50,288 nt of DNA from Nitrospinota bacterium (GTDB lineage Bacteria; Nitrospinota; Nitrospinia; Nitrospinales; VA-1): the NCBI GenBank assembly GCA_009873635.1, contig WAHY01000001.1:1-50288 (forward strand), written 5' to 3'. The notes under the pieces were generated by a model, which made no database searches, had not been told where the DNA came from, and was given only the letters and a program-made list of their open reading frames with translations. Made by a program: the position numbers and the translations under genes. Positions 1 through 50,288 of the stretch are shown here, piece by piece; within the stretch, counting starts at the first letter, position 1, and each line of letters opens with the position of its first letter.

Positions 1-310
1 GCGCGACGTCTGCGGGTTGGCAACCACCTGCCCGCTCAGGTTAGATATTTTTAAGAGCAAGTTGCCAATGCTCTGACCCGAAATAATTTATTAAAATGTT
101 GAAATTATCTTCTTGTTACGCACAATAAGTAATCTGGATTAGCGCATCAAACGATACCGTCCTATCGTGTGCTTGTTTTAAGTCTGGCTGATGCTCCAGA
201 CAAAGTTTCCACGTTTTTTCCACGTTAAATCCTGCCCATTCTCAAAATGAATAAATGAGGAAAATCAGGTAAGCCTTTTAGGTATAAATACTTAGGAGAG
301 ATTAGGAGAG
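1..310. other. Non-coding stretch at window start
   Basis: I see no reading frame longer than about 20 codons with a plausible start, and no clear terminator, before the tRNA-Glu gene. The first 80 bases hold short complementary pieces around ggttggcaacc and agttgccaat, reminiscent of degenerate hairpins elsewhere in the window. Confidence 0.5.
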
Positions 311-382
311 TAGCCCCAAGGGGAATCGAACCCCTGTTTCCGGCGTGAGAGGCCGGCGTCCTAACCGCTAGACGATGGGGCC
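311..382 (-). tRNA. tRNA-Glu (anticodon CTC)
   Basis: The reverse complement folds as a full cloverleaf. The acceptor arm is GGCCCCA/TGGGGCT with a G-U first pair and discriminator A. The anticodon arm is CCGGC-CTCTCAC-GCCGG with anticodon CTC, and the T arm carries GGTTCGATTCC. It reads GAG codons. No CCA is encoded, so CCA would be added after transcription. It stands alone, downstream of the membrane protein gene on the same strand. Confidence 0.97.
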
Positions 383-443
383 AAATTGAATCTGGCGTGT
401 ATTGATTAATTGATCGAAGATATTTATTCCTGAAGCGAGGTCT

Positions 444-908
444 TTAGAACCCATCTTTTTCCATGATCGGCGGACCTGACCGTTTTTTCTTCTTCTCTTT
501 TCGTATCACGTCTTCCGCTTCAAGATCGCGTTTGTTCACTCCAAAAATCAGGAATACCATCATGGGATATGCTGGCAAGGTTAAGATACCCCATGTCAGC
601 ATGAACTTACCGCCAGCCGAAATTGTGCCCCCGTCAGTGCCTTCATTGCCTCCTGTTCCAAAAGCCAGAAAAAGAACGAATCCCATAAGCATGCCCATTA
701 AAGAAGAAACCGCTGTTTTATGGACCACTTCATTCATATATAGTGTCGATAATATTGGGAACTCGGCCACATAAGCACCAAGAAGACCCAAGGTGCCCAA
801 GATAAAAATCGCCATCATCAAAAAATCGTTGGTGATTGCTATGGTCGCCACTAGTTGATAGATAGGTGCCCAAAGGGCGACAATAAATGGATTGCGATAA
901 ATATTCAT
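444..908 (-). CDS. Small integral membrane protein, unknown function
   Basis: A 154-residue protein with about four hydrophobic segments, roughly residues 8-24, 28-48, 65-83 and 103-124. It ends in a strongly charged cytoplasmic tail containing a KEKKKK run. A glycine-rich loop (GTGGNEGTDGG) sits between segments three and four. I do not recognise the family. The gene lies between tRNA-Gln and tRNA-Glu on the same strand and may share transcription with them. The overlapping plus-strand frame is much less protein-like. Confidence 0.75.
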   Translation of the reverse strand: MNIYRNPFIVALWAPIYQLVATIAITNDFLMMAIFILGTLGLLGAYVAEFPILSTLYMNEVVHKTAVSSLMGMLMGFVLFLAFGTGGNEGTDGGTISAGGKFMLTWGILTLPAYPMMVFLIFGVNKRDLEAEDVIRKEKKKKRSGPPIMEKDGF

Positions 909-1041
909 AATTCCTCAATAAAAAAGTTCTCCCTCTAGCTGGGGAGGCAGATATCAAAAGTCAGTCAGACAAATTATTGTAATTTAAGGTAATTAGTGTT
1001 ATTCCCAATTGGCTCCATGCCTAATGGCGAATGTCAGGGGA

Positions 1042-1115
1042 TGGCTCGGGTACAGGGATTCGAACCCCAACATTCAGAACCAGAATCTGACGTCCTACCG
1101 TTAGACGATACCCGA
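1042..1115 (-). tRNA. tRNA-Gln (anticodon CTG), CCA encoded
   Basis: The reverse complement gives acceptor stem TCGGGTA/TACCCGA, anticodon arm TCAGA-TTCTGGT-TCTGA with anticodon CTG, and a T arm with GGTTCGAATCC. Discriminator G is followed directly by CCA in the DNA (reverse complement of 1042-1044), unlike the tRNA-Glu gene. It reads CAG codons. Confidence 0.97.
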
Positions 1116-1290
1116 ACACTAATTCCCTGGGAACCTTGTTTATAATAGTTTTAGATGCAATAACTGTCAAGGACGTTCCACCAGCCGTATAATCCGTAAA
1201 CAATGATATTAAGGTTGGTAAAAAATAAGCCCAATTTAAAGCATTATTGCTTCTGACTGAACATAGATCGAATAAAAGGAACCCTATTAT

Positions 1291-1854
1291 ATGCGAGTGA
1301 TTTCAGGCACAGCCAAAGGCACTAAACTTGTCAGCCTGGGTTCTGCTGATATCCGCCCTACCCTCGACCGGGTCAAGGAATCATTTTTTAATCAGGTCGG
1401 CCCCGGTCTCAATGGTATGAGCTTTCTCGACCTCTTCGCCGGCAGCGGTAGCATGGGTATTGAAGCACTCAGCCGGGGAGCTGAAAAAGTTGTGTTCGTG
1501 GAACCCAACAGGGAGGCCCAAAGCATCATTCTGCAAAATCTTGAAAAATGCAAAATGACAGCAAACTCTACTTGCTGGGATTTGTTGAAGTCCCCAGCCC
1601 TTGCAGGGTTAAAAACTGTAAAGGAACAGAAACTGGGCTTCGACCTGGTTTATGTTGACCCGCCCTTCGATGATAATCTGTACGAAGAAACCTTGCTGGA
1701 ACTACCTGAAGTTATTGTTAAAAGCTCTATAGTCGTTGTGGAACATTTCCATAAAACGGTTTTAAGAAAAAACTATGATAAACTTGTGGTTTATAAAGAT
1801 CGGCGTTTGGGCGATTCCTGCCTTTCTTTTTATCATTTAGACGACTCCCTTTAG
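1291..1854 (+). CDS. rsmD: 16S rRNA (guanine(966)-N2)-methyltransferase RsmD
   Basis: A SAM-dependent methyltransferase that makes m2G966 in 16S rRNA of the assembled small subunit. The 187-residue length is normal for the family. Visible motifs are the SAM-binding DLFAGSGSMG (residues 47-56) and the catalytic DPPF (123-126) characteristic of N2-guanine methyltransferases. The N-terminal MRVISGTAKG and RPTLDRVKESFFN are classic RsmD signatures. In many bacteria the next gene is coaD; here it is mnmA, two bases downstream, so the two RNA-modification genes are probably co-transcribed. Confidence 0.95.
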   Translation: MRVISGTAKGTKLVSLGSADIRPTLDRVKESFFNQVGPGLNGMSFLDLFAGSGSMGIEALSRGAEKVVFVEPNREAQSIILQNLEKCKMTANSTCWDLLKSPALAGLKTVKEQKLGFDLVYVDPPFDDNLYEETLLELPEVIVKSSIVVVEHFHKTVLRKNYDKLVVYKDRRLGDSCLSFYHLDDSL

Positions 1855-1856
1855 TT

Positions 1857-2930
1857 ATGACAGATACTGGAAAAATTGTTGTGGCCATGAGCGGTGGAGT
1901 GGACAGCTCCGTAGCCGCCGGGATCATGAAAGAACGTGGGCTTGAAGTCGTTGGGGTTTCCCTGCAGTTGTGGAACTATTCCAACTCGGACAACCGGTTC
2001 GGCACCTGCTGTTCCCTTGATGACATGGCCGATGCAAGACGTGTGGCAGAAAGGATAGGCATCCCTTTTTACATCCTTAACATGGAAAAAAGGTTCAAGG
2101 AAGAGGTGGTGGACTATTTCATTTCTGAATACATGCAGGCGAGGACGCCGATCCCCTGTACGCTTTGTAACCAGAAACTGAAATTTGAAGAATTACTCCA
2201 TAAAGCAGAGTCGTTTGGAATCCGACGCATTGCCACCGGGCATTACGCCTCTATTGTCAAACACCCTTCAGGAAAGCTGATGGTGCGTCGTGGCCGGGAC
2301 CGCTTTAAAGACCAGAGCTATTTTCTATTCAACCTGTCCCAGGAGCAACTGGCTCGTTTAGAGTTTCCTCTGGGCGAAATGGATAAACAGGAAGTACGCG
2401 AACGCGCCCGGGAACTGGGATTAAACGTGGCCGAGAAAGCCGAGTCGCATGAAATATGTTTCATTCCTGACAATGATTATCCCCGGTTCATCGCCAAACA
2501 GTTAAATGGAAGATCCCTGCAGGAAGGAGAGATTGTCAACACTGCCGGTGAAGTTCTGGGCAAACATCCCGGCTATCCGTCTTTTACCATTGGGCAGAGA
2601 AAAGGGCTTAACCTGGGTGGTCTGAAAGAACCGCATTTTGTCACACATATTGACCCTGTGAATAACCGCATCACTGTTGGCACCAAACAGGAGCTGGCCC
2701 AACCTGACTGCACGGTGAGCCAGGTTAAATGGAGCCTGGACTTTGACAAACCTTTTAAAGCCGATGTGCAAATCCGCTATCGTCATCAGGGAGTGGCCGC
2801 AACGGTAACACCGCTTGAAAATTTGCGTGCAAAGATTGAATTTGACGATCCGCAGATTTCCATTGCTCCAGGCCAGTCTGCTGTTTTCTATCAGGATGAT
2901 TGCGTAGTCGGCGGCGGGTGGCTGGAATGA
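1857..2930 (+). CDS. mnmA: tRNA-specific 2-thiouridylase MnmA
   Basis: Adds sulfur to U34 of tRNA-Lys, -Glu and -Gln after adenylation, using persulfide relayed from a cysteine desulfurase. The 357-residue protein has the ATP PP-loop SGGVDSS (residues 12-18). The two catalytic cysteines are at 101 (in CTLCNQ) and 201 (in SHEICFIP), spaced as in E. coli MnmA (102 and 199). It starts two bases after the rsmD stop, and its TGA overlaps the next ATG, indicating translational coupling. Two of its substrate tRNA types (Glu, Gln) are encoded just upstream. Confidence 0.97.
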   Translation: MTDTGKIVVAMSGGVDSSVAAGIMKERGLEVVGVSLQLWNYSNSDNRFGTCCSLDDMADARRVAERIGIPFYILNMEKRFKEEVVDYFISEYMQARTPIPCTLCNQKLKFEELLHKAESFGIRRIATGHYASIVKHPSGKLMVRRGRDRFKDQSYFLFNLSQEQLARLEFPLGEMDKQEVRERARELGLNVAEKAESHEICFIPDNDYPRFIAKQLNGRSLQEGEIVNTAGEVLGKHPGYPSFTIGQRKGLNLGGLKEPHFVTHIDPVNNRITVGTKQELAQPDCTVSQVKWSLDFDKPFKADVQIRYRHQGVAATVTPLENLRAKIEFDDPQISIAPGQSAVFYQDDCVVGGGWLE

Positions 2931-3709
2931 GCGAAGCGATTCAAGTAGCCGTTGAAGCGGCTTTGGCCGCCGGAAAGATCTTAAAAGATCGCAAGGATTC
3001 CATTGGGGAAGTAACTTATAAAGACTTTCATGATCCCGTCACTGAAATCGATCTCCTGTGTGAAAAAACAATCATCGATAGAATCAAGCAAACGTTCCCC
3101 GATCATGATATTCTCGCTGAAGAATCAGGTAATGACCAGGGCAATTCCTCAACCAGCAAATGGATCATTGACCCGATTGACGGAACGCTGAACTTTTCTC
3201 ACGGTTATCCATGCTATTGTGTTTCGATAGGTTTGGAACATGAAGGTAAAGTGGAAGTAGGTGTTGTGTATAACCCCTGTCTCGATGAGTTGTTTGTTGC
3301 AGAGCGAGGTAAAGGAGCCACCCTAAATAATAAACCTGTCAAGGTTTCCACAATCCCGACATTAAAAGAAAGTCTTCTCGTTACAGGTTTTCACCCCAAG
3401 GTGGTAAATTCTCTGGATGATAATTTAAATCATTTTTGTCGTTTCATGAAGTTGTGCCAGGCAGTGAGAAGACCTGGCTCTGCCGCAATGGATCTGGTGT
3501 ATACAGCAATGGGCCGCTTTGAAGGATTTTGGGAAATCAAACTCAGTCCCTGGGATGTTGCCGCTGGAGCATTGATCGTAACGGAAGCCGGTGGAACCAT
3601 TTCGAAGTTTGACGGTTCCCCTGTGACAATTTACGATGAAGAAATACTGGCTACCAATGGGCGGGTTCATCAAGAAATGATAGATGTATTCCAGTCCGTA
3701 CGCGGTTAA
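2927..3709 (+). CDS. suhB: Inositol monophosphatase family protein (SuhB-like)
   Basis: A Mg2+-dependent sugar/inositol phosphatase of about 260 residues. The metal-binding site is complete: EE at 65-66 in LAEESGN, DPIDGT at 82-87, and WDVAAG at 209-214. I chose ATG 2927 because it overlaps the mnmA stop (ATGA). An upstream in-frame TTG at 2900 would only add nine residues inside mnmA. The family covers inositol-1-phosphatase, histidinol phosphatase and PAP phosphatase, and motifs alone do not decide the substrate. Confidence 0.88.
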   Translation: MSEAIQVAVEAALAAGKILKDRKDSIGEVTYKDFHDPVTEIDLLCEKTIIDRIKQTFPDHDILAEESGNDQGNSSTSKWIIDPIDGTLNFSHGYPCYCVSIGLEHEGKVEVGVVYNPCLDELFVAERGKGATLNNKPVKVSTIPTLKESLLVTGFHPKVVNSLDDNLNHFCRFMKLCQAVRRPGSAAMDLVYTAMGRFEGFWEIKLSPWDVAAGALIVTEAGGTISKFDGSPVTIYDEEILATNGRVHQEMIDVFQSVRG

Positions 3710-3741
3710 ATAAATCTTTTCTTTTTTAACACCTCAGTTTC

Positions 3742-4392
3742 ATGAAGCAATTATTTCTACTGCTTGTGACCTGTTCAATTCTGGCAGGATGCCAGACTAC
3801 TCCGGACAAAGACTGTGTCGGTTGTGCCCGTGACCTCTATTTATGGAAAACAGCAGTGGACAAAGTAGCACTCGCCAACTTTCCTGATGAAGAATACAAT
3901 CCTGTGGTTCATTACACAGACTTTTCAAACGCCTGGGTGACGACTGGCAAAGATATTCATATCACCGATGATCTTTTACAACAGCTGACGCAGGAACAAA
4001 GAATAGCTGTCGCGGCGCATGAAATAGGTCATTTAAAAGCAGGTCATTATTATACAAATATGGGAGTCTCAATTCTGACATCCATTGCCTTTTCAGTGGC
4101 AAATGTATTTGTTCCAGGTTTAGGCTATGCCGAGTATGTGGTCAAACCGGCTGTGGTTGGCGGGTTCTCTCGGCAACAGGAACTTGAAGCTGATAAACTT
4201 GCTGTCAGTTATTTGGTGAAAGCCAATATTCCACCTCATCATTTGATCGAAGTGTTTAAAGTTTTACGAAGAGACTCTGGAGGCAAGTCTGATGAGGCCA
4301 GCTATTTTTCCACTCATCCGACCACGAGCGAACGCACCAAACAGATAGAAAGTTATTATGGAACACCAATAACAGAGGAAGAAGAAAACTAG
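3742..4392 (+). CDS. M48 family metalloprotease lipoprotein
   Basis: A 216-residue zinc peptidase. The N-terminus is a lipoprotein signal ending in LAGC, making Cys17 the lipidated residue. The zinc site HEIGH is at residues 93-97, and the third ligand is probably Glu147 or Glu149 in RQQELEAD. It resembles the short BepA/YcaL-like M48 proteins that work on outer-membrane protein assembly, but lacks their TPR domain. The last four bases overlap the convergent speA gene end to end. Substrate unknown. Confidence 0.85.
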   Translation: MKQLFLLLVTCSILAGCQTTPDKDCVGCARDLYLWKTAVDKVALANFPDEEYNPVVHYTDFSNAWVTTGKDIHITDDLLQQLTQEQRIAVAAHEIGHLKAGHYYTNMGVSILTSIAFSVANVFVPGLGYAEYVVKPAVVGGFSRQQELEADKLAVSYLVKANIPPHHLIEVFKVLRRDSGGKSDEASYFSTHPTTSERTKQIESYYGTPITEEEEN

Positions 4393-6341
4393 TCTTTCTC
4401 ATTAACATCCGGCTTCACAAGATACGTATAACCGTTCAGTCCCTCCTTATAAAGGTTAAGAAAGTCATCAGCCTCCTGTTGTGTGACCACACCGCGCTGC
4501 ACGCATCCGATCAGGAAGCCATCTATACGACCTGCCAGTTCATCCGCACTGAACTGAACGTAGTCGAGAACACCTGTTACATCTTCTCCTTCAATAATCT
4601 GTTCGTAGTTCAGCGAGCCATCATCTCTAAGAGAAACATGCACGGTATTGGTGTCGCCGAACAGGTTATGCAAATCTCCCAGGATTTCCTGATAAGCACC
4701 TGTAAGAAAAATACAAAGTGAATAGGTTTCTCCAGGTTTCAGGGAATGCACTCGCAACGTACTTTCTGTGCCCCGGTTAGTGCCTATAAAGCTGTCAATC
4801 CTGCCATCCGAATCACAAGTGATGTCTTCCAGCGTTGCATCTCGGTTTGGTTCCTCATTCAAACGTTGCAGGGGAACTACAGGGAAAACCTGGTCAATCG
4901 CCCAGGAGTCAGGCACAGATTGAAAAACAGAAAAATTACAAAAATATTTATCACATAGTTTGGTTTTAAGATTACGGATATCTTCTGGCAAAAACTTCAG
5001 CCGGGAACTCAGCTTTTCAATTTTTCGGCAAATGCCCCAGTAAATACGATCGGCAATAGCCCTATCTTTCAGAGATATCAAACCGAGCAAAAACTGGTTT
5101 TGTGCTGCGTCTTTCAAGTGAACGGCATTGTGCCAGGATTCAACAAGGTTTTTGTTGGATGTGGAGTCGAGCACATCAAATATCTCTTTAACCACCTCAG
5201 GTGCGTCTTCAGTGATTTTAATCTGACCATTCCATTCAGGGAAACTTGTCACGTCCAGCACATTGACAACAAGAATTGAGTGATGAGCCGTCATGGCTCT
5301 ACCTGATTCAGAAATTATATTGGGGTGAGGCAGCTTTTCCGCATCGCAAATTTCCAAAATGTGATAAACCACATCGTTGGCATATTCCTGAACAGTATAA
5401 TTTGTACTGGAAGCAAATGTTGATCTCGATCCATCATAATCTATACCCAATCCCCCTCCGACATCTATGTATTGGATATTGCAGCCAAATTTCATAAGCT
5501 CAGAATAATTCCTGCCTACTTCTTTCAGGCTGTCCTTGATCCTGCGAATATTAGTGATTTGACTTCCCAGGTGAAAATGGATCAGCTTGATACAATCGAG
5601 AATATTTTTACGTTTAGCGATTTCCAGCGCTTCCATCAACTCCATATTGTTCAGGCCAAACTTGGAATACTCTCCAGTAGACGAGGACCATCTGCCCTGC
5701 CCCGAACTAACTAGTTTGATACGTAGTCCGATATTTGGTTGAACCCCCAGTTCATCAGCCACTCTCTCAATCAACTCTAATTCGTTAAGCTTTTCAACAA
5801 CTATGAAAACCTTTTTACCCAGTTTCTGGCTCATTAATGCCAGGCGAATGAATGATTCATCTTTATAACCATTACAGACAAGCAAGGCTTCCGGGTTATC
5901 AAGGATAGCGAGTATGGCGTGCAACTCCGGTTTGGATCCGGCTTCCAGCCCTATGTTGAAAGGCTGCCCAAACTTAACAATCTCTTCCACCACCTGCCTT
6001 TGCTGATTGACCTTGATCGGATAGACCCCGTGATATTTCCCTCCATACTCATATTCATCAATAGCTTGCTGAAACGAGTTCGCAAGGTTGGTAATACTTG
6101 CCCTGAGAATATCTGAAAACCTTATCAAGACTGGCAGTGAATACCCCTTGGACTGAATATCATCGACCAGTTTCTTGAGGTCAATATGATGTGCGCTTTT
6201 TCTATCAGAGCGAACAATAATATTTCCCTGTGGGTTGATGTCAAAATATCCACCGCCCCAACCATAAATATTGTAATGTTCGCGGGCTTCATCAATCGTC
6301 CATTTAGTCATTGCAGAGCTAATTCCTGATAAATTTTTCAA
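4389..6341 (-). CDS. speA: Biosynthetic arginine decarboxylase
   Basis: PLP enzyme that converts arginine to agmatine, the first step of the agmatine route to putrescine and spermidine. Its 650 residues match the usual 630-660. The PLP lysine is Lys110 in YPIKVNQQRQ, and the glycine-rich phosphate-binding segment DVGGGLGIDYDG follows the HFHLGSQ motif. It is divergent from lysA, the other fold-III decarboxylase here, across 134 bp. No agmatinase or agmatine deiminase gene is in the window. Confidence 0.95.
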   Translation of the reverse strand: MKNLSGISSAMTKWTIDEAREHYNIYGWGGGYFDINPQGNIIVRSDRKSAHHIDLKKLVDDIQSKGYSLPVLIRFSDILRASITNLANSFQQAIDEYEYGGKYHGVYPIKVNQQRQVVEEIVKFGQPFNIGLEAGSKPELHAILAILDNPEALLVCNGYKDESFIRLALMSQKLGKKVFIVVEKLNELELIERVADELGVQPNIGLRIKLVSSGQGRWSSSTGEYSKFGLNNMELMEALEIAKRKNILDCIKLIHFHLGSQITNIRRIKDSLKEVGRNYSELMKFGCNIQYIDVGGGLGIDYDGSRSTFASSTNYTVQEYANDVVYHILEICDAEKLPHPNIISESGRAMTAHHSILVVNVLDVTSFPEWNGQIKITEDAPEVVKEIFDVLDSTSNKNLVESWHNAVHLKDAAQNQFLLGLISLKDRAIADRIYWGICRKIEKLSSRLKFLPEDIRNLKTKLCDKYFCNFSVFQSVPDSWAIDQVFPVVPLQRLNEEPNRDATLEDITCDSDGRIDSFIGTNRGTESTLRVHSLKPGETYSLCIFLTGAYQEILGDLHNLFGDTNTVHVSLRDDGSLNYEQIIEGEDVTGVLDYVQFSADELAGRIDGFLIGCVQRGVVTQQEADDFLNLYKEGLNGYTYLVKPDVNEKD

Positions 6342-6475
6342 TTATTGCGGATAATTTAAATTACTCCATCATGAGGAAATGTCAATTGAAAACAAAGAGA
6401 TTTTTTGAGCATGTAAACTGTGTTATAAAACCGAAACCAGATTATTAAACCACCAGTCCGGAGATAAAAAGATTC

Positions 6476-7714
6476 ATGAAAATAGAAAATGTAGAAATAC
6501 GGGACATTGCAAAAGAATTTGGCACACCCGTTTATGTATATAGCCTTGCAACCCTTCGCCAGGCAATTTCTGAGATCAAGCAGTTGGCCCCTGTTACCCG
6601 TTATGCCATGAAAGCCAATTCCAATTCACGCATTCTTAAAGAAATGCTCGACAATGGGGTCAAGATTGACGCAGTAAGTGTTTTCGAAGTGCAACGTGCA
6701 CTGCGCACTGGTTTCCTCACTGATGACATCTGTTTCACCAGCGATGTATTTTTTAACGATGACGATGTAACTTTTTGCCTCGAAAATAATATTTATTGCA
6801 ATTGCGGCACATTGGGAATGGTCGAGGAGTATGGCAAGGCCCTGAAATTAAAAGGAACAGGTTCCTCTAAAATCTCAATCAGGATCAATCCCGGAGAAGG
6901 CGCTGGCCATTCAAAAAAAACCAACACCGGCGGCCCATACAGCAAACACGGAATCTGGTACCAGAACTTAGACGAAGTGAAGCGCATCGCCAATGAGTAT
7001 GGACTGACTATTTCAGGGGTGCACATGCACATTGGTTCGGGTGGTGATATGGAACATCTCAAGCGTATAACAGGAAAGCTGGTGGAGTTTGCCAAACAGT
7101 TTGAAGAGGTTGAAACCGTCAACTTTGGCGGGGGTTTGCCCTATCAATATAACCCCGATCTGCAACAGGAAGATATCACCGGATACAAAACCATACTCGA
7201 AGAACGAGCAAAACTGTTAAAAGATCATTTTGGAAGAGACATTATCTGTGAAATCGAACCCGGAAGAAGATTTGTCGCAGGCTGTGGCACCCTGATTGGA
7301 GAAGTGCGCTCTCTCAATCATACCTTTGATGAAGAAGGCAAACGAATTGACTATGTTCTCACCAATGTAGGGTTTTGCCACCTTCTTCGTCCCATGGCCT
7401 ATGGATCGTTTCATCCGATCTGGTTTGATGGTGATAACCTGGGGCCTGAGCAGGATCTTATTGTTGCAGGTCCGGTTTGTGAATCAGGAGATGTTTTGAC
7501 ACAAAAAGACGAAGAACCCGTTGCTCGCAAGTTACCCTTGCCGAATCCACGCGACTGCATTGTCATAGGTGGAGCTGGAGCATACGGTCACGTTATGTCA
7601 TCGAACTATAATTCCCAGCCCCTAATCCCTGAAGTTATGGTAGATGGGGACCAGTGCGTTCAAACCCGAAGCCGCCAGACTCTCGATGATATCTTGAGGG
7701 AAGAAGTTGGTTGA
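6476..7714 (+). CDS. lysA: Diaminopimelate decarboxylase-like PLP enzyme
   Basis: A 412-residue fold-III PLP decarboxylase. Lys46 in YAMKANSN is the PLP lysine, HIGSGG (185-190) and FGGGLPY follow, and the C-terminal GPVCESGDVL carries the Cys/Glu of the DAP decarboxylase active site. The expected reaction is meso-diaminopimelate to lysine. The segment around residues 68-110 departs from typical LysA, so a related substrate such as carboxynorspermidine is possible, and the divergent speA neighbour keeps that open. An SD-like GGAGA sits about 10 bases before the ATG. Confidence 0.85.
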   Translation: MKIENVEIRDIAKEFGTPVYVYSLATLRQAISEIKQLAPVTRYAMKANSNSRILKEMLDNGVKIDAVSVFEVQRALRTGFLTDDICFTSDVFFNDDDVTFCLENNIYCNCGTLGMVEEYGKALKLKGTGSSKISIRINPGEGAGHSKKTNTGGPYSKHGIWYQNLDEVKRIANEYGLTISGVHMHIGSGGDMEHLKRITGKLVEFAKQFEEVETVNFGGGLPYQYNPDLQQEDITGYKTILEERAKLLKDHFGRDIICEIEPGRRFVAGCGTLIGEVRSLNHTFDEEGKRIDYVLTNVGFCHLLRPMAYGSFHPIWFDGDNLGPEQDLIVAGPVCESGDVLTQKDEEPVARKLPLPNPRDCIVIGGAGAYGHVMSSNYNSQPLIPEVMVDGDQCVQTRSRQTLDDILREEVG

Positions 7715-7803
7715 GTAATTCTCATAGGTATGAAAGCCCCTTTAACCAAGAGAATAAAAGCTGGTCTGATATCTTCTCGTCGACTAAATAATCCCTAAAT
7801 CAG

Positions 7804-8239
7804 GATGTTTGTCTGGGCCGCCTGATCCTACCTGATCATCATGCAAGAAGAGCCATTAACTTTTCAGAAACCAACCCACCCAAAATCCCCATACCTGTGA
7901 AAAACAAGATACTTTAAACAACGATCCAAAGATTATTTGAGGAGAATGAAGAAAGCCGCATGGAGAAAGTCAAACTTCATCCATGACCTTCTTGAATATT
8001 CAAAAGTTACGCAAGCGGTTTCAGACAATGGTATTGGAATTCAGGAAGCCTATTTCGGAAAAATATTCAAGCCTTTTGAAAGGCTTCATGGCAGAAGCGC
8101 ATTTGAGGGAAGCGGAATCGGCCTGGCTATTTGCGAAAAAGCTGTCAAGAAACACAACGGAGAAATTAGCGTTCAAAACAACCAACCCCACGGAACTATA
8201 TTTACTATCACGCTTCCTGAAAGGCAAAACCAGAACTAA
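7804..8239 (+). pseudogene. Degraded two-component system remnant (receiver piece plus histidine kinase piece)
   Basis: Two coding-like pieces. The first (7804-7917, no start) reads DVCLGRLILPDHH then NPPKIPIPV, like the centre of a response-regulator receiver, and ends at TAA. The second (readable from 7946) joins a histidine-kinase dimerisation fragment (FIHDLLEYSK) directly to the ATP-lid region (VSDNGIGI, FERLHGR, GSGIGLAI, then HNGEISV and GTIFTITLP). The rest of the H-box helix, the linker and the whole N-box that binds ATP are missing, so it cannot be a working kinase. I infer internal deletion of a larger gene. Confidence in the kinase piece is high; the receiver piece is tentative. 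Confidence 0.7.
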
Positions 8240-8253
8240 AAACCCCAAGTTGT

Positions 8254-8559
8254 TTAAAAAAGCGGATCTATTTTCTCTGCCATCTGCACATCGGCTAAAG
8301 TAACACCACTCGCTGAATGGGTCCAGTAACGAACAGAAATGCGTTTGTAGTTAATAATGATGTCTGGATGGTGATTGTTATCTTCTGCCGCCTGAGCAAC
8401 CTTATTCACAAAAGCGATTCCATCCATAAACGTTGAGGCATGGGTCACCCTTTCAATATAGGGCACCCCTTTATCATTCTTGTCTGTTTTCCAACCTGGC
8501 GCCATCTCACTTAACTTTTCTTCCAGTTCTTGCTCAGTTAAAGCAACTTTTTCTACCAT
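8254..8559 (-). CDS. phhB: 4a-hydroxytetrahydrobiopterin (pterin-4a-carbinolamine) dehydratase
   Basis: A 101-residue PCD/DCoH-fold protein with the diagnostic HHPD (63-66) and a following His81 in YWTHSASG, then VTLAD. In organisms with phenylalanine hydroxylase it recycles the pterin cofactor; elsewhere related proteins have been linked to folate or molybdopterin metabolism. No hydroxylase gene is visible. It ends the minus-strand run that begins at bpt, two bases after the glutaredoxin-like gene. The pterin link to the PTPS-like gene at 32.2 kb is only suggestive. Confidence 0.9.
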   Translation of the reverse strand: MVEKVALTEQELEEKLSEMAPGWKTDKNDKGVPYIERVTHASTFMDGIAFVNKVAQAAEDNNHHPDIIINYKRISVRYWTHSASGVTLADVQMAEKIDPLF

Positions 8560-8561
8560 TT

Positions 8562-8813
8562 TTACAACTCCATAAGTTTATCCAGCTTTTTACGTAAAGT
8601 GGTTTCGTGTGTCTTGTAAACAAAGCTATCCTCACCATTGATACGCACCACCGGAATTCGTTCCTTATAAGTTTCATATAAAGCAGCGTCGGACTCAATA
8701 TCCTTTAGAGTCAGTGTCACCGGGTAATCAGGTATAACCCGCTCCACTATTTCCTTCGCATCGTCACATAGACAGCAGTCTTTTTTTGTCAAAATCTCAA
8801 TTTGTATTTGCAT
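8562..8813 (-). CDS. Glutaredoxin-like (DUF836-type) thiol protein
   Basis: An 83-residue thioredoxin-fold protein starting with beta strand IQIEILTK and an active-site KKDCCLCDDA, giving CxxC at Cys13 and Cys16. A cis-proline motif (RIPVVRING) follows. DUF836-type small glutaredoxins often sit beside respiratory or thiol-redox genes. Here it lies between a cytochrome b and a pterin dehydratase, and shares the strand with a ResA-like thioredoxin further upstream. Redox partner unknown. Confidence 0.85.
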   Translation of the reverse strand: MQIQIEILTKKDCCLCDDAKEIVERVIPDYPVTLTLKDIESDAALYETYKERIPVVRINGEDSFVYKTHETTLRKKLDKLMEL

Positions 8814-8894
8814 GATATATCACAACCTGGGTCTCCCCTGCCAACTGTCATCGCAGGAATCTCCGGGTGACCTCTTTCCATTAGCTATTCGCCA

Positions 8895-9908
8895 CTACAT
8901 GGAGTGGGTCATGGTTGTTATTTTTCCCCAGACAATAAGGCAGGTAAAAAGCAGGATGAACCCGACCAGAACCGCCATAGCCACAGGCCGTTTTTTCCAA
9001 TACCGTTCCTTATTTTGATCTACCAAGGGAATGGCAACCAAAAACAAGATGATTAAAGGAGGCGCAACTATCAAAGAAGGGACCCACAGGTTTTCCAAGG
9101 CAAAGATCCATACAAACTGCCAGGGTGGCTTGGTAACTTCCAGGCCTAATACCGGCTCTTCTCCCAAAGGCGGAGCAATAGTGAGCGCCAAAAGGCAAAT
9201 CAAAAGAAACACTCCGGCACCCGCTCTTTGCAGATATGCGATGTGACGTGTAAAGGGCATGTCTTTACTTTTTTCCCGTGATTCAGGCAGAGGCGATAGC
9301 TTATGGTATTTAACGTAAAAAAGGTGTAACCCCAACAGCAACACAGTGATTATCGGGAGTAATGATATATGAGCCATATAAATCCGGTTTAGCAAAGGAA
9401 CGCCTGGAGCAAAGGCTTCGGTCAAGGGCAGTCCCAGTATACCTATCTGTTCAGCAACCCATAGAAAATGCGCCAGGGCTTCATAGGCTTCCTGATCCCA
9501 TTTGATCACCGTACCGGTAAATAGCAGCGTAACCATCAGCAGCATTAAGCCTATACCTATCAACCAGTTTATTTCACGGGGGTTTTTATAAGATGCTGTA
9601 AAAAAAACGCGTACAGCATGCAGAATCATGGTCACGGTCAATACTTCAGCCGCCCAGAAATGGATGCCTCTCAGGAACCAACCCAGATATATCTGGTCAA
9701 CCAGATAATGAATACTCTGATTGGCGCGTTCAGGATCGGGAACAAAGAACTGTGCCAGCAAAATTCCACTGACAACCAAAACCATAAAAGATGACAGAGT
9801 CATACCACCCAGAGAATATTTTATGGAATTGGCATGTTCCGGAATTTCATATTCAAGGAGTTGAAGGCCTAACCGGTCTCGTAATAACTTTGAAAACCCG
9901 TTAGCCAT
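8895..9908 (-). CDS. Cytochrome b (b6/subunit-IV-like fusion) of a quinol oxidoreductase
   Basis: A 337-residue inner-membrane protein with about seven or eight helices: four cytochrome b6-like, then three subunit-IV-like. The b-heme histidines are His83/His97 (13 between) and His180/His195 (14 between), a b6-type pattern. [10 protein letters not shown] matches the b6 PWDQ region. The Qo-site PEWY motif appears as PPWQ (261-264), so the catalytic Glu and Tyr are replaced by Pro and Gln. No Rieske or c-type cytochrome gene is next to it. Upstream lie a His-rich anchored protein and a ResA-like thioredoxin. Confidence 0.9.
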
Positions 9909-9912
9909 GAGG

Positions 9913-10344
9913 TTATTCCCCTGGTCGCATAAATGTCAGGCCGGCAAAAGCTATTCCTGACAACAGGGTTATACCAACTGCGGCACCGTATCCCTTGCTT
10001 GAGGAAGAAACCCTCTCATGATGAGCAAGCTGAACTTGAGGCATCTTATGCTCATTATGACTTCCCTCCATTTTTTCATCTTCAATCGGAGTCGGTTCGA
10101 CCAGTTCATCTTGTGTAAAAAGGTCTGTAGGCGAGAATAAATTGTCTAAATTATTGTCCGAATCAGATAGCGCATCGTCTTCCTGATCCTGCACCGAGTA
10201 CATCGAGTCAGTGACCATCGGCTCTTCTATTTTTTTTTCTTCAGCTTTATGCCCTCCACCATGGGCAAAAGCTTTTGAGACGGGAAACAATAAAAGGGTT
10301 ATCAGAAAAGCCGCTAACGAAAAACGGAAAATGTTCATGATCAC
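9913..10344 (-). CDS. His- and acid-rich exported protein with C-terminal anchor
   Basis: A 143-residue protein with a signal peptide ([18 protein letters not shown]... ending near AFA), an immediately following HGGGH stretch, a long acidic linker, a second His cluster (GSHNEHK, AHHERV) and a C-terminal hydrophobic anchor ([20 protein letters not shown]). It looks like a periplasmic metal-binding tail fixed to the membrane. It starts inside the end of the thioredoxin gene (four-base overlap) and ends four bases before cytochrome b, so all three are coupled. I do not recognise a named family. Confidence 0.75.
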
Positions 10345-10904
10345 CCCCCCAATACTATTTGAGCGAAAGAATCCAGCATTTCATCACTGGCCCAGTCTCT
10401 CGGCCCTATTGCTTTATGCACAATGAGTCCCTCGCGATTCACAATAAAAGTTTCAGGCACACCTGTAGTTTTATAAACTTTCTTCGCAACATCGCTTTCA
10501 GGGTCAAGCAATACTGGAAACGTTAAATTAAATTTTTTCATGAAAGGTTCAATCAGGCTCTGGTCAGTATCAACACTGATAGTCAGCATCTCGAATCCAA
10601 AGTCTTTATATTTCCGGTAAAGCTTTTCCATAGATGGCATTTCCACTTCGCAGGTGCCGCACCAAGTAGCCCAAAAGTTGATGAACACAACTTTACCCCG
10701 ATAGTCAGATAGTTTGACCTTACCCCCTGCCAATGAAGGCAGTTCAAAATCAGGAGACAAAAACGCCTCAGCCGGGTATTCCGTTTCATAGGGTTTCAGT
10801 TCGACCTTATTGATCGACATCACAAATACTGACAAAAGAGCCGCAACCAGAAAAGTGTACGGAATATATGTACTGATGGGTTTTTCTTGAGCGATGTTTT
10901 CCAT
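10341..10904 (-). CDS. ResA/TlpA-type membrane-anchored thioredoxin
   Basis: A 187-residue protein with an uncleaved N-terminal anchor (about residues 14-32) and a periplasmic thioredoxin fold. The active site is WCGTC (Cys82, Cys85) and the cis-proline loop is TTGVPETFIV. ResA proteins reduce apocytochrome c haem-site cysteines; TlpA proteins serve cytochrome oxidase copper sites. Being flanked by a Cys-rich PCYCGC-type protein and a His-rich protein, it could keep those thiols reduced. Confidence 0.9.
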   Translation of the reverse strand: MENIAQEKPISTYIPYTFLVAALLSVFVMSINKVELKPYETEYPAEAFLSPDFELPSLAGGKVKLSDYRGKVVFINFWATWCGTCEVEMPSMEKLYRKYKDFGFEMLTISVDTDQSLIEPFMKKFNLTFPVLLDPESDVAKKVYKTTGVPETFIVNREGLIVHKAIGPRDWASDEMLDSFAQIVLGG

Positions 10905-10912
10905 AACTGGTT

Positions 10913-11362
10913 TTAAGTCCTGCGATAGGGTCGATAAAACTTTTTGTCTACGGCAATTACAATTTCATCCAGAGTTTTTCCCTGGTTATACAACTCATAA
11001 GCGTAAAATACTTCTCCCAAACAGATATCACATTTAGAACCATGTCTATTTGTATAGCAAGTTAACAGGGTCTTGTGCCCATGATTTTTTTTGCAATAGC
11101 AATAGCAAAAAAGGCTATCAATTACTTTGGGGATTTCTGCAGCTATTCGATATGCCTTTGCCACTCGACCCGTGAACAAAGCATCAGACATAATTGGGCG
11201 AGTTTCAATCAAAACACCTGTTGCCGGGGCTACTGGTGGAACCTTCTGATTTGCATTGATCCCCACATAAACACCGCCAACGATCAGACACACCGCAAGA
11301 CTTAACGCAACAAGCGAAATACGTTTTTTACTCACAGATGATTTATTTTTTTTCTTTCCCAT
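10913..11362 (-). CDS. PCYCGC-motif exported protein
   Basis: A 149-residue protein with a basic N-terminus, one hydrophobic segment (about 15-35) and a Cys/His-rich domain: CYCYC at 86-90, His94 and His96, Cys102, and CDIC at 111-114. This matches the PCYCGC domain family as I know it (PCYCGCH, then a CxxC, then a helical tail with FYAYELYNQGKT). The usual leading proline is Phe85 here. These proteins are presumed metal- or redox-active, but I know of no defined function. It ends eight bases before the thioredoxin gene. Confidence 0.8.
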   Translation of the reverse strand: MGKKKNKSSVSKKRISLVALSLAVCLIVGGVYVGINANQKVPPVAPATGVLIETRPIMSDALFTGRVAKAYRIAAEIPKVIDSLFCYCYCKKNHGHKTLLTCYTNRHGSKCDICLGEVFYAYELYNQGKTLDEIVIAVDKKFYRPYRRT

Positions 11363-11371
11363 AGCTATTTC

Positions 11372-12172
11372 TTACAATTTGAGTTGTGATTCTGTAAATT
11401 CTAAATGAGATGCGGCTTTTACCAATTGGTCAGAGTTTTTCCATTGCAGTTTATCCTGGGGAATAAGAAAATCACCTTCAGAGTTGCGGAAGGGCCTCCA
11501 CTCCCGGTCCAAATATACCTCATTGGGTTTAAAACTTGCCTTATAGACCAGGGAAGTATTGTCGGCTATATAATAGCCAAGGTAAAAATATTTGATTCGG
11601 TTTTCAAGCGCAAAATCCATTTGCTTCAATACGCTGAAAGTTCCAAGGCTCATTTTTTTGTCAGGAACCTTATAAAAAGTATAAATGGCGGAAAAGGACT
11701 GGGAAGTTTTATCACCTAAAGCAACTCCAATCAGCTTTCCATCATAATAGTATTCAAATTCAATTCCAAAGGGGGTATTAACATAAAAAGACAGCCTGAA
11801 GTTTTGCTCATCTTCCACATCATCCTGAAGAGAAAAAAACCTTTCCTTATGCTGGAGATAAAGTTCAAACTTCTCATGGGTATATTCTGGATCACCAATC
11901 TTTACTTCAACGTCCTTACAGGAAACCAAGGCTCGTTTTTGATTCCGGGACATTTTAAAATTTTCCGTCCGCACGCGTATAGGGATACATTGGTAGCAGT
12001 CCTGACACTTTGGGCGGAAAAAATAATCTCCGAAGTGACGCATTCCATGGGCGAGTAGATATTCAAACTCTATCTCTGAAACATCTTCAAGCAGATATTC
12101 CTCAAAAAAGGATTTTCTATCCTTGAAATACCCACATTGAAACGTTCTTGAGTCTATAAAATGGGCTAGCAT
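11372..12172 (-). CDS. bpt: Aspartate/glutamate leucyltransferase (bacterial N-end rule)
   Basis: A 266-residue Bpt/Ate1-family protein that moves leucine from tRNA to proteins starting with Asp or Glu, marking them for ClpS/ClpAP. The N-terminal zinc/cysteine domain shows Cys13 and CQDCYQC (56-62) after the RHFGDYFFRP motif. The C-terminal GNAT-like domain includes YFYLGYYIADN and YKASFKPNE. It is the most upstream gene of the minus-strand run that includes the cytochrome b genes; the link may be positional only. Confidence 0.92.
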   Translation of the reverse strand: MLAHFIDSRTFQCGYFKDRKSFFEEYLLEDVSEIEFEYLLAHGMRHFGDYFFRPKCQDCYQCIPIRVRTENFKMSRNQKRALVSCKDVEVKIGDPEYTHEKFELYLQHKERFFSLQDDVEDEQNFRLSFYVNTPFGIEFEYYYDGKLIGVALGDKTSQSFSAIYTFYKVPDKKMSLGTFSVLKQMDFALENRIKYFYLGYYIADNTSLVYKASFKPNEVYLDREWRPFRNSEGDFLIPQDKLQWKNSDQLVKAASHLEFTESQLKL

Positions 12173-12394
12173 ATTGATCTACCTCCGACAAGCGAAGGAC
12201 TATCCTTAAATAGTAATTCTTCTAAATGGTCTTTATATTCTATAATATTTTTTAGCCAGATAACATAAAAGGATAAAAAACTTGCCTTCAGGCTATATTT
12301 TTCTTCTTCTATTGGCCGGCAGGTTTGAAATCACGCTTGAATTATGATTAACTTCCCCTGAAAAGAAAAAACACTCTCCCTGCTAAGGAGATTT

Positions 12395-13078
12395 ATGGAT
12401 TTGAAGGTATCAATCATCGTCCCCACCCTCAACGAAGAATTGGTTCTTGAGAACACTCTGACACAAATCCAACAACTTTCTCCTCATGAATTGATTGTAA
12501 GTGATGGGGGAAGCACAGATTCCACCAGTCAAATAGCCAAAAAGTTCACTCATCTCGTCGTATCAGGTCCCGCAAGTCGTTCTTTGCAAATGAATTACGG
12601 CGCAGAAAAAGCAACTGGAGACCTCTTACTTTTCTTACACGCGGACAATCGGCTTGAAACTGAAAGTTACCGGAAAATGATAGAATGCATGGAAAATACT
12701 AAATGGATTGGAGGCGCCTTCACACTTTGTATCGATTCCAAAAAATGGTCGATAAATTTAATCACCTTGTTAGCCAATATCCGCGCAAAATATTTTGGCC
12801 TTGCTTATGGTGACCAGGGATTCTTCGTTCGCAAAGAAGTTTTCAGTAAAATGAATGGCTTCTCCCCCCTTCCGATTTGTGAGGATCTGGATTTCTACCT
12901 TCGTCTGAGAAAAAAAGGTTCTGTGATCATACTGAATGAAAAAACTCATACATCCCCAAGACGTTGGGTCAAGGAAGGAATCGCCTTCACTACCGCTAGA
13001 AATATCCTGATCGCAATCCTGTTCAGGCTCGGATTCCCACCGCATACTCTGACCAAATGGTACCTGGCCATCCGCTAA
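12395..13078 (+). CDS. Family 2 glycosyltransferase (TIGR04283-like)
   Basis: A 227-residue GT-A protein: IIVPTLNEE at the N-terminus, SDGGSTDST around residue 37-43 for nucleotide-sugar binding, FLHADNRL carrying the metal-binding acidic residue, YGDQGFFVRKEVF, and ICEDLDFYLRLR as the catalytic acidic motif. The short length and the GDQGFFVRK signature fit the TIGR04283 group, some members of which are linked to arsenosugar synthesis. Its usual partner genes are not here. SD AAGGAG lies six to seven bases before the ATG. Confidence 0.85.
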   Translation: MDLKVSIIVPTLNEELVLENTLTQIQQLSPHELIVSDGGSTDSTSQIAKKFTHLVVSGPASRSLQMNYGAEKATGDLLLFLHADNRLETESYRKMIECMENTKWIGGAFTLCIDSKKWSINLITLLANIRAKYFGLAYGDQGFFVRKEVFSKMNGFSPLPICEDLDFYLRLRKKGSVIILNEKTHTSPRRWVKEGIAFTTARNILIAILFRLGFPPHTLTKWYLAIR

Positions 13079-13169
13079 CCCACTCCAATGGGGAGATAAA
13101 TACAAATGAATTTCAGGGTAAAAACAATATTCCTGGATTGAGAGGACTCTTCAAAATTATCAAGTTGCC

Positions 13170-13185
13170 ACCCTCGCCAGAGGGT
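13170..13185. repeat. Short hairpin within a degenerate repeat
   Basis: accctc-gcca-gagggt is a perfect six-base inverted repeat just beyond the stop of the 42-residue membrane protein. The surrounding 22 bases match 15478-15500 at about 19 of 23 positions. It lacks a following T run, so I do not call it a terminator. Confidence 0.45.
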
Positions 13186-13313
13186 TAAATTACTTCGGTG
13201 AATACCAGAATCATCCAAATTACCAGGATGACATTGAATACCACCCCGATATGAAAGAATATATTGAAGAACCTGCTGTAGGTGAATTTATAACTGTTTT
13301 TTTGTTCCGTCAT
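13185..13313 (-). CDS. 42-residue single-pass membrane protein coupled to the LRR gene
   Basis: Reading the minus strand from ATG 13313 gives 42 codons and a TAA at 13185. After a polar start (MTEQKNSYKF) comes a long hydrophobic span (FFHIGVVFNVILVIWMILVF) that should cross the membrane once. The ATG is three bases after the TGA of the LRR gene, so re-initiation after that stop is likely. No strong SD of its own is seen. Function unknown; position suggests it works with, or anchors, the LRR protein. Confidence 0.6.
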   Translation of the reverse strand: MTEQKNSYKFTYSRFFNIFFHIGVVFNVILVIWMILVFTEVI

Positions 13314-13316
13314 GGC

Positions 13317-14129
13317 TCAGTCCATAACCAGAGTGGTTAAACGTTTTGCCAGCTCTGATCCGCGAATGATCTTGCGCACAGGGCGTTCTATAAGGTTTAG
13401 ACTCATATAAAGCCTATCCAGATTCATAAAAGTTTGCGACTCGGCAATCGCCTTACCACCCTCGTCTCTAATTTCGTTACGCCAGATACTCAAAACGTTC
13501 AAGTTTTTCAGGCTTGCAGATTTTGCAAGGGCAATTGCACCCGCGTCTCCCATCTTATTCGAGCACAGGTATAACTTTTTTAAATGAGTCAAATTGGGAC
13601 TTTCGGCAATGGCCATAGTACCTTCATCACCAATTCCAGTACTATCGAGATGCAGAGCCTGCAATCCAGGTAGATTTTTAGAACACGCCACAGCACTTGC
13701 CCCTTGAGGGCCTATAGGATTTGAGTCCAGAAATAAAACCTCAAGATACTCAAGGTTTGGTGAACTCGCCAAGGCTTCAGCCCCTTTTGGTCCAATATTG
13801 TTAGCTTCCAGCATCAAACATTTCAGGTTCTTCAACAGTTCACCATTTGCCAGAAATTCGGCTTCCTCATCACCAATAATATTGTGATTGAGGTATAGAG
13901 AAACAAGACCGGTGAATCCTTTCACCTGGCTTAGAATTTCAATGGACTCTCCACAAAGCTGGTTCTGGCTGAGGAATAGTTGCTCGACTGAAGACAGGTC
14001 TTCCGCATCAGAAAGAAGGCGCAACTCATCTGGACCAATATTTTTATCCTCCAGATCCAGTAATTTCCCATCCGGAGTCAAATTTGCCAGAATGGCTTGC
14101 TCAAACTTTGACTTCACAGCCTCTTGCAA
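13317..14129 (-). CDS. Leucine-rich-repeat protein (ribonuclease-inhibitor type)
   Basis: A 270-residue protein with about eight repeats of roughly 27 residues, each like L..L.L..N.IGD.GA.ALA.S. This is the RI-type LRR (alpha/beta horseshoe) and serves protein binding. No signal peptide or enzyme domain is seen, so it is probably cytoplasmic. It starts at TTG (14127-14129): a strong SD (reverse complement GAGGAGGG, around 14137-14144) lies about eight bases upstream. The 42-residue membrane protein follows three bases after its stop. Confidence 0.85.
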   Translation of the reverse strand: MQEAVKSKFEQAILANLTPDGKLLDLEDKNIGPDELRLLSDAEDLSSVEQLFLSQNQLCGESIEILSQVKGFTGLVSLYLNHNIIGDEEAEFLANGELLKNLKCLMLEANNIGPKGAEALASSPNLEYLEVLFLDSNPIGPQGASAVACSKNLPGLQALHLDSTGIGDEGTMAIAESPNLTHLKKLYLCSNKMGDAGAIALAKSASLKNLNVLSIWRNEIRDEGGKAIAESQTFMNLDRLYMSLNLIERPVRKIIRGSELAKRLTTLVMD

Positions 14130-14293
14130 CAGATATCCCTCCTCTTAAAATTGGATAATGATCGTGTACTTTAAAGGATTTCATATAAAAGATCAAACAC
14201 CGGTTTGGCTTCTCTTATATAATATAAATATAACGCTGAATACATTGAATATGCTTTTCTCATTGAACCAATACCAAGCGGAGGAGGTTAAAA

Positions 14294-15403
14294 ATGATCG
14301 TTGGAATTCCCAAAGAAATTAAAACAGATGAATATCGCGTATCAATGACCCCCGCTGGCGTTCACGATCTGGTAATCCGTGGGCATAAGGTATTGCTGGA
14401 GGACAAGGCTGGCGAGGGTAGCGGAATCACCAATCAGGACTATTTAGATCAAGGAGCAAAGATCGTTTCACGGCAGGACATATTTGCCCAGTCAGAAATG
14501 ATTGTAAAAGTAAAAGAACCCCTTCCTGAAGAATATCCCTTATTACGTGAAGGACAAATACTATACACCTATCTTCATTTGGCACCGGCCCCCGAATTGA
14601 CCCAGGCTCTCCTGGATAGAAAAGTGGTTGGAATAGCCTATGAAACTGTGCAACTGGCAGACGGTTCTCTACCACTTCTCATTCCCATGAGCGAGGTAGC
14701 TGGACGCATGGCAGTGCATGAAGGTGCAAAATATCTTGAGCGTGAAAATGGTGGACGCGGCATCCTGCTGGGAGGTGTCCCAGGTGTAGACCCAGGCCAT
14801 GTGGTGATTATAGGCGGAGGTATTGTTGGGGCTAACGCAGCAAAGATGGCTATCGGAACAGGCGCGCAGGTCACTCTACTGGATATCAACCTTCAACGTT
14901 TACGCTATCTCGATGATATTCACGGAAGCCGGCTTAGAACACTGATGTCTAACAGGTTTAATTTACTTGAGTCACTACGCACAGCTGACCTCGTGATTGG
15001 TGCCGTACTTATTCCCGGTGCAAAAGCACCACGACTTATCACACACGAAATGTTAAAACCAATGCAAAAAGGTGCAGTCGTGGTCGATGTAGGCATTGAC
15101 CAGGGGGGAATTCTGGAAACTTCACACCCGACAACCCATAGCGATCCTATTTTTGAGGTTGAGGGAGTGGTTCATTATTGTGTCGCCAATATGCCTGGTG
15201 CCCTGGCAAGAACATCGACTTTCGCTCTCACTAATGCCACTTTTCCATACGCCCTGGATCTGGCAGAAAAAGGGTACAGGCAAGCTTTAAAAGATGACCA
15301 AGCTCTTAGAGCCGGACTGAATATCTGTCTTGGTTCTGTGACCCACCCTGAAGTAGCAAATGCTCTTGGTATGAAATTTTTATCACCAGAAGACTTTTGC
15401 TAA
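14294..15403 (+). CDS. ald: Alanine dehydrogenase
   Basis: NAD-dependent interconversion of L-alanine and pyruvate plus ammonia. The 369 residues are near the family norm (about 371). Signatures are the N-terminal [17 protein letters not shown], the catalytic HLAPAPELT region, the NAD-binding [16 protein letters not shown] and VDVGIDQGG, and the C-terminal [26 protein letters not shown] lies about six bases before the ATG. An AGCS-family sodium:alanine carrier lies 1 kb downstream on the opposite strand, which supports a role in alanine use. Confidence 0.96.
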
Positions 15404-15408
15404 CCAGT

Positions 15409-15540
15409 GGGCGTGAGGCTAACGAGCAATTGCCTTGATATACCAGCAACAATTAACTCGACTTAACAAACTAATGAAAATTGCCACTCTCTCCAGAGGG
15501 GGCGTGGAGCCAACGGGCAATAGCTTTGATATTCTGGCAA
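15409..15540. repeat. Two imperfect ~42-bp direct repeats
   Basis: gggcgtgaggctaacgagca... at 15409-15450 and ggggcgtggagccaacgggc... at 15499-15540 match at roughly three quarters of positions, including CTTTGATAT/CCTTGATAT cores. The sequence just before the second copy (aattgccactctctccagag, about 15479) resembles 13162-13182. They lie in non-coding DNA after ald. Confidence 0.5.
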
Positions 15541-15671
15541 TGGACAAAACGGGTCAGTAAAACAAATGGATATTGGGATAGAATTGGCATCTTTATAAAA
15601 AATAAACATGAACTTCGTGAAACTTTCTTATAAGATATTGACCAAACTTTAAACTAATCAAGCTGGGAGAA

Positions 15672-16103
15672 ATGGTAATGGGTGAAGGAAGTTTTCATTT
15701 CAATGTAAACAATCGTGATAGTGGTGGTTCAAAAGCCCAAATGACTAATAATGAAGACTCGTTTCTTCGTGCCATGGAAATCCTTGAACGCAGACGAGAA
15801 AAAGAAGAACTGGAAAACCCGACTCCAGAAGAAGTTATAGAGATTTCGGTTGAAGAAGAACCTATTATAGAGGAAAGTATTCAGGAAGAAGAAGTAGAAG
15901 CAACTGCAGAAGAAACAACTGTTAATGAAGATGAAACTCCCCCACCAACACCACAACCAACCCAAACCGCTCCAACTAAACCATCTGGAGGTGGTGTTCC
16001 AGGGCCAACACCAAGGCGGGATTTCACTTCTGAAGAAAGAGCGGCCATGCTGAAACGTGCAAAAGCTCATGCCGCGGAGGTCGATGCCAGAAAGAACAAA
16101 TAG
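15672..16103 (+). CDS. Acidic, proline-rich, probably disordered protein
   Basis: A 143-residue protein. After a short N-terminus come Glu-rich stretches (about residues 35-90, many EEEV/EE runs), a Pro/Thr segment (PPPTPQPTQTAPTKP), a Gly/Pro turn and a basic helical tail (SEERAAMLKRAKAHAAEVDA). No fold or signal peptide is recognisable. SD GGGAGAA precedes the ATG closely; a second in-frame ATG two codons later is equally plausible. The biased composition suggests a linker or scaffold. Confidence 0.65.
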   Translation: MVMGEGSFHFNVNNRDSGGSKAQMTNNEDSFLRAMEILERRREKEELENPTPEEVIEISVEEEPIIEESIQEEEVEATAEETTVNEDETPPPTPQPTQTAPTKPSGGGVPGPTPRRDFTSEERAAMLKRAKAHAAEVDARKNK

Positions 16104-16121
16104 TAAATATTTTTTTCATAG

Positions 16122-16448
16122 TCGCAGGAGTTAAATTCTTTTGGCTATGCAAAGGAATCCTACAAAATCCTTGTCCGAACTATCCTTAAAAACCTTCTCA
16201 TCCGAGACATTCCAAAGTCCTACAAAATTAACAAGAAAATTATGTAAGGTACAATTCAAATTAAAGGCTCAACCGAACCTCAGGCTGGAGACCTGCCTGC
16301 AAATAAGTTCAGTTTTGAAAAAAAGCTAAGAAGACAAAGTATCAAAACCGTGCTTGAAGTTTATGGTGAACAATATCTAAAAAATAAAAATGTTGACGCA
16401 ACAATAGTTCATTGTGCTAATCATATTTATGGATTGACCCTTCCCTGA
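16122..16448 (+). pseudogene. Coding-like remnant split by a stop
   Basis: One frame stays open for 41 codons, meets TAA at 16245, then stays open for another 66 codons to TGA 16446. The translation looks protein-like on both sides (GYAKESYKILVRTILKNLLI; then KGSTEPQAGDLPANKFSFEK). No ATG, GTG or TTG starts either half in frame. Its 3' end overlaps the end of the AGCS gene. I suspect a decayed gene; family not recognised, and AT-rich chance openness is not excluded. Confidence 0.3.
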
Positions 16449-17766
16449 TTTCTTTTTCAAAAGATTGTGTACCTTTGACAAGCTGACCACTTAAAAGGAT
16501 AAGCCCAATAAGGTTTGGAACTGCCATCAGAGCATTCATCGCATCGGAAAAGTTCCATACCATATCCAGTTTTACCTGGGCTCCTACAAATACAAATATT
16601 ACCCAGGCATATCGGTAATAATGAATGTATGTTTCACCAAATAGATATTCAAAGCATTTTTCCCCATAATATTCCCAAGCTAGTATAGTAGAAAAAGCAA
16701 AAGTCACCGTGCCAATGGTGACGATAATTTTCCCCCATAATCCTGGCAGGCCTGCTGAAAATGCTTGCAGTGTTAAAGCAACCCCCGTCTCCCCTGAAAC
16801 CCAGGCACCTGTGGAGCTTAAAGTCAGTGCTGTTAACGAACAGACGATCAAAGTATCAATAAATGTTCCCGACATGGACACCAAGGCCTGCTTGGAGGGA
16901 TGATTGGTTTTAGCTGCAGCCGCCGCGATGGGGGCACTTCCCATACCTGATTCATTGGAAAACAACCCTCGTGCAACTCCATATCGAATGGTATTTGCCA
17001 AAGACGCACCCGCAAAGCCACCTGTCGCAGCCGTTCCTGTAAAAGCATCTTGAAAGATCATCACTATACCTGTTCCTAACTGGTCCAAATTATTTAGAAT
17101 AACTATTAAAGCACCGAGAAAATAGATCGCGACCATTATAGGTACAAGAAAAGAAGCAACTTCTGCGATGCGTTTAATGCCTCCCAGAACCACCATTCCG
17201 GTAAGCAACATCATTACACCGCCAACAAGAATACTACTAACCCCCATAGAACCATTTAAAGCGTGGACAGTTGTATTGGCTTGCACCATATTTCCAATTC
17301 CGAATGCGGCCATAGCTCCAAAGAAGGCAAAGCACATTCCCAGCCATTTTTGCCCCAGGCCATGTTCCAGATAATACATAGGCCCACCGGAAATTTCTCC
17401 TTTATGGTTTACCTGCCTGAACTTGACGGCTAAAAATCCTTCACAATATTTTGTGGCCATACCAACTAATCCCGTTAACCACATCCAGAAAATGGCACCA
17501 GGCCCACCCAATGCTACAGCCACACTCACTCCGGCAATGTTTCCTGTTCCCACAGTTGCGGCAAGGGCTGTCATGAGTGCACCAAAATGAGAGATATCTC
17601 CCTCTCCTCCACCTTCTCGGGAAAAGGTAAGTCTAAGAGAATAGAAAAGATGGCGTACCTGGATGCCCTTAAGTCGAATGCTCAACCAACAACCTGTTCC
17701 CAGCAACAAGAACAAAAGCCATGGCCCCCACATCAAACTTGCAAAGTCAGCTAAAAAAGTATTCAT
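16417..17766 (-). CDS. Sodium:alanine symporter (AGCS family)
   Basis: A 449-residue inner-membrane carrier with about ten to eleven helices. The AGCS signature region is clear: ALAATVGTGNIAGVSVAVAL, GGPGAIFWMW, GMATKYCEGFLAVKFR, and later FSNESGMGSAPIAAAAAKT. The family takes up alanine or glycine with sodium. Length matches the family. With ald nearby, uptake and oxidation of alanine form a plausible pair, though they are not in one operon. Confidence 0.93.
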   Translation of the reverse strand: MNTFLADFASLMWGPWLLFLLLGTGCWLSIRLKGIQVRHLFYSLRLTFSREGGGEGDISHFGALMTALAATVGTGNIAGVSVAVALGGPGAIFWMWLTGLVGMATKYCEGFLAVKFRQVNHKGEISGGPMYYLEHGLGQKWLGMCFAFFGAMAAFGIGNMVQANTTVHALNGSMGVSSILVGGVMMLLTGMVVLGGIKRIAEVASFLVPIMVAIYFLGALIVILNNLDQLGTGIVMIFQDAFTGTAATGGFAGASLANTIRYGVARGLFSNESGMGSAPIAAAAAKTNHPSKQALVSMSGTFIDTLIVCSLTALTLSSTGAWVSGETGVALTLQAFSAGLPGLWGKIIVTIGTVTFAFSTILAWEYYGEKCFEYLFGETYIHYYRYAWVIFVFVGAQVKLDMVWNFSDAMNALMAVPNLIGLILLSGQLVKGTQSFEKEIREGSIHKYD

Positions 17767-17869
17767 AATTTCTGGTTGTTATTGTTTTCCGACGGGTGAA
17801 TTATAGAAATAAGAATAGAATAGATAGGATTAGAGAATAAAAACATCATAGAAAGGATGAAAAAATTAT

Positions 17870-19036
17870 CTAGCGGAGAGAAGAGAGAGGATTTTTCTCT
17901 TTTTGTGCTTTACGGGTCTGCTCAGACCGGCGATACCATTTTGCCGCCTCATCCAGATCTTCCTCAACCCCGTTTCCATTTACATACATCCAACCCAAAT
18001 TACCCTGGGCCCTTGCATGACCCTGGTCTGCCGCAAACCGATACAGCTTTACTGCTTTTTCCATATCTTTTTCAACACCGTCCCCTTCTTCATACATCAT
18101 TCCCAGGCGGTACTGGGCCTCAGCATCGCCTTTTTTTGCGGCTATCCGGAACCAATTGGCAGCTTTGGAATAACTTTGTCGTGTGCCTCTTCCTTCACTG
18201 TAAAGCACCCCAAGGTTATATTGAGCCAGAACATTACCCTGTTCCGCAGCAAACCTGTACCATTTGACAGCTTCACCATAGTTCTGCTCCACTCCTATAC
18301 CTCGACTATACATAAAACCCAGGTTGAACTGAGCGGTTTCATGACCTTGATCTGCGGCAAGCTTGTACCATTTCACTGTTTCCTTAGGTTTTTTCGCAAC
18401 ACCTTTCCCCTTCTCATGCAGATAGCCAAGCCTAAACTGCGCCAACCGGTTGCCATTATCTGCCGCAAGTCTGTACCATTTAACAGCTCTTTTATAGTTC
18501 TGAGTGACTCGCTCTCCAGACTCGTATAGTTGACCAAGGTTGAATTGAGCCTGGGCATTGTTTTGCTGAGCTGCCAAACGATACCATTTGATAGCCCTTT
18601 TATAGTCAGGAGTCACACCTTCGCCAATGTCATACATCAGACCCACGTTAAATTGTGCTGAAGCATTTCCCTGTTTGGCAGCCCGAGTATAAAACATCAG
18701 AGCTTTTTTAAAACTCTGCCGAACCCCTTTTCCTTTACTATAAAGTATCCCCAGATTATACTGTGCCGAAGCAATGTTTTGTTTTGCGGCAAGTTTGTAC
18801 CACTTAGATGCTTTTTTATAATTACGCTTGACCCCTTCACCCTTGTCATACATCAGCCCAAGATTAAATTGAGCCAGAGCACTACCTCTTTTAGCCAGAG
18901 GTTCCCATTTATTAAAGGCGGTTTTGTAATCTCCTCTAGAGGCAGCATCCAAGCCATCCTGAAAGTCATCGGCTAAAACAGGACAAGCAATCTGAGACAA
19001 AATGAAAATAATAGGGACTACCAATAACTTCTTCAT
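17870..19036 (-). CDS. Exported Sel1-repeat protein
   Basis: A 388-residue protein with a signal peptide (MKKLLVVPIIFILSQIACPV, cleavage near VLADD). It has nine near-perfect 36-residue Sel1-like repeats, each carrying AQ.NLG.MY..G.GV and A..WY..AA..G, plus a half repeat at the front and a basic tail. SLR arrays form superhelical scaffolds for protein-protein contacts. The repeats are very alike, so recent internal duplication is likely. No catalytic domain. It stands alone between the AGCS carrier and a tiny membrane protein. Confidence 0.92.
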   Translation of the reverse strand: MKKLLVVPIIFILSQIACPVLADDFQDGLDAASRGDYKTAFNKWEPLAKRGSALAQFNLGLMYDKGEGVKRNYKKASKWYKLAAKQNIASAQYNLGILYSKGKGVRQSFKKALMFYTRAAKQGNASAQFNVGLMYDIGEGVTPDYKRAIKWYRLAAQQNNAQAQFNLGQLYESGERVTQNYKRAVKWYRLAADNGNRLAQFRLGYLHEKGKGVAKKPKETVKWYKLAADQGHETAQFNLGFMYSRGIGVEQNYGEAVKWYRFAAEQGNVLAQYNLGVLYSEGRGTRQSYSKAANWFRIAAKKGDAEAQYRLGMMYEEGDGVEKDMEKAVKLYRFAADQGHARAQGNLGWMYVNGNGVEEDLDEAAKWYRRSEQTRKAQKEKNPLSSLR

Positions 19037-19125
19037 TTCTATTTCAGATGTAAAAAAAACAGCATTGATAATGGGTTTATTTTAGTTTCCATAGTATTAT
19101 TATTTCGGATCAATTTGAGGAAAGC

Positions 19126-19254
19126 ATGAAAGAAAAAGAAAAACCAGAAAAGCGAAGAGAAAACCCTATTTTCACGATTTGGGTCCATACTGGTTATGCC
19201 ATACTGATTCTTTCAATGATTGGATGGATGGTCTACATGGAATTTTTTATGTAG
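19126..19254 (+). CDS. 42-residue single-pass membrane protein
   Basis: ATG 19126 to TAG 19252 encodes a very basic/acidic N-terminus (MKEKEKPEKRRENP) followed by one hydrophobic span (IWVHTGYAILILSMIGWMVYM). GAGG lies about seven bases upstream of the ATG, giving a good ribosome site. Size and design resemble the small membrane protein at 13.2 kb, without obvious sequence identity. Function unknown. Confidence 0.6.
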   Translation: MKEKEKPEKRRENPIFTIWVHTGYAILILSMIGWMVYMEFFM

Positions 19255-19457
19255 TATCTGGTTCAAAAAGCAGACCAACCATTAAACCCTATTGAAAATT
19301 ATAGAGTTAACTGAATTAAATGCTCAAAACCACCTAATGTTGACCAAGCTGAACAGGAAATTACCAGGTATTTTTATCTGACCGAATTTCCATTCGTTAA
19401 ACAAGTACATTGTTATTTTATCTATTTAATATTAACAATCCAACCAAAAGATAGAAC

Positions 19458-19970
19458 ATGGCAAACGAAGAGCACTTCCAACTTATTAAAAACGGTATCA
19501 GTAGCTGGAATGAATGGAGAACCAAAAACCCGGAATTACAACCAGATTTAACCCAGGCAGATTTAAGAGGTGCCAAATTACAAAATATAAATCTTAGCAA
19601 CAGTAACCTTAAAGAGTGCAAACTCCAGTTTTCAAACTTATCAGGAGCTAATCTGGAAGGAGCAGACATGAGTAAGGCCAAATTGCAAGAGGCCTGTCTA
19701 CGTAATACCCAGATGAAAAACTGCAATCTATCTGGGGCCGGTATGCTGGAGTCAGACCTTCAGAATACTGATCTTGAGAATGCCAATTTGGAAGGTGCAC
19801 AATTTAATGAAGATACTTTGTTCAATCAAACCAACCTTAAGGGAGCCAACCTCACCTCTGCGACAGGCTTGACAGCGACCCAGATAAGCTTAGCTCTTAC
19901 AGATAAATCTACCCGATTACCAGATTATCTCGAAGAAGAAATAGACGATGACTTTCTCCTGCAGTTTTGA
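19458..19970 (+). CDS. Pentapeptide-repeat protein (170 residues)
   Basis: Residues about 30-130 are tandem A(D/N)LXX pentapeptides (ADLRGAKLQNINLSNSNLKE and onward), which fold as a right-handed quadrilateral beta helix. The N-terminus is a short helical cap (FQLIKNGISSWNEWR). No signal peptide. Such proteins include DNA-gyrase protectors, but most have no known role. The C-terminus (TDKSTRLPDYLEE) resembles that of the second pentapeptide protein at 24.9 kb. Confidence 0.88.
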   Translation: MANEEHFQLIKNGISSWNEWRTKNPELQPDLTQADLRGAKLQNINLSNSNLKECKLQFSNLSGANLEGADMSKAKLQEACLRNTQMKNCNLSGAGMLESDLQNTDLENANLEGAQFNEDTLFNQTNLKGANLTSATGLTATQISLALTDKSTRLPDYLEEEIDDDFLLQF

Positions 19971-20274
19971 AGATATATCTTAGTATCCCGCAAAATCAGC
20001 CAGTCACCGTTTTATAAGCTTAGATCAGCTAAAAATAAATCCACCCAGAATAAACATACAAAGAAATATGTTTACACCTTTATGCCGTGTAATCATTTAT
20101 TTATATTACAAACCAAATATTATAAAAGTATATGCACAATCCTGACTTTATCTTTTTACTGGTTCTTCATTTTTCTACACAAGGAAATAGACCGACAAAC
20201 TCTTAATAACTGTCTTAACGCACTGAAACTCAAGAGTAAAGACTTTATCGAGCCATAATTAGCAAAAGAGATAT
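19971..20274. other. AT-rich intergenic stretch
   Basis: Between convergent genes. I see no reading frame of interest, no clear hairpin with a T run and no repeat. Confidence 0.5.
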
Positions 20275-21336
20275 TTAGGAAATTTCAAAATGTCGAATGG
20301 ACTCGACAATCGATGAAGTAGCGCGAGAACTGATATACTTTTGCTGGTCATATCCCTTAACCATATCCCACCCGTTTTCAGGATATTTCTCAATCAATGG
20401 CAGTGCAACATCTTCAAGCATCCACTGCCCATGGCGGATATCCTCTCTAATATGAAGATCCCAATAGCTGGTTCTTTTATCACCTAAATTTAAACGGTGA
20501 CCCGCCATTTTAATGTTTTGGAATGCAGCAGGCACAGAAACTTCTGTGTATAATAAACCGCCAATATATCGTAAGAAGTTCTTTTTTCTCTCTGATAGAA
20601 AAAAACTATGGTTAATATTTGCCAATACTTCCCAGGGAACACAATCAAAATATATTTCCGGCCTGGAATCCATATCACACTCTTCTAACATGGTCGCAAA
20701 ATGAGTAGAGTGCTTTCTAGAGAGTTTTCCGCTTCCATATTCTTCCCATAAAATTCTGGCCAACATTGTCTGGACCTCGTTCCCGACTCCCCCCAACATT
20801 CGTGAAAGTTGGCTTGCCTCCACCAGACCATCAAGAGAGGCAATTGCCAGAAAAAGTTTATATCCAGATTCAGAGATTTCATCACGGATATATAGACCGT
20901 CCGGAGAAAGATTGGGCTGCAAGTCTTCTTTAACACGTGTTCTTAAAACATCAATAAGGTTTACACGATCTATTCTGGTGGAATTATCATCTTCCCAATT
21001 CTGCCATGCATCTTCAATTTCCTTACGCAAAGTAAACAGAAATACCGAGTCCTCGTTTGAGTAATTATCCAATGGGTCATACCAAAAGAACTTCAATCTG
21101 TTTATGCGGTATAAGATCCGTTGCAAAAACAAGTGCGCCTGGGAACAACCTTCGTTTTCAGTGAATGCATCTGAAAAAAGAGCTTTTACTTTAAACTTTA
21201 AGTTTTCAGCCCTATTCGGGTTTTGGGAAAAATACAGATCCAGATTACCTAACTCCAATAAATCTACAAATTCATCCTCCAATTCCTGATGTGAATATTC
21301 AAGGGTTACAAATTCTTCTTGAGAATAAAGTCTCAT
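20275..21336 (-). CDS. Heme-oxygenase-like diiron oxidase (iron-containing redox enzyme family)
   Basis: A 353-residue protein. The C-terminal ~170 residues show the full six-ligand diiron pattern of the HDO superfamily (UndA, BesC, SznF): Glu199 in WEEYGSG, His209, Glu265 in LLYTEVSVPA, and His295, Asp299, His302 in LHIREDIRH. The N-terminal ~150 residues are an extra helical region. Such enzymes use O2 for desaturation, C-C cleavage or N-oxygenation of small amino-acid-like substrates. It is divergent, across 200 bp, from an EgtD-type methyltransferase, suggesting a shared pathway. Substrate unknown. Confidence 0.8.
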   Translation of the reverse strand: MRLYSQEEFVTLEYSHQELEDEFVDLLELGNLDLYFSQNPNRAENLKFKVKALFSDAFTENEGCSQAHLFLQRILYRINRLKFFWYDPLDNYSNEDSVFLFTLRKEIEDAWQNWEDDNSTRIDRVNLIDVLRTRVKEDLQPNLSPDGLYIRDEISESGYKLFLAIASLDGLVEASQLSRMLGGVGNEVQTMLARILWEEYGSGKLSRKHSTHFATMLEECDMDSRPEIYFDCVPWEVLANINHSFFLSERKKNFLRYIGGLLYTEVSVPAAFQNIKMAGHRLNLGDKRTSYWDLHIREDIRHGQWMLEDVALPLIEKYPENGWDMVKGYDQQKYISSRATSSIVESIRHFEIS

Positions 21337-21536
21337 AGGGTTGAAAATACAAGGTTAGAGTTAGGTTTTGTTTGTGCCATAACGAAAAACCAATTCACAC
21401 CTTAGCCATGGCAAGAGTCGAACCACAGTGATTTCTTAAGCAATAAAAAAGATGTAAAAGGGTATAGAGATAAGTAATATAACAAACACACATAACAAGG
21501 TCAAACGCACCAGACAATGTGAAGGAGAAATCTTAA

Positions 21537-22526
21537 TTGTTTGAAACAAAAATTCTAAGTTCCGCGCCAGATACATTTTCCCCTGAGCAACAGTTTGCTG
21601 CCACGGTAGATAAAGGCTTATCACTGGATAACAAGTGTCTGCCATCATGGTTGATTTTTGATGAAACAGGAAGTGCAATTTTTAAAAAAATAACAGAGCT
21701 CGCAGGCTACCTTCCTGCCGCTTGTGAGTTTGAAATTATAAACAATCATAAAACTAATATCGCGAAACTTATACATAATGATTGTTTCAACCTGATTGAA
21801 CTGGGCTCTGGAGACGGATGCAAAACCCAAATTCTCATTGAGCATTTTTTACTAAGCAAACTAAACTTTCACTACTTTCCTATAGACATTTCTAAAGGTG
21901 CCATCAACAACCTTGTTCACATTCTAAAAAAGAAACACGCCAACTCAAATCTGAAGGTTACTGGACTAGCCGGTGATTATTTCGAAGGATTAAGATCTAT
22001 CACGAAAAGCGAATCAAATCAAAACCTGATCCTGTTTCTGGGAGTTACCTTAAACAATATGGATCCACACAATTCACGTTCATTTCTCAACAACTTGAAA
22101 AAATCAATGGGGCAAAAAGATTTTTTACTAATCGGGTTTGATCTTATGAAAGACCCCAAAATACTATACTCTGCCTACAATAATGAGTTGTTTGAAGAGT
22201 TTAATCTACACATGCTGGACCGCATCAATCAGCGACTTAAGGCAAACTTCAATAAAGACCACTTTGTGCAACAAGGGCAATACAATCCAATAACACGTAC
22301 AGTTGAAAGCTACCTATACAGCACACGAAATCAAAATGTTTATATTAAAGAGTTAGATAAAGAATTTCATTTTAGAGCCTGGGAGGCGATGAAAACCGAG
22401 CAGTCTCTTAAATACACACTTGAGGAAGTGGAAAGTCTGGCTCTTGAAAATGGATTTGAAGTTGTTGAGAACTTATTTGACGTTAAAAAATACTTTGTGG
22501 ATTCTATTTGGAGGATTGCTCGCTAG
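21537..22526 (+). CDS. EgtD-family SAM-dependent amino-acid N-methyltransferase
   Basis: A 329-residue DUF2260/EgtD-type enzyme. The SAM motif ELGSGDGCKT is at 88-97; GVTLNNMDP and DLMKDPKILYSAYN match conserved EgtD segments; the late TEQSLKYT keeps Glu288 and Ser290, equivalent to the histidine-binding Glu/Ser of EgtD. The substrate-pocket motif usually like EYYPTRxE reads GYLPAACE (57-64), losing a tyrosine and the arginine. EgtD makes hercynine from histidine; this one may use another amino acid. TTG start at 21537 with SD GAAGGAG about eight bases before. No EgtB is nearby. Confidence 0.85.
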   Translation: MFETKILSSAPDTFSPEQQFAATVDKGLSLDNKCLPSWLIFDETGSAIFKKITELAGYLPAACEFEIINNHKTNIAKLIHNDCFNLIELGSGDGCKTQILIEHFLLSKLNFHYFPIDISKGAINNLVHILKKKHANSNLKVTGLAGDYFEGLRSITKSESNQNLILFLGVTLNNMDPHNSRSFLNNLKKSMGQKDFLLIGFDLMKDPKILYSAYNNELFEEFNLHMLDRINQRLKANFNKDHFVQQGQYNPITRTVESYLYSTRNQNVYIKELDKEFHFRAWEAMKTEQSLKYTLEEVESLALENGFEVVENLFDVKKYFVDSIWRIAR

Positions 22527-22539
22527 ACAGGAGTTTAAT

Positions 22540-22887
22540 TCAAGCAGCTAACCGCTTTACAACATTCAATCGCAGACAAGTACGGGCCTTATTATTTTCT
22601 TTCGAGAAACAAATCTCGTAAGATCCTAATTTTGAAAAAGCAATGTCAAAGGATTGTCCTGGCAAAAACTTTGAAACAGAAACTATCTCTTTGAGAAAGG
22701 GTGGTTTAGTTACTGTCAAATCATATAAATTTGTTTGAAAGGTATTGCGCACTGCTATATTAGAGTTTTGATAAATCTTCATAGGCACTTGCCTCGATAG
22801 CTCTAGTGATATCGCTTGGGGTTTTGCCTGTCCTAAGCTCACAAAAACTCCAAATGTTAGCAACAAACAAAAAATAGTGGTGCGCAT
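22540..22887 (-). CDS. Small exported beta-sandwich-like protein
   Basis: A 115-residue protein with a signal peptide (MRTTIFCLLLTFGVFVSLGQA) and a body rich in beta strands. The end, PGQSFDIAFSKLGSYEICFS then ARTCLRLNVV, recalls the last strands of cupredoxin-like folds, but the usual His/Cys/Met copper ligands are not evident. The two cysteines may form a disulfide. It is tail-to-tail with the EgtD-type gene and divergent from the SUMF1-type gene. No family recognised. Confidence 0.65.
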   Translation of the reverse strand: MRTTIFCLLLTFGVFVSLGQAKPQAISLELSRQVPMKIYQNSNIAVRNTFQTNLYDLTVTKPPFLKEIVSVSKFLPGQSFDIAFSKLGSYEICFSKENNKARTCLRLNVVKRLAA

Positions 22888-23051
22888 AACTTACCTCTCG
22901 CATAAAAATAAAGTTGATCAAGAGTATAGCGGTAAGTAGCAGACACCCAATATCGGCAAAAAACCCTTTAAATAATAGGCGATAACTTATTATATTATAA
23001 GTGTTTCGCCTATATAAAATAACTTTCAACTTACTCTACATGTTACATTTT

Positions 23052-23846
23052 ATGAAATCACAACCTAAATACATTGGAGAACTGTCGTTAATTATTTTTT
23101 TTTCTTTGTTAATTATGGCTACACCCATCTTTGCCCAAGAAAGTAACACCACGCAGAAGCAATCGATCTCTCCTTCCACCGGCATGAAATTCATTCAAAT
23201 TCATAGCGGTTGCTTCAGTATGGGTACTGAAGATGGTTTCCGTTTTCAATCTCCCGTTCATAAGGTATGTGTGGATGAGTTTTATTTAGGTATATTTGAA
23301 GTCACGCAGGCCCAATGGATGAAATTCATGCCAAATAATTATTCAAAATTTTCTGGAGACTCTCGACCTGTAGAGAGAGTCTCATGGAATGATGCCAAAA
23401 GTTTTATCAAAGAACTAAACAAAGCTGAAAATACCAACAAATACCGCCTGCCAACTGAAGCAGAATGGGAATATGCGGCAAGAGGCGGAACCAAATCTCA
23501 ATTTTACTGGGGGGATAAAATTGATAATAGTTATGTGTGGTATTTTGGAACCTCTAATTATAAAACTCACCCGGTGGGGTTGAAAAAACCAAACCCTTTT
23601 GGACTCTATGATATGTTGGGGAATGTGTGGGAATGGGTTGAGGACTGGTTTTCCAAAGATTATTTTCAACACAGCCCAGTTCAAAATCCAAAAGGCCCTG
23701 AAACTGGACGCTTAAAAGTCAAGCGAGGAGGATCGCAGGCAAACCTGATCAGTCATATAAAGTCACATACCCGATATCGTGCTTTACCAGATCATCGACA
23801 TCATATTAATGGGTTTAGAGTTGCTTATACACACAATAAAAATTAA
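23052..23846 (+). CDS. Exported SUMF1/FGE-sulfatase-fold protein
   Basis: About 264 residues from ATG 23052 (in-frame GTG 23001 and ATG 23040 also exist). A signal peptide ends near PIFAQ. The body has the formylglycine-generating-enzyme fold: MGTEDGFR, VCVDEFYLGIFEVTQAQW, PVERVSWNDAKSFI, YRLPTEAEWEYAARGG, PNPFGLYDMLGNVWEWVEDW, and GFRVAY. The C-terminal cysteine pair of true FGE is absent, so it is not expected to make formylglycine. EgtB carries this domain fused to DinB; here the domain stands alone and is exported. Role unknown. Confidence 0.85.
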   Translation: MKSQPKYIGELSLIIFFSLLIMATPIFAQESNTTQKQSISPSTGMKFIQIHSGCFSMGTEDGFRFQSPVHKVCVDEFYLGIFEVTQAQWMKFMPNNYSKFSGDSRPVERVSWNDAKSFIKELNKAENTNKYRLPTEAEWEYAARGGTKSQFYWGDKIDNSYVWYFGTSNYKTHPVGLKKPNPFGLYDMLGNVWEWVEDWFSKDYFQHSPVQNPKGPETGRLKVKRGGSQANLISHIKSHTRYRALPDHRHHINGFRVAYTHNKN

Positions 23847-23942
23847 ATATAGAAAGTTCAGCAAAAACAAGACCTATACTGTTAAAGAGAAAACCTCTTA
23901 ATTCATTGAGACTGAATACTCGACAAAAAAGATAATAAAAGT

Positions 23943-24464
23943 CTATTCTTTATCCTTAGGAGGGTTCAACTTTTTCAGTTCGTGTTTCTCAATCAAACCA
24001 TCTAATCTCATATTGAATGCCTTAGACTGAGTAAGTTCCCTGCCCCACTCACTGCCTATGACACCCGCTTCCCGGCTGATCAGAGGCATCTTTTTTTTCC
24101 AGTCATTCCAGAAAGGTGTCTCGAACATGGTGATAAGCTTTTTTATCGTATCGTGGGACATATGTTTGTCATAAACCGGTATCACCCGTTGCACCAGATC
24201 ATCCATTTCCTTTTTTCCAATCAATTGATTGAATTCCCCCCAAAAAGCCTCAGGAACATTGGGGAATGTTCCAGTCACCATTAATGATACAGAGTTCATG
24301 AGGGTGTCCTGCATATAAGTCAACTGATCAAGAATTCCGGACACCTTAAGCAATTTTTCAATGTCTCTCTCTTTTTCATTTTTAGCAAAAGATGGATTGG
24401 TATTCACGCACAGCAGAAAAACTAAAATCACTATTATTGACTTTCTCTTTTTTAAGAATTCCAT
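23943..24464 (-). CDS. Exported DUF2059-type protein
   Basis: A 173-residue helical protein with a signal peptide (IIVILVFLLCVNTNPSFA). The segment VIPVYDKHMSHDTIKKLITM then FETPFWNDW matches the DUF2059 signature (Y...Hs...ik.li.fY.tp.G). Family members are periplasmic and of unknown function. It stands alone and ends about 100 bases after the convergent SUMF1-type gene. Confidence 0.75.
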   Translation of the reverse strand: MEFLKKRKSIIVILVFLLCVNTNPSFAKNEKERDIEKLLKVSGILDQLTYMQDTLMNSVSLMVTGTFPNVPEAFWGEFNQLIGKKEMDDLVQRVIPVYDKHMSHDTIKKLITMFETPFWNDWKKKMPLISREAGVIGSEWGRELTQSKAFNMRLDGLIEKHELKKLNPPKDKE

Positions 24465-24921
24465 ACACCCCTCAAATATTGATTAAAAAATTTCCTTATT
24501 TGCACTTGTATAATTAAGATATTTCGGTAAGCAAAACCTAAATTAAGCAGTTCATATTCTTTGGCTCTAAAATTTTTATTTTGAATTAGAATAACCACCC
24601 AATATTTATCCTTTTAAAAAACATATAACTAGCAGGAAAAAAGATATTTTTTTGCATATTTAAATTGATCCCCAACAAATTTTCTCAACCTATATGCACA
24701 GCAAATAAATTATTACGCTTCAGGATCGATTCTTATTTAATAAGGGTTTTGTTAAAACCATTCCCAGATATTATCTAGCTTATTAAAAAAAGATTTTAAC
24801 AATCAGACTATCATGGACTTTAATAACTAACATCATAGTTTATGAAGATTAACCCCTTGACGAAACATATCTCTGCAATTAGCCTAGAACTCATATACTC
24901 TTTATATCTTTTAATTTTTTT
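24465..24921. other. AT-rich intergenic region (457 bp)
   Basis: Lies between divergent genes (DUF2059 and pentapeptide). It is very AT-rich with many short A/T runs. A TTGACG at about 24859 could be a -35 box for the downstream gene, but I see no convincing -10 at the right spacing. No coding frame recognised. Confidence 0.5.
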
Positions 24922-25575
24922 ATGAACACCGAAAAATCTAAAGCAGAAAACTCAAAAAAAAGCCTGCGAAATAAAGACTTTACGGGAGCTGATTTAAAAA
25001 AAGCAGATCTAAGTACTGGGGTTCTTATCGAAGCTTGCTTAAAAAATTCGGACCTATGCGAAGCTGACCTCTGTGAAGCCGATTTCAGCTCCGCAAACTT
25101 TGAGGGAGCTCATATGCATAGAACTCTTCTTTACCGTTCTCGCGGTCTGAATGCGAACTTTATGAATACTATACTGACTCAGGCTAATTTGGTCGAAGCA
25201 AATTTAAGTTCGGCCAACTTTTCCCATGCCAACCTACGTGAGTCAGATATTGAAGGTGCAGATTTAAAAAATGCACAATTTATAAATGCCAATCTCAGTG
25301 ATACAAATATGACAGGAGTTTTTCTATCCAACGCCAATCTTTCGGGTGCCAATTTCACAAATTCGGATCTAATTGCCGCAGACCTGTCCGGATCCAATCT
25401 TACTGATGTTAATTTTGAAAACGCTTATCTAAATCATGCTGACATTTCAGGAGCAAACCTCACAAATGCAAAAAATCTCACCCAGGATCAAATTGAAACC
25501 ACATTTTTAAGCCAAGATACAGTTTTACCTATACCCATTATATGGATCTCAGACACAGAGTATAAATTTGGGTAA
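24922..25575 (+). CDS. Pentapeptide-repeat protein (217 residues)
   Basis: Almost the whole protein, residues about 17-185, is A(D/N)L/F pentapeptides in tandem (ADLKKADLSTGVLIEACLKN; ANLSGANFTNSDLIAADLSG). That is about 33 units, or eight coils of the quadrilateral helix. No signal peptide; cytoplasmic. The C-terminal NLTQDQIETTFLSQDTVLP resembles a tail common in this family. Related to the 170-residue protein at 19.5 kb. No cargo or target can be named. Confidence 0.88.
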   Translation: MNTEKSKAENSKKSLRNKDFTGADLKKADLSTGVLIEACLKNSDLCEADLCEADFSSANFEGAHMHRTLLYRSRGLNANFMNTILTQANLVEANLSSANFSHANLRESDIEGADLKNAQFINANLSDTNMTGVFLSNANLSGANFTNSDLIAADLSGSNLTDVNFENAYLNHADISGANLTNAKNLTQDQIETTFLSQDTVLPIPIIWISDTEYKFG

Positions 25576-25883
25576 ATCAATAACCTCCCATCTGGTTTCC
25601 CTAAATTTTCAATCAGACCCCACTCTATATACCAGATTGAAGATTTAGTTCTTGTAAGTCATACTAGTATGTATAATCTTTATTATTTCCGGGGTTGGTG
25701 GCCGATACCACAAGCTCGTTGGATGAAACTTTAAGTCATCCCTTCCTTGGATCTCAATAATTTAAGTAACCTAAGCCTGCTAATTAAGCAATAATAGGGA
25801 TTATCCTACCGCATATAAGATATACTACAACTCAAGCTAAAGAATTGGGCTCTAACTTCAGATAAAACTATCTATATCTGCTT
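25576..25883. other. Intergenic region with a 12-bp perfect palindrome
   Basis: CATACTAGTATG at 25660-25671 is a perfect palindrome about 210 bases upstream of the histidine kinase start and could be an operator. Nothing else stands out. Confidence 0.35.
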
Positions 25884-28052
25884 ATGCATCAATCAAAGTT
25901 AAAACTTAAAAAGCCATTGTTACTTCTAGCAACAACAATGCTTCTCACTGTGTCTCTAATAATTTATTTTTTTAATATCGGATGGGAACTTTATATTAAA
26001 GAAAAGAATTCTTTAGCAATACACGCTTCAATTAATAAATTGAGCGATAGGATTCTTTATTTAGATGAAGTGCTAACTATGTCCGCCCGCTCTTATATCT
26101 TGACGGGAGAAATACAATGGAAAGATCGTTATAACATCTACGAGCCTGAATTGAAAATTGCTATTGATAAAGCCACAGCCTTGTCCTCAAAAACCAACCT
26201 GCAACGATTTATATCAGAAACAAAAGATTCCAATGATGTGTTGGTGTCTTTAGAACGTAATGCGTTTTTAGAGGTAAGTCGAGGCAATCCTCAAAATGCA
26301 AAAAGCATCTTGTTAAGTAGTGATTATGCGAAATATAAAAAAATTTATTCGAATGGTATTAGCAGGTTTTTAGAAGGTGCTAAGCTTGAAACAAAAGAAA
26401 AGGTTTTAAAATATAAGCAAACTTTCCGCTATTATTCTCAAATCCTTATAGTTAGTCTTTTAGTCATTTGGGTTTCCGTATTACTGCTTTTTTGGAAATA
26501 TTTTAAGCAGAAAATGATAGCGGAAAAAATGTTAATCGAGAGTGAAGATAGGCTTAGAGTCCTTGCAGGATTGTCGTATGACATCTCTTGGCAGTGGGAC
26601 ATTATTAACGGAGAGCATAAATGGTTTGGAGATATCGACACAACTCTTGGCTATGAGCAAAACGAATTTCCAAGAACTATTGAAGCCTTTGAAGAAATTA
26701 TACATCCCGACGATCGCAAACGAGTAATGGACAACCTAAGCAAACATCATAAAGAACATGTGAAATGGCATGAAATATACCGAATTATAAGAAAAGATGG
26801 TGTTGTTAGATTATGGGATGATCGTGGCGAGACAGTTTGGGACAAGGACGGCATACCGCTCGTTATGACGGGTGCGATCATGGATATTACAGAGTTGGAC
26901 CAGTCTAGATCGGAAATGGAGAGTATCAGTAAGGAGCTTACACAGCTTATTGATACTGCAAATGCTCCTATATTTGGAGTTGATACAAATGGCAATGTTA
27001 ATGAGTGGAATCAAAAGGTAGAACAGATAACCGGGTTTACTAAGGATGAGGTTATGGGGCACAACCTGGTTGAAACGAGAATAACTGAAGAGTTTAAGGA
27101 GTCAGTACAGGAAGTTTTAAATGAGGCTCTGAAAGGTAATGAGACTTCAAACTACGAGGTCCCCCTTTTTACTAAAGGTGGTGAAAGGGTCGTGGTCCTT
27201 CTCAACGCTACTACCAGAAGGAATCCACAGGGTCAAATTGTTGGTGTAGTAGGTGTTGGACAGGATATTACAGAGAAGAAAAATGCTGAGAAGGAATTAG
27301 AAGTTTACCGTAACCACCTTGAGGAATTAGTGGCATCGAGAACAAGTAAACTGAAAGAATCTGAAATTACCCTTAAAAAATCACGCGAGGAGTTGAGGAG
27401 TTTGCACAATAAACTACAAAGTGCTGTTGAAAATGAAAAAATAAAAATATCAAGAGAAATCCATGATGACCTGGGACAGACATTAACTGCAATAAAGCTT
27501 GACCTGTCTTGGCTAGAAAAAAGAATTCGCACTGGTTTCTCTGAGCCTTCGGTTCATGAAAAATTCAAATCCATTAAATTACTTCTGAATGATTCGTTTG
27601 AAACCATACGTAAGGTCTCAACAGAACTTAGGCCGCAGGCGCTTGATGTGATGGGCTTTCCTGAGGCTATTAAATTTCAGTCTGAGAAGTTTTCGGAGAA
27701 TACTAATGTAAAATGTAAGTTAAATATTCAACCTGATAAAACCCAGCTACATCCTGACTTGTCCACAGATTTATTCCGGATTTTACAGGAGGGACTTACA
27801 AATATTTCACGCCACGCTCAGGCAAGTAACGTTAAAATTGAATTTTTTGAAAATGGAAGTGATTATATCCTTTCTATCCAAGACGACGGTATTGGGATAG
27901 ATAATTTGAAAGTCAGTGATTCAGGTTCTTTAGGGTTATTAGGGATACGTGAACGTGTTCTTCAATGGAATGGTCAGTTTAAAGTCGATGCATTAACTGA
28001 TAAAGGTACTCTGTTAAACGTTACAATTCCCAAATCAAATAATAACAAATAG
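25884..28052 (+). CDS. PAS-domain sensor histidine kinase, NarL/DegS type
   Basis: A 722-residue membrane sensor. TM1 is about 12-31, a periplasmic four-helix-type region about 35-180 (LDEVLTMSARSYILTGE), TM2 about 186-206. A PAS_3-like domain with PAC (about 222-345) and a second PAS (about 355-475) follow, then a coiled coil. The HisKA_3 box SREIHDDLGQTLTAI holds the phospho-accepting His, and the HATPase follows (QEGLTNISRHAQ, DDGIGI, GSLGLLGIRERV). The family works with LuxR-type regulators; none is adjacent, so it is an orphan here. Confidence 0.92.
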   Translation: MHQSKLKLKKPLLLLATTMLLTVSLIIYFFNIGWELYIKEKNSLAIHASINKLSDRILYLDEVLTMSARSYILTGEIQWKDRYNIYEPELKIAIDKATALSSKTNLQRFISETKDSNDVLVSLERNAFLEVSRGNPQNAKSILLSSDYAKYKKIYSNGISRFLEGAKLETKEKVLKYKQTFRYYSQILIVSLLVIWVSVLLLFWKYFKQKMIAEKMLIESEDRLRVLAGLSYDISWQWDIINGEHKWFGDIDTTLGYEQNEFPRTIEAFEEIIHPDDRKRVMDNLSKHHKEHVKWHEIYRIIRKDGVVRLWDDRGETVWDKDGIPLVMTGAIMDITELDQSRSEMESISKELTQLIDTANAPIFGVDTNGNVNEWNQKVEQITGFTKDEVMGHNLVETRITEEFKESVQEVLNEALKGNETSNYEVPLFTKGGERVVVLLNATTRRNPQGQIVGVVGVGQDITEKKNAEKELEVYRNHLEELVASRTSKLKESEITLKKSREELRSLHNKLQSAVENEKIKISREIHDDLGQTLTAIKLDLSWLEKRIRTGFSEPSVHEKFKSIKLLLNDSFETIRKVSTELRPQALDVMGFPEAIKFQSEKFSENTNVKCKLNIQPDKTQLHPDLSTDLFRILQEGLTNISRHAQASNVKIEFFENGSDYILSIQDDGIGIDNLKVSDSGSLGLLGIRERVLQWNGQFKVDALTDKGTLLNVTIPKSNNNK

Positions 28053-28121
28053 TTCGAATCCACTAATCAACCAACCACGAAGTAAATTTTATAATCCTCT
28101 TTGCTACAGAGATCTCCTTAA

Positions 28122-28280
28122 TTTACCCATGGTGGTGGTCAATGCGATCCTAATCCAACTTTTGACCCTACTTCTGGTACTTGTTGTAACCAATGCGAGT
28201 CTAACCCCGCATTCGTTGCTGGAGATCCTCATCCTATTCCTTTAGGTAATGACCAACGAGCCGAGATTATATGCACATAG
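28122..28280 (+). pseudogene. Cys-rich coding-like fragment without a start
   Basis: The frame is open for 52 codons to TAG 28278, with pyrimidine-rich third positions. It reads GGGQCDPNPTFDPTSGTCCN then QCESNPAFVAGDPHPIPLGN, like the end of a small disulfide-rich protein. No in-frame start codon exists after the TAA at 28119. A different frame from ATG 28129 encodes a 38-residue very hydrophobic peptide (MVVVNAILIQLLTLLLVLVV...), also without an SD. One of the two may be a relic; neither is secure. Confidence 0.25.
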
Positions 28281-28595
28281 ATTATTTAAAAAATCAATCT
28301 ACAACGGGATAGGAGCAAATCCAGAAAGGATGAGAGCAGAAGGTAACAGACAGGATGTTTGGAAGGAGAAAGATAATATATTTTTATGGCATTAAGTAAA
28401 AACTGCTTATTTTCAACTTAGTCTTGCAGTCATAAGTCATAATACTTATCACAACCCCAGCTCTCAAACATCGCCACCAGTTCCTGAGATATAACAACAT
28501 GCATAAAACACATGACAAACTAAATTTTAAGAATTAGCCAGTGGGCCACATTTATTGAACAGGACAAAGCTATAAGATTTCACTGGAAATTATAG
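28281..28595. other. Intergenic, nothing recognised
   Basis: AT-rich DNA between convergent genes. No reading frame, repeat or clear terminator was found. Confidence 0.45.
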
Positions 28596-29318
28596 TCACT
28601 TGGCCTTTATTCTCTTCCAAACTTTCTGAGACCGATTCATTTGAGAGAGGTTGTCGATCTCAGCCCATTGAAGATCTTCAATCATCAAAAACGATATTTT
28701 ATGTTCATCAGCAACCTCTACCATACAACCCATATCATAACTAAGTGTTTGGTTTGATCCCGCACATTCCACGAGCTTGCCATACAATTGTTGAGAAATT
28801 TTAGCAATGCCAACATACTCTCCAACCAGGTTTTTAATATTATCCCGTTCTTTTGAAATACCTGTCACACGATTTTCGACCGCATCCACATATACCTCAT
28901 CTCCTGCATTCGTTTTTCCCGATAATAAAAGGCAGTCTTTGTGAGGAGTGCGAATAATTTCTGCTATTGCATCCGGGTCATATATCAAGTCGGATTCCAA
29001 CAAAATAAAATCTCTATCAACAAATTCCTTAGCACACCCGAGTGAATACATGGTTCCAGTCTCGGAATACTTGTCATTTTTAACCGTTATTACTTCTGGA
29101 TATGTCTCCTTTAGATTTTCATAATACTCAGCTTTATGACCCGTAACGATCAATATTTCCTGAATTCCATTGGCAATCAAAGCTCTCAAGGAATGCTCAA
29201 TAATAGGAGTTTCTCCAAGCCGGATAAATCCCTTTGGCATATGCTCGCCGATTTCTTTCAGCCGCAAACCCATTCCCGCTGCTAAGATAACTGCCTTGGT
29301 GATAACTTGATTCATCAA
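28596..29318 (-). CDS. Sugar/phospholipid-type nucleotidyltransferase (LicC/PntC-like)
   Basis: A 240-residue GT-A nucleotidyltransferase: AVILAAGMGLRLKEIGEHMP with the conserved PKGFIRLGETPIIEHSL, then LLESDLIYDPDAI with the metal-binding Asp, and a C-terminal WAEIDN motif. This combination is typical of CTP:phosphocholine and 2-aminoethylphosphonate cytidylyltransferases, which decorate surface polymers. No choline kinase or phosphonate genes are beside it. It starts 25 bases after the CPA2 antiporter gene and is probably co-transcribed. Confidence 0.8.
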   Translation of the reverse strand: MMNQVITKAVILAAGMGLRLKEIGEHMPKGFIRLGETPIIEHSLRALIANGIQEILIVTGHKAEYYENLKETYPEVITVKNDKYSETGTMYSLGCAKEFVDRDFILLESDLIYDPDAIAEIIRTPHKDCLLLSGKTNAGDEVYVDAVENRVTGISKERDNIKNLVGEYVGIAKISQQLYGKLVECAGSNQTLSYDMGCMVEVADEHKISFLMIEDLQWAEIDNLSQMNRSQKVWKRIKAK

Positions 29319-29343
29319 AATGATTGTATGGGCTGAAGAATTT

Positions 29344-31320
29344 TTAACCGGAATCCTGACCAGACTTCAAATAAGCAATAGCCCGGTCCAGTTGCAAGTG
29401 GCTTCCAAAAAGGATAAGAGTGTCTCCAGACATCACGGTAAACTCAGAATCGGGATTAGGGTGAGCCTTGTTATTTCTAACTACCGCAATGACCACAGCT
29501 CCCGTTCGATCGGTAATATTTATATCACCCAGCATTCTCTCACGTGCCCAGCTTTCCTGCAAAACTAAATAGGACTCTGTAAGGGTAGCTGTAAGGTATG
29601 TGGAAAATTTTTTCAGGCTCTCGGAATTTAATGACAAGCCTCTGAACATGCTATAACCTTCCAACCTGATCAATTCCACCTGTTGTTCAATAATATTATT
29701 TGGAATGCGGTAGTCCTTGAGGACCCGCGAAAAAATTTCTATGGAAGTTTCAAATTCTTCCGGAATCACTTCATCCGCTCCGGCAGTTTTAAGTTCCTCA
29801 ACCTGTTCCGTTAATCGGGTTCGAACCATTATCTTGACTTCAGGATTAATCTTTCTGGCAAGGCGCACGGATCTTTCTGTTACCGTATAATCCGGGATTG
29901 AAAAAACGATCATCCTTGCGTCCTGCAACCCAGCCCGGTTCAAAGTTTCCTCATGAGTACAATCACCATAATGGGTGGTGATACCCTCTGTTAAAGCCCG
30001 TTTAACCTGCTCCCCGTTCAGATCCAAAACCATAAAAGGAGTCTGCGTTTCAAGAAGCACCTGGGCAAGTGTCCTGCCTCCGAGTCCATATCCCACTATG
30101 ATGACATGATCTTTAAGTTCAGACACAGGTTTTGGACTCGAATCGTTTTCTGCAGATTTCCATTGGGAAAACAATTTCATGGAAAACACCGAAGATGCCT
30201 GTATCAACAAAGGAGCAAAAAGCATTGAAAGAATCGAAACAAGGAGCAGTAACTGATAATGATGAGGATCAAACAACCCCTGATCCATCGCCATAGCTGA
30301 AAGGATTAAAGAGAACTCCCCCACCTGCGCCAACCTCATCCCAACCACAAAAGAAATCCGCACAGGCACCCTGACCAGTAAACAGGACAGAAAAGCCAGC
30401 CCTCCTTTAGCAAGTACCAGCAGAACAAAAAATTCCAGGCAGAGCCAGATTGAATCCATCAGAACCTGCGTTTGAAGAAGCATACCGACTGAAATAAAGA
30501 AGATACTACTGAAGTAATCCCTTAGAGGAAGAACATCTAGAATGATCTGGTGGTTGTACTCGGACTCGGAGATAATCATGCCAGCTATCAAAGCACCCAT
30601 CGCCAGGGTCAAGCCCATTTTCTGTGAAACCCAGCCTGTAGCCAGAATGATAAATAATACTGACAGTGTAAGATGTTCCTTATTGCCGACCCGTGCTATC
30701 CAAATCAACGCCTTGGGAACAATCAGCCGGGAAAGAAAAAATATTGCAACCACAGCGGCCAATGACTTAACCATGGCTATTGTAAAGTCCGCACCAGAAT
30801 TGACTTCTGACTGTGCAAGAAGGGGAAAAAGCAACATGATGGGGACCACGCATAAATCCTGAAATAGAAGGGTACCGATACATATCTTTCCATGCAAAGT
30901 ATCGATCTCTGCACGATCAGTGATCATTTTCAGGACAATCGCAGTACTGCTCAACGCAACTATCAAGCCAAAAGCTATGCTCTGGTTTTGCTGGAATCCC
31001 ATTTCCATAAAAACAAACCAGACAAAAACAGTTGTCAATCCCAGTTGCAGACCCCCAACACCTAGAACCGAAGTCAGGTTTTTCAGCAGACGTCCAAGAG
31101 AAAATTCCAACCCTATTACAAAAAGAAGAAGGATGACCCCAATTTCAGCCAGTTCTTTTACAGATGCGACATCGGAGATCAGCTTCAAACCATAAGGGCC
31201 TATCAAGATCCCTGCAATGAGGTAGCCCATGACAGAGGGCAGTTTGATTTTGTGGAAAAACAGGTTGATCGGAAGGGAAACCAGCAATAATACGGCTAAA
31301 TCTTCTATTAAATGAACCAT
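29344..31320 (-). CDS. CPA2 family K+/H+ antiporter with RCK domains (KefB/KefC-like)
   Basis: A 658-residue inner-membrane protein. The first ~380 residues hold 12-13 helices with SVMGYLIAGILIGP, FVIGLEFSLG and ALSSTAIVLKMI of Na+/K+:H+ exchangers. Residues about 405-520 form a TrkA-N/RCK domain with a Rossmann loop (VIIVGYGLGGRTLAQ), and about 575-655 a TrkA-C domain. NAD(H)-type ligand gating of potassium efflux or proton exchange is expected. No KefF/KefG subunit is adjacent. Confidence 0.92.
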   Translation of the reverse strand: MVHLIEDLAVLLLVSLPINLFFHKIKLPSVMGYLIAGILIGPYGLKLISDVASVKELAEIGVILLLFVIGLEFSLGRLLKNLTSVLGVGGLQLGLTTVFVWFVFMEMGFQQNQSIAFGLIVALSSTAIVLKMITDRAEIDTLHGKICIGTLLFQDLCVVPIMLLFPLLAQSEVNSGADFTIAMVKSLAAVVAIFFLSRLIVPKALIWIARVGNKEHLTLSVLFIILATGWVSQKMGLTLAMGALIAGMIISESEYNHQIILDVLPLRDYFSSIFFISVGMLLQTQVLMDSIWLCLEFFVLLVLAKGGLAFLSCLLVRVPVRISFVVGMRLAQVGEFSLILSAMAMDQGLFDPHHYQLLLLVSILSMLFAPLLIQASSVFSMKLFSQWKSAENDSSPKPVSELKDHVIIVGYGLGGRTLAQVLLETQTPFMVLDLNGEQVKRALTEGITTHYGDCTHEETLNRAGLQDARMIVFSIPDYTVTERSVRLARKINPEVKIMVRTRLTEQVEELKTAGADEVIPEEFETSIEIFSRVLKDYRIPNNIIEQQVELIRLEGYSMFRGLSLNSESLKKFSTYLTATLTESYLVLQESWARERMLGDINITDRTGAVVIAVVRNNKAHPNPDSEFTVMSGDTLILFGSHLQLDRAIAYLKSGQDSG

Positions 31321-31426
31321 ATATTCATCCCGCTAGCCGCCGAAAACAGTAACTGATCAATTCAGACAAAAGCCCTGCAGGTATTATACTGATTCTATTT
31401 AAGGAAAGAAGAGTTATCAAACAATA

Positions 31427-31464
31427 GAAAACCCCCATTCCTCCTGACTGGAACAGGGGCTTTC
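31427..31464 (-). terminator. Probable terminator hairpin after the 76-residue protein gene
   Basis: On the minus strand GAAAGCCCCTGTTCC pairs with GGAATGGGGGTTTTC around a short loop and is followed by a T-rich stretch. It lies about 70 bases downstream of the minus-strand gene at 31532-31762 and upstream of the antiporter gene. Confidence 0.55.
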
Positions 31465-31531
31465 AAATGAACCTGAGGTCAAACAAACGGGACTCTGGAC
31501 GTATCCCGAATTGGTGTATGGTGCTTAATTT

Positions 31532-31762
31532 TTATTCGTTAGCAAAACGAAGGGCCAGGGCAAAGTCTTCCAACCCGTCTTTTTGTGCTATAGCAGCTAT
31601 ATCCGAATAGGAATCTTGTCTGTCGATAGACTGGGCTGTAATGGAAGAATCATCCAATCCCTTCCGAACCTTTTGTACCAGATCCTCGAGAATGTACTGA
31701 AATCCTCCCTGATCCAAAGCGTTTTCAATATTTCCCCAAAAGTCGGCTACCGGGTCTTTCAT
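31532..31762 (-). CDS. Small acidic cytoplasmic protein, unknown
   Basis: A 76-residue protein predicted to be helical (MKDPVADFWGNIENAL; ILEDLVQKVRKGL; SYSDIAAIAQKDGLEDFALA). No signal or membrane segment. The reverse complement has GGGGGATCGGATC just before the ATG, a usable SD. A hairpin terminator follows. The plus-strand frame over the same bases looks less protein-like. No family recognised. Confidence 0.6.
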   Translation of the reverse strand: MKDPVADFWGNIENALDQGGFQYILEDLVQKVRKGLDDSSITAQSIDRQDSYSDIAAIAQKDGLEDFALALRFANE

Positions 31763-32221
31763 GATCCGATCCCCCTAAAAAAATGGTTGCGTAAAAACAA
31801 TTTCCAAAAGGAAACTTTCTCCACTAACCCATCGGCAATATGAACGGAATCTTCAGTCTGGTCAGACACGAATAACTCTCTGAGAGGATTTTGAGTTGGT
31901 TAAAAAAAATCAAACCCCCGCAAATGCGACCGAAAACTCCAAAGAATTTAAAAAGAATGAAATAACTATAAATAAATCAATAGCTTTTGTCAACTTTTTT
32001 CTAAAAAATTTTATTCCAACATTGTCTCTAAAAATAACTAAACCTTATTTTACAATAGTTTACATAGTCCGGAATGAAGGGGAAAACCCTGTCAACAGAA
32101 CCACCAAGATATTGATTTTAAATGACTTATTATTAGGCGGGGAGAACGACGACAAAAGAAGGAGCCTAAAGGGGCTGAATCTTACGGCCGCAAGAGAGGG
32201 AAATTGCCTGGCAGGGCTATT
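31763..32221. other. Intergenic region, no supported gene
   Basis: A plus-strand frame starting at TTG 31896 is open for 109 codons, but it has no SD, no recognisable motif and a Lys/Asn/Ile bias typical of AT-rich non-coding DNA. It overlaps the end of the PTPS-like gene. I leave it uncalled. No other structure noted. Confidence 0.5.
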
Positions 32222-32593
32222 TTAGGATTCAAAGTAGCTGGCTCCACACCCTTCCATTTCACAGATCTCAACCCGTTTCACACGCGTGGTTTGAGAATTG
32301 ACCTGTTCCTTGAGTTCATGGAACAACCAGTGGGCAATATTTTCAGCAGAGGGATTAAGTTCATCAAAGGGGGGTATTTCATTGATGTTTTGATAGTCCA
32401 GTTTGCCCAGTATCTCTTCTACCATCTGTTTTAATTTCACAAAATCGATACCGACTCCCATTGTATCCAGTTCGTCAGCTTCAACTGTAACCTGGGCCGA
32501 CCAGTTATGACCGTGCAGGTTTTCGTATTTGCCATCATAAAGCCTGAGTTGATGAGCAGCGGAAAAACCTGTTTTAACAGTAACCTCATACAT
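32222..32593 (-). CDS. PTPS/QueD-family protein, PTPS-III-like (catalytic Cys replaced)
   Basis: A 123-residue COG0720 protein with zinc histidines His14, His27 and His29 (LHGHNW). In QueD the motif is CxxxHGH; here the Cys position is Tyr23, while the next residue, Glu24, is kept (YENLHGH). ExxHGH without the Cys is the pattern described for PTPS-III, which releases 6-hydroxymethyl-dihydropterin from dihydroneopterin triphosphate and so bypasses FolB in folate synthesis. A queuosine role is unlikely. It is the last gene of a thiO-bioA-PTPS operon. Confidence 0.85.
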   Translation of the reverse strand: MYEVTVKTGFSAAHQLRLYDGKYENLHGHNWSAQVTVEADELDTMGVGIDFVKLKQMVEEILGKLDYQNINEIPPFDELNPSAENIAHWLFHELKEQVNSQTTRVKRVEICEMEGCGASYFES

Positions 32594-32622
32594 GTTTTAC
32601 TCCAATCAAATTTAACAAGCAT

Positions 32623-33963
32623 CTATCCAACAACCGCATGAATGCATTCATGAGCCGTGTTCAACATATACTCTATCTCTTCCTCGTTGATGATCAAAGG
32701 CGGGATGAAGTAGACCACATCTCCTAATGGACGTAAGAAGAGTCCTCGCTTTAATCCTTCCAGATACACCTTGTAACCCACACGTTCTTCAAAGGGAAAT
32801 CTTTCATTATTCTTATTGACCAGTTCCACAGCAGCGATCATTCCAGTCTGCCTGAATTCTCCCGCTATTCCCTCAAACTGTTTTCCACATTCTTTAATGG
32901 CTGAGATTTTGGGTTTAAGCGTAGCAAGAAAATTGTTTTCCGTAAGCATATTCAATGTTTCATTGGCCACAGCGCAGGCAAGAGGGTTCGCCGAATAACT
33001 ATGACTGTGGATGAATAGTTTTAAATCTCGATGCTCACCGTAAAATGCCGAATAAATTTCTTCAGTGGTCAGCGTCGCCGATAAAGGAAGATAGCCAGAA
33101 GTGATTCCTTTAGACAGACATAAAAAAGTCGGATTAAGATCGTGTTCCCCGCAAACAAAAAGAGAACCTGTACGCCCGAAAGCAACAGCGATTTCATCAA
33201 AGATCAAATGGATTCCCAATGTCTCACAGAGCGTTTGCAGTTTTTTCAGATAAACCGGTGGATACATCATCATACCCGCAGCACCCTGCACCAAAGGCTC
33301 TATGATTACCCCGGCAAGAGTATTAAAGTTTTCATTCAAAGCTTTTTCCATCGGCTCAAAACATTCAGCATTACAACTTTGCCTTTGCAACCCATAAGGA
33401 CAGCGAAAGCAGTCCGGGCCCTTTACTGGCAACTGTCCTGCAAGAACCTTTTCAAACTTTGTCCTGAAAATATCCAGCCCGCATACAGATAGAGCACCCA
33501 GGGTTTCACCATGATATCCGCCTTTGAGGTAAGCGAACCTGACCTTTTGCGGCTCCCCTTTCTCCTGCCAATATTGCAGACTCATTTTTAAAGCCACCTC
33601 TACCGCCGTGGAACCGTTATCGGAGAAGAATACCTTCTCAAGTCCGGTGGGAGAAAGATTCACAAGAGAATCTGCAAGATCAATGGCGGGCTGATGGGTT
33701 ATACCCGCAAACATCACATGTGCCATTTTTTCCAACTGTCGGGTTAAAGCAGTATTGAGCCTGGGGTTATTATGGCCGAACAGGTTCACCCACCAAGAAG
33801 AGATAACATCCAAATACCTCTTTCCTTCCTTGTCATAAAGATAGATGCCCTCTGCCCTGTCAACCAGTATGGGCGGAGTGGTTTCATAGTCCTTATGCTG
33901 AGTGCATGGGTGCCATACCCGATGAAAGTCGCGAACAAGGTCTGAATTAATTGCATCGTTCAT
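32623..33963 (-). CDS. bioA: Adenosylmethionine-8-amino-7-oxononanoate aminotransferase
   Basis: PLP enzyme of biotin synthesis that makes 7,8-diaminopelargonate with SAM as amino donor. 446 residues. Signatures are HPCTQHKDYE, SSWWVNLFGHNNP, FSDNGSTAVEVALKMS, FDEIAVAFGRTG and the PLP lysine in CLSKGITSGYLP. The gene is 12 bases after thiO and 29 before the PTPS-like gene. No other bio genes are in the window. Confidence 0.95.
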   Translation of the reverse strand: MNDAINSDLVRDFHRVWHPCTQHKDYETTPPILVDRAEGIYLYDKEGKRYLDVISSWWVNLFGHNNPRLNTALTRQLEKMAHVMFAGITHQPAIDLADSLVNLSPTGLEKVFFSDNGSTAVEVALKMSLQYWQEKGEPQKVRFAYLKGGYHGETLGALSVCGLDIFRTKFEKVLAGQLPVKGPDCFRCPYGLQRQSCNAECFEPMEKALNENFNTLAGVIIEPLVQGAAGMMMYPPVYLKKLQTLCETLGIHLIFDEIAVAFGRTGSLFVCGEHDLNPTFLCLSKGITSGYLPLSATLTTEEIYSAFYGEHRDLKLFIHSHSYSANPLACAVANETLNMLTENNFLATLKPKISAIKECGKQFEGIAGEFRQTGMIAAVELVNKNNERFPFEERVGYKVYLEGLKRGLFLRPLGDVVYFIPPLIINEEEIEYMLNTAHECIHAVVG

Positions 33964-33975
33964 AAAACAGCCTCT

Positions 33976-35088
33976 TCACAGATTGTATCGGGTGGGAGAA
34001 AACTCAGGGATTTCATCATCTATGGTTTCTCTGATTACTCCAGACATATATTTCGCCTGATTTGGAGTCAATAATATTCCGTTGCGATAATGACCGGAAG
34101 AATAAAACAGGTTCTCATACTTCGAGCTTCTTCCCATTATAGGCATCAGGTCTTCAGCAGCGGGACGCAAGCCTGTCCAAGATTCGATCAAGGGTGCCGT
34201 CTTGAGATCAGGAAGGATTCTAGAGGCATTTTCTATCAATCGGTCGATCACTTCATCTTCTATCGAGGGGTCAAACCCTCTATCTTCCATGGTCGAGCCA
34301 ATCACCAGCCCATTACCCTCCCTCCAGGGTGCGATATAAGTCATCATTCCGTGTATTGTATAATTCATAAAGTTATCGTCCAACTGCACCCTGCACATTT
34401 GACCTTTGATCGGTTTCAAAGGAATCGACACCTCCAGCACCCTGGCTAGCTGGGAAGACCAGCTCCCTGATGCCAGAACAAACCTATCACCCTTAATATT
34501 ACCGGAATCTGTCGCCACTGATGAAATGGTCGAACCGTTTCGAATAAAACCAGAAACATTTGCCTCAAGAACATGGGTCCCCAGTTTTCTGGAGGCCTGC
34601 ATGAGTGAGTCGTGCATCTGCCTGTTATTAACCTGCCCTTCGCCCACCCACATCACTTCACCACATTCTTCCGATAAAAAAGGCGCTTCCTGACGAACTT
34701 TTTCCACATCCCATATTTCATGCGGAATGTTTTCGCGGTCAAAAAACCCTTTTCGCTCTTCCCAGGTTTCGATGTAATTGGATGAGGGCATCAAGGAACC
34801 CGCTGACGAAAAAAGGACAGGAACTTCACTGACTGAAACAAGCTCTGAAAGAAACTCTGGAAACATATCCAGGGAATCCCGGCAAAACCCGAAAAACCGA
34901 TCCGCCTTGTCACACTCACAAAATGGGGCCAGCATTCCCGCTGCAGCACGAGATGCCTGAAGTGAGTTGACCGGGTCCCCCAAAACAGCAATTTTCAGCT
35001 CTGGAGCGTCCTGCTTGATTCGAAAGGCAATACTATGGCCGATAACCCCCGAACCAATGACCACCACATCAAAGTTTTCTTTACCCAT
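33976..35088 (-). CDS. thiO: Glycine oxidase ThiO
   Basis: FAD-dependent oxidase that makes the iminoglycine used for the thiazole half of thiamine. From ATG 35088 it has about 370 residues. The FAD-binding VVIGSGVIGHSIAFRI is at the start, ASRAAAGMLAPF follows, and the C-terminus has WTGLRPAAEDLMPIMG and YSSGHYRNGILL. I chose ATG 35088 with an upstream AGGA over the in-frame TTG at 35127. thiC lies 13 kb away; no other thi gene is next to it. Substrate could be another small amino acid, but motifs favour ThiO. Confidence 0.88.
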   Translation of the reverse strand: MGKENFDVVVIGSGVIGHSIAFRIKQDAPELKIAVLGDPVNSLQASRAAAGMLAPFCECDKADRFFGFCRDSLDMFPEFLSELVSVSEVPVLFSSAGSLMPSSNYIETWEERKGFFDRENIPHEIWDVEKVRQEAPFLSEECGEVMWVGEGQVNNRQMHDSLMQASRKLGTHVLEANVSGFIRNGSTISSVATDSGNIKGDRFVLASGSWSSQLARVLEVSIPLKPIKGQMCRVQLDDNFMNYTIHGMMTYIAPWREGNGLVIGSTMEDRGFDPSIEDEVIDRLIENASRILPDLKTAPLIESWTGLRPAAEDLMPIMGRSSKYENLFYSSGHYRNGILLTPNQAKYMSGVIRETIDDEIPEFSPTRYNL

Positions 35089-35252
35089 AAAACCGGTCCT
35101 TTTCACCTGAATTCTGGAATTAACCAATCCCGCCTTATAACATCAAGTCACTTGCCACTTCAAACCCGATTATGATAGTTTAGAAAACTAATTGGCAAAT
35201 TTAATTAATTATCCAGAACTCAAACCCGACGGGTATTTCCCTAAAAATCATT

Positions 35253-35888
35253 ATGAATGAAAAAACAGAAACAAGCAGTAACCCGGAAAAAACAGGACAA
35301 CGTATTGACCCCATTCTCGAGCACCTGGAAGTAGAAGGTGCAGAAGTTGATAAAGATCTCATCCGCAAAAGGTTTATAGATATATGGGAATATGAAAAGG
35401 GTGATGAACTGGACGAGGAAGAGCAATACCTCACCACTGTAGCCGCCTTTATCTATAACGCGCACAACGTACTGGATGATGCGAATATTAGAATGGATAA
35501 AGCACGGGAGGCAATCGTCTCTGCTTTAGCCGCATGGAAAAAACCCCAGCGCGATAAAATGATTGAGAAAGAGAAAGCGTCTGACAACCCTTTTAAAACT
35601 TTTATCGAGAATCACCAGCCTGAAATTGATGAAACTCATGTCTGGAAACATTTTCTGCTGGAACATAAAAAAGCCGATGAAAAAAACTGGGTTTTTAAAA
35701 TGAAGAAATGCTGGTTTGCCGCTTTTTTCATTCGATTCGGAAGAACAGACTATATCGAGACAGCCTGCGGGTTTGACAAAATCCCATGGGAAGCCCGGCA
35801 GGACTATGTTGATTTGAAATTGAGCAACCTCTTTGCTCAATTAGGTACTATTTGCCAATTCGATTACAAACCGGCAAAAGAGAAATAG
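35253..35888 (+). CDS. Uncharacterised 211-residue protein
   Basis: A soluble, mostly helical protein with an acidic, low-complexity first 30 residues. Its C-terminal third, KKCWFAAFFIRFG then TACGFD and ICQFDYKP, faintly recalls the cysteine pattern of the ATC-hydrolase-like family (L-2-amino-thiazoline-4-carboxylate hydrolase), but I would not assign it. No signal peptide. It precedes the glycosyltransferase-like genes on the same strand, separated by a 110-bp hairpin-rich leader. Confidence 0.65.
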   Translation: MNEKTETSSNPEKTGQRIDPILEHLEVEGAEVDKDLIRKRFIDIWEYEKGDELDEEEQYLTTVAAFIYNAHNVLDDANIRMDKAREAIVSALAAWKKPQRDKMIEKEKASDNPFKTFIENHQPEIDETHVWKHFLLEHKKADEKNWVFKMKKCWFAAFFIRFGRTDYIETACGFDKIPWEARQDYVDLKLSNLFAQLGTICQFDYKPAKEK

Positions 35889-35904
35889 CTCCCACAACAG
35901 GGGA

Positions 35905-35996
35905 AGCAACGGTTTTTTGAGCTATCACAACACGTTGCTCGCCAGCAGACTTCAACGTCTATCATTACCGGGCCTGGCCCGGCCACTGGAGTGGCC
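35905..35996 (+). promoter_or_regulatory. Leader with four consecutive inverted repeats overlapping the ribosome site
   Basis: Four stems occur in 92 bases: AGCAACG/CGTTGCT (35905-35911 with 35933-35939), AGAC/GTCT (35947-35960), CCGGGCC-T-GGCCCGG (35968-35982) and GGCCAC-TGGA-GTGGCC (35981-35996). The last two overlap by two bases and so compete. The SD-like GGAG (35988-35991) sits in the loop and stem of the last hairpin, seven bases before the apparent ATC start. Occlusion of the ribosome site is an inference. Confidence 0.5.
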
Positions 35997-35998
35997 CC

Positions 35999-37057
35999 AT
36001 CAAGAAACTAGCCTACTATATCAGCAGTCATGGTTACGGACATTACGCCCGGTCCATACCTGTGCTCAACCAGTTATCCAACGACTTTGACATCCATATA
36101 AAATCGAAAGTTCCAGAGTCTTTATTCTCCCTGGGATTTAAAAAACCCTTTCGCTACTTGTCACAGCCCGTGGATACAGGGTGCTGTCATTCAGACTCCC
36201 TTGAAGTAGATGCCGAGGAAACATTCAAATGCTTAGTAGATTTTCAAAACCACTCATGGGTCGACGCAGAAAAAAAATGGCTCCAGGAAAATCAGGTAGA
36301 TATAGTTCTCTCTGACGTAGCCAGCATGCCATTGAAAGCTGCCCACAAACTTGGCATCCCCTCAATCCTGATAGGAAACTTCACCTGGCATGATATTTAC
36401 TGCCACCTGCCCGGAGCGGACAAGCATAAAGAGTTACTAGAAACTCTGGCAGAAGATTATAATTGCGCTGATTTGCAGATCCTTCCTCAATGCCATTTAC
36501 CACCACCGGCAAACAGAGAAAGTAAAGAAGTGGGATTCCTGGCACAGAATGGTCAGAGCAGACGCAAAGAACTTGAACAACATCTAGAGATTTCATTTGA
36601 AGATAAAACCCTGGTCTTCATTTACCTGGGTTTATTGGGCACCGATTCCGTAAAGTGGGAAAAACTTGCGCAAAATAAGGAATGCCTGTTTCTGACTCGT
36701 GATCCAATTAAGAATCCGCCATCAAACCTGTATAGGCTGGATGACCGGTTCACTTTTCCTGACCTTATTGCCAGTGTAGATGTGGTGTGCACCAAAGGAG
36801 GCTATTCAACAATCGGCTCAGCTTTTACCAGCCATAAACCGGTTATCACCTGTGAACGTCACGATTTTTATGAGTTTATGGCAATTCGTGAATATTTATC
36901 AAAAACCCAAACAGGGGTTATTATAGAAGATGAAGATTTTTATCGAGCTAACTGGGACAGAAGCATCAAGACAGCCCTCAGCTTGACCGTTAAGGATAAA
37001 GTCCCCTTGAACGGGGAAATAGAAATATTGGAAACTTTGCATAAGATGCTTTCATGA
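35999..37057 (+). CDS. MurG/GT28-like glycosyltransferase with apparent ATC start
   Basis: A GT-B protein, about 352 residues. The N-terminal glycine loop KKLAYYISSHGYGHYARS is encoded upstream of the first ordinary start codon (GTG 36062). Within that open frame the only well-placed initiation site is ATC 35999, seven bases after GGAG. The C-terminal half has VFIYLGLLGTDSV and CTKGGYSTIGSAFTSHKPVI, the donor-binding GG.T/GY motif of GT28-like enzymes. It overlaps the next gene (ATGA). The family resembles the N-domain of L-arabinokinase; donor and acceptor are unknown. Confidence 0.75.
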   Translation: MKKLAYYISSHGYGHYARSIPVLNQLSNDFDIHIKSKVPESLFSLGFKKPFRYLSQPVDTGCCHSDSLEVDAEETFKCLVDFQNHSWVDAEKKWLQENQVDIVLSDVASMPLKAAHKLGIPSILIGNFTWHDIYCHLPGADKHKELLETLAEDYNCADLQILPQCHLPPPANRESKEVGFLAQNGQSRRKELEQHLEISFEDKTLVFIYLGLLGTDSVKWEKLAQNKECLFLTRDPIKNPPSNLYRLDDRFTFPDLIASVDVVCTKGGYSTIGSAFTSHKPVITCERHDFYEFMAIREYLSKTQTGVIIEDEDFYRANWDRSIKTALSLTVKDKVPLNGEIEILETLHKMLS

Positions 37058-38013
37058 CTATTCCCGATATCACCCTTATCATCACCAACTGGAACGGTAG
37101 AGAACTGTTACGGGAGTGCCTGCCCAGTGTACTCAAAGCCGTTGCCTATGACAAAAAACGGTCTTATGAAGTCATGGTGGTGGATGATTGCAGTTCCGAC
37201 GATAGCCTGGAGGTTCTGGCCCGGGAATTCCCAGCCGTAAGAGCAGAAAAAACACCCGTCAATTACGGGTTCCATGGAGCCAACAATTTTGGTGCCAGTT
37301 TGTCCCGTTCGCGCCTCATCATGCCTATGAATAATGACATAAAGCTGGATGAAGATGCTTTGTACCATCTTGCAGAACATTTTGAGGATGGCAAAGACAC
37401 ATTTTCTGTCAGCGGAAAATTTTACGCTTTTGACGGAACCACATTTCTATATGGCAACCGTGGGGGTTATTTTAGTAATGGACATTTTTATCTTTACGAA
37501 AAGGAACCGGATGATAACAGTCAAACCCTGTTTGCCTGTGGAGGAGCCTTCATGGTAGACCGGGAAGGCTATTTAAAGCTTGGCGGATTCGACCCTGTTT
37601 ACCACCCTCTATATTATGAAGAGATTGACCTTTCATACCGTGCCCTGAAAAGGGGATGGAAGGTTTTATATGAACCCAAATCCATCGCCTACCATAAAGT
37701 GCAATCAACCATCACAAGACAGGAAAAGAAAAGACAGATTGGGTTGATCTCAGCGCGCAACAATTATCTTTTTGTCTGGAAGAATATTCTTGATCGCTCC
37801 ATGACGAATCAATTCCTGTTTTATATCCCTGTTTTTTTGATCCGTGACCTTTTTCGCCTTAAGAGCAGGTTCTGGATTGCCTTTTATATGGCACTCAAAA
37901 GGCTGCCCATAATCCTCAAGGCGAGGCAAAGGGAAAAAGTGGATGTGGTTTTCAGCGACCGTGAAATTTTAGAAAAGATCAATCAACCTATGGCTGGAAA
38001 CAATATACAATAA
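37054..38013 (+). CDS. Family 2 glycosyltransferase (rhamnosyltransferase-like)
   Basis: A 319-residue GT-A protein: ITLIITNWNGRELLRECL, VVDDCSSDDSLEVL, NYGFHGANNFGAS, MPMNNDIKLDEDA with the metal-binding motif, GGAFMVDREGYLKLGGFD and YYEEIDLSYRALKRGW with the catalytic acidic residues. Matches the rhamnosyl/polysaccharide GT2 subgroup. The ATG overlaps the previous stop by four bases, so the two are translationally coupled. Two weak hydrophobic stretches near 250-290 may associate with the membrane. Confidence 0.88.
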   Translation: MTIPDITLIITNWNGRELLRECLPSVLKAVAYDKKRSYEVMVVDDCSSDDSLEVLAREFPAVRAEKTPVNYGFHGANNFGASLSRSRLIMPMNNDIKLDEDALYHLAEHFEDGKDTFSVSGKFYAFDGTTFLYGNRGGYFSNGHFYLYEKEPDDNSQTLFACGGAFMVDREGYLKLGGFDPVYHPLYYEEIDLSYRALKRGWKVLYEPKSIAYHKVQSTITRQEKKRQIGLISARNNYLFVWKNILDRSMTNQFLFYIPVFLIRDLFRLKSRFWIAFYMALKRLPIILKARQREKVDVVFSDREILEKINQPMAGNNIQ

Positions 38014-38107
38014 CCCTGCCCGGCAAACTAAAGATTGGCTTGAGTCCAGGGGCCACTTTCATAATGTATATACTTGCAAGCGTTGCACCAGCTATCAACA
38101 GTTTCTT

Positions 38108-39064
38108 ATGGCAAAAATCGCAATCATCTGCAAAGTTTCATACACCAAGGGCATGGGCCATTTGGTCCGCCAATCTCATATCGCAAAAAAATTGCGTGGA
38201 CGAGGAAACGAAGTCACCTTCTTTATACCCGACTACCCACCCGCTGAAGATTGGCTTGATGATCGCGGTCTCACCCATATAAAGGCAAACGATACAGAAA
38301 AAATAAGCTCCGACCTCATAATCCTGGATACCCAGGACACTACATCAGACTTTATAAAAACGATCAGGAAACAAAATAAAATTGTGGTCAGCTTTGAAGA
38401 TCTGGGTGAAGGGCGTAACCACGTTGATCTCCTTATCGACTGCAATATTGAATATGAAAAGACAGAAGGACTAAACGCACTTTTTGGCCACAACTATTCC
38501 GTTATGGCAGAAGAGTTTGAGACTTACCATTCTAAAACGCGTGAGTTTAACAATCCGATGGAATCGGTTTTGATAACCTTCGGAGGGACCGACCCACATT
38601 CTCTAACTCAAATAATTATCAGAAAACTGGTATCGATCAGGCCCAGCCTTTCGATAACAGTCATCGCAGGCCCCGGGAACAAAAACATCGCCAGCCTTAA
38701 AAATTTGGCAAATAATGATGAAAAAATACAACTGCATGAGTCCACATCAGAAATGGCCCAAACCCTTTTTAATCATGACGCGGTATTCTGTGCTGGAGGG
38801 GTCACTCTGCATGAAGCGATGGCGGTCGGCACTCCTGCCTTTATCATCAACCAGGTAACACATCAGTCAGCAAAGGCAGACCGTGCAGAAAAACAGGGTG
38901 CTGCCATCAACCTCGGCATGGCCGACTCATGGGACGAAAATCAACTGCCGGAAATATTGCAATTGAACGCTGGGGTTCTGGAAAAAATGAGCCGGGCGGG
39001 TAAAAACTCTATCGATGGGAAAGGACTGCAAAGGGTCGTCGAAGCAATTGAACTCCTTTTATAA
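38108..39064 (+). CDS. PseG-like nucleotide-sugar hydrolase / GT28-like protein
   Basis: A 318-residue GT-B fold protein with N-terminal VSYTKGMGHLVRQSHIAKKL (as in PseG, RxxxGxGHxxR), a central LITFGGTDPHSLT and a C-terminal AVFCAGGVTLHEAMAVGTPA. PseG removes UDP from a trideoxy-altrose intermediate of pseudaminic acid. The other pse genes are absent, so an authentic PseG role is unproven; a glycosyltransferase role is equally possible. It follows the GT2 gene by 94 bp without an obvious SD. Confidence 0.75.
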   Translation: MAKIAIICKVSYTKGMGHLVRQSHIAKKLRGRGNEVTFFIPDYPPAEDWLDDRGLTHIKANDTEKISSDLIILDTQDTTSDFIKTIRKQNKIVVSFEDLGEGRNHVDLLIDCNIEYEKTEGLNALFGHNYSVMAEEFETYHSKTREFNNPMESVLITFGGTDPHSLTQIIIRKLVSIRPSLSITVIAGPGNKNIASLKNLANNDEKIQLHESTSEMAQTLFNHDAVFCAGGVTLHEAMAVGTPAFIINQVTHQSAKADRAEKQGAAINLGMADSWDENQLPEILQLNAGVLEKMSRAGKNSIDGKGLQRVVEAIELLL

Positions 39065-39122
39065 AGTGGCAGGCAATAAAAACCCACCATTCTTCGCTTA
39101 ATACCTGAAAATAGTTTGAGAC

Positions 39123-39827
39123 TTATTTCCTATTATCTTTTGGTCCTGCCAGCCGGTTCATCCTTTTTAAAAAAGCCTGCCCAGACTCAGGAACCTTGAT
39201 TCCTTCTTGCCCGCTAAGCAGGCTGCGGTTTGATACCGCTTGCTGGTAATATTCGTAATTGGCGTGTTTGTCCGAAAAAATTTCTGTCCCTTCAAAGGAA
39301 AGGCCTGCAAACAATCCCTTGATACGAGAATACGCCAACATATCATTTTCGCTGAGCAGCTTGTCCAGATCCAGGTCTAAAGTTTTGCCCACCGGACCAA
39401 CAGCAATTTGTGGTCCCTCTGTCAAACTGTATTTCCTTTTGAACAACTGCCTGAGCCCCTTGTTCGTCACAACTAAAAGCACCAACTCTGCTTTCTGGAT
39501 TCCCGCCTGGATTCCCCAACTTGCCTGCCGCGATTTGATAAAAGCCGGTGGATTCCATTTCCCGGTTTTAGGCGAACGAACTACCACCACCCCTCTTCCA
39601 ACACGTGCACCGGCAATTGCAGCCGCCTTCACCAGGTTTGGAAACACAACGATTGCCTTGGTGTTTTCTAATAGAACTTGCGGAATACCCGCTTCACCGA
39701 TCACTCCGTCAAGTGTTTGCTCTGCATCGAGAAGAAGCTCGGTATGTTGAAAAGGGTTTGAATCGCTGAAAGGAGAAGAAGCGCATGCAGAAGCCAGCAA
39801 AGCAATAAGGAAAATAAGTTTTCTCAT
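39123..39827 (-). CDS. SYLF-domain (YSC84-type) lipoprotein
   Basis: A 234-residue protein with a lipoprotein-like signal ending ALLASAC (Cys15). The body is a SYLF domain: TKAIVVFPNLVKAAAIAGAR, GRGVVVVR, WNPPAFIKSRQASWGIQAGI, LVLLVVTNKGL, and DLDKLLSENDMLAYSRIKGL then FAGLSFEGTEI. SYLF domains bind phosphoinositides in eukaryotes; bacterial members are exported with unknown roles. Two strong hairpins lie in the 165 bp upstream. Confidence 0.88.
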   Translation of the reverse strand: MRKLIFLIALLASACASSPFSDSNPFQHTELLLDAEQTLDGVIGEAGIPQVLLENTKAIVVFPNLVKAAAIAGARVGRGVVVVRSPKTGKWNPPAFIKSRQASWGIQAGIQKAELVLLVVTNKGLRQLFKRKYSLTEGPQIAVGPVGKTLDLDLDKLLSENDMLAYSRIKGLFAGLSFEGTEIFSDKHANYEYYQQAVSNRSLLSGQEGIKVPESGQAFLKRMNRLAGPKDNRK

Positions 39828-39918
39828 AGCTCAAGATTAATTGAAAAGAAATAACACAGGTAAGTATAACCCGGTTACAGGGAAAGGAGATGCTTTTATT
39901 CAGGAGGGTGAAATCATT

Positions 39919-39980
39919 GGGCAGGCGAAACGGGACGCAACCCCCATTTCACCTGCCCGGGTTCCAGTTTTAACTGGAAC
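39919..39980 (-). ncRNA. Tandem hairpins, strongest in minus-strand RNA
   Basis: On the minus strand GTTCCAGTTAAAACTGGAAC (39980-39961) forms a 9-bp stem. Two bases later GGGCAGGTGAAATGGG pairs over 16 bp with CCCGTTTCGCCTGCCC (39958-39919) around an 8-base loop. In minus-strand RNA two positions are G-U pairs; in plus-strand RNA they would be A-C mismatches, so the structure favours minus-strand transcription. It lies between the receiver gene end and the SYLF gene start. There is no T run, so a simple terminator is not supported. Leader, processed RNA or repeat remain possible. Confidence 0.5.
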
Positions 39981-39992
39981 AGATAAACATCC

Positions 39993-40394
39993 TCAACAAC
40001 TTAATGGGGAAAGAGTTTTTTCATTTAAGTATTCCGTGACAAAAAAGTCGCAAGCCACTACTGCCAGCTCCATAGGCTTGACGGGTTTTTTCATGCAATC
40101 ATAGATGCCTGAAGATTCCTGGCAAAGTTCCGTTACTTTTTCTTTACCACTAGCCAGAAAAATTGTTTTCGTTCGTACTTTTTCAGGAAGATGCTGCAGG
40201 AGAACCAACCCAGAACCATCCGACAGATATTCATCAACAATAAACAAATCATAATCTTCGAAATTTATATCTTTCAAATCGGTTCCATCAGAAAAAGCGA
40301 CGCAATGATCGAAACGAGTCAGCATGATAGCCAGTTTTTCTCTCTCTTCTTTATCCGCGTGGAACATTAAAACTTTCATAGAAGAAATATTCAT
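39993..40394 (-). CDS. Single-domain response-regulator receiver protein
   Basis: A 133-residue CheY-like receiver. The phosphorylatable Asp is Asp54 in LFIVDEYL; an acidic residue (Asp13) sits in the first loop, Ser82 replaces Thr in FLASG, and the conserved Lys is in MKKPVKP (102-103). No output domain. It starts inside the DUF2325 gene (ATGA-type four-base overlap), so the two are made together. No histidine kinase is beside it. Within an iron-linked cluster downstream of a Fur-box-like palindrome. Confidence 0.82.
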   Translation of the reverse strand: MNISSMKVLMFHADKEEREKLAIMLTRFDHCVAFSDGTDLKDINFEDYDLFIVDEYLSDGSGLVLLQHLPEKVRTKTIFLASGKEKVTELCQESSGIYDCMKKPVKPMELAVVACDFFVTEYLNEKTLSPLSC

Positions 40395-40687
40395 GCGCCC
40401 ACCTCACTTCCGGAAAAGCCTTCCAGGCAACGCTTCAAAGCTGAAACACTGCTTGAATGACTGCGCTCAAGAGGAATTCCAAACTCCCGGGCAACGCGGG
40501 TGGCTTCTTCAACCATGGGGTGGGCAACTGTTCCGGTAAAAATAACAATTCCACTAACCCCCGACATTCTGTTGGCCAGTTTGGGAATTCTTTTACTGAA
40601 AACTTTTCCTCGATATCCCATATCCCGGCACCCTTTTTCATAAGATCTACGTAACCGATCTAATCCACCAACAATCGCCACGCTCAT
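40391..40687 (-). CDS. DUF2325 family protein
   Basis: A 98-residue protein starting SVAIVGGLDRLRRSYEKGCR and ending IPLERSHSSSVSALKRCL, with TVAHPMVEEA in the middle, all hallmarks of DUF2325 as I know it. The fold is Rossmann-like, with no known enzyme activity. SD GGAGGC precedes the ATG closely. A Fur-box-like palindrome is about 50 bases upstream, and a receiver-domain gene overlaps its end. The usual DUF2325 neighbourhood is iron or redox related. Confidence 0.8.
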   Translation of the reverse strand: MSVAIVGGLDRLRRSYEKGCRDMGYRGKVFSKRIPKLANRMSGVSGIVIFTGTVAHPMVEEATRVAREFGIPLERSHSSSVSALKRCLEGFSGSEVGA

Positions 40688-40735
40688 TAGAAAGCCTCCT
40701 AATTAAAGCTTGAAAATAAAAGCTGTTATTTAATT

Positions 40736-40754
40736 ATTGATAACCATTCTCAAT
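40736..40754. promoter_or_regulatory. Fur-box-like site upstream of DUF2325-receiver operon
   Basis: ATTGATAACCATTCTCAAT is a palindrome with one mismatched pair. Its 15-base core TGATAACCATTCTCA matches the 7-1-7 Fur motif TGATAATnATTATCA at 12 of 14 defined positions. It lies 49-67 bases upstream of the DUF2325 start, where a repressor would block transcription. Confidence 0.6.
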
Positions 40755-40784
40755 TTAAAAAAAGGCAAATTTTTTTTCTTCAGC

Positions 40785-41030
40785 CTAGTAAAAAAAAGCC
40801 TCTTTTTCTTTAATATCCAATACAAATAAAGCCTCATCAACATTTTTTACATTCACGGGTCTCGATTTTGAAACAGAACGAATAGAAACACCCCCGCCAC
40901 ATTCGTTCATACAAGGAACGCGACAAATGTTAAAAGCATCGCTTATCTCACGCAACTCTAAAGCAATACGATCAGATGACCATGCTTCACAACATGGACC
41001 ATTACATATTTCTAAATCTATTTTACGCAT
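40785..41030 (-). CDS. Thioredoxin-like [2Fe-2S] ferredoxin
   Basis: An 81-residue protein with cysteines at 9, 13, 14, 36, 40 and 44. CNGPCC then CRVPCMNECGGGVSIR fits the thioredoxin-like 2Fe-2S ferredoxin pattern C-x4-C ... C-x3-C. Electron-transfer partner unknown. A perfect Fur-box-like palindrome lies only 16 bases before its ATG, so expression probably falls when iron is plentiful. No strong SD. Divergent from fur. Confidence 0.8.
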   Translation of the reverse strand: MRKIDLEICNGPCCEAWSSDRIALELREISDAFNICRVPCMNECGGGVSIRSVSKSRPVNVKNVDEALFVLDIKEKEAFFY

Positions 41031-41045
41031 CGAATGACACCGCTA

Positions 41046-41064
41046 ATTGATAACTGTTATCAAT
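41046..41064. promoter_or_regulatory. Perfect 19-bp Fur-box-like palindrome upstream of the [2Fe-2S] protein
   Basis: ATTGATAActgTTATCAAT is a perfect 8-3-8 inverted repeat. The core TGATAACTGTTATCA agrees with TGATAATnATTATCA at 12 of 14 defined positions. It sits in the 208-bp region between the ferredoxin and fur genes, just upstream of the ferredoxin start. Confidence 0.7.
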
Positions 41065-41212
41065 ATACTTCATAACGACAAAACTGTCAACAACTAAAGG
41101 GTATTTCTGGAAAAAATATAAGTCGTTTATTATCAATAATTTATTATATATTTAATCATAATACTTGCTTTTTTTTTTATTTTATCATAAATTTTTCACC
41201 ATAAATTGAAAA

Positions 41213-41227
41213 TGATAATCTTTATCA
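41213..41227. promoter_or_regulatory. Fur-box-like site directly upstream of fur
   Basis: TGATAATCTTTATCA matches the Fur 7-1-7 motif at 13 of 14 defined positions and ends 11 bases before the fur ATG. This predicts autoregulation. Confidence 0.68.
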
Positions 41228-41238
41228 AAGTTTAGGTA

Positions 41239-41670
41239 ATGTTTAACGAATTAGATATTTTTAAGGACTTCCTTCATCAACAACAGCTTAACTGGACTCC
41301 GCAAAGAAAGAAAATATTAGAGGTTTTATTATCTTGTGAAAAGCATATATCTATCGAACTCCTGCATGAAAAAATCCAAGAACGCTACCCATCTATAGGA
41401 ATATCAACCTTATACCGGACTTTAAAACTTTTGGTCGACTGTGGGTTGGTAGAAAGTCATTCTTTCAAGAGCGGAAAAAAAACCTACGAGCTAATATTAA
41501 ATGTTGGTCATCATGACCATCTGATTTGCACTCAATGCGAAACAACCATAGAGTTCGAACACCCTCTTATTGAAAGGTATCAAATGGAAATTTGCGAGCG
41601 TTATAATTTTATATTAATGAGTCACAAAATGGATTTATTTGGTGTTTGCAAAGATTGCAGAAATAAATAA
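41239..41670 (+). CDS. fur: Fur family metal-responsive regulator
   Basis: A 143-residue Fur-type protein. The winged helix (WTPQRKKILEVLLSCEKHIS, GISTLYRTLKLLVDCGLV) is followed by GHHDHLICTQCETTIEF and a second CKDC pair near the end, giving the two CxxC structural zinc motifs of Fur/PerR. Motifs do not separate Fur from PerR, but the bacterioferritin, [2Fe-2S] protein and Fur-box-like sites around it favour iron. Weak SD (TAGG). Confidence 0.9.
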   Translation: MFNELDIFKDFLHQQQLNWTPQRKKILEVLLSCEKHISIELLHEKIQERYPSIGISTLYRTLKLLVDCGLVESHSFKSGKKTYELILNVGHHDHLICTQCETTIEFEHPLIERYQMEICERYNFILMSHKMDLFGVCKDCRNK

Positions 41671-41683
41671 CTTATTTCTCCAT

Positions 41684-41729
41684 AAAAAAATCCTGACTCA
41701 GCCCTTACAGGTTGAATCAGGAATTTTTT
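41684..41729. terminator. Bidirectional terminator between fur and bfr
   Basis: An A run, TCCTGACTCA, a short loop, then TGAATCAGGA and a six-T run form a hairpin that works in both directions. It separates the convergent fur and bacterioferritin genes. Confidence 0.8.
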
Positions 41730-41758
41730 GCCTTACAACAAAGGGTTTTAATCTATCT

Positions 41759-42238
41759 TTAATTATTATCCTTGCTCATGTTTTCCATCATATAATTTTT
41801 AATCCCAATATCCTTGATGCGGTTGAACTGGGTTTCCAACCAGTCGACACTTTCTTCAGTTTCTTCGAGAATACGGTCTAGAATTTCTTTCGAACCAAAA
41901 TCAGATTTATCAAAACAGGTTTTGATATGCTTGCGAAGGCGGGTTACATGGGCAAGCTCAATTTTATATTGGTTCTTCAATTGTTCCTCAACACTATTTC
42001 CAACAAGAACCTTTTCGTACTTCTGCATATTTGGCACACCATCCAAAAAAAGAATCCGTTCGATCATCTGGTCCGCGTGTTTCATTTCTCCCATAGATTC
42101 TTCTCTGGAGTGTTGCGCAACTTTTTCATAACCCCAGTCTTCCTGCATTTTGTAATGGATATAATAAATATTGATCGCTGTCAGTTCCGCCATCAGCACA
42201 TCATTTAAAGCATTGATTACCGCCTTATCACCTTTCAT
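41759..42238 (-). CDS. bfr: Bacterioferritin-like subunit with altered ferroxidase site
   Basis: A 159-residue ferritin-like protein that aligns without gaps to E. coli Bfr from residue 1 through the site at 127-133. Glu18, Tyr25, Glu51, haem-ligand Met52, His54 and Glu94 are kept. Glu127 is Thr and His130 is Ser (EETEESVDW instead of DEEGHIDW), so two of six di-iron ligands are lost. It may be a haem-carrying or storage subunit that relies on another subunit for iron oxidation. A weak Fur-like site lies about 115 bases upstream. Confidence 0.9.
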   Translation of the reverse strand: MKGDKAVINALNDVLMAELTAINIYYIHYKMQEDWGYEKVAQHSREESMGEMKHADQMIERILFLDGVPNMQKYEKVLVGNSVEEQLKNQYKIELAHVTRLRKHIKTCFDKSDFGSKEILDRILEETEESVDWLETQFNRIKDIGIKNYMMENMSKDNN

Positions 42239-42352
42239 TGTTTTTCTCCGAATTAACCATCGTTAAAAATCGCTCCTACTTATTCAAAAATACCAAACTA
42301 AAAAAACAAGTCAACTCTTTTATTTGCAATGAGTTACAGGATAAATTAAAAA

Positions 42353-42367
42353 TGAAAATCCATATCA
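42353..42367. promoter_or_regulatory. Weak Fur-box-like site upstream of bfr
   Basis: TGAAAATCCATATCA matches TGATAATnATTATCA at 11 of 14 defined positions, about 115 bases before the bfr start. Alone it would not be convincing; its place in a cluster with three better sites raises interest. Confidence 0.35.
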
Positions 42368-42530
42368 ATTAGTTTTTTTCTCTTGAAAAAAAATAATCAC
42401 GAGTAAAGGGTTTTACCCGTCAACACAGGTCCATCAGCATAAACATCTATTACTGACTCTTGATAAATTGATAAAGGCTATCAAAAAAAGGGAAGAATTT
42501 TTTTGGAAAAAATGCGAAAAAAGCTGTTTC

Positions 42531-43295
42531 CTAAAACGCAGTCCGGCCATCGAGGCGAGTCATGACTTCCGCTCCGGTATCGGTCACACAAATGGTGTGT
42601 TCGAACTGCGCGGAGAGGTTGCCATCCTGAGTTACAGCAGTCCATTTGTCAGAAAGAATCTTCAACTCCGGCTTACCCATATTAATCATGGGTTCAATGG
42701 TGAACACCATCCCTTTTTTAATCTCCAGACCTTCGCCAAAATTTCCATAATGCAAAATCTGCGGTTCTTCATGAAAATTATTTCCAATACCGTGCCCACA
42801 AAATTCTCTCACCACTGAATAGCCGTGGCCTTCGGCAAATTGCTGGATCGTCGCACCAATGTCTCCCAGGCGTCCACCGGGCTTGACGCACTCAATGCCT
42901 TTCTGAAGCGACTCCTTGCAGACTTCCACCAGCTTTGCCGCTTGTTTGCGGGGTGAACCGACAAAAAAAGTACGGCTGGTATCTCCATGAAATCCCTTAA
43001 AGTAAGTGGTGATATCCAGGTTGATAATATCTCCATTTCTTAATTTTCGACTTGAGGGAATGCCGTGACAAATCTCTTCATTGACGGATGAACAAATACT
43101 TTTAGGAAATCCTCGATAGTTAAGGGGTGAAGGAACCGCCCCGTGAGACACAATATAGTCGTGACAGATTTGATCCAGCCTTTCGGTGGTCACTCCGGGT
43201 TTTACATAAGGCTCTATCATCAGGAGGACTTCTGCTGCAAGCTGGCAGGTTTCCTTCATGGTATTTATTTCTTCATCTGTTTTAAAATGAATCAT
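42531..43295 (-). CDS. map: Type I methionine aminopeptidase
   Basis: Removes the initiator methionine from nascent proteins. About 254 residues from ATG 43295. Metal ligands are visible in NLDITTYFKGFHGDTSRTF (two Asp), EFCGHGIGNNFHEEP (His), MVFTIEPMI (Glu) and FEHTICVTD (Glu). I prefer ATG 43295 over in-frame TTG 43307, which would sit against the AGGAG. The start lies within the last 14 bases of era, so the genes are coupled. Confidence 0.94.
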   Translation of the reverse strand: MIHFKTDEEINTMKETCQLAAEVLLMIEPYVKPGVTTERLDQICHDYIVSHGAVPSPLNYRGFPKSICSSVNEEICHGIPSSRKLRNGDIINLDITTYFKGFHGDTSRTFFVGSPRKQAAKLVEVCKESLQKGIECVKPGGRLGDIGATIQQFAEGHGYSVVREFCGHGIGNNFHEEPQILHYGNFGEGLEIKKGMVFTIEPMINMGKPELKILSDKWTAVTQDGNLSAQFEHTICVTDTGAEVMTRLDGRTAF

Positions 43296-44184
43296 GAGTA
43301 TAACCAAACTCCTTGATAGTCCGCTTCTGGTCTCTCCAGTTTGTCTTGACTTTTATAAATAGATTTAAAAAAACCTTCGCACCCAGACGCTTTTCGATTT
43401 CCTGACGTGCCTGGCGTCCAATGCTTTTTAACATGTTTCCCTTCTCTCCTATTAGGATTTTTTTCTGGGAATCCTTCTCCGCATAAATCGTTGCGTCAAT
43501 CTGGATCACGCCATTTTCCTGTTCATACATGTCTTCGACCACAACCGCTACCGAATGCGGCACCTCAAACCGGGTGAGCTTTAAAATTTTCTCACGAATG
43601 ATCTCACCAAAAAGGAAGGTCTCGGGACAATCGGTCACCATACCTTTCGGAAAGTATTCCGGCCCTTCAGGCAAATAGTTTACTATCAGGCTTTTTAACT
43701 GATCCAGCCCGTCTTCCTTAAGTGCCGATACGGGTATGATCTCCTCAAAGAGCTTCTTTCGACTCATCTCATCGATTAACGATAGAAGCCTGGGTTTGTT
43801 CACCAGATCAATTTTATTAATCACCAGAATCTTTTTAGTCTGCACCTCCCGCATTGTGTTGAGAACAAACTCATCTTCGACACAAAACCCGGAATCCGCG
43901 GAGAGCATAACCAGAATCAAATCCACATCCGAATAAGTGCTGACACTGGCCCGCACCATCATTTCATTCAAAGTCCGGTCGGATTGATGGATCCCCGGTG
44001 TATCTACTAAGATGATCTGGGCACCCGAAAGATGCAAAACTCCAGTGATCTTGTTCCGGGTCGTCTGGGGGCGGTTAGAAGTCACCGCTACCTTTTGAGA
44101 CATCAAGCGGTTCAAAAGTGTAGACTTACCCACATTAGGCCTGCCGACAATGCTGGCGTATCCCGACTTGAAAGAATCTGCCAT
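43282..44184 (-). CDS. era: GTPase Era
   Basis: Ribosome-assembly GTPase that checks the 16S rRNA 3' end. 300 residues: P-loop GRPNVGKST (14-22), DTPGIHQ (G3), NKIDL (G4), SALKEDGLDQL (G5), and a C-terminal KH domain with ILIGEKGNMLKSIGRQARQE. Length and motifs are ordinary. Followed by map with a 14-base overlap. Confidence 0.97.
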   Translation of the reverse strand: MADSFKSGYASIVGRPNVGKSTLLNRLMSQKVAVTSNRPQTTRNKITGVLHLSGAQIILVDTPGIHQSDRTLNEMMVRASVSTYSDVDLILVMLSADSGFCVEDEFVLNTMREVQTKKILVINKIDLVNKPRLLSLIDEMSRKKLFEEIIPVSALKEDGLDQLKSLIVNYLPEGPEYFPKGMVTDCPETFLFGEIIREKILKLTRFEVPHSVAVVVEDMYEQENGVIQIDATIYAEKDSQKKILIGEKGNMLKSIGRQARQEIEKRLGAKVFLNLFIKVKTNWRDQKRTIKEFGYTHDSF

Positions 44185-44291
44185 GGTTATCGGTCGGTCA
44201 GGGAAGGAATGTATATCAATAAAGTTCGCAAAAGTTCCACGCTGTAAGCTAAAATCGGTTCAATAGGGTTTCAAACTTATTTAATAATACC

Positions 44292-45428
44292 ATGTCCAAT
44301 CCAGGAATCTACCTCCACATTCCTTATTGCCTGCATAAATGCGGCTACTGCGATTTCAATTCCCACCCTGAAAACAGGGAAGAGGAAGAAGTTTACGTTT
44401 CAGCACTGATGTCAGAAATCGACCATTACGCTCAGCAACTCGAAGGGAAAACCATCTCCACAGTTTTTGTCGGAGGCGGCACCCCCACCCTTCTTCCCCC
44501 GGAACATCTTGATAAAATTCTCGGCAGCATTAAGACTCATTTCAACCTCAGTCAGGATTGTGAAATCACCATAGAAGCCAACCCGGCAACGATAAAGCAG
44601 GAAAATCTGGCCGAGATCCGTTCTTCAGGGTTCAACCGGATCAGCATCGGGGTGCAGTCTTTCGACACTGACGAATTAAAACTTCTGGAACGTGTGCACA
44701 ATGTCGATGAAATCCACACCACGATAGACCGGGCACGACGGGCTGGATTCAACAACCTCTCTCTCGATTTAATGTTTGGCCTGCCCGATCAGTTGCCGGA
44801 AAAGTGGATGTCAAATCTACACAACGCTCTGGAAAAAAATCCTGACCATATTTCCGCCTACGGTTTGACCATTGAGCCGGCTACCTCTTTCTTCAAATTG
44901 CATGAACGTGGACTTCTCACCCTGCCTTCTGAAGAAACTCAACTGGAAATGTTTCAGTCAACGATTGAAACGTTGCAGTCGGCAGGTTACCAGCAATATG
45001 AAATTTCAAATTACGCGAGAACCGGGTTCGAATGCCGGCATAACCTGAATTATTGGGATAATGGAGAATACCTCGGTCTCGGTGCCGGCGCTTCTTCTTA
45101 TTTAAATGGAGAACGTTTTAAAAACACCGCTTTGCCTTCGCGTTACATACGTTCAGTTCGTGAAGACGGTGCTGCAGTAGAATCTACAGAAACGCTCACC
45201 CCGTTGCACTCCATGGGTGAAACCATTATGCTGGGACTTCGCCGCCTGAAAGGCATCGCCATTGAAGATTTTGAAAACCGTTTCCAGATATCATTTAATA
45301 AAGTATACGGCAAAGTGATCGATCCTCTCCTCAACGAAGGGTTGATCACCATCAACCAAAACCACATGGCCCTGTCGCGCAAAGGACTCTTCCTCGCTGA
45401 TTCGGTCATCTTAAAATTCCTGGCCTGA
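44292..45428 (+). CDS. hemW: HemW-type radical SAM haem chaperone (coproporphyrinogen oxidase-like)
   Basis: A 378-residue radical SAM protein with CLHKCGYCDF (CxxxCxxC [4Fe-4S] site) near residue 12, FVGGGTPTLLP, the SIGVQSFD segment and a C-terminal HemW domain. HemW proteins bind haem and lack the coproporphyrinogen oxidase activity of HemN; the short N-terminus before the cysteine motif fits HemW. Four bases before mazG; probably one operon. Confidence 0.92.
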   Translation: MSNPGIYLHIPYCLHKCGYCDFNSHPENREEEEVYVSALMSEIDHYAQQLEGKTISTVFVGGGTPTLLPPEHLDKILGSIKTHFNLSQDCEITIEANPATIKQENLAEIRSSGFNRISIGVQSFDTDELKLLERVHNVDEIHTTIDRARRAGFNNLSLDLMFGLPDQLPEKWMSNLHNALEKNPDHISAYGLTIEPATSFFKLHERGLLTLPSEETQLEMFQSTIETLQSAGYQQYEISNYARTGFECRHNLNYWDNGEYLGLGAGASSYLNGERFKNTALPSRYIRSVREDGAAVESTETLTPLHSMGETIMLGLRRLKGIAIEDFENRFQISFNKVYGKVIDPLLNEGLITINQNHMALSRKGLFLADSVILKFLA

Positions 45429-45432
45429 CGCA

Positions 45433-46215
45433 ATGACCGATTTCAAAAAACTGACTGAAATAGTCGACACGCTTATGAGCGAAAACGGTTGCCCCTGGGA
45501 CAAAGTCCAGACAAGGGAAAGCCTGAAACCCTATTTAGTGGAAGAAGTCTACGAAACCCTGGAAGCTCTGGATAAAAACAATCCAGAAGAAATCAAGGAC
45601 GAACTGGGAGACCTTCTCTATCAAATCCTGTTCCACGCAAAAATTTCTGAAAACCGTGGCGAGTTCAACATCAACGATGTGGTGCAGTCCATCAGTGAAA
45701 AAATGGTGCGGCGCCACCCGCACGTTTTTAAAGATGGAAATCTGGACACTCCCGATCAGGTCGTTCATCAATGGGAAGAAATCAAAAAACAGGAAAAAAA
45801 CAATTCCCACCGCAAATCGGTGCTGGATGGAATCCCAAAACACCTGCCCGGACTCCTCCGTGCGCAAAAACTACAAAAAAAAGCCGCCAAGCATGGGTTC
45901 GATTGGGACGAAATCACCGCAGTCTTCGACAAACTCGATGAAGAAGTCGCCGAGTTCAAAGAAGCTGTGCTATCAGGAAAATATGCCGACATTGAAGGAG
46001 AACTGGGGGATATTTTGTTCGTGCTGGTCAATATCGCCAAGTTCAAAAAGATCGACGCGGAAGAAGCCCTTCGCACCACCAACAACAAATTCATCCAGCG
46101 CTTTCAGTACATCGAGGAACAAGTCGCGAAAAGCGGCAAAGAACTGAAAGACACTCCCCTGGAAGAACTGGAAAAGTATTGGCAAGAAGCCAAGGAGGGC
46201 AGGCCACCAGTGTAG
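45433..46215 (+). CDS. mazG: Nucleoside triphosphate pyrophosphohydrolase MazG
   Basis: A 260-residue two-domain house-cleaning enzyme that hydrolyses (d)NTPs to monophosphates. Domain 1 shows CPWDKVQTRESLKPYLVEEV with the EExxE metal site and ELGDLLYQILFHA. Domain 2 repeats the fold with FDWDEITAVFDKLDEEVAEF and ELGDILFVLVNIAKF. Length is typical of E. coli-like MazG. It follows hemW directly. Confidence 0.95.
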   Translation: MTDFKKLTEIVDTLMSENGCPWDKVQTRESLKPYLVEEVYETLEALDKNNPEEIKDELGDLLYQILFHAKISENRGEFNINDVVQSISEKMVRRHPHVFKDGNLDTPDQVVHQWEEIKKQEKNNSHRKSVLDGIPKHLPGLLRAQKLQKKAAKHGFDWDEITAVFDKLDEEVAEFKEAVLSGKYADIEGELGDILFVLVNIAKFKKIDAEEALRTTNNKFIQRFQYIEEQVAKSGKELKDTPLEELEKYWQEAKEGRPPV

Positions 46216-46506
46216 CCACTGGGAGCAATGGGGCCAATGGCAATCACTTTCTCAGGCAAACAACAATTCATCTCGGCTTAACGAGTCGTAGCTATCTGCC
46301 TCCCCTGCCAAGGGGCGAACCGCCGAAGACATGAAACTTTTTACCCCGCCCTACCCCTTAACAAACCAATGAATCCTCGCCCCTCTAGGTAGACGTGATA
46401 TTTTTCCTAATCCTTCGTGCCCCTGTGATATATCCAACCATTGTCTTCATGCCCCGCAGGGGTAGGACAGGTAGACCCCTTGATCTAAATGATTCCTCTC
46501 CCTTCA
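46216..46506. other. Intergenic region with several degenerate hairpins
   Basis: No reading frame of interest. Short inverted pieces occur, such as cagtg-tagc-cactg, cccct-gcc-aagggg and gcccc-gca-ggggt, and purine/pyrimidine stretches like cctctcccttcaag. These resemble pieces near 13.17, 15.49 and 48.19 kb, suggesting decayed repeats in which the IS element landed. Confidence 0.45.
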
Positions 46507-47673
46507 AGAGACCTTTGTATAAGTCTAGCATTTAGGGATGAGTTATAATTTCTGGGTTGTTATTTTTCAAGAACCGTTGGAGGGTATGTGATGCAGAAGA
46601 AACTGGGTCAGTTGAGTTTTGCGGATGATTTGGCGGGAGGTGCGGCGAACTTTTTACGTGAAGTGGAGGACGTTTTAGATTGGGATGGAATCGCCATGGA
46701 ACTGGATGGCATTTACAATTCTCCAACGGGTCGTCCTTCTTACCCTCTTCTGGTGTTGTTCAAAGCCCTTTTGTTGCAGCAATGGTATAGCCTTTCCGAT
46801 CCGGGTTTAGAAGAAGCCCTGTCGGATCGTATCAGTTTTCGGCGTTTCGTTGGTTTGAGTTTGTCAGACCCGGTTCCGGATCATTCAACCATCAGCCGGT
46901 TTCGTTCCAGATTGGGCGATCGTTACGAGGAGTTATTGTCAAGACTGAACAGTCAGTTCGAGTCCGATGGACGAATAGTGAAACAGGGGACGTTGATCGA
47001 TGCGTCGTTTGTCGGATCGTCAACGAAGAAGAAAACGGTAGATCCTGAAACCGGACCCGTGTGGAAGCGCAAGGCGGATTCGCGTTTGGGTTACAAGATG
47101 CATGCGTCCGTTGATCAAGGAACGGGCCTGGTTCGTCGTGTGGTCGTGACTCCGGCAAATGTAAACGAAACGGATGTAGCGGACGCATTAGTCATGGGCG
47201 ATGAGCAAGCGGTTTATGCGGATAAGGCGTATGACACGCATGCAAGACGCCGGGGACTCAAGGAGAGAGGCATATTTCCCGGGATCATGCACCGACCCAA
47301 CAAACACCATCCCCTCACGCAAGAACAGATGTTGTTCAATAAAAAGCTGGTTAAACCACGTGCACCCGTGGAGCATGTATTCGGGATACTCAAACTCCAT
47401 TACCGGTTGCGGCGAACGCGATATATTGGATTGGCACGGACGGCAGTTCAGGTCACTTTGGCCTGTATGGCGATGAATATAAAACGAACTCTGGTTCTGG
47501 CAAAAACTTAAGAGAGCATGTGCATAACAAGGAAAAAGCTTGAAAAACGTAGTGAGTCGCAAAGCAAACAGCAATAAAAACCGAAAAGGTTAAAGCAATT
47601 TACCTGGCAAATAGTCTGGTGTTCTGCATTTCAAACATATTTAACTAAAATGACCCCTTACGCAAAGGTCTCT
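46507..47673 (+). mobile_element. IS5-family insertion sequence, apparently complete
   Basis: Terminal inverted repeats are AGAGACCTTTGTATAAG at 46507 and, read inward from 47673, AGAGACCTTTGCGTAAG; 15 of the first 17 bases match, with weaker matches to about 30 bases. They enclose one intact transposase gene in a 1167-bp element. I see no matching target duplication at the outer edges, so the boundaries or the insertion history may be more complex. Confidence 0.8.
46591..47511 (+). CDS. IS5-family transposase
   Basis: A 306-residue DDE transposase from ATG 46591 with SD GGAGGG six bases upstream (an in-frame GTG at 46588 is closer and less likely). The catalytic triad is Asp137 (TLIDASF), Asp211 (YADKAYD) and Glu261 (VEHVFGILK). 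The N-terminal helical domain includes DPVPDHSTISRFRSRL, as in IS5/IS1031-like enzymes. The frame is unbroken, so the element could be active. Confidence 0.93.
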   Translation: MQKKLGQLSFADDLAGGAANFLREVEDVLDWDGIAMELDGIYNSPTGRPSYPLLVLFKALLLQQWYSLSDPGLEEALSDRISFRRFVGLSLSDPVPDHSTISRFRSRLGDRYEELLSRLNSQFESDGRIVKQGTLIDASFVGSSTKKKTVDPETGPVWKRKADSRLGYKMHASVDQGTGLVRRVVVTPANVNETDVADALVMGDEQAVYADKAYDTHARRRGLKERGIFPGIMHRPNKHHPLTQEQMLFNKKLVKPRAPVEHVFGILKLHYRLRRTRYIGLARTAVQVTLACMAMNIKRTLVLAKT

Positions 47674-47724
47674 CCAGGGGAGAGGAAGCAAAAGGTTATT
47701 CACTGGCCCCACGCCGAGTGGAAG

Positions 47725-47988
47725 TTATCTACCTTTTCTTGCTTTTCTTTCGGAACGCATGGAATCCATTTTTTCTTTATATTGTTTCCGGCAGTTTTTC
47801 AGGTCCGCGCGCGACCCGGCAGATTTGACACAGCTTTCAAACTCGTTGAGCAGTCCGCGTTTTTTGTTGATGTGTTCTATGATTTGTCCTTTCCTTTCTT
47901 CAACCTTGTCACTGTTTCCCATATCTTCTGCGTAAGCCACGTTTTGGATCAGAAAAGCCATCACTGCAACGAACAGAAATTTTTTCAT
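47725..47988 (-). CDS. Small exported helical protein
   Basis: An 87-residue protein from ATG 47988 (SD GGGAGAA upstream; a longer in-frame start would remove the signal from the N-terminus). The signal peptide MKKFLFVAVMAFLIQNVAYA is clear. The mature part is charged and helical with two cysteines (FESCVKSA and LKNCRKQY) likely to form a disulfide. No family recognised. A three-stem structured element lies 34-100 bases upstream. Confidence 0.7.
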   Translation of the reverse strand: MKKFLFVAVMAFLIQNVAYAEDMGNSDKVEERKGQIIEHINKKRGLLNEFESCVKSAGSRADLKNCRKQYKEKMDSMRSERKARKGR

Positions 47989-48021
47989 TTTATTTCTCCC
48001 TGAAAAATTTTGAATAAGAAC

Positions 48022-48089
48022 AGAACCTGCCCCAACCATCAGGCTGGGGATGGGCGCTGATTTTAAGCAAAGTTTGCCCGCCAGGTTCT
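48022..48089 (-). promoter_or_regulatory. Three-stem structured leader element
   Basis: Outer stem AGAACCTG/CAGGTTCT (48022-48029 with 48082-48089) encloses two inner stems: CCCCA/TGGGG (48030-48034 with 48045-48049) and GGGC/GCCC (48052-48055 with 48076-48079). This is a three-way-junction layout 34 bases upstream of the exported-protein start on the minus strand. I match it to no known riboswitch; it could equally be a small repeat or a processed RNA. Confidence 0.4.
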
Positions 48090-48187
48090 ATTTTATTTAG
48101 AGGAAAAATGCGTTCTCTATTTTAACGGTAACCTTTTCAGGAATGACCTAGGTGATCTGATGAATTTGTGGCGCGGTAAGGACTAAA

Positions 48188-48216
48188 GTTTCCTCCCCTT
48201 TTGAAGGAGAGGAAAC
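48188..48216 (-). terminator. Probable thiC terminator hairpin
   Basis: On the minus strand GTTTCCTCTCCTT and AAGGGGAGGAAAC pair over 13 bases with one mismatch around a very short loop, followed by TTTAG. It lies about 35 bases after the thiC stop. The trailing T run is short, so strength is uncertain. Confidence 0.5.
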
Positions 48217-48248
48217 CGGTAAGAATACTATTAGAAGTGTTACGCTTG

Positions 48249-50219
<1,971 letters not shown>

Positions 50220-50270
50220 TCAGATGAATGTTTTTTTATATATTTTGAGTCCCAGATATCAGAAATCACG

Positions 50271-50288
50271 GCGACCCCGAAGGCGCCA
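50271..50288 (-). other. GC-rich hairpin at the window edge upstream of thiC
   Basis: The reverse complement GGCGCCTTCGGGGTCGCC can fold with a TTCG tetraloop and a two-base bulge. It may belong to the thiC leader or to an upstream gene's terminator; the window ends here. Confidence 0.35.

Follow-up and report, generated by a model that had tools for sequence, protein, structure and literature searches.

The window analysed here, a stretch of 50,288 bp (contig WAHY01000001.1) from a member of the marine, nitrite-oxidising phylum Nitrospinota, with Nitrospina and Nitrospinaceae MAGs as its nearest named relatives, contains a gene for a heme-oxygenase-fold diiron oxygenase (HDO) lying back to back with a gene for a methyltransferase related to the hercynine synthase EgtD (Table 1). 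The question raised by this locus is whether the two enzymes belong together and, if so, what they might make. A sequence-only reading of the locus had proposed that they could form a pathway to an N-methylated, oxidised amino-acid product.

Table 1. Positions of the features of the HDO/EgtD-like locus in the window.
Feature	Position	Strand	Length	Profile or motif
HDO (heme-oxygenase-fold diiron oxygenase)	20275-21336	-	353 aa	PF14518
Divergent intergenic region, HDO/EgtD-like	21337-21536		200 bp	
Promoter-like site toward HDO	21476-21504	-		TTGACC, 17 nt, extended -10 TATATT
EgtD-like SAM-dependent N-methyltransferase	21537-22526	+	329 aa, TTG start	PF10017
Small predicted exported cupredoxin-fold protein	22540-22887	-		two invariant Cys
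SUMF1/FGE-sulfatase-fold protein, predicted exported	23001-23846	+		PF03781, 165 bits

Conservation of the gene pair

The HDO and EgtD-like genes are divergent neighbours, and their coordinates had been read correctly from the sequence; each is the only gene of its family (PF14518 and PF10017, respectively) in its own genome (2.62 Mb, 95% complete). Among 60 genomes (this one and 59 relatives), 31 carried both genes and 7 carried the HDO gene only, while both cases of EgtD alone were fragments at contig ends. Analysis of 147 Nitrospirales genomes revealed both genes in 20, the HDO gene alone in 1 (where it is cut off by the edge of the contig), a paired-type EgtD gene alone in 0, and neither gene in 126 (Fisher p of about 1e-23, a value that overstates independence, the sampled genomes being related). 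All 19 intact paired-type EgtD genes of Nitrospirales adjoined an HDO gene. Adjacency was examined at 80 of the 168 HDO loci found. At the 48 named loci, which belong to Nitrospinota and Nitrospirota apart from one that bears the label Ignavibacteria, the two genes were adjacent and divergent in 43 while the other neighbours changed, an observation that does not depend on the Fisher p value. The sequence-only reading had pointed to co-conservation as the check on its proposal, and the pair proved to be conserved and adjacent across two phyla. The HDO and EgtD-like genes constitute a real, conserved, and previously undescribed oxygenase/methyltransferase cassette; a literature search, conducted mostly outside subscription papers, returned no paper on this pair.

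An HDO gene without EgtD occurs in several Nitrospinota genomes, among them three of 96-97% completeness (G004, G022, and G028). One such HDO (L084) falls inside the EgtD-bearing clade of the HDO tree, and this position suggests that EgtD was lost there and the HDO retained. A paired-type EgtD gene was never found intact without an HDO gene in the Nitrospinota and Nitrospirales genomes examined. A genus that has the HDO only carries a formyltransferase-domain gene downstream of the HDO gene, at 28 bp in one locus (L208) and at about 800 bp in another (L207), and in Binatia and Pyrinomonadaceae the HDO gene is the first of an operon that also encodes a glycosyltransferase and a PLP decarboxylase. 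These formyltransferase and PLP-decarboxylase contexts, few in number, hint that the HDO product may be processed in several ways.

The cyanobacterial HDO is about 51% identical and has no paired-type EgtD beside it. At 18 of the 29 cyanobacterial HDO loci, the gene directly adjoined one encoding a PrmC/HemK-related SAM methyltransferase of 230-270 aa that carries the motif NPPY; at the other 11, no such methyltransferase was adjacent, although one of these genomes (G082) has a copy elsewhere. Among 194 evenly sampled cyanobacterial genomes, the same 16 carried the HDO and the PrmC-like methyltransferase (adjacent in 14), against 0 of the remaining 178. The methyltransferase gene of G082 adjoins an HDO relic, and in G409 both genes are truncated and stand side by side. 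At a 90% threshold, no position of the HDO told the cyanobacterial proteins apart from those paired with EgtD, so that nitrite oxidisers and cyanobacteria probably share one HDO reaction. A conserved, unassigned oxygenase/methyltransferase module is thus present both in cyanobacteria and in important nitrite oxidisers of the sea, about whose stress chemistry little is known, and this double pairing with unrelated methyltransferases offers a directly testable route to deorphanise the HDO subgroup. One cyanobacterium (L215) carries a separate SznF-type HDO with a cupin domain, located beside a PRMT-like gene.

Features of the two enzymes

The HDO protein matched the PF14518 profile with 95 bits (cut-off 28.9). 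It consists of an N-terminal helical domain and the HDO domain, after which the protein ends, PF14518 being its sole profile match; a C-terminal cupin domain of the SznF type was absent from the profile search of the protein. The putative metal ligands form a 3His/4carboxylate set (E173, E199, H209, E265, H295, D299, and H302), and all seven were invariant in the alignment of homologues (81/81). Six of these residues had been correctly identified from the sequence before; the seventh, E173, had been overlooked and corresponds in the alignment to the additional glutamate ligand of SznF. A review attributes this seventh ligand to about 25% of HDOs and points out that enzymes with identical ligands can catalyse different reactions, so that the ligands do not fix the chemistry (PMC13108848). 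The seventh ligand is missing in HrmI, and E173 is thus not decisive for the N-oxygenase type.

The only PDB sequence matches of the HDO were SznF (the best), RohS, and HrmI; UndA, BesC, and CADD were not among them. A fold search with the AlphaFold model (pLDDT 80) retrieved HrmI as the best match, followed by RohS, SznF, and then FlcD; HrmI matched the model over its full length (TM 0.72/0.75, E-value 3e-8), whereas UndA, CADD, and BesC ranked far below the N-oxygenases. By both sequence and fold, the nearest characterised relatives of the HDO are the N-oxygenases SznF, RohS, and HrmI, with an identity of about 20% in structural alignments, and because of this relationship N-oxygenation is the leading, but unproven, guess for its reaction. 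HrmI and RohS, however, act in natural-product pathways on lysine or 2-aminoimidazole substrates and have no known EgtD partner, and HrmI differs further in its 3H/3C ligand set.

The EgtD-like protein matched the PF10017 profile with 275 bits (cut-off 23) and, like EgtD, has the SAM site. Against the EgtD equivalog profile TIGR03438 (cut-off 290.9), the window copy scored 244 bits and a Nitrospirota copy (L092) 265 bits, both below the cut-off, whereas the second, canonical EgtD of that Nitrospirota genome scored 338 bits. In the tree, the paired EgtD-like copies separated from canonical EgtD as one clade with 100/100 support and a branch length of 1.8; long branches meet here, and the exact placement of the paired clade is less sure than its separateness. 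Residues M252 and E282 of EgtD line the imidazole pocket, and their alteration is reported to lead to tryptophan methylation. Comparison of the 42 paired copies (M. smegmatis EgtD numbering) revealed the pocket substitutions M252S (42/42), T213F (42/42), and Y39F (34/42), with Y56, N166, Y206, E282, and S284 retained. In the complex of M. tuberculosis EgtD with histidine, Y56, N166, Y206, and S284 touch the substrate, whose alpha-carbon is packed against by Y39 (PMC8593015). Taken together, the TIGR03438 score, the separate clade, and the pocket residues suggest that the acceptor is an alpha-amino acid of histidine-like shape, not plain histidine.

To judge from these sequence features, the paired EgtD is not the ordinary ergothioneine EgtD. 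The absence of EgtB noted in the sequence-only reading holds for this genome and its 59 relatives, in which no TIGR03440 match above the cut-off was obtained; the matches concerned the SUMF1 domain only, and the idea of an EgtB elsewhere in the genome was rejected. That reading had also considered that an EgtB/EgtE set elsewhere in the genome might show this EgtD simply to make hercynine, and no such set came to light. The Nitrospirota with a paired EgtD carry the second, canonical EgtD elsewhere in the genome; close to it are a betaine-type ABC transporter and a class-V PLP gene that resembles EgtE but scores below the EgtE cut-off. Because of the separate clade, the low TIGR03438 score, the altered pocket, and this normal EgtD in the Nitrospirota carriers, the paired enzyme is probably not a plain hercynine synthase. 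The annotation of its subfamily as 'histidine N-methyltransferase' is probably wrong, and the subfamily would appear to have left the ergothioneine pathway.

Proposed pathway and rival explanations

The best reading of the locus is a two-enzyme biosynthetic cassette: an amino-acid-like substrate would be oxygenated by the HDO, probably at nitrogen, and methylated by the EgtD-like enzyme. We hold this reading to be about as likely as not. The HDO would bind two irons via the 3His/4carboxylate set, activate O2, and oxygenate its substrate most likely at nitrogen, as SznF, RohS, and HrmI do. The EgtD-like enzyme would then use SAM to methylate, once or several times, a nitrogen of an acceptor shaped like histidine; this acceptor is most likely what the HDO produces, or a close derivative of it, and in cyanobacteria the same HDO would be served by the PrmC/HemK-like enzyme instead. 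The order with the HDO first and the methyltransferase second is favoured because the HDO occurs without EgtD, whereas the paired EgtD does not occur intact without the HDO. The N-methylated, oxidised amino-acid product proposed from the sequence, which we still infer, is made more likely by the N-oxygenase relatives of the HDO and by its independent pairing with a methyltransferase in cyanobacteria. The product of canonical EgtD is a quaternary amine, which would allow no later N-oxygenation at that atom and counts against the best reading. Also counted against it were the varied chemistry of HDOs that share a ligand set (PMC13108848), the missing seventh ligand of HrmI, the low identity to the N-oxygenases, and the cyanobacterial loci without an adjacent methyltransferase.

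More tentatively, the HDO product may be a reactive, oxygenated (probably N-oxygenated) amino-acid compound common to nitrite oxidisers and cyanobacteria, for whose methylation two unrelated methyltransferase families were recruited independently, giving a hitherto unknown, widespread metabolite (a protectant, metal ligand, or signal) and, in the EgtD family, a new activity on a non-histidine or modified-histidine acceptor.

The SznE/SznF pair of streptozotocin synthesis resembles the window pair in that a SAM N-methyltransferase works with a 3H/4C HDO; however, SznE is PRMT-like whereas the window partner is EgtD-like, the identity is about 20%, and the window HDO has no cupin domain, so N-nitrosation is not expected. 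In the streptozotocin pathway, N-methylarginine is formed first and SznF acts afterwards (PMC10849742), and this order, with methylation first, may also apply to the window pair. In fluopsin C synthesis, FlcE acts before FlcA, and N-hydroxylation by an HDO precedes N-methylation with SAM (PMC11363339). The FlcE/FlcD/FlcA system parallels the order proposed for the window pair but is encoded by a cluster of five genes, which includes two lyases and two HDOs, whereas the window contains one HDO and one methyltransferase.

The rival explanation that survives best, although we consider it rather unlikely, retains the two-enzyme pathway but has the HDO cleave, decarboxylate, or desaturate an amino acid in the manner of BesC, UndA, or FlcD, with the methyltransferase acting before or after. 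The chemistry of HDOs is diverse and unpredictable from their ligands (PMC13108848), FlcD comes directly behind the N-oxygenases in the fold search, and the PLP decarboxylase in the HDO operons of Binatia and Pyrinomonadaceae is consistent with such a reaction. However, FlcD lacks two ligands that are invariant in window-type HDOs, and UndA, BesC, and CADD are low in the fold search and missing from the sequence matches.

It is improbable that the HDO is a protective protein (for peroxide, ROS, or iron handling) that makes no small molecule, with the methyltransferase as a co-regulated stress gene. The model for this explanation is DtpC of Acinetobacter baumannii, an HDO that shields dried cells from oxidative damage and requires its metal ligands to do so (PMC13232832), and many cyanobacterial HDO carriers are terrestrial by name. 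By its published description, DtpC is similar to the window HDO in its six core ligands and has no assigned chemistry, but it differs in being encoded in an operon with the catalase gene katE, with no methyltransferase reported, and those who described it likewise allow for a small molecule as the protectant (PMC13232832). Furthermore, the HDO gene is accompanied with almost no exception by one of two methyltransferases that are unrelated to each other, and this pattern suggests that a metabolite is shared.

Still less probable is an alternative ergothioneine or selenoneine route in which hercynine would come from the EgtD-like enzyme, with the HDO in place of EgtB. The lack of EgtB in Nitrospinota and the retention of the imidazole-facing E282 and S284 in the paired EgtD agree with such a route, whereas the low TIGR03438 score and the M252S and T213F substitutions do not; moreover, the pair-bearing Nitrospirota also hold a canonical EgtD beside the EgtE-like gene, and most HDO-bearing cyanobacteria hold a canonical EgtD elsewhere in the genome, beside EgtB in the two loci inspected. 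A chance neighbourhood of the HDO and EgtD-like genes is refuted by the Nitrospirales counts (19/19 adjacency and near-perfect co-occurrence) amid changing other neighbours, and its probability is negligible.

Neighbouring genes and the intergenic region

The genes for the SUMF1-fold and small proteins are present where the sequence-only reading had placed both, the export of their products being read from hydrophobic N-termini only. Membership of the SUMF1 protein in the system did not hold up, and as a partner it was rejected as probable background: the FGE-sulfatase-fold (SUMF1) family has 29 members in the own genome, one of them would be this near by chance with a probability of about 6%, and such a gene neighbours the HDO at 7/48 loci and is missing at the Nitrospirota and cyanobacterial loci. 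The small protein neighbours the HDO at 14/48 loci and, like the SUMF1 protein, only in part of Nitrospinaceae. A role as an enzyme was rejected in view of its cupredoxin-like fold without a conserved His, and it probably stands outside the cassette.

A search of the intergenic region for an RNA element yielded no Rfam family near the gathering score and a fold z of -0.6, and this candidate was rejected. Of 19 Nitrospirales genomes, 18 have a gap of 119-146 bp between the HDO and EgtD genes, and the remaining one has a gap of 393 bp. The promoter-like site directed toward the HDO gene has counterparts in related genomes, the sequence TTTGACC-N17-TGTTATAGT being visibly conserved in most Nitrospinaceae intergenic regions.

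Methyltransferases beside the cyanobacterial oxygenase

Within the even sample of 194 cyanobacterial genomes, all 16 that bear the heme-oxygenase-fold diiron oxygenase (HDO) also carry an NPPY methyltransferase that resembles PrmC/HemK and is roughly 236 aa long; L124 and L121 (listed in the table) contain it, as do other cyanobacterial loci. Six cyanobacterial loci have, upstream of HDO, another methyltransferase (cluster 11) that is unrelated to the first. The cyanobacterium of locus L215 has a cupin-bearing, SznF-like HDO besides its own copy of the HDO studied here.

Features of HDO loci
Feature	Location	Strand	Remark
Promoter-like site toward HDO, TTTGACC-N17-TGTTATAGT	window 21476-21504	(-)	kept at most Nitrospinaceae intergenic regions
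Cupredoxin-like protein, putatively exported	window 22540-22887		between EgtD and SUMF1 in Nitrospinaceae
PrmC/HemK-like NPPY methyltransferase	L124:9294-10118		cyanobacterial HDO locus
PrmC/HemK-like NPPY methyltransferase	L121:5659-6369		cyanobacterial HDO locus
SznF-like HDO with cupin	L215:880-3861		flanked by PRMT-like methyltransferase and Rieske protein
Formyltransferase-domain gene	L208:4797-5573		28 bp after HDO
Formyltransferase-domain gene	L207:5098-5913		about 800 bp after HDO

Leader and neighbors in Nitrospinota

The HDO leader contains a palindromic block, which is absent from two species. In the cupredoxin-like protein, two cysteines are invariant and a conserved histidine is absent. 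The FGE-sulfatase/SUMF1-fold family is expanded, with 29 members in the whole 2.6 Mb genome, and the EgtB-profile search gave at least 13 SUMF1 matches in nearly every relative.

Other gene contexts and probably misassigned contigs

In an HDO-only Nitrospinota genus, loci L208 and L207 have a formyltransferase-domain gene after HDO. In L134, L135 and L138 (Pyrinomonadaceae, Binatia), HDO forms an operon with a family 2 glycosyltransferase and a PLP decarboxylase; in L134 there is also a DDAH-like gene upstream. Contig L111, labeled Ignavibacteria, falls inside the Nitrospirota clade, and L099, labeled Nitrospirae SZUA-226, groups with Nitrospinota; these mismatches are probably binning or naming errors.
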